A model generated the notes under the pieces. It had not been told where the DNA came from. It worked only from the letters and a program-made list of their open reading frames with translations, and ran no database searches. Made by a program: the position numbers and the translations under genes. Below are positions 1 to 64,000 of a DNA stretch of 64,000 nucleotides, in pieces. Origin of the DNA: an uncultured Gammaproteobacteria bacterium (GTDB lineage: Bacteria > Pseudomonadota > Gammaproteobacteria > UBA4575). The stretch is from contig OX638335.1 in the NCBI GenBank assembly GCA_951812785.1, positions 1,507,653 through 1,571,652 of the forward strand, read 5' to 3'. Numbering within the stretch: position 1 is the stretch's first letter; each line of letters begins with the position of its first letter.

Positions 1-721
1 CTTGCGCATCACACACTGCTTCTAATAAGCTTAAATATGGATTGTTTGACTCTTTTAGTTCTGGGTAATGACGAGCAATTGCATAGTCTGCAAGTTGACG
101 TACTTTTTCTGTTTCGCCACGAGCAGCAAAATATTGAAATGTACCTATTCGAATATGACTTGCAGCTACCCGAGTAAGTATTGCACCAGGAACAGGCGTA
201 TCACGCATTATTTTTTCGCCGGTTGCGACTGCCGCTAAAGCACGAGTCGTCGGAATGCCTAATGCATGCATAGCTTCACTCAAAATATATTCACGTAATA
301 CTGGCCCGACACCTGCTTTACCGTCACCTCCACGCGAATACAAAGTACGCCCGGAACCTTTTAACTGAACATCAAAGCGACTACTATTTTTATCAACAAC
401 TTCTCCAAGTAATAACGCGCGTCCATCCCCAAGTTGAGGAGAAAATCCTCCAAATTGATGCCCCGCATACACTTGCGCTAAAGGTGCGGCCCCTTGCGGT
501 AATTGATTTCCAGAGAATATATTTATTTGATCATTAACTGATACATCATCAAGGTTCAGATTAAGCTCAGAAGCAAGTTTAGTATTAAGTTTAATCAGCT
601 TAGGCGAAGGTACTGTCGCAGTTTGACAAGAGCTATAAAACCCTTCCAATTGCTGTGCATAAGTATTATCAAAATTAAATAACATATTAACATAGGTGTG
701 AACACCTGGATCAGGCATCAT
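1..721 (-). CDS. selO: Protein adenylyltransferase SelO, N-terminal part
   Basis: The reading frame is open from an ATG ATG pair at 721 to the window edge, giving about 240 residues of a roughly 480-residue family (UPF0061/YdiU). SelO is a pseudokinase-fold enzyme that transfers AMP to Ser, Thr or Tyr of target proteins. Typical SelO stretches are visible: YAGHQFGGFSPQLGDGRA, QLKGSGRTLYSRGGDGKAG and LREYILSEAMHALGIPTTRA, which form the nucleotide-binding region. A start at the internal ATG at 685 (MLFNFDN) is closer to the usual N-terminus and is a fair alternative. The C-terminal half lies outside the window. The IS copy ending near 915 sits about 200 bases upstream of the start, so the promoter may be intact or altered. 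Confidence 0.88.
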   Translation of the reverse strand, partial: MMPDPGVHTYVNMLFNFDNTYAQQLEGFYSSCQTATVPSPKLIKLNTKLASELNLNLDDVSVNDQINIFSGNQLPQGAAPLAQVYAGHQFGGFSPQLGDGRALLLGEVVDKNSSRFDVQLKGSGRTLYSRGGDGKAGVGPVLREYILSEAMHALGIPTTRALAAVATGEKIMRDTPVPGAILTRVAASHIRIGTFQYFAARGETEKVRQLADYAIARHYPELKESNNPYLSLLEAVCDAQ

Positions 722-914
722 GTTGAAATAAATCGATTTACAGAATAAATTGAATAACCTTACTGGCTACTATAATAACCACTGCGTGCATTCTTCGCTA
801 CGAAGATCCCTGCTTAAACTATCAATTTGCCATGCACAAATAAAATTAAAGATCTCCACATAGAGACAAGACTCAGTGATGGTTGGAGCCTTAGGCTAGC
901 CATATAATCTAATT

Positions 915-939
915 TGTAATAGTTCAGACCCGATCTGAC
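915..939 (+). repeat. Left inverted end of IS481 copy 1
   Basis: It pairs with 2010-2034 as an imperfect inverted repeat with the core YAGYTCAGACCYGATC. The same end occurs at the right border of copy 2 (reverse strand, outermost base 11375). Confidence 0.75.
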
Positions 940-1034
940 AATTAGCAATCCACAAGGGTTGCAAAAGCGAGAGTTACCCGTTTTGATAAAGGTGTTGAAA
1001 TCTTTAAATCAAACCAAAAAGGCAGGTAACTCTC

Positions 1035-1978
1035 ATGCTTCATACTAACAATCCAATCCTTAAACACAAGGCGGGCTTGCTCAACTTAGCAGAAGAACTG
1101 GGCAACGTATCTAGCGCCTGTCAAGTCATGGGGGTGTCGCGAGACACATTCTATCGTTATCAACAGCGGGTTGAAGAAGGTGGCATTGACAAGAGTCGTA
1201 GAACAGCCGATGTTAAAAACCGTGTGGATGAAGCCACAGCACATGCAGTGGTTACGTCAGCGATTGAACAGCCCGCGGTTGGGCGACATCGAAGCAGCAA
1301 TGAACTGGTGTGTTGATCGCTGGTAGCGGTGTGCGTTGCGTTTGGCTGCGCCATACTCTAGAGCACTTCAAGAAACGACTCAAAGCACTCGAAGAAGAAA
1401 TTGCCAAGGAGGGCATTATCTTAAGCGATGCACAGATCGCCGCCCTTGAGAAACAGGATGACGAGGCCTGTGGTGAGATTGACACGGCACATCCTGGTGA
1501 CTTAGGCCACCTCAAAGGTGTTGGTCGGCTATACCAGCAAACGTTCGTAGACACCTACAGCAAGATCGCCTTTGCGGCACTTTACACGACTAAGACGCCG
1601 ATTACCGCCGCAGACCTACTCTTTGATGAGGTGCTACCGTTTTTTGAAAAGCATGCCTTGCCGATGCTACGTAGTTTAACCGACAGAGGCACAGAATATT
1701 GTGGGCGCGTGGAGCATCATGACGATCGGTGATACCTGCCCATTAACGACATTGATCACCGCAAACCCATGGCATCTCTGAATGAGTTTTATCAAATTAC
1801 CTTCAGGAAAAAACGGTACTCAACCAGGGAGGATTGACCAAAAGATCAAGACAACTGGATAGAAACTGATCACAATGAACGCACTCATCAAGGCAACATG
1901 GGCGGTGGTAGAATACCCATGGACAGGTTAATGGATGGTAAATTGATTTGGGCTAAAAAGAATTTAGCTCACATCTAA
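1035..1978 (+). pseudogene. IS481-family transposase, broken
   Basis: The N-terminus MLHTNNPILKHKAGLLNLAE is the typical start of a common IS481-family transposase with a helix-turn-helix (VSRDTFYRYQQR). The frame breaks near 1310. Pieces of the DDE catalytic domain follow: KGVGRLYQQTFVDTYSKIAF and then LTDRGTEYCGR, with further frame changes after about 1730. The C-terminal piece (NERTHQGNMGGGRIPM) ends at the TAA at 1976-1978. Compared with active relatives, residues between AHPG and KGVGR are missing, and the same gap is present in copy 2. It cannot give a full-length active transposase. Confidence 0.85.
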
Positions 1979-2009
1979 ACTGACAGACTCCTATCAATAA
2001 CCGGTAACG

Positions 2010-2034
2010 GTACGATCAGGTCTGAGCTACTACA
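2010..2034 (-). repeat. Right inverted end of IS481 copy 1
   Basis: Read inward it begins TGTAGTAGCTCAGACC, matching the left end with a few substitutions. The equivalent end is missing from copy 2, which is truncated. Confidence 0.7.
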
Positions 2035-2052
2035 GCTTATCAGCTTTTATTT

Positions 2053-2952
2053 TTATTCAAAAATACCGGGGTTTTTAATAGCTGCTTGCTTGGTGATTTC
2101 ATCATCAGACATGTCATGAGCATGTTCAGAATTAATCTCTCCCCACTTTTTAATATAACCTTCTTTACCACCCCATTCTGGTAATAAAGTTTTCTTTAAC
2201 ATTTCTTCGCTAGCTTTTTCAATTTGAACAAGACATGAATAGAATGTTGGTGACATTCCAAAATCAGTTAACTCTTCTGAATTTAATGCATTTGCATTAA
2301 CTCCACCTGGCGTGCTACTTCCTTTATATTGTTTTTGAGTACCACAAACACTAGAAATCAAACCATCGACAATGACTGCATAAGCAAATGTTTCGCCCCT
2401 ATCATTAAATAATCGACATAAATCACCATCACTAATATTTCTGCTGTTTGCATCTTTTGGATTAAGCTCTACTGTCGGTCTAGACATCATTGCATTATGT
2501 CTATCTCCTGACTGAAAAGAATCACCAATAAAATAATGTGTTGCTGTACTTAACACTTGAATTGGGTATTTCTTCTTCTGCTGAAAATCCTCTTGTCCCT
2601 CCACCTCGGGAGTACGTGTTGGCAGTGGGTCTTGCCCCTGTTTTTTTAATTTCTCTGACCATATTTCAATTTTACCACTCTTAGTTCGCCAGCCATTTTT
2701 CAAATAATTTCTTCGTTCTGCATCCACAGATGCACGAGCCCAACCATTTTCGTTATAAACCAAGTCAATATAGTGATTAATTTTATTACATAAATAACCT
2801 TTAGTGACGGGATGCGATGTATCACCTTGAACTCTCACAGCTTTCCCAGTCTTATCATTACGGGTAACAATCATGGAGCATGTGTCTGGACAATCATGTG
2901 GACAATTAGCATGGTGCGTTGAAAAGCCTTCTGCTACTCTTTTATATTCCTT
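2053..2952 (-). pseudogene. Molybdopterin oxidoreductase with large internal deletion
   Basis: The N-terminus of a Mo-bisMGD oxidoreductase is clear: NCPHDCPDTCSMIV followed by VTKGYLCNKINHY gives the four-cysteine iron-sulfur motif. Soon after HYIDLVYN the sequence jumps to the C-terminal region (SGKIEIWSEKL and the pterin-binding end domain). About 400 or more residues of the usual 700 are therefore missing, in frame. Reading upstream in frame from the cysteine motif there are two TAA codons at 2958-2953 and no ATG, GTG or TTG before CPHDC. The first usable ATG (2874) lies inside the motif, so the start appears to be lost as well. The catalytic Mo domain is gone and the product should be inactive. 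It is the last gene of the minus-strand run that begins at 7268, next to IS copy 1. Confidence 0.8.
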
Positions 2953-2999
2953 TTATTAGACACATTCAGCCTTTATATAATAAATTTCTTATATTTTAT

Positions 3000-4697
3000 T
3001 TATTGCACATACATATCGACAATTGTTTTCTCAAATACCTCAGCAGATTGTGCAACTGTTTCAGAAAGTGTTGGATGCGGATGTATAAGCTCCCCGAGTT
3101 CTTGAGCAGTGCACCCATTCTTAATAGCAAGTGCAGCTTCTGAAATAAGGTCTCCTGCATTTGAGCCAACTATGCCTGCACCAATAATTTTTTTACTGAC
3201 TGGATCGTACAATGTTTTTGTAATACCTTCTTTTCTTTCTATGCTTAAAGATCGGCCACTCGCAGCCCAAGGAAATATTCCAAGCTCATATTTAATATTT
3301 AATTTTTTAGCTTGAGATTCAGTAAAACCAACCCATGCTATTTCAGGGTCTGTATATGCAACTGATGGTATTAATGTCCCATCAAAATAACTCTCCATTC
3401 CAGCAATTACTTCTGCTGCCACCCTGCCTTCGTGAGCAGCTTTGTGTGCTAACATAGGTTGACCAACAACATCACCAATAGCAAAAATGTTTTTAACATT
3501 TGTTCTCATTTGACTATTAGTGAGGATAAAGCCTCTCTCATCTACATTAATACCTGCTTTTTCAGCTTCAATAAGACTACCATTTGGTTTTCGCCCTACT
3601 GAAATGAGCACTTTATCAAACAAATCTTTCTTCAGGCCTGTTGGTCCTTCGAATTTGACATACATTCCAGTGATGGTTGACTCAATACTGGTAACCTTGC
3701 TACTTAAAAATATATTTTCATATAATTTTTCAATACGCTTATGTAAGGGTTTCACTAAATCTTTATCTGCACCTGGAATCAATGAGTCTGCAAATTCAAC
3801 AATAGTAACTTTCGAGCCTAACTCATGATAAACCGTTGCCATTTCGAGGCCAATAATCCCACCACCAATTACTAATAAGCGATCAGGTATAGAATCAACT
3901 TCTAAGGCTTCAGTTGAAGTTAATACTCGAGGATCATCATTAGGAAATACAGGAATTTCAACAGGCTCTGAACCTGCAGCAATGATTGCTTGCTCAAATT
4001 CAATATATACTGATCTGCCGCTAGGAAAAGTGACTTTCAGCTTATTTTCCGAGGCAAATGTTCCTACTCCGTTGACTACTTGAACCTTGCGTTTTTTTGC
4101 AAGACTAGCTAAACCCCCAGTTAGTTGCCTAACAACTTTATTCTTCCACCCACGTAATGCCTCAGTATCTATATCCAATGAAGAAAACTTAATACCAAGC
4201 TCGGCCATCTCTTTTGTTTCACTAACAACTTTTGCTGCATGTAACAATGCTTTAGATGGAATGCAGCCAACGTTCAAACACACACCACCTAAAGTACCAT
4301 TCCTTTCTACCATAACAACGTTCTTACCCAGATCTGCCGCTCTAAATGCTGCAGAATAACCACCTAGTCCTGAGCCCAATACTAAAACTTCTGTGGAAAT
4401 ATCGTTATCTAATTCATTCAGTGTAGCTTTGTTCAATGAGTCACTTTCACCACCTTGATCACCAAGTAGCTCCATACTCATTATCAACTGCTCTTCATCA
4501 ACCTCATCATCCACATTCACAAAAATTTCACTAATCCTGCCATTACCTGGAGATCCAAGCTCAACAGCTACTTTGCTGGTTTCAAAGATTACTAAAGTGT
4601 CACCTTGCTTTACGTGATCTCCAACTGAAACTAAAATCTCTTCTACTTTAGCGCCTTCAGCTTCACCTAAATCTGGTACATTGATTTTTTTTAACAT
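3000..4697 (-). CDS. Dihydrolipoamide dehydrogenase with N-terminal lipoyl domain
   Basis: 565 residues. Residues 1-80 form a lipoyl/biotinyl domain with the modified lysine expected at K42 (FETSKVAVEL). After a short linker, residues from about 103 form an E3 flavoprotein: FAD-binding GSGLGG at 108-113, redox disulfide CLNVGC at 140-145, NAD-binding GGGIIG, and a C-terminal HPHPTLSE with the catalytic histidine. E3 proteins with a lipoyl domain are known from some pyruvate dehydrogenase complexes, but no E1 or E2 gene is nearby. The context is acetyl-CoA synthetase, OsmC and sulfone oxidation. Its partner complex is unknown; a link to lipoate-based sulfur oxidation is possible but not shown. 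Confidence 0.9.
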   Translation of the reverse strand: MLKKINVPDLGEAEGAKVEEILVSVGDHVKQGDTLVIFETSKVAVELGSPGNGRISEIFVNVDDEVDEEQLIMSMELLGDQGGESDSLNKATLNELDNDISTEVLVLGSGLGGYSAAFRAADLGKNVVMVERNGTLGGVCLNVGCIPSKALLHAAKVVSETKEMAELGIKFSSLDIDTEALRGWKNKVVRQLTGGLASLAKKRKVQVVNGVGTFASENKLKVTFPSGRSVYIEFEQAIIAAGSEPVEIPVFPNDDPRVLTSTEALEVDSIPDRLLVIGGGIIGLEMATVYHELGSKVTIVEFADSLIPGADKDLVKPLHKRIEKLYENIFLSSKVTSIESTITGMYVKFEGPTGLKKDLFDKVLISVGRKPNGSLIEAEKAGINVDERGFILTNSQMRTNVKNIFAIGDVVGQPMLAHKAAHEGRVAAEVIAGMESYFDGTLIPSVAYTDPEIAWVGFTESQAKKLNIKYELGIFPWAASGRSLSIERKEGITKTLYDPVSKKIIGAGIVGSNAGDLISEAALAIKNGCTAQELGELIHPHPTLSETVAQSAEVFEKTIVDMYVQ

Positions 4698-4751
4698 GGG
4701 GAAATTTTTAAATGTGAAATATAAGCAATAATGTAAAATCTATTCATGATT

Positions 4752-6656
4752 TTAGCCGCCATACTGGGTGCGGCTATTTACCAATAATTCAACAATAGAT
4801 GGATTCACTAAAGTGGATGTATCTCCAACATCATCAAATTCATTATTAGAAATTTTACGCAGAATTCTGCGCATGACTTTACCACTGCGAGTTTTAGGTA
4901 GCTCAGGTGTCCAATGAAGTACATCAGGTTTAGCTATCCCACTGATTTCAGTTTTAACCAAATTCAATAATTCATTTATCATTTTTTCATCAGGTTGATA
5001 TTTATTAATCAAAGCTACATACGCATATATTCCCTGCCCTTTAACTGGATGGGGATAACCGACCACTGCCGCTTCGGCAACGGCTTCATGTTTAATTAAA
5101 GCAGCTTCAACCTCAGTTGCTCCTATCAAATGACCAGCAACATTTAAGGTATCATCTGCTCTACCGGTAATTCTTAATGTCCTTTTTTCATTATAACTTG
5201 CCCTATCACCAGGAATATAAAATCCACCATTTTTACTATTGGTAAAATAAGTATCTTGGAATCGTTTCTCATCGTTATATATGGTAAGCATCTGACCAGG
5301 CCATGGTTCTTTAATAACTAAATTACCGGTATCTTCATTTGTTAATACTTCACTGTCATCAACCAAATCTGGAACAATTCCAAACATGGGCTTTACGTTA
5401 TCACCACATTTTTTCGTAATTGTTTGCAGCATCTGTGAAAGCATGATGCCTCCAGTTTCTGTTTGCCACCATGTATCGAGTATTGGGCATTTCTGATTTC
5501 CAACTTTGCTAAAATACCAATCCCAGGTTTCTGCATCAATCGGCTCACCAACTGATCCAAGTAATCTTAGGCTCTCTCGTGTAGAATCGTTTAAATAGCT
5601 ATCTCCCATTCCTACTAGCGTCCTTAAAATTGTCGGAGCCGTGTATAGAGTATTTACTTTATAACGATCTATCACTTCCCAATAGCGGCTTGCAGTAGGA
5701 TACGTTGGCACACCCTCGTAAAGTACAATAGTGGCACCCATAGATAACGGACCATATAGAACGTAAGAGTGTCCAGTAATCCACGCCAAATCAGCCGTAC
5801 ACCAAAACACTTCATCTTCCTTATAGTCAAACACGTGCTTAAACGTAAGACTACAATGCAACAAATATCCAGCCGAAGAATGAAGTATTCCTTTAGGTTT
5901 ACCTGTCGACCCGGAAGTATAAAGAATAAATAATGGATCATTTGAGTCTACAGCTTCGGGAGCACACATATCAGATGCAGGCTTCATCACTTCGTGATAC
6001 CAAATATCTCGGCCAGTGTGCATATTGGCATCAGATTCAGTATGTTTAACTACAACTACTTTTTCTATCGATGGACACTCTTGTAATGCATCATCCATAA
6101 TGCCTTTGATAGGTATATTTTTACCACCACGTTTTCCTTCGTTGGCGCTAACAACAACCTTACATTGCGTATCATTGATTCTGTCTTTCAAAGCATTTGA
6201 TGAAAACCCACCAAATATTACTGAATGAATAGCTCCTAATCGAGCACATGCCAGCATTGCAACAGCAGTTTCGATTATATTAGGCATGTAAATACAGACT
6301 CTATCGCCTTTATTTACATTTAAAGACTTAAGCACATTTGAGAACTTACAAACTTCAATGTAGAGCTCGTTGTAAGTCATTTGTTTACGATCATTGGGAT
6401 CATCCCCCTCCCAAATAATCGCTGTTTTATCACCTTTTTTTATTAAGTGGCGATCTAAACAGTTACTTGAAACGTTTAACTTTGCACCTACAAACCATTT
6501 AGCATGAGTTTTATTGTCATCCTTCTTTAATACATCAGTCCAAGGACGCATCCACTTGATGAAATGACCTGCTTGCTCTGACCAGAAATTTATAGGGTCT
6601 TGAATAGACCACCTATATAAAGAATGATATTTTTCATTAATTGAACTAGATTTCAT
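4752..6656 (-). CDS. acsA: Acetyl-CoA synthetase (AMP-forming)
   Basis: 634 residues, close to the usual 650 for acetate-CoA ligase. It activates acetate to acetyl-CoA through acetyl-AMP. Visible signatures are the ACS N-terminal region (SIQDPINFWSEQAGHFIKW), the AMP-binding P-loop YTSGSTGKPKG near residue 250, WWQTETGGIML, and the C-terminal TRSGKVMRRILRK with the lysine that is acetylated in regulated ACS enzymes. Another short-chain acid cannot be excluded, but the acetate-type tryptophan motif WWQTETGG favours acetate. It sits 54 bases downstream of the osmC stop and 54 bases upstream of the lipoyl-E3 start, on the same strand, and is probably co-transcribed with both. Confidence 0.9.
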   Translation of the reverse strand: MKSSSINEKYHSLYRWSIQDPINFWSEQAGHFIKWMRPWTDVLKKDDNKTHAKWFVGAKLNVSSNCLDRHLIKKGDKTAIIWEGDDPNDRKQMTYNELYIEVCKFSNVLKSLNVNKGDRVCIYMPNIIETAVAMLACARLGAIHSVIFGGFSSNALKDRINDTQCKVVVSANEGKRGGKNIPIKGIMDDALQECPSIEKVVVVKHTESDANMHTGRDIWYHEVMKPASDMCAPEAVDSNDPLFILYTSGSTGKPKGILHSSAGYLLHCSLTFKHVFDYKEDEVFWCTADLAWITGHSYVLYGPLSMGATIVLYEGVPTYPTASRYWEVIDRYKVNTLYTAPTILRTLVGMGDSYLNDSTRESLRLLGSVGEPIDAETWDWYFSKVGNQKCPILDTWWQTETGGIMLSQMLQTITKKCGDNVKPMFGIVPDLVDDSEVLTNEDTGNLVIKEPWPGQMLTIYNDEKRFQDTYFTNSKNGGFYIPGDRASYNEKRTLRITGRADDTLNVAGHLIGATEVEAALIKHEAVAEAAVVGYPHPVKGQGIYAYVALINKYQPDEKMINELLNLVKTEISGIAKPDVLHWTPELPKTRSGKVMRRILRKISNNEFDDVGDTSTLVNPSIVELLVNSRTQYGG

Positions 6657-6710
6657 TGTTATTTATTAAAATTCGTAATACATAAAATATTACTGTTAGA
6701 TTAGTGTTAA

Positions 6711-7268
6711 CTATGATGATGGTTCATCTGTGCTTTTATTTATTTTAGTAACACCATTAATTTTCATATTTCTAGTCAACATATCCATCACAGGACACTG
6801 AGCTTCAACATCATGAATAAGCTTATTTAAAGTTGCCTCGTCAGCGCTACTTGACAAATTAGTCTCATAATTAATTGATGAGAAGCCTGGAAATATATTT
6901 TCTTCCTCATTGAGACCTAACAAACCGCGAACATTTAATTCAGCCTTCAAAGTAACTTCACATTCATCTAGAGGTATATTTCTCACAGAAGCTAGTGCTG
7001 AATACATTATTTGTTGACATGATCCTAATGCAACTAACACCAACTCAACGGGACTAGCACTTAAGTCAGTCCCGCCGAATGATGCTGGCTCATCTACAAG
7101 CAATTTATGCGCCCTGCGGATCTGATTCTTACATAATGTTCCACCTTCCCATTTGGTATTCACATAGTATTTAAATTTACCGAAATCTGGATCACTTTGT
7201 GATTTATCAATCATGTTATTAATTGATACTTTAACGGACTCTAAGCTTTTAATGTTTTCTTCACTCAT
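6711..7268 (-). CDS. OsmC/Ohr-family protein
   Basis: 185 residues with the OsmC-fold cysteines in their usual setting: one in LVALGSCQQIMYSALA near residue 83 and one in VEAQCPVMDML near 160. Family members reduce organic hydroperoxides or handle reactive sulfur compounds. The second motif (CPVMDML) is the standard OsmC type, and the protein has a long N-terminal extension of about 40 residues. It is first in the minus-strand run osmC-acsA-lipoyl E3-Mo enzyme and directly follows a strong sigma-54-like promoter at 7402-7418. The substrate is not evident. The neighbourhood suggests detoxification during organosulfur oxidation (inference). Confidence 0.82.
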   Translation of the reverse strand: MSEENIKSLESVKVSINNMIDKSQSDPDFGKFKYYVNTKWEGGTLCKNQIRRAHKLLVDEPASFGGTDLSASPVELVLVALGSCQQIMYSALASVRNIPLDECEVTLKAELNVRGLLGLNEEENIFPGFSSINYETNLSSSADEATLNKLIHDVEAQCPVMDMLTRNMKINGVTKINKSTDEPSS

Positions 7269-7401
7269 ATTTATTAAATTAAATTTATTACAATTAAAAT
7301 AATTTTAAGGTGCACAACTGAACGTGTGACAATCAATTAGTTACTCTGATATATGATGAATAACTAAATTAGTTGTTTTTTATGCTATTTACACGGGTAT
7401 C

Positions 7402-7418
7402 TGCAATAAATAAGCCAA
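7402..7418 (-). promoter_or_regulatory. Sigma-54-type promoter upstream of osmC
   Basis: The minus-strand sequence TTGGCTTATTTATTGCA has GG and GC separated by exactly 10 bases. It matches the -24/-12 consensus TGGC-N8-TTGCA very well. The predicted transcription start is near 7391, giving a leader of about 120 bases before the ATG at 7268. Confidence 0.65.
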
Positions 7419-7461
7419 GGCTACAAACACATGAAATGTATAGCTATATGGCTTAAGGATG

Positions 7462-7479
7462 AATTTCAAGCTTGAAATT
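7462..7479. promoter_or_regulatory. Perfect 18-bp palindrome, candidate activator site
   Basis: AATTTCAAGCTTGAAATT is its own reverse complement. Its centre is about 80 bases upstream of the predicted start of the sigma-54 promoter, a normal place for an enhancer-binding protein. The TTTCAA/TTGAAA half-sites are the same as in the palindrome at 10522-10540 in front of sfnG. Confidence 0.55.
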
Positions 7480-7546
7480 TTGTTTCTATATGACCCAGCT
7501 TTAAGGATGATAAAACAGGTTTGTTTCAAAATCACCTTTAAAATAA

Positions 7547-8111
7547 TTAATCAGGGCAAATTTCATAAGTATCATGTGTACGAAACAGATATTTACCATT
7601 TGAATAGTCTTCATAATACCAATCAAGCACTTTATTCATTATTTCATATGACAATGAATCCCAAGAGACATCGCATTCTTCAAAAAATTTTGCATCCAAG
7701 GACTCTTCGCCTATTTCAGTGTAGTCTGAAGCTACACTCCCTCTATACACAAAATATACCTGATTGATTTTTGGACAATTCACCATGGTATACAGGTGCA
7801 ACTTTTCGACTATTACACCAGTTTCTTCTCTTGTTTCCCGTTTAGCAGCTCCTTCGAGCTGTTTCATTTTTCTCCATATAGCCACCAAGCAAAGTCCAGT
7901 ATCCTAACCTAGGCTTTATGGCACGCTTACAGAGCAAGACCTTTCCATTGAAATCTATTAAGCTCAGTACAATTATTTTAGGGTTTTCATAATAAACTGC
8001 ATCACAATTTTTACAAATATGCACGACGGCTCTATCATTCTGATTAATATCTTCATCAATTTTTGAACCGCATCTACTACAGTAATTAATCTCGACGCTA
8101 AAATTATCCAT
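7547..8111 (-). pseudogene. NUDIX hydrolase with zinc-ribbon, frameshifted
   Basis: The first frame (from 8111) has a zinc ribbon (NYCSRCGSK ... HICKNCDAVYYENP) and leads into the NUDIX box at GYWTLLGGYMEKNET. A one-base shift near 7855-7862 moves the reading to the second frame, which continues LEGAAKRETREETGV and ends at 7547. Joined, the box GG-x5-E-x7-RETREETGV is complete and the protein would be about 187 residues, normal for ADP-ribose/NADH-type NUDIX proteins with a zinc ribbon. As read, the product is truncated inside the catalytic box. Either a real lesion or a single-base sequencing error explains it. Confidence 0.8.
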
Positions 8112-8182
8112 AATATTTATTATAAATTAATTAATATTTTTATGCTTATGAGTCACCAAAAATTTATCAACTTTTCCTGCAA

Positions 8183-8482
8183 TTAGTCATCATATAAGTT
8201 CGTATAGGTATCCATACCAACACCACCATGCTTTTGTGGGAATGCAGCAGTAATATTCATTACATTTTTATCTGGCATGCTACACCATAATTCTTCTGCA
8301 TCATCTCGATTCAATACGTTAATATTTTCAGAATTATCATCTTGTAAGAAATAATTTGAATTCAATGCTCTAAATAAATATTTCTCATTACTCTTATCAT
8401 ATGCAAGTAGTGTTGAAGTATCAGTACGATACGTCTCTTTATCAACAACTTGTTGCAGTACTTTATAACTTATATTAATCAT
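8183..8482 (-). CDS. Small protein of unknown function in the sfn operon
   Basis: 99 residues, not recognised. It is acidic and polar, with no signal peptide or membrane segment and one cysteine (in ELWCSMPDK). The start at 8482 (MINISYKVLQ) is preceded by an AGGAGATAC ribosome site. It lies 48 bases after the FMN reductase stop and 71 bases before the NUDIX gene, on the same strand, so it is likely part of the sfnG transcript. It could be an accessory or regulatory protein of organosulfur use, but nothing in the sequence shows a function. Confidence 0.6.
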   Translation of the reverse strand: MINISYKVLQQVVDKETYRTDTSTLLAYDKSNEKYLFRALNSNYFLQDDNSENINVLNRDDAEELWCSMPDKNVMNITAAFPQKHGGVGMDTYTNLYDD

Positions 8483-8530
8483 TTGTATCTCCTAGTAACG
8501 ATAGTAGCAAAGTAATAAGCACCTAAAACA

Positions 8531-9130
8531 CTAACCACTCGTTAATGATTGCCTTTTAATGCTTGGCCCTAAAGCACCAATAATACTTAGCCTATCAATT
8601 GGCAGGATTTTATTGAAATTGACTACTGACTCACCGAGTTGTTGTAATTTCACCATCAGTTCTTCACTGCCAATTTCACCTTGTGAATAATGCGCATTAT
8701 TCGCATATACAACACCAGGCAAAACAATAGCTAAAAAGAAACCCAACAATGGTTTTAATTCATGTTCTAAAGCAAGATAATGATGATCGCTACCACCAGT
8801 CGCAATCAAACCTACTAGTTTCCCTATCATTGCTTCATTAGGAATAAGATCAAATACATTTTTAAGAAGGCCGGTATATGTACCACGATACATAGGAGTA
8901 CCAATGATATACGCATCCGCATCAATGATCTTATCAATTAAAATTCTTGCATCGCCTTCATATTTTGAAGGATCTCGAGCATCGCAAAATTGAACATTAA
9001 ACTGACTAATATTTAATGTTTCAATTTCGATATTAGAATCATGTTTACATGCAAAACCTAAAGCAGTATTAACAGCCAATAATGTTTTAGAACTTTGCGT
9101 GGGTCCGCCTGATATTCCAAGTAGCTTCAT
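8531..9130 (-). CDS. NAD(P)H-dependent FMN reductase
   Basis: About 199 residues from the ATG at 9130 (MKLLGISGGPTQSSKT); a TTG five codons upstream is a less likely start. The flavodoxin-like fold shows at GISGG near the N-terminus, GTPMYRGTYTGLLKNVFDLIP (flavin binding) and KLVGLIATGGSDHH. Such reductases (the MsuE/SfnF/SsuE type) supply reduced FMN to two-component monooxygenases that cleave C-S bonds. It lies directly downstream of the SfnG-type monooxygenase on the same strand, so the two are very likely partners. Confidence 0.88.
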   Translation of the reverse strand: MKLLGISGGPTQSSKTLLAVNTALGFACKHDSNIEIETLNISQFNVQFCDARDPSKYEGDARILIDKIIDADAYIIGTPMYRGTYTGLLKNVFDLIPNEAMIGKLVGLIATGGSDHHYLALEHELKPLLGFFLAIVLPGVVYANNAHYSQGEIGSEELMVKLQQLGESVVNFNKILPIDRLSIIGALGPSIKRQSLTSG

Positions 9131-9220
9131 AGTGTCTGTACCCAAAGTTATGATTAATTTAAAAATAAGAAGAGATACTATTCAAAATACAATATTGTCA
9201 TCTCTCACATTCAACCTGAA

Positions 9221-10393
9221 TTAGGCTGATTTTCTCTTACCAATAGATCTACCTTTACGTAAATCTTCTTCTTTTTCTCTAACAAGTGGAATTACTTGCT
9301 CTCCAAATGCCTTTAGATCTGTGTTGTAGTGTAAGAAGCCACATAATATGACTTTTATGCCTAGCATTTTCAGCTCAATAATACGATCAGCAACAGTCTC
9401 AGGTGTGCCAATCAAGCCAGTTTTGAAACCATCGTTATACTGAACCAAATCTTCAAAAGTAGAATTAACCCACATCCCTTCACCTTCTTTTGACTCTCTT
9501 CCTGCATGTTTAACCGCTTCACCAAAGCCTTTTACTGCTTCAACATCTGCATTGGTAATGACATCTCTTAAAGTTTCTGTTGCTTCTTCAACAGTATCAC
9601 GCACTATACAAAATCCATTTACACCAAATTTCAATTCACTAGGATCACGACCAGAATCAATTGCTGATGAAATTGATTCATCCATAATTTCCTTAAAACC
9701 TTTATTCGTATTCCCATTCATAAATAAGCAGTCAGTCACTCTTCCAGCCACTCTCCTAGCATCTTTTGAATTACCACCTTGGAACACAACAGGTTTATGC
9801 AATGGCTTTGGTAACATCGGTGCTCCATTTATCTGATAAAAGTCACCATAAAAAGTGAATTCTTCTTCAGTCCACATTCCCTTCATAATTCGAATGAATT
9901 CTTCTGATCGTCGATAACGCTCAGTATGCTCAAGCCATGGTAAACCATAGCCTGTGAACTCAGCCTTAAACCATCCACTGACCACATTGATCGATGTTCT
10001 GCCTTGACTGCACACATCAAGAGATGCTTGCATTTTTGCAACAATCGCTGGATGCCATAGCCCAGGATGAACCGCAGTAATAACCTCAAGCTTTTTTGTA
10101 TGCTGGAGAATGACATTAGCAATAGTAAATGCTTCATGCTGATGGTCAGCACCATAACTAGCAAACCATCTGGTTTGTGCTAATGCTGTAACAAATCCAA
10201 CTCTCTCTGCATCTTGAGCATATTTAATATTCGCTTCAGGAGTCCAGTCCGTATCCATAGGTAATGTGGTAATAACCAGCCCACCGGATATATTCGGAAT
10301 CCAGTATGCAAATTCAACCTGATCTGAGGTTAACCACGCCGATGGCTTTAATGGATTCTTTGAGTCTAGCAATAATTTTGGATATGTTGCCAT
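9221..10393 (-). CDS. sfnG: FMNH2-dependent dimethylsulfone monooxygenase
   Basis: 390 residues, bacterial-luciferase-like TIM barrel. Sequence blocks such as EFAYWIPNISGGLVITT, HEAFTIANVILQHT, VSGWFKAEFTGYGLPWLEH, FYQINGAPMLPKP and VFQGGNSKDARR are typical of SfnG. This enzyme oxidises dimethylsulfone to methanesulfinate and formaldehyde using FMNH2 and oxygen, in the cytoplasm. The FMN reductase follows 90 bases downstream. A sigma-54-like promoter and a palindrome lie upstream, which agrees with the known sigma-54 control of sfn genes in Pseudomonas. Alkanesulfonate monooxygenase (SsuD/MsuD) is a related alternative, but the N-terminal blocks fit SfnG better. Confidence 0.87.
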   Translation of the reverse strand: MATYPKLLLDSKNPLKPSAWLTSDQVEFAYWIPNISGGLVITTLPMDTDWTPEANIKYAQDAERVGFVTALAQTRWFASYGADHQHEAFTIANVILQHTKKLEVITAVHPGLWHPAIVAKMQASLDVCSQGRTSINVVSGWFKAEFTGYGLPWLEHTERYRRSEEFIRIMKGMWTEEEFTFYGDFYQINGAPMLPKPLHKPVVFQGGNSKDARRVAGRVTDCLFMNGNTNKGFKEIMDESISSAIDSGRDPSELKFGVNGFCIVRDTVEEATETLRDVITNADVEAVKGFGEAVKHAGRESKEGEGMWVNSTFEDLVQYNDGFKTGLIGTPETVADRIIELKMLGIKVILCGFLHYNTDLKAFGEQVIPLVREKEEDLRKGRSIGKRKSA

Positions 10394-10433
10394 GTTATGA
10401 AGACCTTATAATCGAATATAGTTACTTAGTCTC

Positions 10434-10449
10434 AGCATAATATATGCCA
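10434..10449 (-). promoter_or_regulatory. Sigma-54-type promoter upstream of sfnG
   Basis: The minus-strand sequence TGGCATATATTATGCT has a perfect -24 block (TGGCA) and a near-perfect -12 block (ATGCT), with 10 bases between GG and GC. Transcription would start near 10423, leaving about 30 bases before the sfnG ATG with AAGG as ribosome site. Confidence 0.6.
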
Positions 10450-10521
10450 TAAAACCACTACCTATAAATCATTGATTAATTTGAAATTAATACTAAATTA
10501 GCAAAGATTTATTCATGCTTT

Positions 10522-10540
10522 GAGTTTCAATTTGAAACTC
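10522..10540. promoter_or_regulatory. 19-bp perfect palindrome, candidate activator site
   Basis: GAGTTTCAATTTGAAACTC has two 9-base arms around one central base. Its centre is about 108 bases upstream of the predicted sfnG start, a usual distance for a sigma-54 activator. The TTTCAA/TTGAAA core is shared with 7462-7479. Confidence 0.6.
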
Positions 10541-10568
10541 GCTTTAAATGGGAGCGTTTCAGAAAGAC

Positions 10569-10605
10569 AAAAAAAAGCTGGCACATAGAACCCTGTGCGC
10601 CAGCT
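10569..10605 (-). terminator. Rho-independent terminator, probably of lysS
   Basis: On the minus strand the stem AGCTGGCGCACAG pairs with CTATGTGCCAGCT (two wobble pairs) around a GGTT loop and is followed by eight T. It faces away from lysS, whose stop is at 11410. IS481 copy 2 now lies between them. Confidence 0.8.
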
Positions 10606-10613
10606 AACATTAC

Positions 10614-11255
10614 TCGGCAATGCATGCTTTTCAAAAAACGGTAGCACCTCATCAAAGAGTAGGTCTGCGGCGGTAATCGGCGTCTTAGTCGTGTAGAGTG
10701 CCGCAAAGGCGATCTTGCTGTAGGTGTCTACGAACGTTTGCGGGTATAGCCGACCAACACCTTTGAGGTGGCCTAAGTCACCAGGATGTGCCGTGTCAAT
10801 CTCACCACAGGCCTCGTCATCCTGTTTCTCAAGGGCGGCGATCTGTGCATCGCTTAAGATAATGCCATCCTTGGCAATTTCTTCTTCGAGTGCTTTGAGT
10901 CATTTCTTGAAGTGCTCTCAATGATGGCGCAGCCAAACGCAACGCACACCGCTACCAGCGATAAACACACCAGTTCATTGCTGCTTCGATGTTGCCCAAC
11001 CGCGGGCTGTTCAATCGCTGACGTCACCACTGCATGTGCTGTGGGTTCATCCACACGGTTTTTAACATCGGCTGTTCTACGACTCTTGTCAATCCGTGAG
11101 TCAATGCCACCTTCTTCAACCCGCTCTTGATAACGATAGAATGTGTCTCGCGACACCCCCATGACTTGACAGGCGCTAGATACGTTGCCCAGTTCTTCTG
11201 CTAAGTTGAGCAAGCACGCCTTGTGTTTAAGGATTGGATTGTTAGTATGAAGCAT
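10614..11255 (-). pseudogene. IS481-family transposase fragment
   Basis: It starts MLHTNNPILKHKACLLNLAE and keeps a few codons (SRID) that copy 1 lacks before DKSRRT. The frame breaks around 10900-10950, and the DDE-domain part (DDEACGEIDTAHPGDLGHLKG, then VDTYSKIAF) is in another frame. The gene is cut off at 10614, so the last catalytic residues are absent. No active transposase is possible. Confidence 0.83.
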
Positions 11256-11375
11256 GAGAGTTACCTGCCTTTTTGGTTTGATTTAAAGATTTCAACACCT
11301 TTATCAAAACGGGTAACTCTCGCTTTTGCAACCCTTGTGGATTGCTAATTGTCAGATCGGGTCTGAACTATTACA
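10614..11375 (-). mobile_element. IS481-family insertion sequence, copy 2 (truncated)
   Basis: It is nearly identical to 915-1675 in inverted orientation. The outer end at 11375 reads TGTAATAGTTCAGACC inward. Homology stops abruptly at 10614, after TTGCCGA on the minus strand, just before the terminator hairpin. The distal third and the second inverted end are missing. The internal gap after AHPG is the same as in copy 1. Confidence 0.85.
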
Positions 11376-11409
11376 ATTTAGTCAAACTGCAATTTGAGAA
11401 CCACTTAAG

Positions 11410-12906
11410 TTACTCTGTTCTCATTTGCGGAAATAACAATACGTCTCTAATCGAAGCTGAATCAGTAAACAACATCACTAAACGATCTATACCAATTCCC
11501 TCGCCTGCTGTTGGCGGTAAACCGTATTCTAATGCACGAATATAATCCGCGTCATAATGCATTGCTTCTTCATCACCACTATCTTTTTGTGCGACTTGCT
11601 CTTTGAATCGTGCAGCCTGATCTTCAGCATCGTTCAGCTCTGAAAAGCCATTTGCAATCTCTTTACCGCCAACGAAAAATTCAAATCGATCAGTCACTTC
11701 TGGATTGGTATCATTACGCCTTGCTAACGGTGACACTTCTGTTGGATATTCCGTAATAAATGTTGGTTGATTGAGTCTATCTTCGACAGTCTTTTCGAAA
11801 ACTTCAATGAGAAGCTTTCCAGTTCCATAACTATCTTCATACGGAATACTTAAGTCATCACATACTTTTCGTAGCGACCCCACCGTTGCTAGATTTTCTT
11901 CACTAAGATTTGAATTCATTTTCAGCACTGATTCTTTAACTGACATTCTCGTGAATGGTTGCTCAAAATCATATGTCGATCCCTGGTATTCAATGGTGTA
12001 CTTACCATATAAATGGTAAGTAAGTTGACGCAACATATCCTCTGTACGGTCCATCAACACATAATACTCAGCATAGGCCTCATAGAACTCAAGCATCGTA
12101 AACTCAGGATTGTGTCTGGTAGATAAGCCTTCATTTCTAAAGTTACGATTAATTTCAAATACTTTTTCAAACCCACCTACGACTAATCGCTTCAGATACA
12201 GCTCCGGTGCTATACGCAAAAATAACTGCATATCCAATGCATTGTGATGCGTTACAAATGGCTTTGCTGCAGCACCCCCGGGTATTGACTGCATCATTGG
12301 CGTTTCCACTTCTAAAAAATCTTTATCATTCAAATAACCACGAATGAATGCCACTATTTTAGAACGAATCTTAAATGTCTCACGCGCTTCTTGATTCATA
12401 ATCAGATCAACGTAACGCATACGATAACGTTGTTCTTGATCAGTCAAACCGTGAAACTTTTCCGGCAATGGACGTAATGATTTTGTCAAAAGAACAGTTG
12501 TTTCCATCTTGACGTACAAATCACCCTTACCTGATTTACTTATCGGGCCAGACACGCCAATAATATCGCCAATATCCCAAGTATCAATCTCCTTAACTAA
12601 TTCCTTATCCAAACCTTTGCGATCAATATAAGCTTGTATTCTTCCTGACATATCTTGTAGCAGCAGAAACGGACCTCGTTTTGCCATAATACGACCAGCA
12701 ATATTTGCATGTTGATTTAACTTGGCCAATTCTTCTTTGGTGTTTTCACCATATTCATTTTGCAAGTCATTCGCCAATGTGTCCCGACTAAAATCATTGG
12801 GAAATGCATTTCGTTTACTGCGAATTTCAGCAAGCTTTTCACGCCTTAGCGCAATTAACTTATTCTCATCATGCTGCTGATCTTGACTATTATCTTGCCC
12901 ACTCAT
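11410..12906 (-). CDS. lysS: Lysyl-tRNA synthetase, class II
   Basis: 498 residues, full length. It charges tRNA-Lys with lysine in the cytoplasm. The N-terminal OB-fold anticodon-binding domain ([21 protein letters not shown]) is followed by the class II core: motif 2 region [20 protein letters not shown] with [11 protein letters not shown], and motif 3 [14 protein letters not shown] near the C-terminus. It lies 26 bases downstream of prfB, the conserved prfB-lysS order of many Gammaproteobacteria, and is probably co-transcribed with it. Its likely terminator is now about 800 bases away because of IS copy 2. Confidence 0.97.
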
Positions 12907-12932
12907 TATTTTAATATTCCCTAGGCTGCTAT

Positions 12933-14028
12933 TTACAAGCCATGCTTCAAACTTGCTTCAATAAATTGATCCAATGCACCATCCAATACTGCTTGAGTAT
13001 TACTCGTCTCAACTGACGTACGTAAATCTTTAATACGAGATTGATCTAATACATAGGACCGAATCTGACTCCCCCAACCAATGTCAGACTTAGAATCTTC
13101 TAATGCTTGCTGTTCAGAATTACGCTTTTGCATTTCTAACTCGTACAGTTTTGCTTTTAACTGTTTCATCGCTACATCTTTATTCTTATGTTGAGAACGG
13201 TCATTTTGACATTGTGTGACAGCTCCAGTTGGTAAATGCGTGATGCGTACGGCTGATTCTGTTTTGTTAACGTGCTGCCCGCCCGCGCCACTGGCTCGAT
13301 AAACATCAATGCGTAAATCGGCGGGGTTTATTTCTATATCTATATCGTCATCTACTTCTGGCGAGACAAATACCGCAGCAAATGAAGTGTGTCTTCTGTT
13401 GCCAGAATCAAAAGGAGACTTTCGCACCAGTCTATGCACGCCCGTTTCTGTCCGCAGCCAACCAAATGCATATTCTCCATCAAACTTTATCGTGGCACTT
13501 TTAATACCCGCGACTTCACCTGGAGACACTTCAATTAATTCGGTTTTAAACCCTTTATCTTCACCCCAACGCAAATACATACGCAGAATCATTTCTGCCC
13601 AATCTTGTGCTTCCGTACCGCCAGAGCCGGACTGAATATCTAAAAATGCGTTATTGGTATCCATCTCGCCAGAAAACATGCGTCGAAATTCTAACTTACC
13701 GACTTTCTCTTCGAGTTGGTTGAGATCTTCAAGCACAGAATTCACAGTAGATTCATCATCTTCCATTTCTGCTAGCTCTAACAACTCTATTGCCTCTGCT
13801 ACCCCCTGCTCTGTAGTACGAACAGTATTAACTACCGTTTCATATTGTGCACGTTGTTTACCCAGTTGTTGTGCACGCTCAGGGTTATTCCACACATCTG
13901 GATCTTCTAACTCTCGAGAGACTTCCTCAAGTTGTTCCACTTTTGTATCGTAGTCAAAGATACCTCCTAAGCGAATTGACTCGTTCGCCGAGTTCTTTGA
14001 GCTGGGTGAAATAAAGTGCCAGTTCCAT
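12933..14028 (-). CDS. prfB: Peptide chain release factor 2 (programmed +1 frameshift)
   Basis: The true start is the ATG at 14028 ([20 protein letters not shown]). After 24 codons the frame meets an in-frame TGA at 13956-13954, and synthesis continues in the +1 frame from GAC to 12933, giving about 364 residues as in E. coli RF2. RF2 releases peptides at UGA and UAA. The GGQ catalytic motif is visible ([17 protein letters not shown]) and the stop-recognition region precedes it. Control is autogenous: low RF2 favours frameshifting at its own UGA. Located between recJ and lysS. Confidence 0.96.
13953..13968 (-). promoter_or_regulatory. prfB programmed frameshift site
   Basis: The minus-strand sequence AGG AGG TAT CTT TGA C has an internal Shine-Dalgarno-like AGGAGG three bases before the slippery CTT-TGA-C, the classic RF2 autoregulatory site. 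Confidence 0.95.
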
Positions 14029-14268
14029 GTTTATTTATCTATAATAATCGCCATGCTTGGCATTGTTGAAAACCCAGTCGAAACATTTACAACTGAGAAT
14101 TAGTATACTTTATTCTACTGGATTCCAGCCTACATTAGAAATTACTCGGTCTCCGTTCATGGCTCGACTCTATCACTTTCCTCCCTGTAAGCGTCCTGCA
14201 TTTCTAATACTTCCACCACTCTTGATGGTCGCGCTGGAATGACAAAAATATTGCAGAAATAGCAAAAA

Positions 14269-16020
14269 TTAATGCATTGCTCGCACTTCTAGATGTCGTA
14301 TTAATAATTGTGTGGATTCTATGCCACGGAAATGATTAACATCCAATTCATAGGCCGCATGAACTAGCGACGCTCTATTATTCCAGTCGAGGTTAGAATA
14401 ATTAAACGCAATCGCATTCAGCGAATTATTTCCCTGGACTGACTGTAGAGTCAGTTTCAGATGATGTTCTCCGACAACTCGGTAATCTAACACCTTAAAT
14501 TCCCCATCAAATATCGGCACCGGAAACCCTTGCCCCCACGGACCAGATGACCTTAACGTTTTTGCCATCGTTAAACTAAGATTATTTTCGTCCAATTCAC
14601 CATCAGAAAGTATCTCTGCCTGTAAATCTTCTGGTGACAACCATTCTTCTAATACTTGATTAAATGCGCTGACAAATTGGTCGTAGTGCTCTATTAGCAG
14701 GCTCAAACCAGCCGCCATCGCATGGCCTCCAAACTTTGAAATGAGTTCTGGATTGCGTGCAGCCACCGTATCAAGCACATCACGAATATGCACACCTGGG
14801 ATTGAACGCGCTGACCCTTTTAACTCATTTTCATCATTGTTGGCAAAAACAATGGTGGGCCGATAGTATTTCTCTTTAACCCGCGCGGCCAATATACCTA
14901 TCACACCTTGATGCCAATCAGGCCGATATAGACAGATACCTAACTCATTTTTATTCACCATGAATTTATCAGTCTGTAGTTGATCCAAGCTTTTAATTGC
15001 TTCATCTTTCATTTGACTCTCAATTTCACGTCTTTCTATATTTAGCGCATGTAATTGAGTGGCTATTTCGTTCGCGGCAGTTTCATTCTTGACAAGCAAA
15101 CATTCGATGCCTATCGACATATCTTCCAATCTGCCTGCTGCATTCACGCGTGGACCGACATAAAAAGCCAAATCAGTTGAAATCGCACGCGCATAATCGC
15201 TTCCTGCCACTTTGAGCAATGCCAAAATTCCAGGGCAACATTGTCCGGCACGGATTCTGCGCAAACCCTGCTCAACTAATATACGGTTATTTCGATCAAG
15301 AGGAACCACGTCGGCCACCGTGCCTAAAGCTACCAAATCTAATAACTCGGCAAAATTTGGCTCGGGAATATTTTGAGACTTAAACCACTCTTGTTTTCTC
15401 ATATGCGAACGTAGTGCAATCAGCACATAAAACATTACACCGACACCAGCTAATGACTTACTTGGAAAATCATCACTTGGTTGATTAGGATTCACAATAA
15501 CATTTGCATTAGGTAGTTCATGCCCAGGCAAATGATGATCAGTCACTAACACATCGATTCCCAGATCACGCGCATGTTGTGCACCAGCGAGACTAGAAAT
15601 ACCATTATCGACAGTAATTATTAACTTTGGAGCACTTTTTTGCGCTAAATCGACAATTTCTGGGGTTAGCCCATAACCAAACTCAAACCGATTCGGCACG
15701 ATATAGCTAATATTTTGAGCACCTAAACTAGTTAGCCCACGCATCGCTACCGCAGTACTAGTTGCACCATCCGCATCATAATCACCCACTATGATCATAG
15801 ATTGATCATCTTTTATCGCTTTAAATAATAATTTTGCTGCAGCACCGACACCCTTCAAAGAGCTTGGAGGCAAAATATTTTTTATCGACATGTCTAAATC
15901 GGCAGGATCCGCGATACCGCGATTCGCGTATACTCTTTGCAGCAGATCAGGAAGCTGAGATTGTGCAAGTGTTTGTTCTGAAAGGGGTACGCGTCGCTTT
16001 ACTCGTGAATTCATTGGCAA
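14269..16020 (-). CDS. recJ: Single-stranded-DNA-specific exonuclease RecJ
   Basis: 583 residues, full length. RecJ is a 5'-3' single-strand exonuclease in recombination and mismatch repair. DHH-family motifs are present: IIVGDYDADGATSTA (motif I) near residue 80, LIITVDNGISS, VTDHHLPG (the DHH motif), and the DHHA1 region GGHAMAAGLSL with GSARSIPGVHI. It is followed by 240 bases of apparently non-coding DNA with a degenerate ATTCCAGC...GCTGGAATGACA inverted-repeat pair, and then by prfB. Confidence 0.95.
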   Translation of the reverse strand: MPMNSRVKRRVPLSEQTLAQSQLPDLLQRVYANRGIADPADLDMSIKNILPPSSLKGVGAAAKLLFKAIKDDQSMIIVGDYDADGATSTAVAMRGLTSLGAQNISYIVPNRFEFGYGLTPEIVDLAQKSAPKLIITVDNGISSLAGAQHARDLGIDVLVTDHHLPGHELPNANVIVNPNQPSDDFPSKSLAGVGVMFYVLIALRSHMRKQEWFKSQNIPEPNFAELLDLVALGTVADVVPLDRNNRILVEQGLRRIRAGQCCPGILALLKVAGSDYARAISTDLAFYVGPRVNAAGRLEDMSIGIECLLVKNETAANEIATQLHALNIERREIESQMKDEAIKSLDQLQTDKFMVNKNELGICLYRPDWHQGVIGILAARVKEKYYRPTIVFANNDENELKGSARSIPGVHIRDVLDTVAARNPELISKFGGHAMAAGLSLLIEHYDQFVSAFNQVLEEWLSPEDLQAEILSDGELDENNLSLTMAKTLRSSGPWGQGFPVPIFDGEFKVLDYRVVGEHHLKLTLQSVQGNNSLNAIAFNYSNLDWNNRASLVHAAYELDVNHFRGIESTQLLIRHLEVRAMH

Positions 16021-16130
16021 GAGTTTAGCAACAACTGCTCTATTCGCACATCAGAAATAACATAATCTCGCAATTGAAGTTATTCCTATGTCATCTCTAT
16101 AACTCATTGTTTTAATTTAATTAACTAAAA

Positions 16131-17576
16131 ATGTCTGAACACTTACTTTTTCTCACTGGCAAACTTGCTGAAAAAAGTCTGCATAAGGTGCTCGAAAATA
16201 TGCAGCCCACCAAGTTTAGTTACGAAATTCATCAAATTGGCGTCAGCGTGGCCGCCTTGATGACGACAGATTTAATCGCTAGGCGACTAAAAGATGTGTC
16301 GAAATTCGATAAAGTAATGCTGCCAGGTCGTTGCCGTGGTGATATTGACCAGCTCGCCAACCAACTAGGCAAACCAGTTGAACGCGGCCCAGAAGAACTC
16401 AAAGACTTACCCCAATATTTCGGCCATGCCGCTAAAAAATCTGACTTAAGCAAATACTCAACAGACATTTTTGCTGAAATTGTTGATGCCCCCAATATGA
16501 CTGTCGAGCAAATCATCGCTCGTGCTGAGCAGTACAGAAATGATGGCGCCAATGTGATTGATTTAGGCTGTTTACCTAATACGCCATTTGGCCACTTAGC
16601 TGAATCGGTTCAAGCGCTTAAGTCTGCTGATTTTAAAGTCAGTGTCGATTCTTTACTCGCTGAAGATCTCGTTACCGGAGGTAAAGCAGGCGCAGATTTT
16701 TTATTAAGTTTGCAATATAACTCTCTATGGATACTAGAGAAAGTTGATTCAACACCCATCATTATTGGTGGCCCTCCAAGCAATATGCGCTCACTATATA
16801 AAACCATTAATACACTTCTAAAAGAAGGTGTGCGTTTCATTGCTGACCCTATTTTAGATCCAATAAATTTCAATTTTACTGAATCAATCGTTCGTTACCG
16901 CAACTTACGCAAGCATTATCCCGATATAGAAATCATGATGGGGGTTGGCAACTTAACCGAGCTAACACATGTTGATAGCGCAGGAACCAATGCATTGTTG
17001 ATGGGTATAATCTCGGAGCTTGATATTGGTCACATACTAGCCACTGAAGTCAGCGAACATTGTCGTAAGTCAGTCAAAGAAGCGGATCTCGCCAGACGAA
17101 TAATGCACGCTTCTAAAAAAGGCCATATCCCACCAAAAGGTTATCACAATGGATTAATGGCTCTGCATGAACGCAAGCCCTTCCCTTATGACGTAGGCGA
17201 GATCAAAGAGTTTGCTGAAAATGTACGCGATCCAAATTTTCGAATTCAGGTATGTGATGAAGGCGTCTTCGTATACAATCGCGATGGCATTTGGAACGCT
17301 ACTGATCCGTTTGATCTTTACCCACGCTTAAACGTTGCTGAAGATGGTGCCCATGCGTTTTATTTGGGATGCGAACTCGCACGAGCACAAATTGCTTGGC
17401 AATTAGGTAAACGTTACGACCAAGACGAAGAACTTGAATGGGGTATACATGTTGAAAAAAGCGAGCAAGATCTAAACGCTTTTAAAGATGAAGGCAGCAC
17501 TATGCAATCGCGCAAAGATCGTAAAAATAATCGCAAATCTACCAAATACAAAAAGAACGACGCAAGACGCTGTTAA
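16131..17576 (+). CDS. Dihydropteroate synthase-like protein, H4MPT-linked
   Basis: 481 residues. A TIM-barrel pterin-binding domain resembling dihydropteroate synthase occupies roughly residues 125-300 (DGANVIDLGCLPNTPF, FKVSVDSLLAEDL, GVRFIADPILDPINF, IEIMMGVGNLTELT). The flanking regions are specific to methanogens and to H4MPT-using methylotrophs. The most likely job is a step in methanopterin synthesis or pterin handling. It lacks the length and sequence of the normal FolP. It is divergent from recJ and heads a plus-strand operon with DUF447 and mfnB genes. The C-terminus is a lysine/arginine-rich tail. Confidence 0.82.
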   Translation: MSEHLLFLTGKLAEKSLHKVLENMQPTKFSYEIHQIGVSVAALMTTDLIARRLKDVSKFDKVMLPGRCRGDIDQLANQLGKPVERGPEELKDLPQYFGHAAKKSDLSKYSTDIFAEIVDAPNMTVEQIIARAEQYRNDGANVIDLGCLPNTPFGHLAESVQALKSADFKVSVDSLLAEDLVTGGKAGADFLLSLQYNSLWILEKVDSTPIIIGGPPSNMRSLYKTINTLLKEGVRFIADPILDPINFNFTESIVRYRNLRKHYPDIEIMMGVGNLTELTHVDSAGTNALLMGIISELDIGHILATEVSEHCRKSVKEADLARRIMHASKKGHIPPKGYHNGLMALHERKPFPYDVGEIKEFAENVRDPNFRIQVCDEGVFVYNRDGIWNATDPFDLYPRLNVAEDGAHAFYLGCELARAQIAWQLGKRYDQDEELEWGIHVEKSEQDLNAFKDEGSTMQSRKDRKNNRKSTKYKKNDARRC

Positions 17577-17589
17577 CAACTGATTAATT

Positions 17590-18165
17590 ATGCCTTTTAT
17601 CAGAGAAAGTATTATTACCACATTACATGAAGATGGCAGTGCCCACATTACTCCGATGGGTGTGCACGAAACTGATAGAGGCTTAATGCTCGCACCATTC
17701 AAACCTTCCTCTACATTAAACAATCTTATGCGCGAAGGGACAGCAACAATTAATTATCCTGATGATGTGCGCATATTTGCTGGTTGCTTAACAGGAAGAC
17801 GCGATTGGCCAACTGTCCCTACTGATATCATTGCAGGGATAAGATTGCATGATTGTTTAGCCCATACAGAAATCAAAATACACACACATGAAGATCACGA
17901 GCAGCGGCCAGAGTTTTATTGTGATGTTGTTCACGAACAAATGCATAAACCTTATCATGGCCATAACCGCGCTCAGTTTGCTGTCATAGAATTAGCTATA
18001 CTAGCCAGTCGATTACATATGCTAACTACAGAAAAGATAGATAACGAAATTGAATATTTGCGTATCGGCTTAGATAAAACAGCTGGCGAACGCGAATTAG
18101 AAGCATGGAATTGGCTAATGGAAAAAGTCACCCAACATAGAAACAAACAGACCGAGAAAGCATAA
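17590..18165 (+). CDS. DUF447-family flavin-binding-like protein
   Basis: 191 residues of the DUF447 family, found in methanogens and H4MPT-dependent methylotrophs and related in fold to FMN-binding split barrels. Visible family blocks: HITPMGVHETDRGLMLAPFKPSSTLNNL near the N-terminus and HEQMHKPYHGHNRAQFAVIELAILASRLHML in the second half. The reaction is unknown; a role in C1 cofactor metabolism is inferred from conserved neighbourhood. It lies 13 bases after the DHPS-like gene, and its stop codon overlaps the mfnB start by one base (TAATG), indicating translational coupling. Confidence 0.8.
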   Translation: MPFIRESIITTLHEDGSAHITPMGVHETDRGLMLAPFKPSSTLNNLMREGTATINYPDDVRIFAGCLTGRRDWPTVPTDIIAGIRLHDCLAHTEIKIHTHEDHEQRPEFYCDVVHEQMHKPYHGHNRAQFAVIELAILASRLHMLTTEKIDNEIEYLRIGLDKTAGERELEAWNWLMEKVTQHRNKQTEKA

Positions 18166-18869
18166 TGACTGGATTTTTAGCAAGTGTTGATAACTTAGAA
18201 GATGCCATCACTGTTAGCAAACATGGCGCAGATATTATTGACTTAAAAGATCCTAGTCAGGGCGCACTCGGCGGATTAACTATTAATGCAATTCATAACA
18301 TTGTTGACCACCTATGGGAAAAGTCGATAGTCAGCGCTACTGTAGGTGATCTTGAAGCCGACGTCTCATTAATTTTAGAACAAATAGGCAAAGTAGCCGA
18401 TACAGGTGTCGACTATGTCAAAGTCGGCATGTTCACCCAAGAACACACAGACAAATGTTTACCCACCTTCGAATATCATGCACGACGTGGCGTGAAAATT
18501 ATCGCAGTACTATTTGCTGATATAGATTTTGATATTCAAGAAACAGTTAAAATATGCAAAAAAGCACGCTTAACTGGTGTAATGATGGATACTGCAGGAA
18601 AAAATTCCGGCAGTCTGCTTCTACATAGAGAGCTCAACGAGCTTTCTAACTTTATTCAAACAGCTAAAAATAATAGCCTAGTCACTGGGCTTGCAGGCTC
18701 ATTACGCGAAAAAGATATTGAAACTTTATTGTCCATCAATCCTGACTACATCGGCTTTCGCACAGCTCTTTGCAAAGATTTAAAACGAACTGAAAGAATC
18801 AGCACAAAATTTGTTAGCCGCATTCGCGACCTGATACCCAACACATTAAAAGCCTCTCATCTGGGATAA
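18165..18869 (+). CDS. mfnB: (5-formylfuran-3-yl)methyl phosphate synthase
   Basis: 234 residues, former DUF556. MfnB condenses two glyceraldehyde-3-phosphate molecules into the furan ring of methanofuran. Family features are the N-terminal LASVDNLEDAITVSKHGADIIDLKDPSQGALGG with the Schiff-base lysine in DLKDP, a second lysine in VDYVKVGM, and TGLAGSLREKDIETLL near the C-terminus. Together with mfnD, mfnE and mfnF elsewhere in the window it argues that the organism makes its own methylofuran for the Fhc complex. Last gene of the three-gene plus-strand operon. Confidence 0.9.
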   Translation: MTGFLASVDNLEDAITVSKHGADIIDLKDPSQGALGGLTINAIHNIVDHLWEKSIVSATVGDLEADVSLILEQIGKVADTGVDYVKVGMFTQEHTDKCLPTFEYHARRGVKIIAVLFADIDFDIQETVKICKKARLTGVMMDTAGKNSGSLLLHRELNELSNFIQTAKNNSLVTGLAGSLREKDIETLLSINPDYIGFRTALCKDLKRTERISTKFVSRIRDLIPNTLKASHLG

Positions 18870-19141
18870 GCACATTTACCTTCCCCAAACTGACAACTGG
18901 TGATAGTACGCTCATAACAGTTCGAATTAATGGACTCTCCCATTTTAGATTTACACGATAAAGAAAAACCCAAGAAATTCCTCAACAATAGAAGTGTTAA
19001 AACAGATAAGACCCGAAAAAACCAACCACTCAGACAAATGAACATTCATTCCCAATAGTAATTGCAATACATCACGTCGGCTAATTTATCCAACCAATCC
19101 TAATCTTCCACATCAGGATAACAACACGGCCCTTTCTCCAT
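18857..19141 (-). pseudogene. Possible decayed small cysteine-rich membrane protein
   Basis: One minus-strand frame from an ATG at 19141 is interrupted by TAG and then TGA, with an ATG directly after the TGA. The last 62 codons (from 19045) are open and give a hydrophobic segment (RVLSVLTLLLLRNFLG) followed by a tail with four cysteines. Read through, it would be about 94 residues (MEKGPCCYPDVED...). No family is recognised. It may be a remnant gene or chance, and its 3' end overlaps mfnB by 13 bases. Confidence 0.25.
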
Positions 19142-19563
19142 TAGTCTTCGCCTAGATGCTATCAAGAACAGGCTTGATTTCAGATAACTATCGCACAATT
19201 ATACTTAATATTTTAAATATTAGATAAACCCGTAACAATTGTGAAAATACAGAAATAATACTTATGCATTTTTAAACTCACATCCATCAACAAATAATCC
19301 AATTACTCATCAATTTATCGCGCATAGCTCACATTTGAGACCCATTAAATCCTCTCATCGGACAATCCTTACAAGTTATAACTGATTCACAACAATTATC
19401 GAGAAACCAATGTAAATTAATCGGAGCGTTTAGGCAGGATACTTTTTGCGCTAACACAACTAGTTTTATCATAAGATATTTGAGTAGAAAATCCTAATCT
19501 ACAAGCTTATCAGATTTTAGATTATCTAAGCGAAAGGTATATCAACATTAAATCATTAGGCTA
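19142..19563. other. AT-rich intergenic stretch before the pilin cluster
   Basis: No coding potential, RNA gene or terminator could be supported here. It probably carries the promoter of the downstream minor-pilin operon, but no clear -35/-10 or sigma-54 box stands out. Confidence 0.5.
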
Positions 19564-20048
19564 ATGAATATTATAAATAATATAATTGGATTTACAATAG
19601 TAGAACTAATGATCACCCTGGCATTAGCTGCTGTTTTATTAACAATCGGCATTCCATCATTTACACAGCTATTAAGAAAAAATGCCATCACTTCTCAAAG
19701 CAACACCATATTATCCTCGTTGCTTTACGCACGTAGCGAGGCTATCACTGAAAACAACAATTCAACCAATAGTCGCCTGGTGTTGATTGGTCTGAAGGTT
19801 GGGAAATTTACAATAACGCAACCACACCTTCTACTCTTGTACGCACTTTCCATTCAATTGATAACGCCACACTTACCATAGCAAATGTAAATTCAATTGT
19901 TGATTTGCCGGATGGAAGTATAAATAGCAACAACCCTATTGTCTTGACACTAACACCAGACAACTGTCCAAGCGGCGAAGCTGATACAAGAATTTTCACT
20001 ATAGGTTTATCAGGACAACCAAATGTATCCCAAGCAGTTTGTCCTTAA
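19564..20048 (+). pseudogene. fimT: Minor pilin FimT/FimU, frameshifted
   Basis: A prepilin leader and hydrophobic helix are clear (IIGFTIVELMITLALAAVLLTIGIP, cleavage before F). After ITENNNSTNSRL the frame is lost near 19775. The continuation in another frame gives the normal C-terminal GspH/FimT pattern: VDWSEGWEIYNN, then LTLTPDNCPSGEADTR with paired cysteines, ending VSQAVCP at 20048. Minor pilins of this type prime type IV pilus assembly. As read, the product loses its globular domain. First gene of the pilin cluster. Confidence 0.85.
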
Positions 20049-20074
20049 TCATTTACAGATACTAGTTTAGACAT

Positions 20075-20539
20075 ATGAGATCGAATAATTATAAGAAGAT
20101 ACATTCCCAAAGTGGATTCACTTTAATTGAAGTTCTAGTTTCTATTATTATGGCAGTAGGCATGCTGGGGCTTGCCGCACTGCAATTAACCACTATGAAA
20201 GCCAATCATGGAGCTTTACATAAGACTCAAGCGACATTCCTTGCGTACGATATAGTCGATAGGCTAAGAGCAAATCGAAATGCAGCCATTACAGAAGACT
20301 ACGACATTTTATTAACCGCAAGTAAGCCATCTGCTGGATCAACGCTACCGACTATAGATATTAATGACTGGATGACCAGCATTGAAAATTTATTGCCTAA
20401 TGGTGATGGCGCAATAGACTGCACCGCCACAGGTAATTGTACTGTAATAATTTCATGGGACATAGAACGAGAAGGTGAAGTAACTAGCACTGGCACAGCT
20501 ATCACAACACGAACATATTCATTTGTCGCAAGCATATAA
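20075..20539 (+). CDS. pilV: Type IV pilus modification protein PilV
   Basis: 154 residues with a prepilin peptidase site and hydrophobic N-terminal helix (QSGFTLIEVLVSIIMAVGML). The PilV-typical DIVDRLRANRNAA follows near residue 60 and a C-terminal pair of cysteines (AIDCTATGNC) forms the usual loop. PilV is a minor pilin that, with PilW, PilX, FimU and PilE, primes pilus assembly and presents PilY1. The frame is intact, but its partners fimT, pilW, pilY1 and pilE are broken, so it may no longer have a job. Confidence 0.9.
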   Translation: MRSNNYKKIHSQSGFTLIEVLVSIIMAVGMLGLAALQLTTMKANHGALHKTQATFLAYDIVDRLRANRNAAITEDYDILLTASKPSAGSTLPTIDINDWMTSIENLLPNGDGAIDCTATGNCTVIISWDIEREGEVTSTGTAITTRTYSFVASI

Positions 20540-20542
20540 GCA

Positions 20543-21598
20543 ATGAACAAAAGAAAATATATTAAAGGTGTAACGCTAGTTGAATTATTAATCGCGTTAG
20601 TACTAGGTTTAGTGCTGACAGCTGACGCAATCAATATCTTCATAAACAACAAAAGAACATACAGTTTAGAAAATGAACTCTCACGACTACAAGAAAGTGG
20701 GCGTTTTGCTATTGACTCGATGGTTGAAGATATACGCATGGTTGATTACAACGGCTGTAGTAGTCGAACTAGAGTTACAGCTTTACTTTTAGCAAGAGCG
20801 CCTGCTCCTTTACTCCCGTTCAACACAGAAAATTCTATTCGCGGATACAATGCTAATACTACTACCTAGACACCCGCAGTACCTATAAATTTAAATCTAT
20901 CGGGAGTCATCAATGGTACTGATGTATTAAACATTCAACGTGCAGGATGCGGAGCGCAATTAAATGGAGCGTTTGCTGCAAATGCAACTATAGGTGTTTC
21001 AAATTCATGTTCATTCACCGAGAATGATGTAGTATTAATCACTGATTGCTCAAGAGCAGATATTTTTGAAGTTGAAACTGTCACGAATACCGCCGAAAGT
21101 CAGACACTAGCTCATACAGTCATACGAAATACAAGTGCAAGCTTGTCTGGCGTATTTGACGAAAAAGCTGGCGTCTATCGTTTACAGTCAGTAGCGTACT
21201 ATATTGCAAACAATGTAAATGGCATCCCATCATTATTTCGATCATCTTGGACTCCTAATGGTGACAATATCATAGAAGCATCACCCCCACTTCCAGCAAT
21301 ACAAAAAGACTTTAACGTATCAGAGCTAGCATCAGGTATTGAAGATATGCAAATTCTGTACGGCGAAGATGATGTTGCATCTAGTGATGACTATGCAGAT
21401 AGCTATAAAACAGCCGACAATGTCACTGATTGGGAGAGTATCCGCAGCGTCAGAATTAGCTTATTACTGCAAAGCAGAGATAACATCACTCAGCAATCAC
21501 AAACAATTCAGTTTAATGGTGCACCTGTAGTCAGTACAGATAATCGCTTGCGTTTGGTATACACATCAACAGTTAGTCTTCGCAATCGACTTCCATAA
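20543..21598 (+). pseudogene. pilW: Minor pilin PilW with internal stop
   Basis: It begins with a prepilin signal (YIKGVTLVELLIALVLGLVLTADAINIF) and the PilW pattern ESGRFAIDSMVEDIRMVDYNGC. A TAG at 20867-20869 interrupts it after NANTTT. The same frame then stays open to 21598 with the normal PilW C-terminal region (RLQSVAYYIANN ... FNVSELASGIEDMQILYG ... VRISLLLQSRDN). A single base change, probably CAG to TAG, explains the lesion, so this is not an indel artefact. The product would be cut to 108 residues. Confidence 0.88.
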
Positions 21599-21628
21599 AT
21601 TAATTATACTGTCAGATCAATTGAGCAA

Positions 21629-22156
21629 ATGTATATGAATAAATTCCACAAGAAACAAAATGGAGTCGCATTAACAATATGTTTAATATTATTAACGGTG
21701 TCCACATGGATAGGACTTGCTTCTATTAATTCTACAATCCTTCAAGAAAAAATGGCTGGCAATATTCGTAGCAAACATTTGTCTTTTGAAGCAGCAGAAG
21801 CAGCACTTCGTGACGCAGAAAATTACGTGAGAACTGTTATAGGTCCTTCGTCGATATTTGATGGCACGAATGGCTTGTTTCCTCACAGTATACTTGGCGA
21901 CACAAATTTTCCTATTTGGGAGGGCACGAATATCGCTGCATCAGCGTGGCGAAATGCAAATACAATAGACATCAATGGAACAACCACTACACCACAATTT
22001 ATAATTGAAGAATTAGATCAAACAACAATGCCTGGCTGCTTATCAGAACCAAGCAGCCCCTTTACTTGTACATTAAATTATTACCGGATAACAGTGAAAG
22101 GCGTTGGGCTAAACAACAACACGACGCTCATTCAAGCCACTTACAGTAAAAAATAA
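21629..22156 (+). CDS. pilX: Type IV pilus minor pilin PilX
   Basis: 175 residues, intact. The N-terminus KKQNGVALTICLILLTVSTWIG lacks the strict G-F cleavage context of major pilins but matches PilX, followed by the family pattern QEKMAGNIRSKHLSFEAAEAALRDAE near residues 40-65 and a C-terminal cysteine pair (MPGCLSEPSSPFTC). PilX belongs to the priming complex at the pilus tip. The start could also be the second Met at 21635. It lies between broken pilW and broken pilY1. Confidence 0.87.
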   Translation: MYMNKFHKKQNGVALTICLILLTVSTWIGLASINSTILQEKMAGNIRSKHLSFEAAEAALRDAENYVRTVIGPSSIFDGTNGLFPHSILGDTNFPIWEGTNIAASAWRNANTIDINGTTTTPQFIIEELDQTTMPGCLSEPSSPFTCTLNYYRITVKGVGLNNNTTLIQATYSKK

Positions 22157-22161
22157 AACCT

Positions 22162-25100
22162 ATGATATTCAATATAGCCAATAAATATTTATTTTTAAAT
22201 AATATCTATATGGCTTCAAATAATATATCGCCCATGAAATCTTTTATGCATATAAGAGGCCCGGTTAAAAGTTTATTGCTTGGATTTCTATTATTAAATA
22301 GCCCAGCTTTTGCAGCTATTAATCTTACAGATGCACCGCTAAACTTAAGCACTGGAGCCGGAGCAAATGTATTATTCAACATGTCTATTGAAACACCCAT
22401 GGGTGGCGGTGCGTATAATGACGCACCTGGCTCTAGTCCTGGATGTACTGGTAGAAAAAATATTCCGAGTGTTGGCAACAACTTGGGTAGCTGTTATTTC
22501 CCAACATTCGATTACATCGGCTACTTTGATCCACTAAAGTGTTACTCATATTCTAGCAATCGATTTCAACCATCAGACAATGCGAGCTCTGATCATTCAT
22601 GTGACGATGGACAGTCAGGCAGATGGAGCGGAAACTTTTTGAACTGGGCAACTATGACAGCTATCGATAGTTATATCTTAACTATGACTGGTGGTAGAAG
22701 AATCACAGACACAACTACACAAACAATAATTGAAAGATCACTTGCAATTGGATTCCACAGAAAAGCAATTGGAAGCAGTGTGACAAATAGCTCCTCTACA
22801 GTTCCACTTGGATCAGTGACTCCATTCAGCAATCCCTGGGCAAGAATAACTCACCCTAACAACTCCTCTGCATTTAGGCTAGAGCTTTCAAATAGAAGTA
22901 GTTCAACCTACAACGTCAGATTAGAAGTTTGCAAACAAAATGCTTCTTTAAGAAATAAAGGACTAGAAAGCAACTGTATAGCACGCACCAATGGTTCCGT
23001 AACTTATTACAAACCCGAAGGACTGGTTCAACGCAACGACGAAAAAATGCGCTTTGGTGTGATGGCGTATACCACGGATAATAGTAATACCCGCCAAGGT
23101 AGCGTATTAAGAAGTAACATGAAATACATTGGGCCCGAATTAGGAACTGGAGCGATTAATCCTAATAGAGAATACAACACTGACGGCTTATTTATTATCA
23201 ATCCAGATGGAGCACCTTCTGGTAACAGTGGCGTGATAAATTATATTAATAAATTTGCAGTCTTAGCTGGTGGATATAAATCATTTGATCCTGTTAGTGA
23301 ATTATTTTATTAGGCAAGTCGATTTTTCCAAGATTTAGGCCCTACTCCGAGCACATACAGCGGATTATCAACTAGCAATAACGGTGGCTTCCCAATAATT
23401 ACAGCCTGGGATGACCCCATCCAATATGAATGCCAGCAAAACTTCATAGTCGCCATAAATGATGCTTTCCCGTGGAAAGATAAACGATTACCAGGAACTC
23501 ATTTCACCACCAATCCTACTGTAGATGTTTTAGGCAGAAATGTAACCGTTAACCATGACCGCGGTACAGCACCTTCCGACTCAGATTCCAGAATGGATGT
23601 AACAGCTTTAACCAATTATGTAGGTCAGTTAGAAGATGCTGCAACAACAGGGAGCAACAAACTTTCTACAAAACTAAGGACTACGAAATTAGGTGAGATA
23701 CTCGCACCAAGCACTGGCGCTGGTATTAACCCCACCAATAGAAATGGCCGGGGAAATAGCTACTACCTTGCAGGTTTAGCGCACTTCCTCAATACACAAG
23801 ATCTTTCATCTTTGCCTGGCAATCAAACAGTTGCTACATTCATGATTGACTCACAAGAATATAACAGCAACCCATTAACTGGTAATGTGAACCCACTTTG
23901 GTTAGCAGGGAAATATGGTGGGTTTATAGATAGAAACTCCGACGGCATCCCGCAGACAACTGAATGGGATAGTGATGGTAATAGCGAGCCAGACAATTAT
24001 GTTCTTGCCACAGAACCAAGCAAAATGATCACCAAGCTACAACAATCATTTGATAGCATCAATCAAGTTACCGCAGCGTCGAATACAGCAATTGCTGTTA
24101 ATAGTACGCAATTGCGCCAAAACTCTTGAGTATATCAAGCGACCTACTCAAGTTCAGACTAGAGCGGAAGACTTCAGGCAATAGATATTAATCTAGACGG
24201 AACAATTGGCAGCACATTATGGGATGCTGCTGACGAAATACCTGCACACGGATCAAGAAATATATTCACTACTGTGTTGACAGACGATGGTAGCGGCACC
24301 TTAGCTCCTACTCCCGTTGAGTTCTTGCCAGCCAACGTGACTTTAAATATTAGCGCACCAACAACGACTACTGTAACAACACAACTAACAGCAGGTACTG
24401 CCACACAATCTACAACTGCATTTGGTGGCGATGCTTCTAGAGCCTTTGATGGCAATATAGATGGTAACTACAATAACAATTCTGTCACCCACTCAAACAA
24501 TACAGGGCCAAATGAATATTGGGAGGTTGATTTAGGAGCACTACAAACAAATATTTCAACACTAAATATCCATAATCGTTCAGATGGTAGCAGCAACAGA
24601 TTAAGCAATTTATATGTGATGGTAGCAGACACCCCTTTCCCAAGTAGCGCCACTGCTGGTGCAGCAAACCTAGCGGCAGCACTTGCTAATGCAGATTATT
24701 CTGAACAAATCATTAATAGTAATGCATTACGCATCAATGCCGGTGGAGGCGCTGCCTTTATCGATGCACGTGGTCGAAACTGGGTAACGGATGATATTTA
24801 TCACGAAGCAGGCAATGACGAATCAACTTCTAATACCATCACAAATACAGATACTGGCAAGTTTCTCGGTGAGACTACAGATGAATTTTTATATCAGTCA
24901 GAACTTAGAAGAAGTAACCCAATACATTTAAATATTCCGGTTCACGCTGGGCTCGGACACGTCATAATTTTACACTTTTCTAAAATTAACAATAACTCAT
25001 CAATTGTTGATGTTATATTTGACGGGATACAAGTTCTAGATAATTATAACATTGGCGCTTCCGGAGATAATGTTGCACAAACTGTCGCGATAAGATACAC

Positions 25101-27079
25101 AGCAGCAGATGACACATTAGACCTGGATATAGTAAGAGATGCAGGCAGTGATCGCGCAAGATTAAGTGGTGTTGAAGTAATACCTGATTTAACAACCACT
25201 ACTTTCATCGCACAAAGCGTGGGCATTTCAGGACAATATATAAGATTACAAAAAGCTGGCGGTATTGGTTTTAGCGGTCTTACTACAGTAAGCAATGTTT
25301 ACAATAGTGAGAATTGGTTAAGCTTAGCTGAGGTCGAGGTGTTTAATTCTGAGGTAGTATCAACGGGAGTAGATAATACAAGCATCGTAAATTATATTAG
25401 AGGTGATCAATCTTTAGAAGTTGCCAATAATGGCCCGTATCGAAATCGTACTAACTTATTAGGGGATATTGTAAACTCATCTCCAATCTCTGCCAGCATC
25501 GAAAACTTTGGATATGATGTTTTACCAGGTGCTGCTGGTAGCAGCTACCTAGCCTATTTAGCCAGTAAAACTAGCAAATTTGTACCTGCTAACAACCAAC
25601 TGTTTAGCGTCATTTATGCCGGTGCAAATGATAGAATGTTACACGCATTCCAGGATAATGAAGATATCAACCCTGCCACTGCCGGAGAAGAATTATTTGC
25701 CTACATTCCTAGTCACCTACATGATGAATTAACAAATCTTACAAACCCTAACTATCCGCACCAATATTATGTAGATGCTACTCCAGCATTTAGCGATGTA
25801 TATATTGACGGAGCATGGAAGACAATTTTAGTTGGTTCATTAGGCGCAGGAGGGCGAGGACTCTACGCATTAGATATCACAGATCCTAAAAACTTCAATG
25901 AGAGTAATGTGTTATGGGAATTCAAAATTGATTCCGACGTATCCAATGGTAGTAATGAAATAGGTTTCGTATTAGGCAAGCCAAAAATTGTTAGATTAAA
26001 CAATGGGGAGTGGGGTGTTGTGATTGGCAACGGTTTCAACAGTGCCAGCCAAAAAGCACAGTTAATAATATTAGATGCCTCTGATGGCTCAATCATGAGA
26101 ATCATTGATACCGGTGTAGGTACAGTGGCAATTCCTAATGGTTTATCCGAGCCAACTGCATTAGACACTAACTTCGACAGAATTGCTGATGTCATGTATG
26201 CAGGTGATTTATATGGCAACATGTGGAAGTTTGACCTAACAGCCTTTACCAATATCGCTACAAGTTGGGATGTGGAATTATACATTAGCTGGACAACCCG
26301 CCCCTCTATATAAAGCACAAGATGCTGGTGGGACTGCACAACCAATCACATCACCGCCTAGCCTAGCAATCAATCCAGCAGGTGGCTATAACGTTTTATT
26401 CGGTACTGGAAAATATTTTGAGGTCGGCGACAATTTAATACCTATCAACCCTGGTATACAGACATTCTACAGCATCCAAGACAATGCTACTTTGTTGCCT
26501 ACTGGGCGCTCATTATTAGAAGCGCAAACCATACTTAATGAAGTACTTGTCACAACTGATAACGGAGGAACCCCATTAGATACCAGTGATGACACAATTG
26601 TTCCAACAAGAATTCCTTCTTCAAGTAACTCAGTAAATTACTCTAGCCAGAGAGGATGGTTTATGGATTTAAATGTAGTCTCTACGACTGCAAATGGAGA
26701 AAGAGTAATTTCAAAACCTGTTGTTCAGTTAGATGAAGTAATTTTTAACACTATTATTCCTTCAGACAATCCATGTACTGGTGGAGCAACCGGTTGGACA
26801 ATGGAACTTGACGTACTTAATGGTTCACGCCCTTCATTTTCCGCAACTGATATAAATGGTGATGGCCTTATTGATATTTCAGATAATATCAATTATGGAG
26901 GAAACAATGTCGCAATATCTGGTTTTGGAAATAATGGTGTTATCTCTTCACCAACAATTATTTCTGGCAATAATGGTATAGATTATATTTTAAGACCAAC
27001 TGATACTGGTATTATCAGCGATGCTATTTTAGGTAATGCATCAATAGTTGGTCGCCAGTCATGGCAACAATTGAAATAA
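22162..27079 (+). pseudogene. pilY1: Pilus tip adhesin PilY1, multiply broken
   Basis: About 1,640 codons encode a PilY1-type protein: signal peptide near residue 30-50 (SLLLGFLLLNSPAFA), a large von Willebrand-like N-terminal part, and a C-terminal beta-propeller with a calcium-loop-like DTNFDRIAD and the propeller blocks LYALDITDP and YAGDLYGNMWKFDL. One frame is cut by TAG at 23311 (expected Gln), TGA at 24127 and TAG near 24163 (expected Trp in a DWSG motif). A frameshift near 26275 moves the end into another frame (AGQPAPLYKAQD ... GRQSWQQLK). The protein cannot be made whole, and three substitutions argue for true decay rather than read errors. Confidence 0.88.
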
Positions 27080-27090
27080 CAGGAAATATA

Positions 27091-27330
27091 ATGAAAACCG
27101 AATTCTTTGTTTCTGGATTCACTCTCATAGAATTAATGATTGTGGTAGCTGTTGTTGCGATTCTTGCTTCGGTTGCCTATCCTTCGTATCAAAATCATAT
27201 TACGAAGACTCATCGCACTGATGCCATGGCAAATATGCTTGAGCTATACAGCTTTTTAGAAAGACGTTTCACAGAACAAGGCAACTATGGTGACGCAGCT
27301 GCAAGAGCAGCTGTTGCAGCTTGTTGGTAA
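27091..27330 (+). pseudogene. pilE: Minor pilin PilE, truncated
   Basis: 79 codons from the ATG at 27091. The prepilin helix ([25 protein letters not shown]) and the PilE pattern [27 protein letters not shown] are normal. The gene ends after an alanine-rich stretch ([12 protein letters not shown]), while family members continue for another 50-60 residues with a disulfide loop. No continuation is found before the convergent srkA gene at 27340, so the 3' end appears deleted. Last member of the pilin cluster. Confidence 0.8.
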
Positions 27331-27339
27331 TAAAGCAAT

Positions 27340-28336
27340 TTAATTATAAATAACAATTACTGGTTCTTGCAATTCCGATAATTGCTCACGCAAACTCAAA
27401 ATATGCTCTTCCCAGTAACGTGACGTATTAAACCAGGGGAAACCTAACGGAAAAGCCGGATCATCCCAACGACGTGCCAACCATGCTGAGAAGTGCAATA
27501 TTCTTAATGTGCGCAAACATTCTATTAATCGCAACTCTCTCAGATTGAAATCAGCGAATTCATTATATCCTTCAACAATTTCATTCAATTGAACATGTTG
27601 TTCATTACGATCACCTGAAAGCAACATCCACACATCTTGTATTGCTAGTGCCATTCTTGAATCATCGAAATCAATAAAGTGCGGCAATTCATCGCGCCAT
27701 AGCATGTTACCTATATGACAATCTCCATGTACACGAATATATTTTATATCACTCACACCATTCATGATCGTATCTATAATTCTTAGAAGATCATCTGTTA
27801 AAGTTTCATAAGCAACTCGTAACTCATCAGGAATAAAATTTTCTTTAATATATTGAACACTCTCATAACCATAACTTTGGCTGTTGATAGTTGGACGAGC
27901 TTTAAATGAAGATGACGCACCAATTATGTGTATTCGGCTTAGAAAGCAACCAATAATAAATAAATTATCATGATAATCTAGCTCAGGCGCCCTGCCTCCT
28001 TTGCGGGGATACAAAGAAAATCGAAATCCGCCATATTCAAATATGGCTATTATCCTGATTATTTTTAATCGGCGCAACTACAGGCAATTCCGCATCGACT
28101 AACTCATAACAGTAATCATGTTCTTCTTGTATTTGCTGATTAGTCCAGCGACCTGGACGATAGAATTTTGCAATAATAGGTTCGCTCTCTTCGATGCCGA
28201 TTTGATACACTCTATTCTTGTAACTATTGAGTATTGTCACTCTTCCATCAGTTTCAAAACCCACGCTATCAACCGCATCCAATATGAAACTTAGGCCTAG
28301 CGTTTCGAATGGATGCAGATCAGTTGAATTTTCCAT
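27340..28336 (-). pseudogene. srkA: Stress response kinase SrkA/YihE, frameshifted
   Basis: Two overlapping frames together reproduce SrkA (about 328 residues in E. coli). The first, from 28336, gives the N-lobe (NSYKNRVYQIG, IIAKFYRPGRWTNQQIQEEHDY, LPVVAPI) and runs into TGA at 28037. The second resumes at FEYGGFRFSLYPRKGGR and contains the kinase core VHGDCHIGNMLWRDELPHFIDFDDSRM, ending LQEPVIVIYN. One missing base near 28043 accounts for the break. SrkA is a Ser/Thr kinase that protects against stress-induced death. It could be a real lesion or a single-base read error. Confidence 0.85.
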
Positions 28337-28895
28337 TATTCACATCTTTTAAAAAGTTATTTGATTGAGAAGCACAATAAAAATGAATCTGCCCAGAATA
28401 ATTTTTGGCAGCAATAGAAAAGTAATTATCGACCAGGCTAGAATCAATTAGTTGATTGGTAGGTTTATTATCAATTTGGGTCGACTTAACCAAGCAAAGA
28501 TGGTTTGCGGATAATTTACATGCTAACCACAAAGCTAAAGAATCAGATGTTGTCTGCCAGTTCTTGGGATAATCACATTCGGATACAACATCATTGTATG
28601 GCAGCCATATCATTGCGTCAGCACTAAAGATACTCTTAACAGTTTCTATTACTTTTAAATTATTATTAAGGTATGCCAACAAACACCCAAACTGTTGCAT
28701 GCCCATCACAGCCATCTCATGTGCGACTGCTTCAGATAATTTCCATTTATTATCAGCATCACGCACTTGATCAGCAAATGGACCACCACCAGGCACAATT
28801 ACAACAGATTGTTGATGAATATTTGCTAGCCGATCACACCATTTTTTCAAATATGGTGATGCGTAAAGACTCCCACCTATTTTGACAACTATCAC
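28320..28895 (-). CDS. mfnE: Amino acid kinase family, probable methylofuran kinase
   Basis: 191 residues from a GTG start at 28895. The amino-acid-kinase fold shows at VVKIGGSLY (phosphate-binding) and VIVPGGGPFADQVRD, and a C-terminal KNWQTTSDSLALWLACKLSA like the nucleotide-binding loop of this family. MfnE phosphorylates 5-(aminomethyl)-3-furanmethanol phosphate to the diphosphate in methanofuran synthesis. The small size and placement next to pabB and mfnF fit the methylotroph MfnE-type kinase. Its start overlaps the pabB stop by one base (TAGTG), which suggests coupling. Confidence 0.78.
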   Translation of the reverse strand: MIVVKIGGSLYASPYLKKWCDRLANIHQQSVVIVPGGGPFADQVRDADNKWKLSEAVAHEMAVMGMQQFGCLLAYLNNNLKVIETVKSIFSADAMIWLPYNDVVSECDYPKNWQTTSDSLALWLACKLSANHLCLVKSTQIDNKPTNQLIDSSLVDNYFSIAAKNYSGQIHFYCASQSNNFLKDVNNGKFN

Positions 28896-30271
28896 TATTG
28901 CTCAAAAAACCTAAACATAGCTGCGGCTTTATCAAAAGTTTCTTGATATTCGTCATCAACTTGAGAATCCCAAACCAGGCCACCACCTGCATAAAAATAA
29001 GCTTGATCGTTTTTCTGAATAATTGTTCTTATCGCGATATTGGTATCCATCTTACGATTAAAACCAATATAACCAACACTACCACAATATAGTCCACGCC
29101 GGTGCGGCTCTAATTCTTCTATTATTTCCATAGCTCTAATTTTTGGCGCTCCGGTAATAGAGCCCCCAGGAAAACATTCGCGTAATAGCTCAACAGGCGA
29201 AGTCTTACTTGGAAGCTTTCCCTCGATAGTGCTCACCAAATGATGCACTGTTGGAAAACTTTCTATTTCAAACAACTTAATCACTTTAACGCTATTAATT
29301 TCACAACATTTGCTTAGGTCGTTCCTCAGCAGATCAACAATCATGACATTCTCTGCTCGATCTTTTGTGCTTATTTCTAACTCTTGCTTAAGGACATTAT
29401 CAGCTTTTATATCTTCCGCTCTTGGTCGTGTCCCTTTAATAGGTTTTGTTTCAACAACTTCATTATTCACTTGAATAAAACGCTCTGGAGAAACACTTAG
29501 AATTTTACATTCAGGAATATTTATATAAGAACTGAACGGCGAAGGATTTATCTTGCGTAGTTTTTGATAACCCAGCCAAGAATCACCTTCTACTTTGACA
29601 TTAAATCGCTGTGCCAAATTAACTTGATAGCAATCACCTGAACCAATATAGTTTTTAACAGCAGTAAATTTTTCAGCATACTGCTCTGCCGTCATATTGG
29701 ATTGAATTTTATTCAATGCCTTATATTCATCTTCATCATCAACATTTTTTAACTGGCTCACATCGTTTATTATGTCTTGCCAATTCAATCGAACTCTAGG
29801 CTCTGAAAGATCACCGACAACTATGGCTTTTTTCTCTGCATGATCGGCAATATATGCCCAGTGATAAATGCCTATCGCCATTTCTGGCAACTCAATATCA
29901 TCCAAGGCTGAACTTGGGATATTCTCTACCCTTCGACCTAAATCATAAGAAAAGAAACCTAATGCACCTCCAGTGAATGGAAGCCCATCTGCTTCAATAG
30001 TACTTCTGGCAAGCTCGTTAGCTACCAACTCAAAGGGATCATCAGATACTATTTGCTGATTGCCTCCAGAGGTAATGGTGGTAAATTTTCCTTGAGTAAC
30101 AAATGTCTTCTTAGGATAAGCAGAAAAAATCTCATATCGACCAAATTCACTTGCAGGTCGTCCGCTATCAAGAAATATAGCCCATGGTAAGTAAGCAAAA
30201 GTAGAAAACACAGGAGCCACGTCTTCAAAATATGGCACGCTCACATAAGTAAGTTTTGAAACATTAGACAT
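28895..30271 (-). CDS. pabB: Aminodeoxychorismate synthase component I
   Basis: 458 residues of the chorismate-binding family. It makes 4-amino-4-deoxychorismate on the way to p-aminobenzoate. Family blocks: YIGSGDCYQVNLAQRF, SPERFIQV, ETKPIKGTRPRAEDI with the catalytic lysine, ENVMIVDLLRNDLSK, and the C-terminal FPGGSITGAPKIRAMEII with YCGSVGYIGF. p-Aminobenzoate is the aromatic precursor that beta-RFAP synthase (mptG, 39795-40826) uses for H4MPT, which explains its place among C1 cofactor genes. The PIKGT motif with lysine favours PabB over anthranilate synthase. Confidence 0.9.
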   Translation of the reverse strand: MSNVSKLTYVSVPYFEDVAPVFSTFAYLPWAIFLDSGRPASEFGRYEIFSAYPKKTFVTQGKFTTITSGGNQQIVSDDPFELVANELARSTIEADGLPFTGGALGFFSYDLGRRVENIPSSALDDIELPEMAIGIYHWAYIADHAEKKAIVVGDLSEPRVRLNWQDIINDVSQLKNVDDEDEYKALNKIQSNMTAEQYAEKFTAVKNYIGSGDCYQVNLAQRFNVKVEGDSWLGYQKLRKINPSPFSSYINIPECKILSVSPERFIQVNNEVVETKPIKGTRPRAEDIKADNVLKQELEISTKDRAENVMIVDLLRNDLSKCCEINSVKVIKLFEIESFPTVHHLVSTIEGKLPSKTSPVELLRECFPGGSITGAPKIRAMEIIEELEPHRRGLYCGSVGYIGFNRKMDTNIAIRTIIQKNDQAYFYAGGGLVWDSQVDDEYQETFDKAAAMFRFFEQ

Positions 30272-30280
30272 AGAAGCTAT

Positions 30281-31291
30281 TTATCCTAACACCAGCGCAA
30301 CAGCAGGAGCACAATCTGAAGCATTTGAGTTATAACTTATACCATCAGAAATAACGTATTGAGTGAAATCTTGATAATCTATTGATAGCCTATTTGCTAT
30401 TTTCTCAATGAGAAATCTCCCTACTCCAGCACCAACTATTATTGGCTTATCCTCATACGAACTCAATATTCTTTTAATATTTTCCTCAATCATTTTCATT
30501 TGCTTTTCAGCAACATATTGCGCTACTGCAATCCATTCCTGCTCATCTTCTTCGCGATAATCTTCTCCAATCATACGAGCAAGACGGCGCATACTTGAAA
30601 TTTTATCCTTAGGTTGTCCATCCATAGTGCTGCCATAGTCCGCATGAGCAGGAAGCCATTGCAGAATTCGATAAATATCTGAAGACATAGAAAAATACTC
30701 TGCCATCAGTGGGATCAAGTCTCCCTTATATGGAATCTTCTGACAAAGTGTATTCACACAGCTACGAACTACACCAGTATAAACCAATTCACCAGAACGC
30801 AATCTTTCAAAATCAGTCAATCCATTTAGTTTTAACACACCGTCCTCAATGGATAATATATCTGTTGTAGTGCTGCCCATATCAACGAAAATTACATTTT
30901 CATTTTTTTTACTCACGCAATGGCCGCTGGCAATCCAATTGGCAGAAGCGACTAATGCTGTATCCAATAAAACTTTTTCGTAATCTATCAATCCTTCGCG
31001 CGAGAAAAATTTAATATTTCTTATCGAACTAATTTGCTCAATCAACACACGCATAATTTCTTTTACACCTTGATCTCGTGAAATAAAAATATCAACTAAT
31101 TCTCCAGTCATAGTGACATGATGATTAATAATATTTTTTGGTATATTGGCTAACGCTAATTGAATAACAGCGACTAATTCATCAGCCCCTTTCCACAGAG
31201 GACAGTCCCATTGGTGAACACATAATTTATTGTTATCAACATATGCCAGCTTCACATGCGCGCCACCAATATCCCAGCCAGCATTATTCAT
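30281..31291 (-). CDS. mfnF: H4MPT-linked C1 pathway protein, MfnF-type
   Basis: About 336 residues from the ATG at 31291 (MNNAGWDIGGAHVKLAYVD); a start nine codons earlier would overlap mfnD. It belongs to the hydantoinase/oxoprolinase-like ASKHA family: GWDIGGAHVK at the N-terminus and VIFVDMGSTTTDILSIEDG near residue 130 bind the phosphate of the nucleotide or substrate. MfnF joins the aminomethylfuran diphosphate to the tyrosine- or tyramine-glutamate part of methanofuran. It lies 9 bases upstream of pabB and 7 bases downstream of mfnD. Confidence 0.85.
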   Translation of the reverse strand: MNNAGWDIGGAHVKLAYVDNNKLCVHQWDCPLWKGADELVAVIQLALANIPKNIINHHVTMTGELVDIFISRDQGVKEIMRVLIEQISSIRNIKFFSREGLIDYEKVLLDTALVASANWIASGHCVSKKNENVIFVDMGSTTTDILSIEDGVLKLNGLTDFERLRSGELVYTGVVRSCVNTLCQKIPYKGDLIPLMAEYFSMSSDIYRILQWLPAHADYGSTMDGQPKDKISSMRRLARMIGEDYREEDEQEWIAVAQYVAEKQMKMIEENIKRILSSYEDKPIIVGAGVGRFLIEKIANRLSIDYQDFTQYVISDGISYNSNASDCAPAVALVLG

Positions 31292-31298
31292 GGGGTTA

Positions 31299-32270
31299 TC
31301 AGTCAAGAGACACCTCAAAAATTTTATTATTCCGCATTATTTTTTCAGGTAGTTTCTTATCTATAATAGTCCGTATGCATAATTCAGCCGGGTTATCTGT
31401 TAACACTTCGCTCAACCCAATATATGATGAAGTTAAACGTGGATTAATATCGATTACTACATAAGCATCACTAGACTTAATTAAATCCACACCCACATAG
31501 CCAGTTAATCCAGGAAATGCTTCAGCTATATTTTTTACTAATATTTCTATTTGTTGGTTTATCGATACAGCATTCACTTGGCAGGCTTTCAGCTTAGGAC
31601 TTTGTCCTTCACTGAAAATCTGTTTATTGCAAGTGAGTATTTTAGCTTTGCTTGCATAACAAAGTAAGCAAAGACTTAAATGCTCGCCTACAACATAAGG
31701 CTGTACAACCCATTGATTAAAATCATCAATACATTCTAATGCCAATACTCCTGAATCACATATTTTCAAACCTTCACAACCAACACCAAAGCGGCGTTTA
31801 ATCACCACTGTTTGCTGATACTGCTGAACTTCATCCATGGAAAGATTAATTACTGTATCAATCTGCGCAGCTGACAATTGCATAGCACATTTAATCTTAT
31901 CTCCAGTCATTCTGACACTTTCAGCACTACAGTTAATCGTAGCAATATTTTCTTCTGACAGTTGCGCTACGACAGATTCAAGTACGCCTGCACTTTCTGG
32001 CGCAATCACCCAAGTATAATCATTTCCGCTTGCCAATTGAGATACTTGTCGCATGTAGTCAGCAGAGTTTTCAATTGAGCAAGTATCCACATTATTTTTA
32101 TCTAGAGTAATGCGTGGATCTAAACAGGTAGTTAATTGAATATTATTTATACGAGAGCAATCTGCTAATACAGAATTTAACATTAGCAAGCCTTCTTGTT
32201 TTAATCCTTCTGGTAATGGATGATTAGCAAAACCACCACCAGTGATGAATTCAGTGACAAATAAACGCAT
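31299..32270 (-). CDS. mfnD: ATP-grasp ligase, probable MfnD
   Basis: 323 residues from the ATG at 32270 (MRLFVTEFITGGGFANHPLP). ATP-grasp features: TVVIKRRFGVGCEGLKI for nucleotide binding near residue 165, WVVQPYVVGEHLSL, and GYVGVDLIKSSDAYVVIDINPRLTSSY with the Mg-binding Asp/Asn/Glu-type cluster. MfnD attaches glutamate to tyramine (or tyrosine in methylofuran). It is first in the order mfnD-mfnF-pabB-mfnE. Its start codon is only three bases from the start of the divergent HisA-like gene, so each promoter must lie inside the other gene's coding region or further away. Confidence 0.82.
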   Translation of the reverse strand: MRLFVTEFITGGGFANHPLPEGLKQEGLLMLNSVLADCSRINNIQLTTCLDPRITLDKNNVDTCSIENSADYMRQVSQLASGNDYTWVIAPESAGVLESVVAQLSEENIATINCSAESVRMTGDKIKCAMQLSAAQIDTVINLSMDEVQQYQQTVVIKRRFGVGCEGLKICDSGVLALECIDDFNQWVVQPYVVGEHLSLCLLCYASKAKILTCNKQIFSEGQSPKLKACQVNAVSINQQIEILVKNIAEAFPGLTGYVGVDLIKSSDAYVVIDINPRLTSSYIGLSEVLTDNPAELCIRTIIDKKLPEKIMRNNKIFEVSLD

Positions 32271-32273
32271 GTA

Positions 32274-32978
32274 ATGAAAATTATTCCCGTTATAGATTAT
32301 CGACAAGGAAACGTTGTACTAGCGCAGAGAGGTAATCGCGATAGTTACCAGCCTATTTCTTCCGTGCTTTGCGATAAGTCAGATATTAATGGTGTGATCG
32401 AAAGTATTTTAACGTTAGCTGGATTCAAAACAATATATATTGCTGACCTGGATTGCATAGAAAAACAACAATTAGACGATACATTATGGACTTCACTCTG
32501 CTCTCAGTATCCCGACATTGAGTTTTGGATAGATCTTGGTCGCTTCGGCAAACAATGGGATCGAATAATGAGCGATATCAGCAACGCACGTCCTGTTATT
32601 GGCTCAGAATCTTATACCCATATAGATGAGCTGAACACAATCCTAGATATTCTGAATCGATATAACCCACTATTATCAATAGATATAAAGAATAATGAGA
32701 TTCTTGGCCCAGCATCGTTGCTACAAAAATTTAGCGCATGGCCCAATGAGGTTATAATTTTATCTCTGAGTCATGTGGGCAGTAATAGTGGTCCTAACAT
32801 CGCTTGCATTCAAACAATATCTCAACACCTTATCAATCAAAATGTTTTTTACGGTGGTGGCACAAGAGATATCAATGACATTAAACAATTAGAACAACTC
32901 GATATACAAGGCATACTAGTTGCCAACAGCCTACACTCAGGAAAATTTGATAAGAGTCTTTTACAAAAAATTACTTAG
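32274..32978 (+). CDS. HisA/HisF-related TIM-barrel protein
   Basis: 234 residues. The N-terminus MKIIPVIDYRQGNVVLAQRG resembles HisA (PAIDLxxGxVVRL), and FYGGGTRDINDIKQLEQL is like the second phosphate-binding loop of HisA, but the protein is too divergent to be the histidine enzyme. Such HisA-related proteins recur in H4MPT/methylofuran gene clusters of methylotrophs with no settled reaction; a role in cofactor synthesis is inferred. It is divergent from mfnD and its 3' end overlaps the convergent PTPS fusion gene by 8 bases. Confidence 0.78.
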   Translation: MKIIPVIDYRQGNVVLAQRGNRDSYQPISSVLCDKSDINGVIESILTLAGFKTIYIADLDCIEKQQLDDTLWTSLCSQYPDIEFWIDLGRFGKQWDRIMSDISNARPVIGSESYTHIDELNTILDILNRYNPLLSIDIKNNEILGPASLLQKFSAWPNEVIILSLSHVGSNSGPNIACIQTISQHLINQNVFYGGGTRDINDIKQLEQLDIQGILVANSLHSGKFDKSLLQKIT

Positions 32979-34194
32979 CAACAACTTTTAAATTTTTAGC
33001 ACTTTGATGTCTGTGCAATAACTGCCTCAATACAGATCGACCTAACTCAGGCTGGCTAAAATGCTTAAGCGGGGTTTTGCCATTATTCTTTTGCAACTCT
33101 TCTAAACTGGGGCCACGATACTGGCAGAAGGATTGCGTTGTTTCATAGGTTTGCAGCTCAACCAAGCCAGGTAAAAACTCTATCAACTGCTCCCAGATAA
33201 ATATATTTAACAATTCCGTACTTGAACGCCAACCTAAATCTGCACACACAAAATTTAAATTTTGATGATCTAATTTTTCTATAACGTGTTTTTTAACAAT
33301 TGCTTTGAGATAACCATAATCCACCACAAACCCAGTTAAAGGATCAATACGTCCTTCAATCTTCACATGTAACGCATAACGCCCACCATGTAAGTTTTCA
33401 CACTTTCCTGGATGATCAGTAATGAAATGGGCCGAATCAAATACCAATTCTTTACTGACTATCGCATGTTGCACTTCTGAAAAGTAACGCTCAGAGACAC
33501 AAGGTATCTCTTTCAAATAGATCGAAACTAATGCCAACAGTCTTTTCGCATCTTCTAATGATTCCGTTCTATATAAAGTTTTCTTGTTATCCGCATCATC
33601 ATCTAATGTCTTCCAACGAATTTGATATTTGACTGTTAGCTTATTTAACAGTGCGCCGATTTCATCATTAATTGGCAAACTTAAGAATATATAACCGTTA
33701 TGAAATTCTCCTGCCTGAGCAACAAGCACAGCCAGAAATAACTCAAAGTCCAACACATTACTGCTAGCTGTAAATTTATGTTTATAAGCGATAGGAGTTT
33801 TAATTAAATTATTAGGCACTACACGATGACTCGTAGAAGTGTAGTTATATTCTTGTCTATATTGAAATCCGTAAACTTGCAGCTCACGCAAATACCACAA
33901 CAACTCATCTAATCGTCTGATATCACTTGATAAGCTTATAAAATTATTTTGCTCTTCAAACGCACCACCCAATTGCAATACTTTAAGAATAGATAATGCT
34001 CGTATAGATGGGTCATCCGATGGCAGCGAATATTCTGCAATATCATCAACCACATTGACCATAGATTCATGCACTAACAAATCCAACGGCACATGATGAC
34101 GAATTGCATATTCCTGCAACGTCAACCCGCAACAATCACTGAGATGATGGTTATTTAGTTGCTCTACATCCGATTTACATTCTAAACATTTCAT
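32971..34194 (-). CDS. 6-pyruvoyl-tetrahydropterin synthase-like fusion protein
   Basis: 407 residues. Residues from about 245 form a PTPS/QueD-type domain: ELVFDSAHFITDHPGKCENLHGGRYAL, DPLTGFVVDYGYLK, LDHQNLN and a C-terminal ETTQSFCQYRG. The catalytic Cys and the LDH histidine are present, but the usual zinc triad is altered: LHGH has become LHGG, so the third His ligand is missing. The first 60 residues have a MucR-like zinc-finger look (CLECKSD ... HHLSDCCGLTLQEYAIRH). Residues 100-240 are not recognised, although FLAVLVAQAGEFHNGYIF faintly recalls LAGLIDADG proteins. It sits just after fae, so a role in pterin synthesis for H4MPT is likely. Confidence 0.75.
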   Translation of the reverse strand: MKCLECKSDVEQLNNHHLSDCCGLTLQEYAIRHHVPLDLLVHESMVNVVDDIAEYSLPSDDPSIRALSILKVLQLGGAFEEQNNFISLSSDIRRLDELLWYLRELQVYGFQYRQEYNYTSTSHRVVPNNLIKTPIAYKHKFTASSNVLDFELFLAVLVAQAGEFHNGYIFLSLPINDEIGALLNKLTVKYQIRWKTLDDDADNKKTLYRTESLEDAKRLLALVSIYLKEIPCVSERYFSEVQHAIVSKELVFDSAHFITDHPGKCENLHGGRYALHVKIEGRIDPLTGFVVDYGYLKAIVKKHVIEKLDHQNLNFVCADLGWRSSTELLNIFIWEQLIEFLPGLVELQTYETTQSFCQYRGPSLEELQKNNGKTPLKHFSQPELGRSVLRQLLHRHQSAKNLKVVAK

Positions 34195-34222
34195 AGTGAC
34201 ACTTTACTGCTAAATCACAGAC

Positions 34223-34258
34223 AAAAAAATACCCCGGATCGTTAAATCCGAGGTATTT
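34223..34258 (-). terminator. Terminator of fae
   Basis: On the minus strand AAATACCTCGGAT pairs with ATCCGGGGTATTT across a six-base loop (one wobble pair), followed by a run of seven T. It lies 23 bases after the fae stop, so fae is probably a strong single-gene transcript. Confidence 0.88.
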
Positions 34259-34280
34259 CGAACTACTATAAAGAGGTTGC

Positions 34281-34808
34281 TTAGAATCCTTTGAACGGAT
34301 GCTCTGCAGAATCTTTTTGTGCAACAACCGTAGATGCTTTTGGCTCATCCTTGATTGCGCGCTCAATAGACTCTTTAACTGCCTTGTAGTTATTCTCGTA
34401 GATAGCTTCGTCGCTCTTAGCTTCCCAGTGAATAAACACACCAACACAGATGAACATGTCGTCTGCTTCGTCAGCCGGAATAGTGCCGTCTTCAACACTA
34501 TCAGCAACTGCTTTAGCAACAGCAGCCTGAGCTGGACCAAACATTTGTACTGCTTGTGTAGCGCCTTTGATGGTCACTTTATTGAACATCATAGTATTTG
34601 GCTTACAAGGAAGGTTAGGTGCAACAACAGCTAATAAAGTTGAAAAACCATCTTTGTTGTTTACTAAACCGTTACAGAATGCTGTCTCAACTGCTGAACC
34701 ACGTGGGCCCATTAGCAAATCGATGTGTGCAATTTCTGCCATATTTCCTGCTGGATCCGCGTCATTTACTAATGACTCACCAACCATTACTCTATTAACT
34801 ACTGCCAT
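34281..34808 (-). CDS. fae: Formaldehyde-activating enzyme
   Basis: 175 residues. Fae condenses formaldehyde with tetrahydromethanopterin to methylene-H4MPT, the entry of the pathway and usually one of the most abundant proteins in methylotrophs. Family blocks: [28 protein letters not shown] with the catalytic His at residue 28, [40 protein letters not shown] and the C-terminal HPFKGF. The loop before the His is a few residues longer than in Methylorubrum Fae. A good ribosome site (TTAGGAGAAATTAA) precedes the ATG, and its own terminator follows. Confidence 0.97.
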
Positions 34809-34829
34809 TTAATTTCTCCTAATTAGTAT

Positions 34830-34845
34830 TGTTTGTTAACAAACA
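34830..34845. promoter_or_regulatory. 16-bp perfect palindrome upstream of fae
   Basis: TGTTTGTTAACAAACA is its own reverse complement, 21 bases upstream of the fae ATG. It could be an operator or form a short hairpin in the leader. No regulator gene is in the window. Confidence 0.45.
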
Positions 34846-34939
34846 GCCGTAAAAATTTACGATGAAAAATTTTAGTTATGGGCCCCTCCCTAATGAAAAC
34901 TACTAGTTAAGTTTTCACAACATAGTTCGTCCCTTATGC

Positions 34940-35782
34940 TTACCTCTCTAGCATTGCTACAAAAACAGTAGTTACTGTAATGTCCGCTGTCGTACCAGGA
35001 TTAATACCAACGCTCTTCAGCCCACTATCCAAAGATAGTAACCCTGAAACATGATCCGTTGGATCTTGGGACGCCAACACCCGATTGGCAAGAGGCGCAA
35101 TCATATCACTAATCTCGCGTGCTTTTAATAGACCTTTTTTACGAATTATCAGGCTATCTGGCACCCTGAGCCATTGGTTAAGAAATACTGCTGTCACAGC
35201 CCATTCTTGACTACCCCATTTTTGTAGATATTCTCTATAAATGGACAAATTATGTTCGAAAATGTCTGAAAAAGTGTTCGCATATTGATATCCAATACGA
35301 TCCTTCTCTGCAGATAACTGCATGGCCTCCAATAAACTGACATTAGGCACTTCTGATATATCTTGCTCTTCTACGTCACCCATACCGCCAGGCATTGCAC
35401 GTTGAATGCCTTGATAGCAGAATTTAGCATCATCCACCGACAATTCTAGTAGTACCCTTGCCAAATTATCCTTTAACTGGGAGTTATATCCACAGTTAAG
35501 TAACGTCTGCGCAATGGGTGCGATTAGCAGAATAATGCCAAGATTCGTATTGTCTGCGACGGCATCATGAGTGGCGTTGACTGCTTTTAAAATACGTTCT
35601 CCAACGCCTTCACAGGGACTAAATAATGGCTCAGATGACGCCTGAGCACTTAATTCAAACTGTGACACCGACATTCCATGCCCGTCAGAATGATATCCAA
35701 CATTGCCTGGTTTCAAAGCTCGCAATTCAAGTAAGCAAGCTTCTTGATAACAATGTTTATATGACTCAATGGCGCTGATCAT
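34940..35782 (-). CDS. CitG-like triphosphoribosyl-dephospho-CoA synthase family (Orf5 type)
   Basis: 280 residues. The CitG/MdcB family pattern is clear: CLLELRALKPGNVGYHSDGHGMSVSQFELSAQASSEP at the N-terminus, NTNLGIILLIAPIAQTLL, AMPGGMGDV, and a C-terminal LSLDSGLKSVGINPGTTADITVTTVFVAML. True CitG makes the prosthetic-group precursor of citrate lyase. In methylotrophs this homologue (often called Orf5) always accompanies H4MPT genes and its exact product is not settled. Its start overlaps the end of the RimK-like gene by 17 bases, so they are co-transcribed, and it ends about 100 bases before the fae leader. Confidence 0.85.
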   Translation of the reverse strand: MISAIESYKHCYQEACLLELRALKPGNVGYHSDGHGMSVSQFELSAQASSEPLFSPCEGVGERILKAVNATHDAVADNTNLGIILLIAPIAQTLLNCGYNSQLKDNLARVLLELSVDDAKFCYQGIQRAMPGGMGDVEEQDISEVPNVSLLEAMQLSAEKDRIGYQYANTFSDIFEHNLSIYREYLQKWGSQEWAVTAVFLNQWLRVPDSLIIRKKGLLKAREISDMIAPLANRVLASQDPTDHVSGLLSLDSGLKSVGINPGTTADITVTTVFVAMLER

Positions 35783-36689
35783 GATTTAAAGCTAAATGAC
35801 AATGATCTAAAAATTTATCAACGATAATCTCAGAAAGGTTCAACGAAGTAGTCTGCTGTAACCCTCGCCATGCAGGCACACTATTCACCTCGGTTACCCA
35901 GAATTTTCCTTGTTTATCTCGAATCAAATCTACCCCCGAATATTCAAGCCCTGTGACGCGCACAGCTTCCAAAGCTAATTGTTGGGTGGTTTCACCCAGC
36001 TCAACTGCCTCCACCTTGCCTCCTTGCGCCACATTAGTAATCCAACTTTCTCCAGCGCGCTTCATACATGAGATCACTTCATCCCCTATGACAAAAACCC
36101 GGTAATCAACCCCAACATTTTCACCCGCATCAATGAACTCCTGTAGATACATCACTCCATGCATTTCATCAAAATCGATATATTGAGATCGATTCTCTAT
36201 CAGCTGGACACCTTTCCCCTGAGAACCAAATATGGGCTTGATAACGAGTTTTTTGTGCTGATCCAATGCCTCACGTAATTTATAATTAATATGATGTAAA
36301 TTGCTGCTAAAAATAGAATTTGGTGTTGGAATATTGTTCGACTTCAAGAGGAACGAGGTCATCCCTTTATCCACACTTCGCTCAAGTGCACGCGTGTTGT
36401 TAAATACCGGAACACTTAGATGTTCGAGCCCATGCAATATGTCTAAGTAATAGACTACCTGTTCTAGACTGCCTCCAGGCACACCACGCACGAAGACACC
36501 GGCTGGTAGTGAGTCAAATCCAGGCAATTGAATTTCTGCTCGGTCAGCGTTTAAATCGAAATGACATTCCTGAAGACGTACGAAACAGGACTGATAACCA
36601 CGTTTGAGTAACGATTGTTTTAACTGTTGGCCGTGCCAACCTGGATCATCAGTGATGATTGCAACATTAGGACTATCGTTAGCCACCAA
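35766..36689 (-). CDS. RimK-like ATP-grasp ligase
   Basis: 307 residues of the RimK family (ATP-dependent alpha-L-glutamate ligases). Visible blocks: [47 protein letters not shown] (nucleotide-binding), [31 protein letters not shown], and the Mg-binding end [29 protein letters not shown]. In methanogens MptN adds glutamate to H4MPT, and this gene in the methylotroph cluster probably modifies the pterin cofactor or a similar substrate. It overlaps mch by 11 bases upstream and the CitG-like gene by 17 bases downstream, a tightly packed operon. Confidence 0.85.
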
Positions 36690-37647
36690 ATGATTCTTTC
36701 AGCAAATCTAAATTTACTTCGCCACCAAAGTAAGTATTACCACTTTCCATCGCTGTGACACTGACTTGTGCAGGACTGAATAACATTTGATCAATTTGAT
36801 AAAAATCATACTTAGCATCTGAAAACACTTTGGCAAATGGCTTACCGTAATCTTTTGAAGTATTAGAAGGCAGGTCGTTAGCTAGTGCTTCTGCATCTTC
36901 ATCTGGACCAGTGACAAATAACTGCACTCGACCAGCAAATAATATCGAGTCATTGGTTCTGCCCATCGCTTGAACAAAATCTGGAATCGGAGGACACAAA
37001 GGCGCACTACCAGCCCCATCAACAATTCTCTCTAAAGGAAACTTCAATTCATGCGCTTTATGTAAAGCCGTTTCCAGAACTCTAGCAACTACTTGAACAA
37101 CGCCGGCCAAGCTCTTGGTTGGCGTAAGAATTACTGTTATATTTTCAGGCTCTACAGCACATTGCTTTGACATTTTCGTAAGCAATTCTGAAGGAGGATT
37201 TTTATCCACTTCCATTACCAAACACACCTTGTCAGCTTTATCTTCATAAGCTAGTTCTTTATATAGAGGTTCGCGTAATGATGCAGCACGGCCCGGACCA
37301 GAACCCAAAGCAAAAAACGCATCTTTACCTTCGCCATGCGATAACTGCCACCCTGCGTATTGGCTGCCTAAACAGGCCAGCACCGGATTTGAACTATGCA
37401 CATACACAGACAATAGCCACTGGGGCGCGGTATTAGTATGAGTAAGCGATACATTACCCAGCCCACCTAAGCAGATTTCACTAATTAATCTACCCGCTTC
37501 GAGACCACCATGATGATCAATGCCTGCATCCACGAGAGTGACTCCACTGGCATCTTTTTCTACACCAATACGTAGCGCATCCGCCCGCGTTATCAACTGC
37601 TGGACAATTGGCTGACTTAAATTATTTATGCTTGGCTGCTTATTCAT
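36679..37647 (-). CDS. mch: Methenyl-H4MPT cyclohydrolase
   Basis: 322 residues, normal for Mch. It hydrolyses methenyl-H4MPT to 5-formyl-H4MPT in the formaldehyde oxidation path. Family blocks: [29 protein letters not shown] near residue 40, [21 protein letters not shown], and [35 protein letters not shown]. It sits between the ATP-grasp gene (Orf7-type) and the RimK-like gene, the conserved mtdB-orf7-mch-orf17-orf5 type of order. Confidence 0.96.
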
Positions 37648-37678
37648 GCTTAATATTTTTCTATATTAGTTAAATAAC

Positions 37679-38827
37679 TTATTGATTTATAATTCTTATT
37701 ACCTTTTCAGATCGACATTGAAGCAAGCAATATAGTGAGTCGTCGGATTCCCCAGCATCTGCATATACGCTACAAATAGGTTCATGCTTAGAGATTTTGC
37801 GCAATCCTTCGGGCCTATCTTTAACCCATTCTGGCCAAACCATATTCTCTGCAATCAGGCAATCATCTCTAGCATATACAATGAGATACGCACTTTGAGA
37901 GTTACTCAATTCAATTTCTGAAAGGCGCACACCCTCACATACTCTGATGTGCGCGTCAACCAAATTCAAATTCGTATTAATACGTTCATATAATTCGAAG
38001 CTAGCAGAGATTCTTGGATTGATTTCAAGCACATAAAGCGTCTCTTCTCCTTGCTGATGAGACAAAATCATGTCCAGACTAAATACACCTACTATATTAA
38101 AGTATCTTATTATTTTATCTATATAACCTATTGTTTTTTCAATAATTAAAGGATCAGTATCTACGTTAGCTAGTGCTCCCTGATAAACATAGGGGCAACC
38201 TTCAAAGTTCGATATTGAATACTGTTGATTAACACCTAAACACACAAACTCTTGACCATCTGACAAACATAAAGCGGATATAGCTAGACCAGATATTTCT
38301 TGCTGCCAATAGCCAGGAACATTATCAATATATTCACTCCGGACCCCCATCCCTCCACAACTATCTTCTAGTTTAAACAACCATTTTCCAGCGTTTGGGC
38401 ACGACCCAAATTGCACTGGCGGAAATGGAATACTCAGTTCAGTTAGACCCTGGAAAAATGTGTGAGGATTGCGAAGACGAGCGACGACTTGAGAATTACT
38501 TGCACATAGCTGCCAACCTGAGAATGCCTCAATATGACTAGCTAGATTCTCCGCCCTCGCACCAAGGATAACTCTCGCCTGTGGATAATGCTGCTTTAAC
38601 TTGACAAGACAAGTTTCAATGTAACTTTCTACGAACTCACCAGCAACTAGCGGTAAACACCAACATTCAATGGAAAGTTTAAGTGTGTCGGTATCAGCAA
38701 AACCGTCGACACTAATAACATCCCAACCAGCTTGAGACGCAGACTCAGAAAGAGCCCGCGCCGAGTGGGAAATTATGATTAAGAAATTACTTTTTATTGA
38801 CGTATTCGCGAGCCACGGCAAATGCAT
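37679..38827 (-). CDS. ATP-grasp protein of the H4MPT cluster (Orf7 type)
   Basis: About 382 residues if it starts at the ATG at 38827, which overlaps mtdB by 41 bases. Homology-like sequence seems to begin at FLIIISHSARALSESASQAGWDV, so the first residues may not be translated and an unusual start closer to 38790 is possible. ATP-grasp features: WLFKLEDSCGGMGVRS for nucleotide binding, and VGVFSLDMILSHQQGEETLYVLEINPRISASFELYER with the metal-binding Glu/Asn pair. The family (COG2232-like) is found beside mtdB and mch in many methylotrophs and is needed for the H4MPT pathway, but its substrate is not settled. Confidence 0.8.
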   Translation of the reverse strand: MHLPWLANTSIKSNFLIIISHSARALSESASQAGWDVISVDGFADTDTLKLSIECWCLPLVAGEFVESYIETCLVKLKQHYPQARVILGARAENLASHIEAFSGWQLCASNSQVVARLRNPHTFFQGLTELSIPFPPVQFGSCPNAGKWLFKLEDSCGGMGVRSEYIDNVPGYWQQEISGLAISALCLSDGQEFVCLGVNQQYSISNFEGCPYVYQGALANVDTDPLIIEKTIGYIDKIIRYFNIVGVFSLDMILSHQQGEETLYVLEINPRISASFELYERINTNLNLVDAHIRVCEGVRLSEIELSNSQSAYLIVYARDDCLIAENMVWPEWVKDRPEGLRKISKHEPICSVYADAGESDDSLYCLLQCRSEKVIRIINQ

Positions 38828-39692
38828 GTTCAAAATGCAAATAAATTGGCTTATCGGATTCACGCATTTGTTGCAGTAGAATATTCTGTGCCTGATACTT
38901 AGCATTACCAATCGCCAACGCACCAATTCCAACAGCTCCACTTTCAGAACATTGTATTGGTGTGGCATCGTCCATAACATCCAATCCAGCGATTCCTGTA
39001 GGCGGCACAGCATTGACGTCAGCAGCCACCTTTAAGCGACTTGCTTTTTTAACTTGCCCTTCGCTCATCACCTGGATACCGGCAGCCGCCGTAGCAAAAA
39101 CAACATCAACCTTATCTAAAAATGAATCAAACTCATCATTGGCTTCACCTAGAATTCCTGTCATATCAGATCCATATTCCGCATTACAAATACTTGCAAC
39201 GCGCTGTGCTTTGTCTTTCTTACGCCCCATAATTTTTACTTCAGCACCTGCCTTAGCTGCAATAACGGCAGCAGCCATACCTACTGGACCTGTCCCTCCA
39301 AGAGCAACCACACATTTACCTTTTAAATCCGTCCCGTGAACATCTTTTAAGGCTTTCTCAACTTTAGCCACCATACCTGCGGCAGTGGTAAACGCGCCAC
39401 TTGGATCTGCAAATGCTGACACTTCAAACGGAGGCACCATGGATTCGTGGCATATCTCCATCATATCCATCGCAATATGCATATCACGGCCACCAAAAAA
39501 TATTCCTGTTCTCTTAACCCCACTTGGGCCTCGTGAGAAAATGGCATCTTGCACCAGCGCCTGCACTTCATCTTTTTCGACACCGATATAGGGAATGCAG
39601 TTTGTCCAACCTGCATCAATCGCCATATTGACATCGAAAGGGCTGAGGTTTTTTGCAGTGGTAATCATATGTAAAATGTATGACTTTTCCAT
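38787..39692 (-). CDS. mtdB: NAD(P)-dependent methylene-H4MPT dehydrogenase
   Basis: 301 residues. It oxidises methylene-H4MPT to methenyl-H4MPT, giving NADH or NADPH. The N-terminus KSYILHMITTAKNLSPFDVNMAIDAG and VQDAIFSRGPSGVKRTGIFFGG match MtdB rather than MtdA. The nucleotide-binding fold follows at KGKCVVALGGTGPVGMAAAVIAAKAGAEV near residue 125, and the C-terminal half has VKVAADVNAVPPTGI-like sequence. It is the first gene of the minus-strand run mtdB-ATP-grasp-mch-RimK-CitG. Confidence 0.94.
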   Translation of the reverse strand: MEKSYILHMITTAKNLSPFDVNMAIDAGWTNCIPYIGVEKDEVQALVQDAIFSRGPSGVKRTGIFFGGRDMHIAMDMMEICHESMVPPFEVSAFADPSGAFTTAAGMVAKVEKALKDVHGTDLKGKCVVALGGTGPVGMAAAVIAAKAGAEVKIMGRKKDKAQRVASICNAEYGSDMTGILGEANDEFDSFLDKVDVVFATAAAGIQVMSEGQVKKASRLKVAADVNAVPPTGIAGLDVMDDATPIQCSESGAVGIGALAIGNAKYQAQNILLQQMRESDKPIYLHFEHAFAVAREYVNKK

Positions 39693-39794
39693 GTGTTATA
39701 TCTCTCTAATGTTGTATCCCAATGTAATAAAAACCCTTCATAGACAAAACTATGCAAGTGAAAGCTGTTAGATGAATCTATAATTTTTGATAAG

Positions 39795-40826
39795 TTAACC
39801 CTTAATTTGGCCAGAGTTTTGGCCAGATTCTTCACTAGTTTGGCTTTTTTCATCATTCTCGGCTAAGGCCATAACAGCACCTTTATTATTGCCCTGAACG
39901 ACTTTATAACTAAGCTGCGGCAGATGAGCAAATTGACTTTGTAGCGCTCTAAGCATCGAATGTGCTGCAACATCACTATCAAAGAATGCAAATCCGGTTG
40001 GCCCCCAAGAGCTTTGGCCTACTCCTGGAATATCCTTCTCAATTAAGTATTCTATCACTTCAGCCACGGCAGTACTGGTGTATCTTCCACCTTGTGCAGG
40101 AGCAAAGTAGTCACCGACTCGTTGTTGAATCTCGCGCACACCCATGCCAAATTCTTGCAGATTGTTTTCGATCACTCCCGGCAGAATCCTCGCCAACACT
40201 TGTCTAGACAAAAAACCGGCGCAGTTATCTGAGAATCTAGGTAAGGTTGAAAAAGCATCAGACTCTGGCGCACCGTGCAAACCTAGGTCGCTACCATCTT
40301 CAATAATCAATATTCGCCACGCTTCTGGAAACGGATGTCGAGCCACGGTAGGAGGCACGCGTGTATTACTGCCTCTGCCTCCATCTACAATCATTCCGCC
40401 TTGCACAAATGCCGCCACGCCAATACCAGAGCGAGCACCTCTGCCTAATTCTTGAGCAATACCGACAGCATCAACATCAACATCCCACAACTTTGCAACA
40501 CAACTACCGACACACAACGCCAATTGTGTACCCGACCCAAGACCTGAATGTTCTGGAATTGATCGGTGAACGTTTATCGTACAGCCACCATCTAGATTCC
40601 ATTTCTCAAACAATTCTCTAGCAAAATCCAGCGCACGCCCACTACGTGGACCTGCCGCTTCAAATTTTTTACTCGCTTTGACGGTTAATTCTGTGCTGAA
40701 TCCATCTATGGTTACACCTGCACTAATAAATTTACGCCCTAACGCACCGCCCAGATCGACGAATCCCAAGTGCAGTCTTGCTGGCGTTCTTACGGTAACA
40801 TTTTGATTTTTGTGGTATAACATCAA
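39795..40826 (-). CDS. mptG: Beta-ribofuranosylaminobenzene 5'-phosphate synthase
   Basis: 343 residues of the GHMP-kinase-like fold. MptG (Orf4 in Methylorubrum) condenses p-aminobenzoate with PRPP, losing CO2, the first committed step towards H4MPT. Blocks: VRTPARLHLGFVDLGGALGRKF at the N-terminus, the GHMP loop RSIPEHSGLGSGTQLALCVG near residue 90, LGRGARSGIGVAAFVQGGMIVDGG, and SSWGPTGFAFF. The C-terminal 20 residues are a polar, glutamine/serine-rich tail (EKSQTSEESGQNSGQIKG) that is probably dispensable. Divergent from the fhc operon. Confidence 0.94.
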   Translation of the reverse strand: MMLYHKNQNVTVRTPARLHLGFVDLGGALGRKFISAGVTIDGFSTELTVKASKKFEAAGPRSGRALDFARELFEKWNLDGGCTINVHRSIPEHSGLGSGTQLALCVGSCVAKLWDVDVDAVGIAQELGRGARSGIGVAAFVQGGMIVDGGRGSNTRVPPTVARHPFPEAWRILIIEDGSDLGLHGAPESDAFSTLPRFSDNCAGFLSRQVLARILPGVIENNLQEFGMGVREIQQRVGDYFAPAQGGRYTSTAVAEVIEYLIEKDIPGVGQSSWGPTGFAFFDSDVAAHSMLRALQSQFAHLPQLSYKVVQGNNKGAVMALAENDEKSQTSEESGQNSGQIKG

Positions 40827-41084
40827 TGTTCTACGGTTGCTTATTCATCGTATATTACTGGTTCATCGCCGAGTAATAAATCATCAGTCAGTAAGCGAAA
40901 TTCTTAGTAGCTTTCCCCGCTATCGCAGGAGCATTATTTTATACTGAACTACACAATCCAAACTAGTGGAATTAGTAATAAACTAAGACAATATGTCCGT
41001 ATCTGAAAATCGTTACAAGAATCGTTGAGTGTCGATTGAATCATCACTCTAAATGAAAACCAACAAAACCATTAAAATAGACTA
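40827..41084. promoter_or_regulatory. Divergent promoter region between mptG and fhcB
   Basis: 258 bases between the two start codons. The sequence is AT-rich with a direct repeat of AATCGTT (near 41008 and 41023) but no box that can be named with confidence. It must hold the promoters of both C1 transcription units. Confidence 0.45.
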
Positions 41085-42347
41085 ATGCAGTTTGAACATG
41101 TCACTTGCCCACATTGTGGGATACTTTGTGATGACCTAACTATTGAAGTTAACGAATCATCATTAAAGCCTCTCAATGTTGATCACCCGCATTGCATAAG
41201 AGGGTTTACTCAGTCTTCTTTTGATAGCGTCAAGCTGCCATCGGCAAAAGTTGATGGTAAAAATGTCTCGCTTGATGAAGCCATTAACAAAGCAGTAGGA
41301 GTTCTTCAGTCCTCTTCCCAACCATTAATCAATGGATTGATAGCCGATGTTCAAGCATGCCGAAAAGCTATCGCGCTGACTGACAAAATTGGAGGCGTCG
41401 TCGATCATGCCAACGGTAAATACATGCGCGCTAACATTGCGGTAATGCAGCGCATGGGAAAAGTTAAAACGACATTAGCAGAAGTGCGTAACCGTGCTGA
41501 CCATGTCATTATTTTCGGCGCAGAAGTTCTAGACCGATTCCCTCGCTTCCTAGATAGAATATTATCTCCAGAGAAAAGCTTAGGCACAGAAAATACAACC
41601 AACAAAACCATCACGATTATTGATTCGCAAGCACAGCAAGATGTAAGTAAATCTTTTGATCAAACGAATATCAATTACTTACGCTTAGACATGCCAAATC
41701 TTGAATCAATTATTCAGGTCTTGCAAAGCACTATCCAATCTCCAGACAAAGTAGATGAAGCAGAATCTAATATTACAAAAACCATCAAGAGCGTTTATAC
41801 CAAAATTTTTGATAGCCAATATACAACGATTGTTTGGAATACAGGCTTGCTTAATACCGACACAGCGGAACAAACAGTCCAAGCAATTACATTGTCAATA
41901 AAAGAATTAATGAAAGAAATACGCTGTGTTGGCTTACCACTTGGTGGGTCCAAAGGTGAGATCACCGCAAACCAAGTGGCAACTTGGCAAACAGGTATCC
42001 CTTTACCTGTCGCATTCATGAGTGGCACACCGGTACATGATCCAGTGTTATATGACGGCAGTACCATGTTAGAAAATAATGAAGCAGATTCATTATTGTG
42101 GCTATCAACTTACAGCGCGGATGACGTGCCTCCTGAAACAACGATCCCCACTATTGTTATTGGGCATCCCAACATGGGGATTTCAAAACAAACCACTGTA
42201 TTTATTCCTGTGGGCGTGCCAGGCATAGACAATCGCGGCCTCGCATGTCGAACAGATAGCGTGGCAACATTGCCGCTACAGAAGATTCGCAACAGTGACT
42301 TACCAGTTGCGAGTGACGTGTTGAACAAAATCAACGAGATGCTATAG
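41085..42347 (+). CDS. fhcB: Formyltransferase/hydrolase complex subunit B
   Basis: 420 residues, related to the molybdopterin subunit of formylmethanofuran dehydrogenase. In methylotrophs FhcB has no redox role and is a structural part of the Fhc complex that transfers formyl from H4MPT to methylofuran and releases formate. The N-terminus keeps a cysteine cluster (HVTCPHCGILCDD, then HPHCIRGF), and ANGKYMRANIAVMQRMGKV and VAFMSGTPVHDPVLYDG match FhcB. It ends with TAG nine bases before fhcA and heads the fhcBADC operon. Confidence 0.94.
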   Translation: MQFEHVTCPHCGILCDDLTIEVNESSLKPLNVDHPHCIRGFTQSSFDSVKLPSAKVDGKNVSLDEAINKAVGVLQSSSQPLINGLIADVQACRKAIALTDKIGGVVDHANGKYMRANIAVMQRMGKVKTTLAEVRNRADHVIIFGAEVLDRFPRFLDRILSPEKSLGTENTTNKTITIIDSQAQQDVSKSFDQTNINYLRLDMPNLESIIQVLQSTIQSPDKVDEAESNITKTIKSVYTKIFDSQYTTIVWNTGLLNTDTAEQTVQAITLSIKELMKEIRCVGLPLGGSKGEITANQVATWQTGIPLPVAFMSGTPVHDPVLYDGSTMLENNEADSLLWLSTYSADDVPPETTIPTIVIGHPNMGISKQTTVFIPVGVPGIDNRGLACRTDSVATLPLQKIRNSDLPVASDVLNKINEML

Positions 42348-42355
42348 AGGGAACG

Positions 42356-44014
42356 ATGGCTATTAAACTCACAGGCGGTGAAATTTATGATCCTGCACAT
42401 CAAGTCGATGGCAAACAGCAGGATCTATATATAGTTGACGGCAAGGTATTACATGAATTACCGGACAATGAAAAAATTACTGAGACGCATGATTTAAACG
42501 GTTGTATTGTGATGGCAGGCGCCATTGATTTACATACGCATATTGGCGGCGGAAAAGTGAATATTGCGCGCACCATGATGTTAGAAGACGAACATGCACA
42601 CCCACATCACGGTTCACATATTTGTCGCTCGGGAAATGGTCATGTCGTCCCTTCTACTTTCTCAACAGGTTATCGTTATGCGGAAATGGGGTACACCGCT
42701 TGCTTTGAACCCGCTGTACTTCCCGTCAATGCACGTCAAGCCCACATGGAAATGGCCGACACGCCAATGGTTGATAAAGGCGGTTATGTCTTACTAGGCA
42801 ATGATGACTTTTTACTTAGCATGATGCAAAAGAATGTTAGCCAATCAGCTATTAATGATTATGTTGCTTGGATATTGGACGCCAGCCAATGTATTGGTAT
42901 TAAAGTGGTGAATGCCGGTGGAGTTCATGCATTTAAGTATAACCAACGTCGATTAGATGTTGATGAAAGTGGACCTGCAGGCATCACACCAAGAGATATC
43001 ATTACAAAGCTAAGCCGTGCCGTACATGAACTAGGGGTACCACATCCATTACATGTCCATGCAAGCAACTTAGGTATTCCAGGCAATTTCAAATCCACTC
43101 TGGCAACTATGACGGCAGCAGATGGCTTACCTATTCATTTAACACACATCCAATTTCACAGTTACGGTACTGAAGGTGATTACAAATTCTCTTCTGCAGC
43201 TTGTGAAATTGCAGAAGCCATTAACAGCCAACCCAATGTCACTGCAGATGTTGGCCAAATAATGTTTGGCCAGACCATCACTACTTCTGGCGATACCATG
43301 ATGCAGTACTTTGGCCATGAACATGCGCATCCGAAAAAGTGGACAGTGATGGATATCGAATGCGAGATGGGTTGTGGTGTTATTCCGTTCAAGTATCGCG
43401 ATAAAAGCTTTGTTAACGCATTGCAATGGGCTATTGGTTTAGAGATATTTTTACAAGTCAATGACCCATGGAGAGTGTTCTTAACCACAGATCACCCTAA
43501 CGGCGCACCATTTACCAGTTACCCACACTTAATTAAGTTACTCATGAATCGTTCGTTCCGTAACGATGCCTTCAACATCATTCACAAAGATGCACAGAAA
43601 ATGTCAAACCTAGTATCCATGGACAGAGAATATAGCTTATATGAAATTGCTATCATGACGCGTGCTGCATCTGCAAAGATCTTAGGCTTAACTAGTCAAG
43701 GTCATTTAGGCCAAGGTGCCAGTGCAAACATTACTGTGTATCGCAAGCAAGATGACGTGGAACAAATGTTTGCCAAACCAACGTTAGTTTTTAAAAATGG
43801 CACTTTAATTGTAAAAGATGGCGCAGTAATCAAGACGGTTAAAGGCATTACTCATGTTGTCAAACCTGAATACGATATGGGCGTAGAAAAATCACTCACT
43901 AAATATTTTGATGACTACCAAACTATTTCTTTACCTAACTTCAAAATTTCTACCGATGAAATGATTGAATGCATTGGTAACGAAGTAGAAGTTCATCCAT
44001 GTACACCAAAATAA
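42356..44014 (+). CDS. fhcA: Formyltransferase/hydrolase complex subunit A
   Basis: 552 residues, amidohydrolase superfamily. It hydrolyses formyl-methylofuran to formate. Metal-binding HxH is at H60 and H62 (GAIDLHTHIGGGKVN), with HPLHVHASNLG, PIHLTHIQFHSYG and FLTTDHPNGAPF giving the further His and Asp ligands. Members of this family carry the covalent or tightly bound methylofuran chain. Close spacing to fhcB (8 bases) and fhcD (4 bases) shows one operon. Confidence 0.95.
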   Translation: MAIKLTGGEIYDPAHQVDGKQQDLYIVDGKVLHELPDNEKITETHDLNGCIVMAGAIDLHTHIGGGKVNIARTMMLEDEHAHPHHGSHICRSGNGHVVPSTFSTGYRYAEMGYTACFEPAVLPVNARQAHMEMADTPMVDKGGYVLLGNDDFLLSMMQKNVSQSAINDYVAWILDASQCIGIKVVNAGGVHAFKYNQRRLDVDESGPAGITPRDIITKLSRAVHELGVPHPLHVHASNLGIPGNFKSTLATMTAADGLPIHLTHIQFHSYGTEGDYKFSSAACEIAEAINSQPNVTADVGQIMFGQTITTSGDTMMQYFGHEHAHPKKWTVMDIECEMGCGVIPFKYRDKSFVNALQWAIGLEIFLQVNDPWRVFLTTDHPNGAPFTSYPHLIKLLMNRSFRNDAFNIIHKDAQKMSNLVSMDREYSLYEIAIMTRAASAKILGLTSQGHLGQGASANITVYRKQDDVEQMFAKPTLVFKNGTLIVKDGAVIKTVKGITHVVKPEYDMGVEKSLTKYFDDYQTISLPNFKISTDEMIECIGNEVEVHPCTPK

Positions 44015-44018
44015 AATC

Positions 44019-44918
44019 ATGATTATTAACGGCGTTGTTATTGATGATACTTTCTCAGAAGCATTCTCTATGCGTGCAACACGAGTCATTATCACCGCAA
44101 TTAATTACAAATGGGCGCGTCATGCCGCAGAAACCATGACTGGCTTTGCTACATCCGTCATTGGCTGCAGAGTTGAGGCAGGTATCGAACGCGCCATGGG
44201 CAATCATGAAACTCCAGATGGTCGCCCCGGCATGTCAGTATTACTATTTTCAACGGATAGAAAAACCCTGCAAAAACAACTTGAAGCACGCGTTGGTCAA
44301 TGCGTGCTTACCTGCCCTACCACTGCGGTTTTTTCTGGTATGGACAATGAAGACCAAATTGCATTAGGGAAAAACTTACGTTACTTCGGTGATGGCTATC
44401 AAAATTCAAAACTGATTGGGGACAAGCGCTTTTGGCGTATCCCTGTCATGGATGGAGAATTCGTCTGCGAAGAAATGGCTGGCGTACAAAAAGCAATTGG
44501 CGGCGGCAACATACTGGTATTTGCGAGAACAGTTTCCCAGGTGTTACTTGCATGTGAAGCAGCCATTGACTCAATGAGCATGCTGCCGAACATCATTCTA
44601 CCTTTCCCAGGTGGTGGTGTTCGCTCAGGCTCTAAAGTTGGCTCTAAATATAAAGGTCTAAGTGCATCAACAAATCATTATTTTTGCCCAACATTGAAAG
44701 GCCTAGCAGGCAACGATTTAGCAAAGAATATTGAAGCAGTGATGGAAATTGTCATCGATGGTCTAACTGCAGAAGACATACGCCTGGCAATGAAACGTGG
44801 TATTGAAGCCGTGTGCGACTTAGGCAAATCGCAAGGTATAGAGAAAATTACTGGTGGAAATTATGGCGGCAAACTTGGCGAGCATCATTTCCACTTAAGA
44901 GAGATTGTCGATGAGTAA
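44019..44918 (+). CDS. fhcD: Formylmethanofuran:H4MPT formyltransferase
   Basis: 299 residues, the usual length for Ftr/FhcD. It moves the formyl group from 5-formyl-H4MPT to methylofuran within the Fhc complex. Blocks: IINGVVIDDTFSEAFSMRATRVIITA at the N-terminus, CRVEAGIERAMGNHETPDGRPGMSVLLF, LGKNLRYFGDGYQ and PFPGGGVRSGSKVGSKYKGLSAS. The stop codon overlaps the fhcC start (ATGAGTAA), which suggests coupled translation. Confidence 0.96.
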   Translation: MIINGVVIDDTFSEAFSMRATRVIITAINYKWARHAAETMTGFATSVIGCRVEAGIERAMGNHETPDGRPGMSVLLFSTDRKTLQKQLEARVGQCVLTCPTTAVFSGMDNEDQIALGKNLRYFGDGYQNSKLIGDKRFWRIPVMDGEFVCEEMAGVQKAIGGGNILVFARTVSQVLLACEAAIDSMSMLPNIILPFPGGGVRSGSKVGSKYKGLSASTNHYFCPTLKGLAGNDLAKNIEAVMEIVIDGLTAEDIRLAMKRGIEAVCDLGKSQGIEKITGGNYGGKLGEHHFHLREIVDE

Positions 44919-45735
44919 TCTAACTGTCACTTTTAATGGTTTAGCCAGTGCACGCATAGATATGCGATGGTTAAGCGAAGCTATGATAAATTCATATGCA
45001 GTAGATCAAACGAACAAACTGACCTTACCTGTTGGTAATAAAAAAATTCAAGTTGGTGAATTGTTTAATATTTCAGATAACTTCAATGGCAATATGGTTC
45101 AACTAGAAAACTCTACTGCAAAATTAGATAATATTGGTCACGCATTACCTCAAGGTGCTCACTTAACGGTGGCAGGTGATTGCGGTCACTATCTTGGCGC
45201 ACAACTGGCCGGTGGCAAAATTACATTAACTGGCAATACCAAAGATTATGCGGGTAGTGCCATGCAACAAGGTATAATTGAAATTAAAGGAAATAGCGCT
45301 GACTATTTAGGTGGCGCCCTTCCAGGGCAGAAAAAAGGCATGGCTGGCGGCACCATCCTAGTCCATGGCAACACAGGCAATTTTACCGGCGATTTAATGC
45401 GACGTGGAGTCATCATGGTCACTGGCAATATCGGTGATTACTGCGGAAGCCGTATGATTGCCGGCACCATTACTAACTTGGGTAAAATCGGTAAGCAAGT
45501 TGGCTTAGGTATGCGCAGAGGGACTATTTTGCTACCTGAATTACCCGATGACATGGCATTGACATACATAAATTGTGGTCGCCATAACCTAGGTTATTTA
45601 ACCCTACTATTACGCGAATTAAAAACTCATAATAGCGAATTCAAATCACTGCATTCAATGCGACGTCGCGTGCAAAAGTATATGGGCGATACATCTGTCA
45701 GCGGCTTAGGAGAGATTCTGATTTGGATTGGATAA
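44911..45735 (+). CDS. fhcC: Formyltransferase/hydrolase complex subunit C
   Basis: 274 residues from the ATG at 44911 (a TTG two codons upstream is less likely). A right-handed beta-helix made of repeated GXXXGXXMXXG-type turns is obvious from about residue 75: LPQGAHLTVAGDCGHYLGAQ, GNTKDYAGSAMQQGIIEI, GNSADYLGGALPG, GNTGNFTGDLMRRGVI, GNIGDYCGSRM. The family is related to the C-terminal domain of glutamate synthase and to FmdC. It is a structural subunit of Fhc. Confidence 0.94.
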   Translation: MSNLTVTFNGLASARIDMRWLSEAMINSYAVDQTNKLTLPVGNKKIQVGELFNISDNFNGNMVQLENSTAKLDNIGHALPQGAHLTVAGDCGHYLGAQLAGGKITLTGNTKDYAGSAMQQGIIEIKGNSADYLGGALPGQKKGMAGGTILVHGNTGNFTGDLMRRGVIMVTGNIGDYCGSRMIAGTITNLGKIGKQVGLGMRRGTILLPELPDDMALTYINCGRHNLGYLTLLLRELKTHNSEFKSLHSMRRRVQKYMGDTSVSGLGEILIWIG

Positions 45736-45839
45736 CCTAAACGAAGCAGTCCAGAGAGACAAGAAACACTAGCTTAACAGTTATGCTGTTACAATTAACA
45801 ACATAAACTAACCACATAAGATAAAAACAGGAGACCGAC

Positions 45840-46112
45840 ATGCCTAAGTACATTATCGAAAGAGAAATCCCAGACGCAGGCAGCCTAACTGCAGCAGATC
45901 TACAAGGCATTTCACAAAAATCATGCAGCATTCTCAAAAATATGGGCCCGCAAATTCAATGGGTAGAGAGTTTTGTGACAGACAATAAAGTTTACTGCAC
46001 ATACATCGCACCTAACGAAGACGAAATTCGCCAACATGCTCAAGAAGGTGGGTTCCCAGCAAATAGCATTGCTGAAATTAAATCTGTGATTGATCCAACT
46101 ACTTCAGAGTAA
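45840..46112 (+). CDS. DUF4242-family small protein
   Basis: 90 residues of the DUF4242 type, ferredoxin-like fold small proteins with no settled function. Visible pattern: KYIIEREIPDAGSLTAADL at the N-terminus, GPQIQWVESFVTDNKVYCTYIAPNEDEIRQHAQEGGFP in the middle and SIAEIKSVIDP at the end. A strong ribosome site (ACAGGAGACCGAC) precedes it. It lies 104 bases after fhcC and has its own terminator, so it may be co-transcribed with fhc or have its own promoter. A link to C1 metabolism is only positional. Confidence 0.75.
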   Translation: MPKYIIEREIPDAGSLTAADLQGISQKSCSILKNMGPQIQWVESFVTDNKVYCTYIAPNEDEIRQHAQEGGFPANSIAEIKSVIDPTTSE

Positions 46113-46191
46113 CCCAAGACGATAACTTCAGCGTCATAGCTATCGTTGGGCACTTAACCGTCATTCACGCGAAGGTGGAATCTAGCAATAC

Positions 46192-46216
46192 AAAAGCCCT
46201 TTCACCAGGGCTTTTT
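46192..46216 (+). terminator. Rho-independent terminator after the fhc/DUF4242 genes
   Basis: AAAAGCCCT pairs with AGGGCTTTTT around a TTCACC loop, followed by T residues. It lies 80 bases after the DUF4242 stop. Confidence 0.88.
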
Positions 46217-46383
46217 ATGTATGTACGTTATATAGTTAAGTCAACATCCATATAAATCACTCAATTCGAGCCAATGCTACGCGGTGCCCCGTTAGTTTAA
46301 CCATTATGTGTTTTCTGAAATATTCCATTAAATAATCCCTGTTTAATCCCGAAAACATAAATTTTCTTTACCCATCAATATTA

Positions 46384-47422
46384 TTACTTTAACTTCAAAT
46401 ATTTCGTATCAATATGCAATTGTTGCTTAGGCAGAGACTCTTGCAAGTAAGACATCACTTGCTCTGAGGTTGCTCAATAAGCAATTAGTTTTCCACCAAA
46501 GATTGATAATAAACGTGGTTTGGTTTTACGGTCACGTAAATAAATTGTTTCTCTGGACCTTTGATTGGTATTTTCCTCACTAGCGGGCAGTACACGCAAA
46601 CCAGAAAACTGATACTTTATATGTATTTGTTCTTGCTTGAATTCTTGAAAGTAATGAGAAAATGCCCTTAACAAATATTCAACTTCTCCATCTAGAGGAA
46701 TCGAATTGCCCGCCTCTTGTGTGTATAGACTTACCGCTATTGTTTTTTGCCTGGGTTGAACTTTTTCAAGCACGCTTGAAGCCCATGGCCCTGCTGCATT
46801 AACAATAGTTTTAGTTGTTATTTTTTTATCTGTTTCTGCTTTTGATGCACATGTCAGCACACCATGATCATCTTGTAATTCAATAGCATTTACTTTTGTG
46901 CTAAGCAATAGCTCAGCATCGTACTCTTGTGCAGAATTCATTACCGCATGAGTGAGTAAAGTGTCGTCTGTTTGCGCTTCATAATATTGAAAAACGGCGT
47001 ACAAGTTATTTACATTTAAACCGTGTAACTGATGCCACTTATGTTCTGGAACTGTTTTGAAGCGCGCATCATTGGAGAGGCTCCCCAATAACGCATACAT
47101 TGATAAACCGGCATAGATCATCCATGGCGGTCTTTTTGAATCCTTATAAACCGGTATATAGACGGGTTTAAGTTGTACTAGGTCTGGTGCATTTTTCAGC
47201 AAATAACTACGCTCCAGCAAACATTCGCGAACCAGCGAGAATTCAAATTGCTCCAGGTAACGTAAGCCTCCATGAATAAGTTTACTTGAGCGCGAAGACG
47301 TCCCCTTGCGCAAGATCATCATATTGTTCGATTAATATAGTTTTATAACCGCGTACTGCGGCCGCTTGCGCAACCCCTACTCCATGAATTCCACCACCTA
47401 TAATCGCTACATCGTAATCCAT
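46384..47422 (-). pseudogene. glpD: FAD-dependent glycerol-3-phosphate dehydrogenase, broken
   Basis: The start at 47422 reads MDYDVAIIGGGIHGVGVAQAAAVRGYKTILIEQ, the FAD-binding fold. At the next motif ([23 protein letters not shown]) a run of four G instead of three near 47306 shifts the frame. The body then continues open to a TGA at 46474-46476 where the family has Arg (GGKLIAY-R-ATSEQVM), and the tail runs on to 46384. GlpD oxidises glycerol-3-phosphate to DHAP at the membrane. Two independent lesions, one a substitution, make the gene non-functional. Its start overlaps the ugpQ stop (TAATG). Confidence 0.87.
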
Positions 47423-48153
47423 TATTGAAACTCTTTAGCATTAGCAAGTTTCACAATATCACCCATTTCTATAAATTGAACCCCTTTAGCTAGCAACTCA
47501 CTAGTATATACAGGATCACGTATATCATACAAAACCCATTGCCAAGAACCTCTCCACAAATCAGAAAGGTGACTGATTTTATTGACATTACAGAACAAAA
47601 AATCAGGCTGCATCTGTTGTACTTGTTGCTTATACTGTTGATCAAATTCACTAACAACCCAGCCCAAAGAAAAATATCTTTTTGCTTCAAGCAGACTAAT
47701 AACTTCTGCAACAAATGAAATGATAACCACATTGAATTTAGCTTGCTTTAACACTTTTAATACCGCATCGACTGCAATTTGCAATCCAAAATATTCAATA
47801 CTGTGTTTTTTGATCTCCACAAATAAAGTGATTTCGGGATAGTTATTTAGCCTATCAACAACAAACTGCAACGTGGGTATATGCAACTTTTCCACATCAT
47901 GTTTTTGACTATTTAAGTGATTAACTAAATATGTATTAATTTGTTCTGAGGTTAAATCGTGTATATTTTTATTAATGCACGTTGTTCTTTGTAAATTATC
48001 ATCATGTATTACAATAGGCACAGCCTCTTTTGATAGCTGGATATCTATTTCAATACAAGAGAACTCCAGATTGATAGCTGACTGGATCGCCATCATGCTA
48101 TTTTCAGGATAATTCACCATGTCTCCACGGTGCGCAATCAATCTGTTCTTCAA
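47422..48153 (-). CDS. ugpQ: Glycerophosphodiester phosphodiesterase
   Basis: 243 residues, cytoplasmic UgpQ type. It cleaves glycerophosphodiesters into glycerol-3-phosphate and an alcohol. The GDPD motif is at the N-terminus (IAHRGDMVNYPENSMMAIQSAI, then CIEIDIQLSKEAVPIVIHDDNLQRTT), and LFVEIKKHS holds a further metal/active-site residue. No signal peptide is seen. It is sandwiched between broken glpK (ATGA overlap at its start) and broken glpD. It alone has an intact frame, but its product pathway downstream seems lost. Confidence 0.9.
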   Translation of the reverse strand: MKNRLIAHRGDMVNYPENSMMAIQSAINLEFSCIEIDIQLSKEAVPIVIHDDNLQRTTCINKNIHDLTSEQINTYLVNHLNSQKHDVEKLHIPTLQFVVDRLNNYPEITLFVEIKKHSIEYFGLQIAVDAVLKVLKQAKFNVVIISFVAEVISLLEAKRYFSLGWVVSEFDQQYKQQVQQMQPDFLFCNVNKISHLSDLWRGSWQWVLYDIRDPVYTSELLAKGVQFIEMGDIVKLANAKEFQ

Positions 48154-49575
48154 TGAACCAAACTCTCTATTTGCGTTATAAATTTGCTATAACGCAACGC
48201 AATAGCATCATCTTTATTTGGTTTAACGATTTCCGAATTAGCGAATTGCCAGTTAAGTCTTGCCATCGCTAACCAAGCGGCACCACACGAAGTGGTTTCT
48301 TGATAGTTAGATACCGTCACAGGGATTGAACACACGTCTGCTAAACGCTGGCACAAGTACTTATCAAGCAGTTAATCCCCCCGAAGCAATAAGCATGCTA
48401 GATTGAATTCCAGATTTTTGCATTTCTTCAATATTTTTAGCGATTAAAAAGATAATGCTTTCCATCAATGCGGCTTTACATTGTTGTTCTGTGTAGTTCA
48501 AATAAGTTTTTTCTCGTCTAGAAATTTTGGTGCAATATCACTTTTCCACCAAGGTGATCCCAGGCCACCTACTGAGTTTATGAAGATTGGCACGTCAGTC
48601 TCCTCGCGCCATGCTATTTCTTCAATATTCTCTGATTCCCCAGTTATCTTCAGCCCATGTTAAACTCGACCCGGCGCCGTTGATAGTCCCCTCTAATGCA
48701 AGTTCTTGTTTTGTTTCTGAGCTATACATAATACTGAGCAGTAATTTAGAATCAGAGCATGTTTGTTGGAAATCATGCGCTAAAACAAATCCGCCAGTGC
48801 CAATATTCACAAAAGTGCTATTCGATGGCAGTTTTGCATAACCATAAATTGCACTATTTTGATCTCCATTAACTAATACCAATGGGTAATCGAATCCATC
48901 CAGTATCCCGTAATCAAAGCTATTCGGAACCGGGATAGGTAGCAACTCGGAATCAATAGAAAATGCATCCAGCAGGGAGTCGTCCCAATTACGGGTGTAT
49001 AAATTCCATAATAAAGTACGATGGGCATTTGAATAATCCACATAAGTTGGATTAGTTTCCAACAAATTAAATATGATGAATCCTGCCAGTGGGCCAAAAA
49101 GAAGTGTTCTTTGTTGACGAGCATGTTGCACATCTTGGTTATGCTCTAGCAACCAACGTAATTTTGATGCTCCATAATGCGCTGAAATCTGCAAGCCTGT
49201 TTTAGATCTAACTTTCTGATTAGATAGACTCAAATCATCCAGTTCACTTTGTGCACGTGTATCCAACCAACTTAAGGCAGGACTTAATGCCTTACCATTA
49301 TTTGAATCCCATGCAATGACGGTTGAACGTTGCGTAGCAAGCGCTACAGCGACGTTTTTTAGTTGATGTTTCAGAATAAATTGATGCGCTTCGCGAAGAA
49401 CGAATTTACAAGATTCAAGAATTGAGTTTCCATCTTGTTCGATATGGGATTTTTCAGAGTAGATTAATTCAATGGCTTGCCGAGGCTTAAATATTGCTTC
49501 GCCTTCTTTATTATAAATAATTGCTCGCGTTGAATGAGTGCCTTGATCAATTGCGACAATATGAGAATACGTCAT
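48150..49575 (-). pseudogene. glpK: Glycerol kinase (FGGY family), broken
   Basis: From 49575 the first 317 codons are open and clearly FGGY kinase: HIVAIDQGTHSTRAIIYN, QRSTVIAWDSNNGKALSPALSW, and VNIGTGGFVLAHDFQ. Near 48622 the frame is lost; then ESENIEEIAWREETDVPIFINSVGGLGSPWW, MLIASGGLTA (with stops) and finally MCQRLADVCSIPVTVSNYQETTSCGAAWLA appear in different frames to 48150. Several frameshifts and stop codons are needed to explain it. GlpK would phosphorylate glycerol or a related polyol. It is the first gene of the decayed glpK-ugpQ-glpD operon. Confidence 0.85.
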
Positions 49576-49717
49576 AAATTTAGCTAGAAGCCTACCTTAA
49601 GTTTTTAAACATGAAATGCTAATACTTAGTCAGTTAAAACGTCGAAAGCATAAGCATATATTGCAGACAAAAACGTGTCTATTTGTTTAGTATTATAGGA
49701 AGAACTTGATTAATAGC

Positions 49718-50005
49718 TTAAGGTGAACCGAATATACATCCCTGCTCCGTCACTACCACAGGAAAGTCTCCCAACCCTCTCATAGTGCTAGCCACGGCAT
49801 ATTGTTCTAGCTGAAGACCAATTTCACTCGCCTTACTGCTTTCAGTGGCAGAGTGCATCACTCTAATAAAATGTGAATCGGATTGACTAGTTAATCGAAA
49901 GCAATAGCTTTCTTTGTCTTCCTCTTCTTGAATATCGAATTCAGGAAATTCGACATTTAGATATGATAATACTGCATCACGAATCTCTATACGGTATTCA
50001 AACAC
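49718..50005 (-). CDS. Small protein of unknown function in the mtoX locus
   Basis: 95 residues, not recognised. It begins MFEYRIEIRDAVLSYLNVEFPEFD and has no signal peptide or membrane segment, an acidic stretch (QEEEDKESYC) and a mixed alpha/beta look. The start is 10 bases after the tlpA stop, so it is probably translated from the same transcript as the SCO, MauG-like and TlpA genes. A cytoplasmic accessory role is possible but not shown. Confidence 0.6.
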   Translation of the reverse strand: MFEYRIEIRDAVLSYLNVEFPEFDIQEEEDKESYCFRLTSQSDSHFIRVMHSATESSKASEIGLQLEQYAVASTMRGLGDFPVVVTEQGCIFGSP

Positions 50006-50015
50006 GGTGTTTGGA

Positions 50016-50603
50016 CTAACCTTTAGTTGGTAAAATTTCAGCAGCCGCTAAACGCTCATATTCTTTCATTATGCCACGCAAGAACTCAATCATTTCGTCT
50101 GAACCCCATTCACGCTCACCAGTGGCTTTATATATGAGCTTACCTGATGGGTTAATTAAGAAGGTTGTTGGCAAACCTGAAACCTGCCAGCTAGATAGAG
50201 ACATGTTCTTATCAATGAGAATATCAAAATCGACAGGCTTATCTTTTAGAAATTGTTTGACGGTGGCTAGTGCGGGCCCCACGTGAATGCCGACCACTTC
50301 CAGGCCGTTACCACTATTCAATTTATTATGAAGTACATTCAACGCTGGCATTTCTTTTACACACGGTGGACACCAGGTCGCCCAGAAATTTAGTATTACA
50401 AATTTTCCTTCATAGTCAGACAGACTGATATCTGTTCCATTAGCACTCATCAAGGTGAAATTCGATACTTTAGCACTAGGAATTTTATCCATCAATCCTC
50501 CTGCATTAGAAAAGGATATTGTCAACACCAAGGCAGCCACTAGCACTATTGATAAAATACTAGACTTGAAGAATTCACTGATTCTATTAACACTATGTTT
50601 CAT
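50016..50603 (-). CDS. TlpA-type thiol-disulfide protein
   Basis: 195 residues. An N-terminal hydrophobic segment (residues 14-33, ILSIVLVAALVLTISFSNA) exports or anchors the thioredoxin domain in the periplasm. The redox motif is WCPPC at residues 77-81 (FVILNFWATWCPPCVKEMPAL), and the cis-proline loop is SGLPTTFLINPSG. TlpA-like proteins reduce copper-binding or haem-binding cysteines, for example in SCO or cytochrome c maturation. Here a role in maturing the copper-dependent MtoX or its SCO/MauG partners is likely (inference). A broken paralogue lies directly upstream. Confidence 0.88.
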   Translation of the reverse strand: MKHSVNRISEFFKSSILSIVLVAALVLTISFSNAGGLMDKIPSAKVSNFTLMSANGTDISLSDYEGKFVILNFWATWCPPCVKEMPALNVLHNKLNSGNGLEVVGIHVGPALATVKQFLKDKPVDFDILIDKNMSLSSWQVSGLPTTFLINPSGKLIYKATGEREWGSDEMIEFLRGIMKEYERLAAAEILPTKG

Positions 50604-50706
50604 AATTACCGCTTTGTTAGATATATAAGCTAGTAGAGTCGAATTATTTAATTAAGTTCGTTATTCAGTGCTCAACTAACTGTTATGAGATAACCTTTTG
50701 TCAGGA

Positions 50707-51256
50707 TTATTTCTCAGACGCCTTGGTTTTTTCGTAATCTGTAAAAATTCTTGTTAAAAAATCTACCATTTGTGGCGAATTCCATAACCTTGAGCCTACC
50801 GCGCGATACGCAAAATTCCCTTCAGGTGTAAGCAAATATGATGTAGGCAGACTTGGTATACCCCAGTGACCCAGCCCCAGCTTCTAAATTTATATCCATT
50901 ACCACCGGATAACTGACTGGAGAAAGCGCTAGATGCTCGTTAACGCCAATAACGTCCGGACCTGCATGAATAGCAACCACTTCAAAAATCTTCTCATCTG
51001 CGAACTAATTACGAAGATCTTCTAATAGTGATAATTCAGTACGACAAATTGTGCATTTAGTCGTCCAGAAATTTACTAATACAAACTTACCTTGCAAGTC
51101 TTCTAAGTTAAGTTTGCCACCAGTAGAATGCGGCAAGGTAAAGTTCTTTGCATGCATGGTACGTGGCATGGCGTCTAATAATCTATCCGCATTTGCTATC
51201 GAACATGTCAATAGAAACACAACGCTAGCAATTAATTTTATTTTCATATTTCTCAT
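50707..51256 (-). pseudogene. Second TlpA-like protein, broken
   Basis: It starts MRNMKIKLIASVVFLLTCSIANA (signal peptide) and has a thioredoxin-like domain with CTIC (FVLVNFWTTKCTICRTELSLLEDL). A TAG at 51005-51007 ends the frame after LRN. The same frame continues FADEKIFEVVAIHAGPDV, then a frameshift near 50865 leads to WGIPSLPTSYLLTPEGNFAYRAVGS and the stop at 50707. The gene is a diverged tandem copy of the tlpA gene at 50016 and follows the MauG-like gene with stop and start touching (TAAATG). Both a substitution and an indel are present. Confidence 0.85.
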
Positions 51257-52600
51257 TTATTCTGTCTTAAATTCTGAGTCATGCGCCCAGTTTGGGTCTT
51301 GAGTGCGTATGTCACCAATAGGTGCTGCAAATCCATCAGCCACTAAGATTTCTATGTTATCGCCAGTCAGAGATAGCATAAAAGCGACTAGTTGATCTAT
51401 TTCTTGCTCGGTTAAATTCAGTGGTGATATTAGCGGACTTAACAGCTCATTTGGCACACCACCTTGATTATAAAATTCGACTACTTTACGCAAGTTAGTA
51501 AAAGCACCGTCATGCATATAAGGCGCGGTAAGTGCAACATTACGTAGTATCGGCGTTCTAAATTTCCAGCGGTCAAATGGGTTTTGCGTAATCGTATAGA
51601 GGCCCACATCGTTTTGCTTTGGTGATTGGCGCACCGAATCAATAATTTCTGTATCCACATTAACAAAAACACCTGGTGCTAACTGCACGCGTGTTTTTTC
51701 AGGTTGAATGCCCATAGAAACAGCGTACCCGTGACCAGTATTATGCAGCAGGTTATCTGTGAACAACGCATATTCTTCATTAATCAAATGACAGGCTGAA
51801 CATTTTCCTTTGCCGGTAAATAAGGCAAACCCAGCCTTCTCATCTTCGGTTAACGCGTCTTCTTGCTTTGCATAATACCATTGATCAAATCTAGAATTGG
51901 CAGAATTCAACGTTCTTTGGTAACTCGATAATGCCTCTCCCACCGTTTCCATGGTAAGACCTTTACCATCAAAGGCTGCTTCGAATAGTCCTTCGTATTC
52001 TTTAATACGCTTTATTTTATTAATGACATAACCGATAGATGGGTTGGCCATCTCATTTCTAGCCAACAGAGGCGACCACACCTGCTGCTCTAAACTATCT
52101 TCTCTGGCATCATGAAAAAATACGTTGTAGTAACCTACATTATAGATGGTTGGACTATTACGCTTAACACTGCGACCTTCAAAACCGAGCGCTGTGGCTA
52201 ATTCATTATTTGTAAATCCTTGTTCCGGAATATGACAAATTGCACAAGAGAATGTGTCATTCAAAGATAATCGGCGATCAAAGAAAAGACGGCGTCCGAG
52301 ACTGATTTTTTCTTCAGTCATAGTACTACCACCAGGTAGTTTCATTTTGGGTAAGCCTAACGGGATTTCATTAAAAAATTGGAGCAAATCAGCTTGTTTA
52401 CCCTTTCGTGCCGTGACGCTTAATGAATTTGTCACATATGATTCTTTATCATAGCCATGCTTTCGATCACCGGGACCAAAGACGGCTTCTTTATCAACGC
52501 CATCATCATCTGCTAATAGAATAGTTGAGGAGCTAATAAAAATACAGCAAAAAAATAAAAATAGAGACCAGGCATAAAGTTTAAGCATATTAATAATCAT
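51257..52600 (-). CDS. Di-haem cytochrome c peroxidase/MauG-family protein
   Basis: 447 residues with a signal peptide ending near residue 30 and two c-type haem sites: CAICH at 119-123 and CSACH at 267-271. The body matches the CcpA/MauG family (SLGRRLFFDRRLSLN, NSPTIYNVGYYNVFFHDAR, WKFRTPILRNVALTAPYMHDGAF). Either it removes H2O2 or it modifies a protein residue as MauG does. MauG-like genes next to mtoX are known, and since MtoX makes H2O2 both roles make sense. It lies 8 bases after the SCO gene. Confidence 0.9.
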   Translation of the reverse strand: MIINMLKLYAWSLFLFFCCIFISSSTILLADDDGVDKEAVFGPGDRKHGYDKESYVTNSLSVTARKGKQADLLQFFNEIPLGLPKMKLPGGSTMTEEKISLGRRLFFDRRLSLNDTFSCAICHIPEQGFTNNELATALGFEGRSVKRNSPTIYNVGYYNVFFHDAREDSLEQQVWSPLLARNEMANPSIGYVINKIKRIKEYEGLFEAAFDGKGLTMETVGEALSSYQRTLNSANSRFDQWYYAKQEDALTEDEKAGFALFTGKGKCSACHLINEEYALFTDNLLHNTGHGYAVSMGIQPEKTRVQLAPGVFVNVDTEIIDSVRQSPKQNDVGLYTITQNPFDRWKFRTPILRNVALTAPYMHDGAFTNLRKVVEFYNQGGVPNELLSPLISPLNLTEQEIDQLVAFMLSLTGDNIEILVADGFAAPIGDIRTQDPNWAHDSEFKTE

Positions 52601-52608
52601 TTTGAATG

Positions 52609-53334
52609 CTAATTATCCTGCTCTTCTAACAACAAAGTTTTAAAATCTGCAACCAGCGACTCATCGTGCAAAAAACTCGCGCTATATTGCGAACGTTTAA
52701 TACCATTCTTATCAATTAAAAATACTCGTAGAATATGTGCAAACTTATTAGTCGGGCTTCCATCTTCATCGTACTCTTGGTTCACATATTGGCCAAAGCT
52801 CTTTACGATAGGATCTAGTTCCTGTTGTGAAGCAGTCGTTAAAAATTGCCATTCCGGACCACCAAAATCTTTACTTCCTTGACCGTAAAACTTCATCACT
52901 TCAGGAGTGTCATATTTAGGATCAAAACTAAGGCTAATCAATCTTAGCTTGTCTGATAATTCGGGAATATCTTTTAATGCATCTTTTACTTTATAAAACA
53001 CTGCTGTGACTAATGGACACCCATTAAGATCTGAGCATTGAGTATATATAAAACTAAGCACAACGACTTTATCGCCATAGAAGTCTGATAAACGTTTTGT
53101 CTCACCTTGATCAGTAAGTACATTACCGTCTGCTGCTTTTCCAAATGGAGGCAATTCATAGGTTCCTGGTTCGGGCAGCTCAAATTGCATGTCACCCCAG
53201 CCTGGCGCATGCACAAGCACTTGGTCTTCATGACTGGAAAGCTTAGCCGTATGCTCCGCTTCGTTATCAGTTTTATCGCATCCATATAGCGATAATATCA
53301 ATAGTGAAAAACAAATTAGAAATACGTTTTTCAT
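52609..53334 (-). CDS. SCO1/SenC-type copper chaperone, lipoprotein
   Basis: 241 residues. A lipobox (LSLYGC, Cys19) suggests a membrane-anchored lipoprotein. The copper site is an unusual spaced CSDLNGCP with cysteines at 100 and 106 (most SCO proteins have CxxxC) and His200 in KFAHILRVFLID. SCO proteins deliver copper or reduce thiols at copper sites. Known mtoX loci carry an SCO gene next to mtoX, and MtoX needs copper, so this is the likely chaperone. The terminator/attenuator at 53363-53390 separates it from mtoX. Confidence 0.9.
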   Translation of the reverse strand: MKNVFLICFSLLILSLYGCDKTDNEAEHTAKLSSHEDQVLVHAPGWGDMQFELPEPGTYELPPFGKAADGNVLTDQGETKRLSDFYGDKVVVLSFIYTQCSDLNGCPLVTAVFYKVKDALKDIPELSDKLRLISLSFDPKYDTPEVMKFYGQGSKDFGGPEWQFLTTASQQELDPIVKSFGQYVNQEYDEDGSPTNKFAHILRVFLIDKNGIKRSQYSASFLHDESLVADFKTLLLEEQDN

Positions 53335-53362
53335 GTTTCCTTTTTTAATCCTCTATATAAAT

Positions 53363-53390
53363 AAAAGGCCGCCCACAAAGGCGGCCTTTT
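53363..53390 (-). terminator. Strong terminator or attenuator between mtoX and the SCO gene
   Basis: AAAAGGCCGCC pairs perfectly with GGCGGCCTTTT around a six-base loop, with TTTTATTTATA following on the minus strand. Transcripts from mtoX should mostly end here, and the SCO-MauG-TlpA genes would be reached by read-through or their own promoter. Confidence 0.88.
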
Positions 53391-53442
53391 ACATTACTGC
53401 TGTGACGTCTATTCGCTAAACGTCAGCCTAACCTTGATCCAA

Positions 53443-54822
53443 TTACTGCTCTACTTGAGACAGCATTGTATCTGAAGAGTTCGGCGCTTGAGAGTAAAGC
53501 GAGTAAGCACCAAATCTCATTTGGTGTGCACGACCTAGCTTCAATTGATAGAAGTCGATAGTGAACTGATGGTCTAGTTTCTTACCATTCCAGTGGTATA
53601 ACTTGAACCATTGCTCATCATCTTTACCTGTCTTATCCCAGCTACCTAACAATGAAGTAGTAAAGTAAGCACGCTTACCATCCCAACTTTGAGAGATCAT
53701 ATTTACCTGTGAACCAATTTCATGCTCATAAGTTTGCTTAGGATTGTGTGGATCGCTAATGTCGAAGTAACGCGTCTTTCCATCCATGAATGTTTGAACC
53801 CAAAGGCCCTGGTCATCCGCAGTGATAGAGATATCTACAGGAAGAGGTACTTTTGAAGGATCGCCGATATCAGCGACTTCATCTGCTTGCCACTCACCAT
53901 CTTTATCTTCATAAATCAACCAGATTTTTGAAGTCAACGCAGTGGTAGTGAAACAGTAGTTGTTAGTACCTGACCATGCACAACGAATTTCTAAAGGTGC
54001 ACCAGGAACGTCGAATACTTTCTTAGGTTTACGCGTGTGCAAGTCCCAAACAACCATAGTGTTACCAAAACGCTTCATTGCCTCTGGGTCAGACAACATT
54101 TGACCGAAGTCCATCATGTAGTTTGACCAACCAGTAAATGAAGAAGTTAACATTACATTGCGTCGTGGAAGTACACGAACGTCATATCCATAACCATCAG
54201 CGAAGTTACCCGTCTTGTCAGCGCCACGAAGGTCATCATCAGTTGGGAACCAGTGCGCAGCAACAAATTCGCCTTCACTTGTGTACTCTGCCATACCAGT
54301 ACGACCACCGTGGTCTACATTGTTAGACAGGGCAGATACCATGATACGGCCAGGCAATGCGTAGAAGGTATGAGGTCCAACCATGCCGCCAGTCTTATCT
54401 ACAAAGTTAGTGATCACTTTGTGAAGGCTTGGCTCACGTGGGTTTGAATGAACATCAAAGATAAAAATTTTATTACTATCTAAACCACCAGCCCATAAGA
54501 AGCGACGGTCGTCAGATAAACCAGAATGGTGAGCTTCGTTACGGCCACCAACAGAAACGATATGAACGACTTCGCCATAATCGTCAGCATCAGGATTTAC
54601 AGAAATAGTCACAAGCTTATCTTGCTCGTCGCCCATTCCTTCAACACCCAAAGTCCATACGTATACAAAGTCTTCCTGGCCAACGATCTTAGCCATGTAA
54701 GGTGACATGCATGTCTCGTCAGCTTGAACGGCTGTTGGCACTCCACCTACTAATGCCACTGCACCGATTAATGCTGAAGCGACTGCGCCTCTTGCCCATT
54801 TAAATGGAAGCATTTCTTTCAT
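53443..54822 (-). CDS. mtoX: Methanethiol oxidase (SBP56 family), periplasmic
   Basis: 459 residues. An N-terminal signal peptide (GAVASALIGAVALVGGVPTAVQA, cleavage near 34) sends it to the periplasm. The selenium-binding-protein-56 fold is clear: EAHHSGLSDDRRFLWAGGLDSNKIFIFD, GPHTFYALPGRIMVSALSN, GYGYDVRVLPRRNVMLTSSFTGWSNY, and HNPKQTYEHEIGSQVNMISQSWDGKRAYFTTSLL. Bacterial SBP56 is a copper-dependent enzyme converting methanethiol and O2 to formaldehyde, H2S and H2O2. A GGAG ribosome site lies 8 bases before the ATG. The SCO and MauG neighbours match known mtoX loci. Confidence 0.94.
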   Translation of the reverse strand: MKEMLPFKWARGAVASALIGAVALVGGVPTAVQADETCMSPYMAKIVGQEDFVYVWTLGVEGMGDEQDKLVTISVNPDADDYGEVVHIVSVGGRNEAHHSGLSDDRRFLWAGGLDSNKIFIFDVHSNPREPSLHKVITNFVDKTGGMVGPHTFYALPGRIMVSALSNNVDHGGRTGMAEYTSEGEFVAAHWFPTDDDLRGADKTGNFADGYGYDVRVLPRRNVMLTSSFTGWSNYMMDFGQMLSDPEAMKRFGNTMVVWDLHTRKPKKVFDVPGAPLEIRCAWSGTNNYCFTTTALTSKIWLIYEDKDGEWQADEVADIGDPSKVPLPVDISITADDQGLWVQTFMDGKTRYFDISDPHNPKQTYEHEIGSQVNMISQSWDGKRAYFTTSLLGSWDKTGKDDEQWFKLYHWNGKKLDHQFTIDFYQLKLGRAHQMRFGAYSLYSQAPNSSDTMLSQVEQ

Positions 54823-55180
54823 TGTTTAAACTCCATAAATTTAACTAAAAGTAGACCTAATCTCGAATCAAGATACATACATGGTAACGGCTTAGATCCA
54901 CATAAACACACACCCACGGATGGGTTAACCAAAATCAAGTTCGATGTGCGACATTATGCCGCATCTATACTTACTATCAAGTTCTAATAAGATACTAGCT
55001 ATCTTAATATCAATTGTACGATAAAATACTAAATTACCTCAATTTATGGGGATACTCATCAAGATCGCTTAGTATTTATACATTATTGCCACTTTGACGC
55101 CGATTGTTGATGGTAAATAACGAAACTGATAAGAGAATATTGCGGTCCCAAATAACATTAACAATTCCTAAGGTATGGAA
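54823..55180. promoter_or_regulatory. Divergent intergenic region between mtoX and the second SCO gene
   Basis: 358 bases without a gene. An inverted repeat AAGATA-N5-TATCTT lies at 54989-55005. A GG-N10-GC pair on the minus strand near 55088-55105 (CGGCGTCAAAGTGGCA) is a poor sigma-54 candidate. The promoters of both genes should be here, but none can be named securely. Confidence 0.45.
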
Positions 55181-55747
55181 ATGCTCAAAACCACTCAAAT
55201 AATGGCTCGACTGATACTTATCTCCATCATGTGCATGACCAATATTTTACATGCCCATCCTTCAAAATTAGGTGGCGATTTTGAGCTAATCACCCACAAA
55301 GGTGAAACATTCAAATTGAGTGATATCGAAGGAAAAGTCGGTATTATTTTTTTTGGGTTTACTCATTGTCCTGATGTATGCCCTAACACCTTATTGGAGA
55401 CCCAGCGTTTAATTGTCGCGCTTGAGGATCAATCTGAGCACATGCAGGTACTCTTTATTAGCGTAGATCCAAAAAGAGATACTCCAGAAAAATTAGATAG
55501 TTATGTAACTTACTTTAATAAAAATATCATGGGCTTAACTGGCTCTGAAGATGACATTGCTAAGGTACTCAAACAATTTAACGCCAGCGTTAAATTCAGC
55601 GGTGACACGAATTCAGATATTTATAACGTAGAACACACTGCCAATATGTTTCTTATCGACAAACAAGGCGATATTGGCAGCATCATTCTTCCACGCACAC
55701 CTTTTGCCGTATTAGAACAACAGGTACGCAAACTGATCACTCAGTAA
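55181..55747 (+). CDS. SCO1/SenC-type protein, second copy
   Basis: About 188 residues from the ATG at 55181; an ATG two codons earlier has its ribosome site (AAGG) too close. A signal sequence (ARLILISIMCMTNILHA) precedes the SCO domain with the classic HCPDVCP motif (cysteines 65 and 69 counting from the first Met), VLFISVDPKRDTPE and the third copper ligand in VEHTANMFLID (His154). It is a periplasmic copper chaperone or thiol reductase. It is divergent from mtoX and differs clearly from the lipoprotein SCO at 52609, so the locus has two SCO types. Its stop is one base from the stop of the convergent pterin dehydratase gene. Confidence 0.88.
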   Translation: MLKTTQIMARLILISIMCMTNILHAHPSKLGGDFELITHKGETFKLSDIEGKVGIIFFGFTHCPDVCPNTLLETQRLIVALEDQSEHMQVLFISVDPKRDTPEKLDSYVTYFNKNIMGLTGSEDDIAKVLKQFNASVKFSGDTNSDIYNVEHTANMFLIDKQGDIGSIILPRTPFAVLEQQVRKLITQ

Positions 55748-55748
55748 T

Positions 55749-56135
55749 TTAGTCATATTTTATATAGGCAAAGCGTTGATCATCAGGCACGCCATCCAAG
55801 TCTGGCTCATTCTTACCTGGATTCCATTGAATTACTTCTTCAATTTTCTTAGCTAACGCGAAATCTTTATTGGTAATGCCTTTCGCTGCATGATTCATCA
55901 ATTTAACCACCACAAACGCATAAGAAACCGTCAAATCAGGATGATGCCAAGCAGCTTCGGCCAAATGTCCCACAGTATTCACCACCATCAAGGTCCCTTT
56001 CCAACTATTCGTCTTATATTTACGTCGAATCCAACCGTTTTCGTAATACCAGTTGGGTAGTTCATCAGCCAGACGCAGCTCGATTTGCTCATCGGTATAA
56101 GTCTGTTCTGATTGGATATCCCGCCATTTCGCCAT
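55749..56135 (-). CDS. Pterin-4a-carbinolamine dehydratase-like protein
   Basis: About 128 residues from the ATG at 56135 (MAKWRDIQSEQTY), chosen because AAAGGAGGC lies just before it; an upstream ATG would add 16 residues. The PCD/DCoH signature is present: GHLAEAAWHHPDLTVSYAFVVVKLMNHAAKGITNKDFALAKKIE, with the catalytic HHP and the later His and Asp. The enzyme dehydrates 4a-hydroxy-tetrahydropterins. In methylotrophs related proteins accompany H4MPT genes and may help pterin turnover or synthesis. It is divergent from the formate dehydrogenase operon. Confidence 0.85.
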   Translation of the reverse strand: MAKWRDIQSEQTYTDEQIELRLADELPNWYYENGWIRRKYKTNSWKGTLMVVNTVGHLAEAAWHHPDLTVSYAFVVVKLMNHAAKGITNKDFALAKKIEEVIQWNPGKNEPDLDGVPDDQRFAYIKYD

Positions 56136-56289
56136 CAGTGAGCCTCCTTTTTCTAAATCGTACGAGTTATGCTCGCCACGCAAGCCATGAAATTAATCAA
56201 AACGATGGTATACGCATTCCATTAGAAATCACGTAAAATAACGCGCTCGCACCACCACAAATAAAATTACTTAGAAATTCAGGCATATC

Positions 56290-57966
56290 ATGGACAAAGC
56301 TGTTACGCGCAAACGGAATAAAATGCGGGGTGAGAAACGTGGAAGAAACGTTAACCCCCTAGCTTTACAACAAGTTCGCGAATTATTGGGTGACATGCCC
56401 ATCCGACGCGATCTGCTTATAGAATACCTACATCTAATTCAAGATCAATATAACCATATTTCAGCAGATCACATGACCGCACTAGCAAGCATTATGAAAC
56501 TTGCTACGACCGAAGTGTATGAAGTGGCTTCATTCTATCATCACTTTGATTTAGTCAAGGAAGGCCATCATGCGCCGCCAGAACTAACCATCAGAGTGTG
56601 CTACTCAGTTAGTTGTGAAATGAATGATGCAAACAAAATCATTAAGGCGCTTGAAGGAAAGTATAATGGTGCAATACGTGTTCAACCTGTCCCCTGTGTC
56701 GGTCGCTGCGAACAGGCACCGGTTGCGGTTGTTGGTACTAACGCAATTCCTCATGCCGATGTTGATAAAATCATAGCTGCAGTAGATAACAATGAAAAAG
56801 ATGCTATCACTCCAGACTGCATTAATATCGAAGACTACAAAAAAGATGGTGGTTACCAAACTTTAGCCAAACTAATTAGTGGTTCCCTTTCAAAAGAAGA
56901 TGTTATTACTACTTTAGAAGATTCAAACTTGCGTGGCTTAGGTGGTGCAGGATTCCCTGCCGGTAGAAAGTGGAGAATTGTTGGTGGCCAGCCCGCACCA
57001 AGAATTATGGCGGTGAATATTGACGAAGGTGAGCCTGGCACTTTCAAGGATCGTTACTATTTAGAAAAAGATCCACACAGATTTCTAGAAGGCATGTTAA
57101 TTGCCGCACATGTTGTGGGTACCAATGCTATTTATATTTACTTACGTGATGAATATGCTGGCGTACGTAAAGCGTTAACCATTGAGCTAGAAAAACTAAA
57201 AGCCAACCCCCCGCATGAACTACCACACATTGAATTAAGACGTGGTGCTGGCGCATATATATGTGGTGAAGAATCGGCAATGATCGAATCCATTGAAGGC
57301 AAACGCGGCATGCCTCGTCTACGCCCTCCATTTGTTGCACAAGTCGGTGTATTTGGACGCCCTACGCTTGAGCACAACATGGAAACTTTATATTGGGTCA
57401 GAGATTTAATTGAACGTGGTGCTGAATGGTTCACTGCTAATGGTAGAAACGGTCGCAAAGGCTTACGTTCTTTCTCAGTCAGTGGACGCGTGAAAAAACC
57501 TAGTGTGCATTTAGCCCCAGCTGGTATCACAGTTAAAGAATTAATTGATGAATATTGTGACGGCATGTTAGACGGCCATGAATTTTATGGGTATTTCCCT
57601 GGGGGTGCTTCTGGCGGAATACTTCCTGCCAGTATGGGTGATATTCCAATGGACTTTGACACACTCAATGAATACGGATGTTTCATTGGCTCAGCGGCAG
57701 TGATGATTTTCTCCGATCAGGATCGTGCAAAAGATCTAGCTCATAACGCAATGAAGTTTTTCTCGCATGAGTCCTGTGGCAAATGCACACCATGCCGCGT
57801 TGGCACCTCTAAAGCGGTTATGTTAATGGACAAAGGTGATTGGAACCAACCATTAATGAAAGAACTTTCTCAAACAATGAACGACGCTTCAATTTGTGGT
57901 TTAGGCCAAGCAGCCTCAAACCCAATGCAGTGCGTAATCAATTATTTTCCAGAAGAATTGAAGTGA
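56290..57966 (+). CDS. NAD-dependent formate dehydrogenase beta subunit (NuoE-NuoF fusion)
   Basis: 558 residues. Residues 20-185 are NuoE-like with a [2Fe-2S] cluster (CYSVSCEMN, later PVPCVGRCEQAP). The rest is NuoF-like: LRGLGGAGFPAGRKW, NIDEGEPGTFKDRYYLEKDPH for NAD/FMN binding, YICGEESAMIESIEGKRG, and ESCGKCTPCRVGT for the [4Fe-4S] cluster. The fused arrangement is that of Fdh1B of Methylorubrum extorquens. It takes electrons from the alpha subunit and reduces NAD+. The fdhA gene follows after 32 bases. Confidence 0.92.
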   Translation: MDKAVTRKRNKMRGEKRGRNVNPLALQQVRELLGDMPIRRDLLIEYLHLIQDQYNHISADHMTALASIMKLATTEVYEVASFYHHFDLVKEGHHAPPELTIRVCYSVSCEMNDANKIIKALEGKYNGAIRVQPVPCVGRCEQAPVAVVGTNAIPHADVDKIIAAVDNNEKDAITPDCINIEDYKKDGGYQTLAKLISGSLSKEDVITTLEDSNLRGLGGAGFPAGRKWRIVGGQPAPRIMAVNIDEGEPGTFKDRYYLEKDPHRFLEGMLIAAHVVGTNAIYIYLRDEYAGVRKALTIELEKLKANPPHELPHIELRRGAGAYICGEESAMIESIEGKRGMPRLRPPFVAQVGVFGRPTLEHNMETLYWVRDLIERGAEWFTANGRNGRKGLRSFSVSGRVKKPSVHLAPAGITVKELIDEYCDGMLDGHEFYGYFPGGASGGILPASMGDIPMDFDTLNEYGCFIGSAAVMIFSDQDRAKDLAHNAMKFFSHESCGKCTPCRVGTSKAVMLMDKGDWNQPLMKELSQTMNDASICGLGQAASNPMQCVINYFPEELK

Positions 57967-57998
57967 AGAACTCAAATAAGGAAATGGAGTAACAACAA

Positions 57999-60758
57999 AT
58001 GTCAGCTAATCCAAAAGATTTAAACGAATTAAAAACAGTTGAGTTCTCGTTAAACGGGGGAAAAATTAATGCATTTGAAGATGAAACCATTCTTCAAGCC
58101 GCGAAACGTAATGGTGTTGAAATTCCACATCTTTGTTATACCGATGGCATGCGTGCTGACGGTAACTGTCGCGCATGTGTCGTAGAAATTGAAGGTGAAC
58201 GTGTGCTACAACCTTCATGTGTACGCACACCCACTGAAGGCATGGTAGTTAATACAAGCAACGCTCGCGTGCAACACTCACAAAAAATGGTGCTTGAATT
58301 GCTTCAATCAGATGTTGTTGATAAGAAATACACACTTAATAATGAACTTGATCAATGGTCACAAAAATTAGACATTGGGCTTCCTCGTTTTGAGTCACGC
58401 CATAATCCAGAACAAGATATTTCGCATCCAGCCATTGCGGTCAACCTAGATGCTTGCATTCAATGCACACGTTGCTTGCGTGCTTGTCGCGAAGAACAAA
58501 ACAATGATGTGATTGGCTACGCTAACCGAGGCTCACATTCAGAAATTGTTTTTGATATTGCTGACCTAATGGGTGATAGCTCATGCGTTGCTTGCGGTGA
58601 ATGTGTACAAGCTTGTCCTACTGGCGCACTCATGCCTTCAAAAGAATTAGGCCTATTAGAACCAGATAAAAAAGTAGATTCTACCTGCCCTTACTGTGGT
58701 GTGGGATGCTTACTGACTTTCAATATCAAAGATGACAAAATTATTTATGTTGAAGGCCGTGATGGACCTGCTAACAAGAGACGCTTATGCGTGAAAGGAC
58801 GTTATGGTTTTGATTACATCCATAACGATCGTCGTTTAACCAAACCTTTAATTCGTAAAGAAGGTGCTGCTAAAGTCACCAACATTGAAGAACTCACCCA
58901 AGACGACATTAGCGCAATGTTCAGAGAAGCCAGTTGGGATGAAGCGTTAGAGTTTGCAGCAAAAGGTCTACGCGATATTCGAGATGAGCTTGGTGGCAAT
59001 GCACTTGCTGGTTTTGGTTCTGCCAAAGGTTCTAATGAAGAAGCATATTTATTCCAAAAGTTAATTCGAACAGGTTTCAAAACTAACAACGTTGATCACT
59101 GCACGCGCTTATGTCATGCCTCTTCTGTTGTTGCATTGCTTGAAGGTTTAGGTTCAGGTGCAGTATCCAACCAAGTGGCTGAAGTTGAAGACGCCGAGGT
59201 CATTGTCATTATCGGCTCTAACCCAACCACTAACCACCCTGTTGCAGCGACATTCATTAAGAATGCAGCACGTGATGGTAAAAAATTAATTGTCATGGAC
59301 CCACGTCGCACCGACATTGCGCGTCATGCAGATTATGTTTTGCAGTTCAAGCCAGACACAGACGTGGCAATGCTTAACGCAATTATGCATTCGATTGTCA
59401 AGCAAGGCTTAGTAGATAAAGACTTTATTGAAAAACGTACTGAAGGCTACGCCGAGCTAGAAGAACATTTAAAAGATTTCTCACCAGAAGAAATGGAAAA
59501 AATCTGTGGGGTTCCTGCTGAAACACTGCATGAAGTTGCACGTGTTTACGCTTCAGCTAAAGCATCGATAATCTTCTGGGGCATGGGTGTATCACAGCAC
59601 ATTCACGGAACCGATAATGCTCGCTGTTTAATCGCACTCTCCTTAATCACTGGGCAAATTGGCAAACCAGGCTCTGGCTTACACCCATTACGCGGACAGA
59701 ATAATGTTCAAGGGGCTTCCGATGTAGGTTTAATACCAATGGTATTCCCCGACTATCAACGCGTGGACAACCCAGATGCTCAGGCACGATTTGAAAAACT
59801 TTGGGACACAACGTTAGATCCAAATCCAGGCTTAACTGTGGTTGAGATCATGGAAGAAATAACTGATGGAAAGATACAGGGCATGTACGTTGAAGGTGAA
59901 AACCCTGCCATGTCAGACCCTAACTTAAATCATGCACGTAAAGCGTTGGCTTCTCTCAAGCATTTAGTTGTTCAAGATATCTTCATGACAGAGACTGCTT
60001 TATTTGCAGACGTAGTGCTTCCCGCTTCAGCTTTCCCTGAGAAAGATGGCTCATTTACTAATACAGACCGCCGTGTACAACTTGGACGCCAAGCAGTAAA
60101 CCCACCAGGTGCAGCCAAGCAAGATTTGTGGATTATTCAAGAAATCGCTAAACGTTTAGGTTGTGATTGGAACTACTCAGGGCCTAGCGATGTATTTGCA
60201 GAGATGCGCTTAGGTATGGATTCTATTAAAGGCATGTCGTGGGATCGCTTAGAGAGCGATCAATCGATCACTTATCCATGTGACACTCCCGAAGATCCTG
60301 GTCAAGGCATTATCTTTATAGATGACTTCCCTACTGCAAGCGGCAAAGGCAAATTAGTCCCTGCTAAGTTTACCAATGCTGATGAACTACCGGATAGTGA
60401 ATATAACTTTGTATTAATCACAGGACGCCAGCTTGAACATTGGCACACAGGCGCAATGACAAGACACGCTTCCATGTTAGATGCAATTGAACCCGTACCA
60501 GTAGCATCAGTAAACCCAAAAGATCTTGAGAAGTTAGGACTAGAGCCTAATGAAATGATTAAATTAAGTTCTCGGCGTGGCCGCGTTGAATGCTACGCAC
60601 GTATAGATGATGGTTTACGAGAAGGCCAAATATTTATGCCGTTCTGTTATCACGAAGCTGCGGCAAACTTACTGACAACTGATGCACTTGATCCATTTGC
60701 CAAAATTCCAGAATTTAAATTCTGCGCAATTAAAATTGGAGCAGCGGAAAAACATTAA
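57999..60758 (+). CDS. NAD-dependent formate dehydrogenase alpha subunit
   Basis: 919 residues. N-terminal NuoG-like [2Fe-2S] domain with cysteines 46, 57, 60 and 74; two ferredoxin-type motifs (CIQCTRCLRAC and CVACGECVQACPTGAL); a [4Fe-4S] site CPYCGVGC; and the Mo/W-bisMGD catalytic domain. The metal ligand is a cysteine at residue 372 (HCTRLCH), so this is the Cys and not the selenocysteine form. GMGVSQHIHGTDNARCLIALSLITGQIG is typical. It oxidises formate to CO2 in the cytoplasm, the last step of the C1 path. Molybdenum versus tungsten cannot be told from sequence. Confidence 0.95.
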   Translation: MSANPKDLNELKTVEFSLNGGKINAFEDETILQAAKRNGVEIPHLCYTDGMRADGNCRACVVEIEGERVLQPSCVRTPTEGMVVNTSNARVQHSQKMVLELLQSDVVDKKYTLNNELDQWSQKLDIGLPRFESRHNPEQDISHPAIAVNLDACIQCTRCLRACREEQNNDVIGYANRGSHSEIVFDIADLMGDSSCVACGECVQACPTGALMPSKELGLLEPDKKVDSTCPYCGVGCLLTFNIKDDKIIYVEGRDGPANKRRLCVKGRYGFDYIHNDRRLTKPLIRKEGAAKVTNIEELTQDDISAMFREASWDEALEFAAKGLRDIRDELGGNALAGFGSAKGSNEEAYLFQKLIRTGFKTNNVDHCTRLCHASSVVALLEGLGSGAVSNQVAEVEDAEVIVIIGSNPTTNHPVAATFIKNAARDGKKLIVMDPRRTDIARHADYVLQFKPDTDVAMLNAIMHSIVKQGLVDKDFIEKRTEGYAELEEHLKDFSPEEMEKICGVPAETLHEVARVYASAKASIIFWGMGVSQHIHGTDNARCLIALSLITGQIGKPGSGLHPLRGQNNVQGASDVGLIPMVFPDYQRVDNPDAQARFEKLWDTTLDPNPGLTVVEIMEEITDGKIQGMYVEGENPAMSDPNLNHARKALASLKHLVVQDIFMTETALFADVVLPASAFPEKDGSFTNTDRRVQLGRQAVNPPGAAKQDLWIIQEIAKRLGCDWNYSGPSDVFAEMRLGMDSIKGMSWDRLESDQSITYPCDTPEDPGQGIIFIDDFPTASGKGKLVPAKFTNADELPDSEYNFVLITGRQLEHWHTGAMTRHASMLDAIEPVPVASVNPKDLEKLGLEPNEMIKLSSRRGRVECYARIDDGLREGQIFMPFCYHEAAANLLTTDALDPFAKIPEFKFCAIKIGAAEKH

Positions 60759-60767
60759 GCCTCTAAT

Positions 60768-60800
60768 ACCAAGGTAGAGATGTCAACACCCTACCTTGGT
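60768..60800 (+). terminator. Stem-loop after the formate dehydrogenase operon
   Basis: ACCAAGGTAG pairs perfectly with CTACCTTGGT across a 13-base loop, 10 bases after the fdhA stop. The T-tract is weak (TATCTCT), so it may be a weak terminator or an mRNA-end stabiliser. Confidence 0.6.
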
Positions 60801-60955
60801 TATCTCTAAGCATTACCATCCAAGCTTCATACCTCGCATGAAAACTGTGCATTAGCGCAAACACGTATTCTATTAGATAAATCAAAATTACTTGAAACTT
60901 TCAATACCCACAAATAAGATACTTAGGACATTATTTACTATAATAATAAAGTCTA

Positions 60956-61887
60956 ATGCCTAGTTCAGAAAAGAAAGTAATCCCAATTTTTGGCTGGACC
61001 ATTATTATAATAATCCCGCTTACAATACTTTTAGCGGCCATTGAGTTAACTCTGCGTTTTTTACTACCAGAAATAAATGTTTTAACTCAAATTATTGAAC
61101 CTACCTCAGACTCACGCAACTTTATATTAAAAGCTAACACCAAAATTCACTATCAAGGCTTGTACGAAAAACATGATCCAGTAACATGGGAAATCAATCA
61201 ACAAAATCTTCGGTCTGACCACATAGAAAATAAAACTTCCAACAAATTTAGAATACTAACCTATGGAGATAGTGAAACATATGGCTGGTCTGTGGATATT
61301 CAAAATAGCTGGCAAAGGGTCATGGAACAAATTGATCCAAATGTCGAGGTATTAAATGTCGGCGTTCCAGGCTATAACGCTGAAAATGTTTCTGATCACA
61401 TGCAATACACGATCGCAGAATATCATCCCAGGCATGCTCATCTATTTTTTCAATAAAAATGATTTTTATCCTGCCTTCAAATATAACTCCATCTTATCTC
61501 GCTCATACACTTATTTAGTTTTTCGTATGGGCCTTTATCATCTATCCAAAGATAAACGCAAGGCATGGAGAAAGTCTCCACTAGGAGAAGAATTTCTACA
61601 AACCCAAATAAAAAAGATGATAGAACTCAGCAATCAGTATAAAGCACCTCTATACATTATTAATCATGCATTGGGAATACGTTAACCCCATACAACAGGC
61701 TACCAAATCAACAAATAACAATATAAAAATCATAAACATTGAAGAAGTGATAGAAAAATTTCCAACTATCGATGCTCATTTAACTAAGCACGCACATGTC
61801 GCATTGGCGAAACACATATGCAGTCAAATATCGCAAACTAAACTATCGAGATGCACACCAGCATCACATAAGCATGTTACTCAATAG
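60956..61887 (+). pseudogene. SGNH/GDSL-hydrolase-like envelope protein, broken
   Basis: The first frame has an N-terminal membrane segment (IFGWTIIIIIPLTILLAAIELTL) and the GDS-type catalytic block RILTYGDSETYGWSVD. It shifts at a run of six T near 61448. The second frame (FFNKNDFYPAFKY ...) shifts again near 61670. The third frame has the C-terminal catalytic DAHLTKHAHVALAKH. Together the pieces make a typical membrane-anchored SGNH protein of about 305 residues that would act on exopolysaccharide acyl groups. Two indels, at least one in a homopolymer, break it. It precedes a carbamoyltransferase, an association common in polysaccharide clusters. Confidence 0.78.
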
Positions 61888-62291
61888 AACATTGAATCAC
61901 TCACATGGCATATAAAAAAATCCTAGGCGTTTCTGCTTTTTACCACGACAGTGCAGCTGCACTGTTAGTGGATGGAAAAATAATTGCGGTAGCCCAGGAA
62001 GAGCGTTTCACACGCAAAAAACATGATTCAGCATTTCCAAGTAATGCGATCCAATACTGTCTATCATCTGAGGATTATAATTTGTTAGATATTGATGCAG
62101 TTATTTTCTACGACAAACCTTTTATAAAATTTGAGCGCTTACTGGAAACTTATTTATCTTATGCGCCAAAAGGATTTTCTTCATTCGCAAAAGCCATGCC
62201 TATCTGGCTAAAAGAAAAACTGTATTTGAAATCATTATTAAAAAAAGAACTTAGAAAGTTAACAAATATAAAACAAATCCCTACTCTCTTA

Positions 62292-62850
62292 GCGAAAGTT
62301 TTTGGTGACGCAGAAGTCTTTGGTTAGGCAGATTAACAACCAAGCCCCGCGAGAGTGGGGCTAACAACAAAGAGGAGCTAAAATGAAGTATAAACTAACA
62401 GAAAAAGCAATCACTGTAGGTGGTCAAACACTCTACAGAATCCAAGCGCTTAAGGATTTTCGTAATGTCAAGTCAGGTGACTTGGGCGGCTTCGTTGAAA
62501 GCGAGGACAATCTATCGCATGACGACAACGCATGGGTTTTCGATAAAGCTAAAGTTTTTAGCGACGCCAAAGTTTTTGATCACGCTAAAGTTTTTGGCGC
62601 TGCGTACGTTTTAGATAACGCTGAAGTGTTTGGAAACGCCACAATTCGTGGCAGGGCGAGCGTTTTGAATGACGCTAAATTTCCTGACAAAGTGGACGTT
62701 CTTAGTGTCGCGAATATAACGCTTGAGATGTCTTCAGGTAATATAGAAGATTCTTCTTATTTCAAAAAGATAACACTTTACCATAAACTAGAACGCATTA
62801 TCATGAACAAGAGCGATTAACGCGCTTTAATTCTTTAATAAACCTGCGGC
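62292..62850 (+). mobile_element. 559-bp insertion carrying a beta-helix repeat gene
   Basis: Foreign sequence sits exactly between the codons for LL and FSEHH of the carbamoyltransferase. No target duplication longer than three bases (GCG) and no clear inverted ends are seen; the borders may be shifted by one base. It holds the last 11 codons of one repeat gene (AKVFGDAEVFG, stop 62325-62327), a hairpin AGCCCC-GCGAGAGT-GGGGCT at 62343-62362, a complete repeat gene (62383-62820), and on the minus strand the end of another frame (KQRVKDGVQKSRRFIKELKRVN) of unknown nature. The arrangement resembles phage-type gene blocks. It carries no recombinase of its own. Confidence 0.7.
62383..62820 (+). 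CDS. YdcK-like beta-helix repeat protein
   Basis: 145 residues. The N-terminus LYRIQALKDFRNVKSGDLGGFVESEDNLSHDDNAWVFD matches the YdcK-like/phage module, followed by hexapeptide-like repeats of the form DxAKVFxxA (KAKVFSDA, HAKVFGAA, NAEVFGNA, RASVLNDA) that would build a left-handed beta-helix. A good ribosome site (AGAGGAGCTAAA) precedes the start. Such genes are frequent in prophages and plasmids; no reaction is known. It lies wholly inside the insertion that splits the carbamoyltransferase, and the preceding stop ends a second copy of the same repeat type. Confidence 0.8.
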   Translation: MKYKLTEKAITVGGQTLYRIQALKDFRNVKSGDLGGFVESEDNLSHDDNAWVFDKAKVFSDAKVFDHAKVFGAAYVLDNAEVFGNATIRGRASVLNDAKFPDKVDVLSVANITLEMSSGNIEDSSYFKKITLYHKLERIIMNKSD

Positions 62851-64000
62851 TTTTCTGAACACCATCTTTCACACGCTGCTTCATGTTTTTATCCAAGCCC
62901 GTTTGATGAAGCGGCTGTTTTATGCCTTGATGGGGTTGGTGAATGGGCAACAACATCGGCATGGATAGGAGAAAATAATAACTTATCCCTTCAGTGGGAA
63001 ATAAACTTTCCTCACTCACTTGGTTTATTGTATTCCGCATTTATTTATTACACGGGCTTTAAAGTTAATTCAGGCGAATATAAATTAATGGGCCTCGCGC
63101 CTTATGGTAAACCAAAATATGTTGATGTCATCCTTTCTAACCTCATCGACATTAAAGATGACGGCACATTTCGTCTAGATATGTCGTATTTTAATTATTG
63201 CATTGGCCTCACCATGACGAATGAAAAGTTTTCGTACTTATTTGGTGAACCAGCAAGAACTCCAGAATCAGCATTAACTCAAAAGCATATGGACATCGTA
63301 AGTTCTATTCAACATGTGACTGAAATAATAGTAACAAGACTAGCTAAAACACTGCATAAAGAAACTGGAAAAAATAATCTTTGTCTAGCGGGCGGTGTCG
63401 CATTGAATTGTGTTGCGAATGGTAAATTATTAAAAGAAAGTCCCTTTGAAAATATATGGATTCAACCTGCTGCGGGTGATGCTGGAGGCGCATTAGGAGC
63501 AGTACTTGTTGCATGGCATGAAAATCCTTCACCTCAAAAGTCAGCATCAACAGAGCTTAATGACAAAATGCATGGCTCTTACTTAGGCCCTCAATTTACA
63601 GAGTCGCATGCCAGCACGCAATTAGATCAATACGGCGCTGTCTACGAATACATTGAGCCCTTATTGCTCAGCAAAAAAGTTGCTGGATTACTTGCCAATC
63701 AAAATGTGATTGGCTGGTTTCAAGGACGCATGGAATTTGGACCACGGGCACTAGGCAATCGTTCTATCATTGCTGATCCACGCTCTACTGACATGCAAAC
63801 CAAGCTAAACTTAAAGATTAAATTTAGAGAATCATTCCGTCCATTTGCTCCAGCAGTCCTTGACTCTGAAGCCGAAAAAATATTCTCTATTAATAGTAGC
63901 AGCCCTTACATACTTATTGTGGCTGAATTGCCTTCTGAACATTGCTCACAGATGACAGATGAAGAAAAAAAATTATTTAGCATTGATAAACTAAAAGTTA

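Follow-up and report, generated by a model that had tools for sequence, protein, structure and literature searches.

Pseudomonas putida DS1 reportedly carries an sfnFG operon with the activator SfnR (Endoh et al. 2005, Mol Microbiol 55:897; Habe et al. 2007), and this is the described arrangement to which the locus examined here comes closest. Sigma-54 control of the dimethylsulfone monooxygenase gene sfnG through SfnR is known from Pseudomonas, as cited in two reports (PMC13352529, PMC8234197). Our locus resembles the DS1 arrangement in having sfnG and a flavin reductase under RpoN and an enhancer-binding protein. The two differ in the activator, which here is an orphan with receiver, AAA+ and HTH domains whereas SfnR is receiver-less, and in the genetic context, which here comprises DmoA, a binding protein, ribBA, OsmC, Acs and E3; the signal is probably different as well. 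With two-component activators of the NtrC/AtoC type the orphan shares its domain order; its best full-length NCBIfam matches, AtoC (377.7 bits) and NtrC (377 bits), fall far short of the respective cut-offs. Unlike these activators it has no adjoining kinase in this family, and it has an altered receiver in genus g1 and an operator of its own. Compared with the described DmoA (PDB 6ak1), the dmoA gene of this genome lies under the same type of operator and promoter as sfnG. In the literature searched we found no comparable regulation of dmoA, nor this different activator class, its operator, or the union of dmoA, sfnG and ribBA in one regulon. What is new is a sigma-54 DMS/DMSO2 regulon with an activator class other than SfnR; sigma-54 control of sfnG is already known.

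We consider it highly probable that the sfnG and osmC promoters belong to one such regulon, driven by a receiver-type NtrC-family activator, and that its gene cluster was split by IS481. The promoters, the operators, their linkage, the split and the presence of rpoN and of the activator can be read directly from the DNA.

The cluster and its two sigma-54 promoters

The window, meaning the whole stretch of 64,000 nucleotides that was analysed, carries on its minus strand a gene cluster headed by sfnG (Table 1). Two of its genes are broken. In the NUDIX hydrolase gene, one frame matches residues 1-88 of the G003 protein and another matches residues 81-187, while the molybdopterin oxidoreductase gene, intact in G003 (767 aa), is missing 464 internal codons by comparison and matches only L077 14628-14753 and 16146-16841. 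Given the frameshift and the internal deletion, neither is likely to work here, and the Mo enzyme that an earlier note on this DNA had counted among the regulon members is in fact a pseudogene. A terminator-like hairpin is found in G003 at the same place as in the window.

Table 1. Features of the cluster and its control regions (window positions)
Feature	Position	Strand	Remarks
Molybdopterin oxidoreductase pseudogene	2053..2874	-	42 near-N-terminal residues joined to C-terminal third
Dihydrolipoyl dehydrogenase (E3), N-terminal lipoyl domain	3000..4697	-	TIGR01350 493.7 bits, above cut-off; PF00364
Acetate--CoA ligase family	4752..6656	-	TIGR02188 890 bits, above cut-off
OsmC-like protein	6711..7268	-	PF02566
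osmC-acs-lpd sigma-54 -24/-12 promoter	7402..7418	-	TTGGCTTATTTATTGCA
Palindrome of the earlier note at osmC	7462..7479	.	N6 spacer; not the regulon operator
Conserved osmC operator	7482..7496	-	GGGTC-ATATA-GAAAC, GGGTCATATAGAAAC; 79 bp upstream of -24
Distal half-type osmC operator	7523..7537	-	AGGTGATTTTGAAAC; 120 bp upstream of -24
NUDIX hydrolase gene, frameshifted	7547..8111	-	intact in G003
Conserved 99-aa protein	8183..8482	-	no family match; adjoins sfnG in all relatives examined
NADPH-dependent FMN reductase (MsuE/SsuE-like)	8531..9145	-	PF03358; TIGR03566 130 bits, below cut-off
sfnG, dimethylsulfone monooxygenase (by homology)	9221..10393	-	TIGR04021 546.8 bits vs cut-off 382.95
sfnG sigma-54 -24/-12 promoter	10434..10449	-	TGGCATATATTATGCT
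sfnG operator	10524..10538	.	GTTTC-AAATT-GAAAC, perfect copy; core of 10522-10540 palindrome; starts 89 bp upstream of -24
Second, weaker sfnG operator	10556..10570	-	TTGTCTTTCTGAAAC; 121 bp upstream of -24; score 13.5
Intrinsic-terminator-like hairpin and T-run	10568..10605	-	just upstream of sfnG operators
IS481-family element remnant	10614..11381	-	broken upstream end of cluster, just upstream of sfnG operators

The minus-strand -24/-12 elements that had been proposed for sfnG and osmC are present at the expected positions and are kept in relatives. Both have GG and GC dinucleotides at the right spacing, 12 bp apart, in a TGGCAY-N5-TTGCW context. Near-identical elements (TGGCATAAATCATGCT, TGGCATAATTGATGCW) occupy the same place before a ribBA-tsN-sfnG operon in G003, G014 and G006, and the osmC element is almost unchanged in G000, G002, G003 and L008 and reads TGGCCTATAAATTGCA in G014 and G006. 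The -12 part of the sfnG element is ATGCT, as in G003, G006 and Glaciimonas, and ATGCA in G014. Taken alone the consensus is not rare (16 window matches with at most one mismatch, 13.4 expected), so that the evidence lies in its combination with an upstream site and in its conservation. rpoN is present at 1,877,548 (PF04552, 234.5 bits), and the suggested layout of an enhancer-binding protein acting with RpoN is supported.

A candidate operator upstream of the promoters

When 28 promoters of the window's genome and of related genomes were compared, a candidate operator emerged, a 15-bp inverted repeat GTNTC-N5-GAAAC that lies upstream of dmoA, the flavin reductase gene (FlvRed), the binding-protein gene, the sfnG operon and osmC. 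It is found 67-69, 77-79, 87-90 or 107-110 bp before the -24 element, spacings that fall on the same face of the helix (Rayleigh p about 1e-7 at 10-10.5 bp), a statistic that counts orthologues separately and overstates independence because many of the promoters compared are orthologous. At sfnG the operator is scored 20.3-20.8 by a model trained without this genome and is accompanied by a weaker second copy; such pairs are also seen in G003 and G014. The osmC operator is a block conserved in G002, G003 and L008, and in the half-site distal to it GAAACA is kept in four genomes. A model trained on the binding-protein, FlvRed and dmoA promoters only ranked sfnG first (32.2) and osmC second (28.7) in the window, the next site reaching 19.0 and the maximum over 300 simulated Markov windows 27.8. 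A strict operator-promoter pattern matched the genome at six places, of which the two half-clusters account for five, and had no match in the reversed control; background matches in some genomes of the family (in G009, 5 vs 5 in the control) make this pattern informative only in genera g1 and g3. The operator is weak at the genome's own FlvRed promoter, and in G014 and G006 the -24/-12 element of the osmC promoter is retained but a clear operator is missing. The earlier placement of the osmC-acs-E3 operon in the regulon is supported.

The earlier note had itself proposed an operator, a TTTCAA-N1-2-TTGAAA palindrome shared by the two promoters with flexible spacing. Both palindromes (AATTTCAAGCTTGAAATT at osmC, GAGTTTCAATTTGAAACTC at sfnG) are indeed perfect dyads, and the window contains two matches to TTTCAA-N0-3-TTGAAA where 0.14 would be expected, the count of two being reached in 0 of 100 shuffles. 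Across the whole 2.16-Mb genome the pattern matches only at these two promoter-linked places; being limited to them, it defines no wider regulon, and a search of other sfnG loci found no such palindromes. We regard a shared operator of this form as very improbable. The dyads differ in spacer (N1 vs N2) and are therefore not one and the same operator, and only that of sfnG, which contains the perfect operator copy, fits the operator conserved across the regulon. The osmC dyad keeps its position in the alignment with G002 and G003 while its sequence diverges, and this sequence is not kept in G002, G003 or L008, where the adjoining GTC-N5-GAAAC-type site is. Its N6 spacer is found in the conserved operator of no other regulon promoter compared, and the operator model scores it at -7.9, against 16.7 for the conserved site next to it.

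The candidate activator and the divided cluster

Consistent with what had been noted, the window holds no activator gene. The genome encodes three NtrC-like proteins, all with a receiver: NtrC, beside NtrB; an NtrX-like protein, adjoined by a 760-aa frame with a kinase-type ATPase match; and an orphan activator of 468 aa (receiver/AAA+/HTH; PF00072, PF00158) at genome 592,288-593,691, 0.92 Mb from the window cluster. Orthologues of this orphan lie a few kb upstream of sfnG in six family genomes (G002, G003, G014, G015, G009 and G006). It has the receiver, Sigma54_activat domain and C-terminal HTH of an NtrC-type protein; the GRKALW helix of the HTH is invariant in 10 of 10 orthologues, and the GAFTGA-type motif reads GAYTGA in genus g1 and in G072 and GAFTGA in g3, g6 and Glaciimonas. 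All four genus g1 sequences have arginine in place of the conserved receiver lysine, and the acidic pocket is changed in this genus as well (D to N or S). No partner histidine kinase was found beside the activator gene in the window's genome, and the Glaciimonas kinase, used as a query across the family, gave weak generic matches only. Given the altered receiver and the lack of an adjoining kinase, the activator may be governed through cross-talk, concentration control or direct sensing.

The activator's neighbours, at about 589.5-595.6 kb, are dmoA, a flavin reductase gene and a periplasmic binding-protein gene, which carry the same type of operator and promoter. The best PDB match of dmoA is the dimethyl-sulfide monooxygenase 6ak1 (827 bits, near full-length); the activities of DmoA and SfnG are assigned by homology and are in that sense putative. 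These findings support the methyl-sulfur regulon suggested from the window and make it larger than the window shows, with dmoA, the flavin reductase and the binding protein here and ribBA in relatives.

NtrC, acting under nitrogen limitation, is very unlikely to drive these promoters: it is encoded in the genome together with NtrB and uses sigma-54, but the cluster of the relatives carries its own activator, the operators track that activator, and sfnG genomes without it are also without the composite site; to our knowledge, moreover, GTNTC-N5-GAAAC is not the NtrC consensus of enteric bacteria. Least probable of all is the activator named in the earlier note, a receiver-less SfnR-type protein made under sulfate starvation through CysB, since, although sfnG with an FMN reductase is reported to be RpoN/SfnR dependent in P. 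putida (Endoh et al. 2005, cited in PMC13352529 and PMC8234197), the search for an SfnR-like activator found none in the single-contig 2,158,385-bp genome or the sfnG cluster, where the only NtrC-like proteins are the three with receivers, and the activator linked to sfnG in relatives carries a receiver too.

In the family the gene order is FlvRed (in opposite orientation), activator, binding protein, further genes, sfnG, FMN reductase, the 99-aa protein, NUDIX in some, OsmC, Acs in some, and E3; for G006 it was pieced together from two contigs, with the break falling within sfnG. The operon driven by the sfnG-type promoter of G014 leads from ribBA through a gene for a 61-aa EF-Ts-like protein to sfnG, and the presence of ribBA in this operon would tie flavin supply to the two-component flavin monooxygenases. 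In G003 ribBA is a fragment, and in the window's genome it is gone, which is why the promoter sits 40 bp before sfnG. Outside the family, the betaproteobacterium Glaciimonas immobilis has an orthologous activator (47% identity) 2.6 kb from sfnG, with a histidine kinase as its partner and a small regulator of the cyclic-nucleotide type after it. Its sfnG is preceded by a perfect GTTTC-N5-GAAAC and TGGCAC-N5-ATGCT (TGGCACGAACTATGCT), with operators farther out (about 155-234 bp) than in the family. G072 has a distant orthologue (49%), likewise paired with a kinase and adjoined by a composite site; going by visual inspection of the translations, the genes around it include formate dehydrogenase and formate--tetrahydrofolate ligase-like ones. 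Three family genomes with sfnG (G012, G017 and G018) have neither the activator nor an operator or composite site, so sfnG is also run without the activator system.

The IS481 remnant at the upstream end of the window cluster belongs to a transposase family and shows 96-98% identity with the copies at window 909-1664 and at L075 5750-6521, and IS481-family copies flank the gene island of the window. In the other half-cluster, the binding-protein gene is followed at a distance of 44 bp by an IS481 end (L075 13618-13671). Since IS481 pieces stand at both broken ends, one cluster was split; a rearrangement mediated by IS481, with its breakpoint between the sfnG operator and the binding-protein gene, is the simplest explanation.

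A proposed regulon and its meaning

Activator binding, induction, substrate and signal are inferred here. In the regulon that we propose, the receiver-type NtrC-family activator would bind GTNTC-N5-GAAAC sites that lie about 65-120 bp upstream on a single face of the helix, and would loop to RpoN polymerase at the -24/-12 elements, opening the promoters of dmoA, the flavin reductase beside the activator, the periplasmic binding protein, sfnG and osmC-acs-lpd. DmoA and SfnG would then demethylate DMS and DMSO2 to formaldehyde using reduced flavin, and the formaldehyde may be channelled through the host's formaldehyde-activating enzyme (Fae), of which the genome has two copies, one of them in the window. 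The ancestor would have had a single cluster with ribBA in the sfnG operon and, to judge from Glaciimonas, a partner histidine kinase; in this genome it would then have been divided by IS481 elements into two parts now 0.92 Mb apart. More speculatively, and in our view doubtful, the kinase may have been lost and the orphan activator may respond to the pathway, whether directly or by way of its degenerate receiver or of the orphan binding protein that is co-regulated with it, as a one-component sigma-54 DMS/DMSO2 switch, with the position-fixed, sequence-shifting dyads beside the operators as a second functional element.

The degradation of dimethyl sulfide and dimethyl sulfone by bacteria is important in the sulfur cycle, and the regulation of dmoA is little covered in the literature searched. 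Our analysis offers a testable operator, GTNTC-N5-GAAAC, a named candidate activator and a target list that joins dmoA, sfnG and flavin supply, and it points to a regulon that stays wired by its operators after an insertion sequence has physically split its gene cluster.

Inverted repeats upstream of osmC and ribBA-tsN-sfnG

The dyad upstream of osmC is matched in position in two family relatives, G003 (stretch L077) and G002 (stretch L076). Across the three genomes compared its letters diverge but its symmetry is kept (AATTTCAAG/CTTGAAATT; ATCTTTAGA/TCTAAAAAT; AATTCAA[A]TTGAATT), and it may represent either a second protein site or a product of quasipalindrome correction. Before the ribBA-tsN-sfnG operon of the relatives G014 and G006, the operator (GTNTC-N5-GAAAC) is embedded in an extended dyad, with arms of 17 bp and about 14 bp, respectively. 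The outer arms of the two are unlike, with self-complementarity kept in both, and a divergent -24/-12-like site is found on the other side.

Coordinates of the features discussed
Feature	Location	Remark
osmC-upstream dyad	window 7462-7479	
Extended dyad, G014	L078 about 8471-8507	
Extended dyad, G006	L081 about 8423-8460	
Second activator copy, G002	L082 7509-8915	
Kinase/activator pair, G072	L137 7835-12002	same family; with small cyclic-nucleotide-type regulator
IS481 copies bracketing sfn island	window 909-1664 and 10614-11381	mutually inverted; about 96% identical
Further IS481 pieces, window's genome	587.7-588.8 kb; 595.6 kb	latter after binding-protein gene
Formaldehyde-activating enzyme	window 34293-34784	
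Probable tetrahydromethanopterin/methanofuran pathway genes	window 16131-18869	named by eye

Copies and possible mobility of the system

In G002, the second activator copy adjoins a separate dmoA locus, and the system is thus duplicated in this genome. The kinase/activator locus of G072 also carries the operator and sigma-54 promoter as in the sfn regulon; its neighbours include formate dehydrogenase, GcvT-like and TauE-like genes. Lying between two inverted IS481 copies, the whole sfn island resembles a composite transposon.

C1 metabolism of the host

Because the formaldehyde-activating enzyme and the probable tetrahydromethanopterin/methanofuran genes both fall within the window, the host looks, from its gene content, like a C1 oxidiser.
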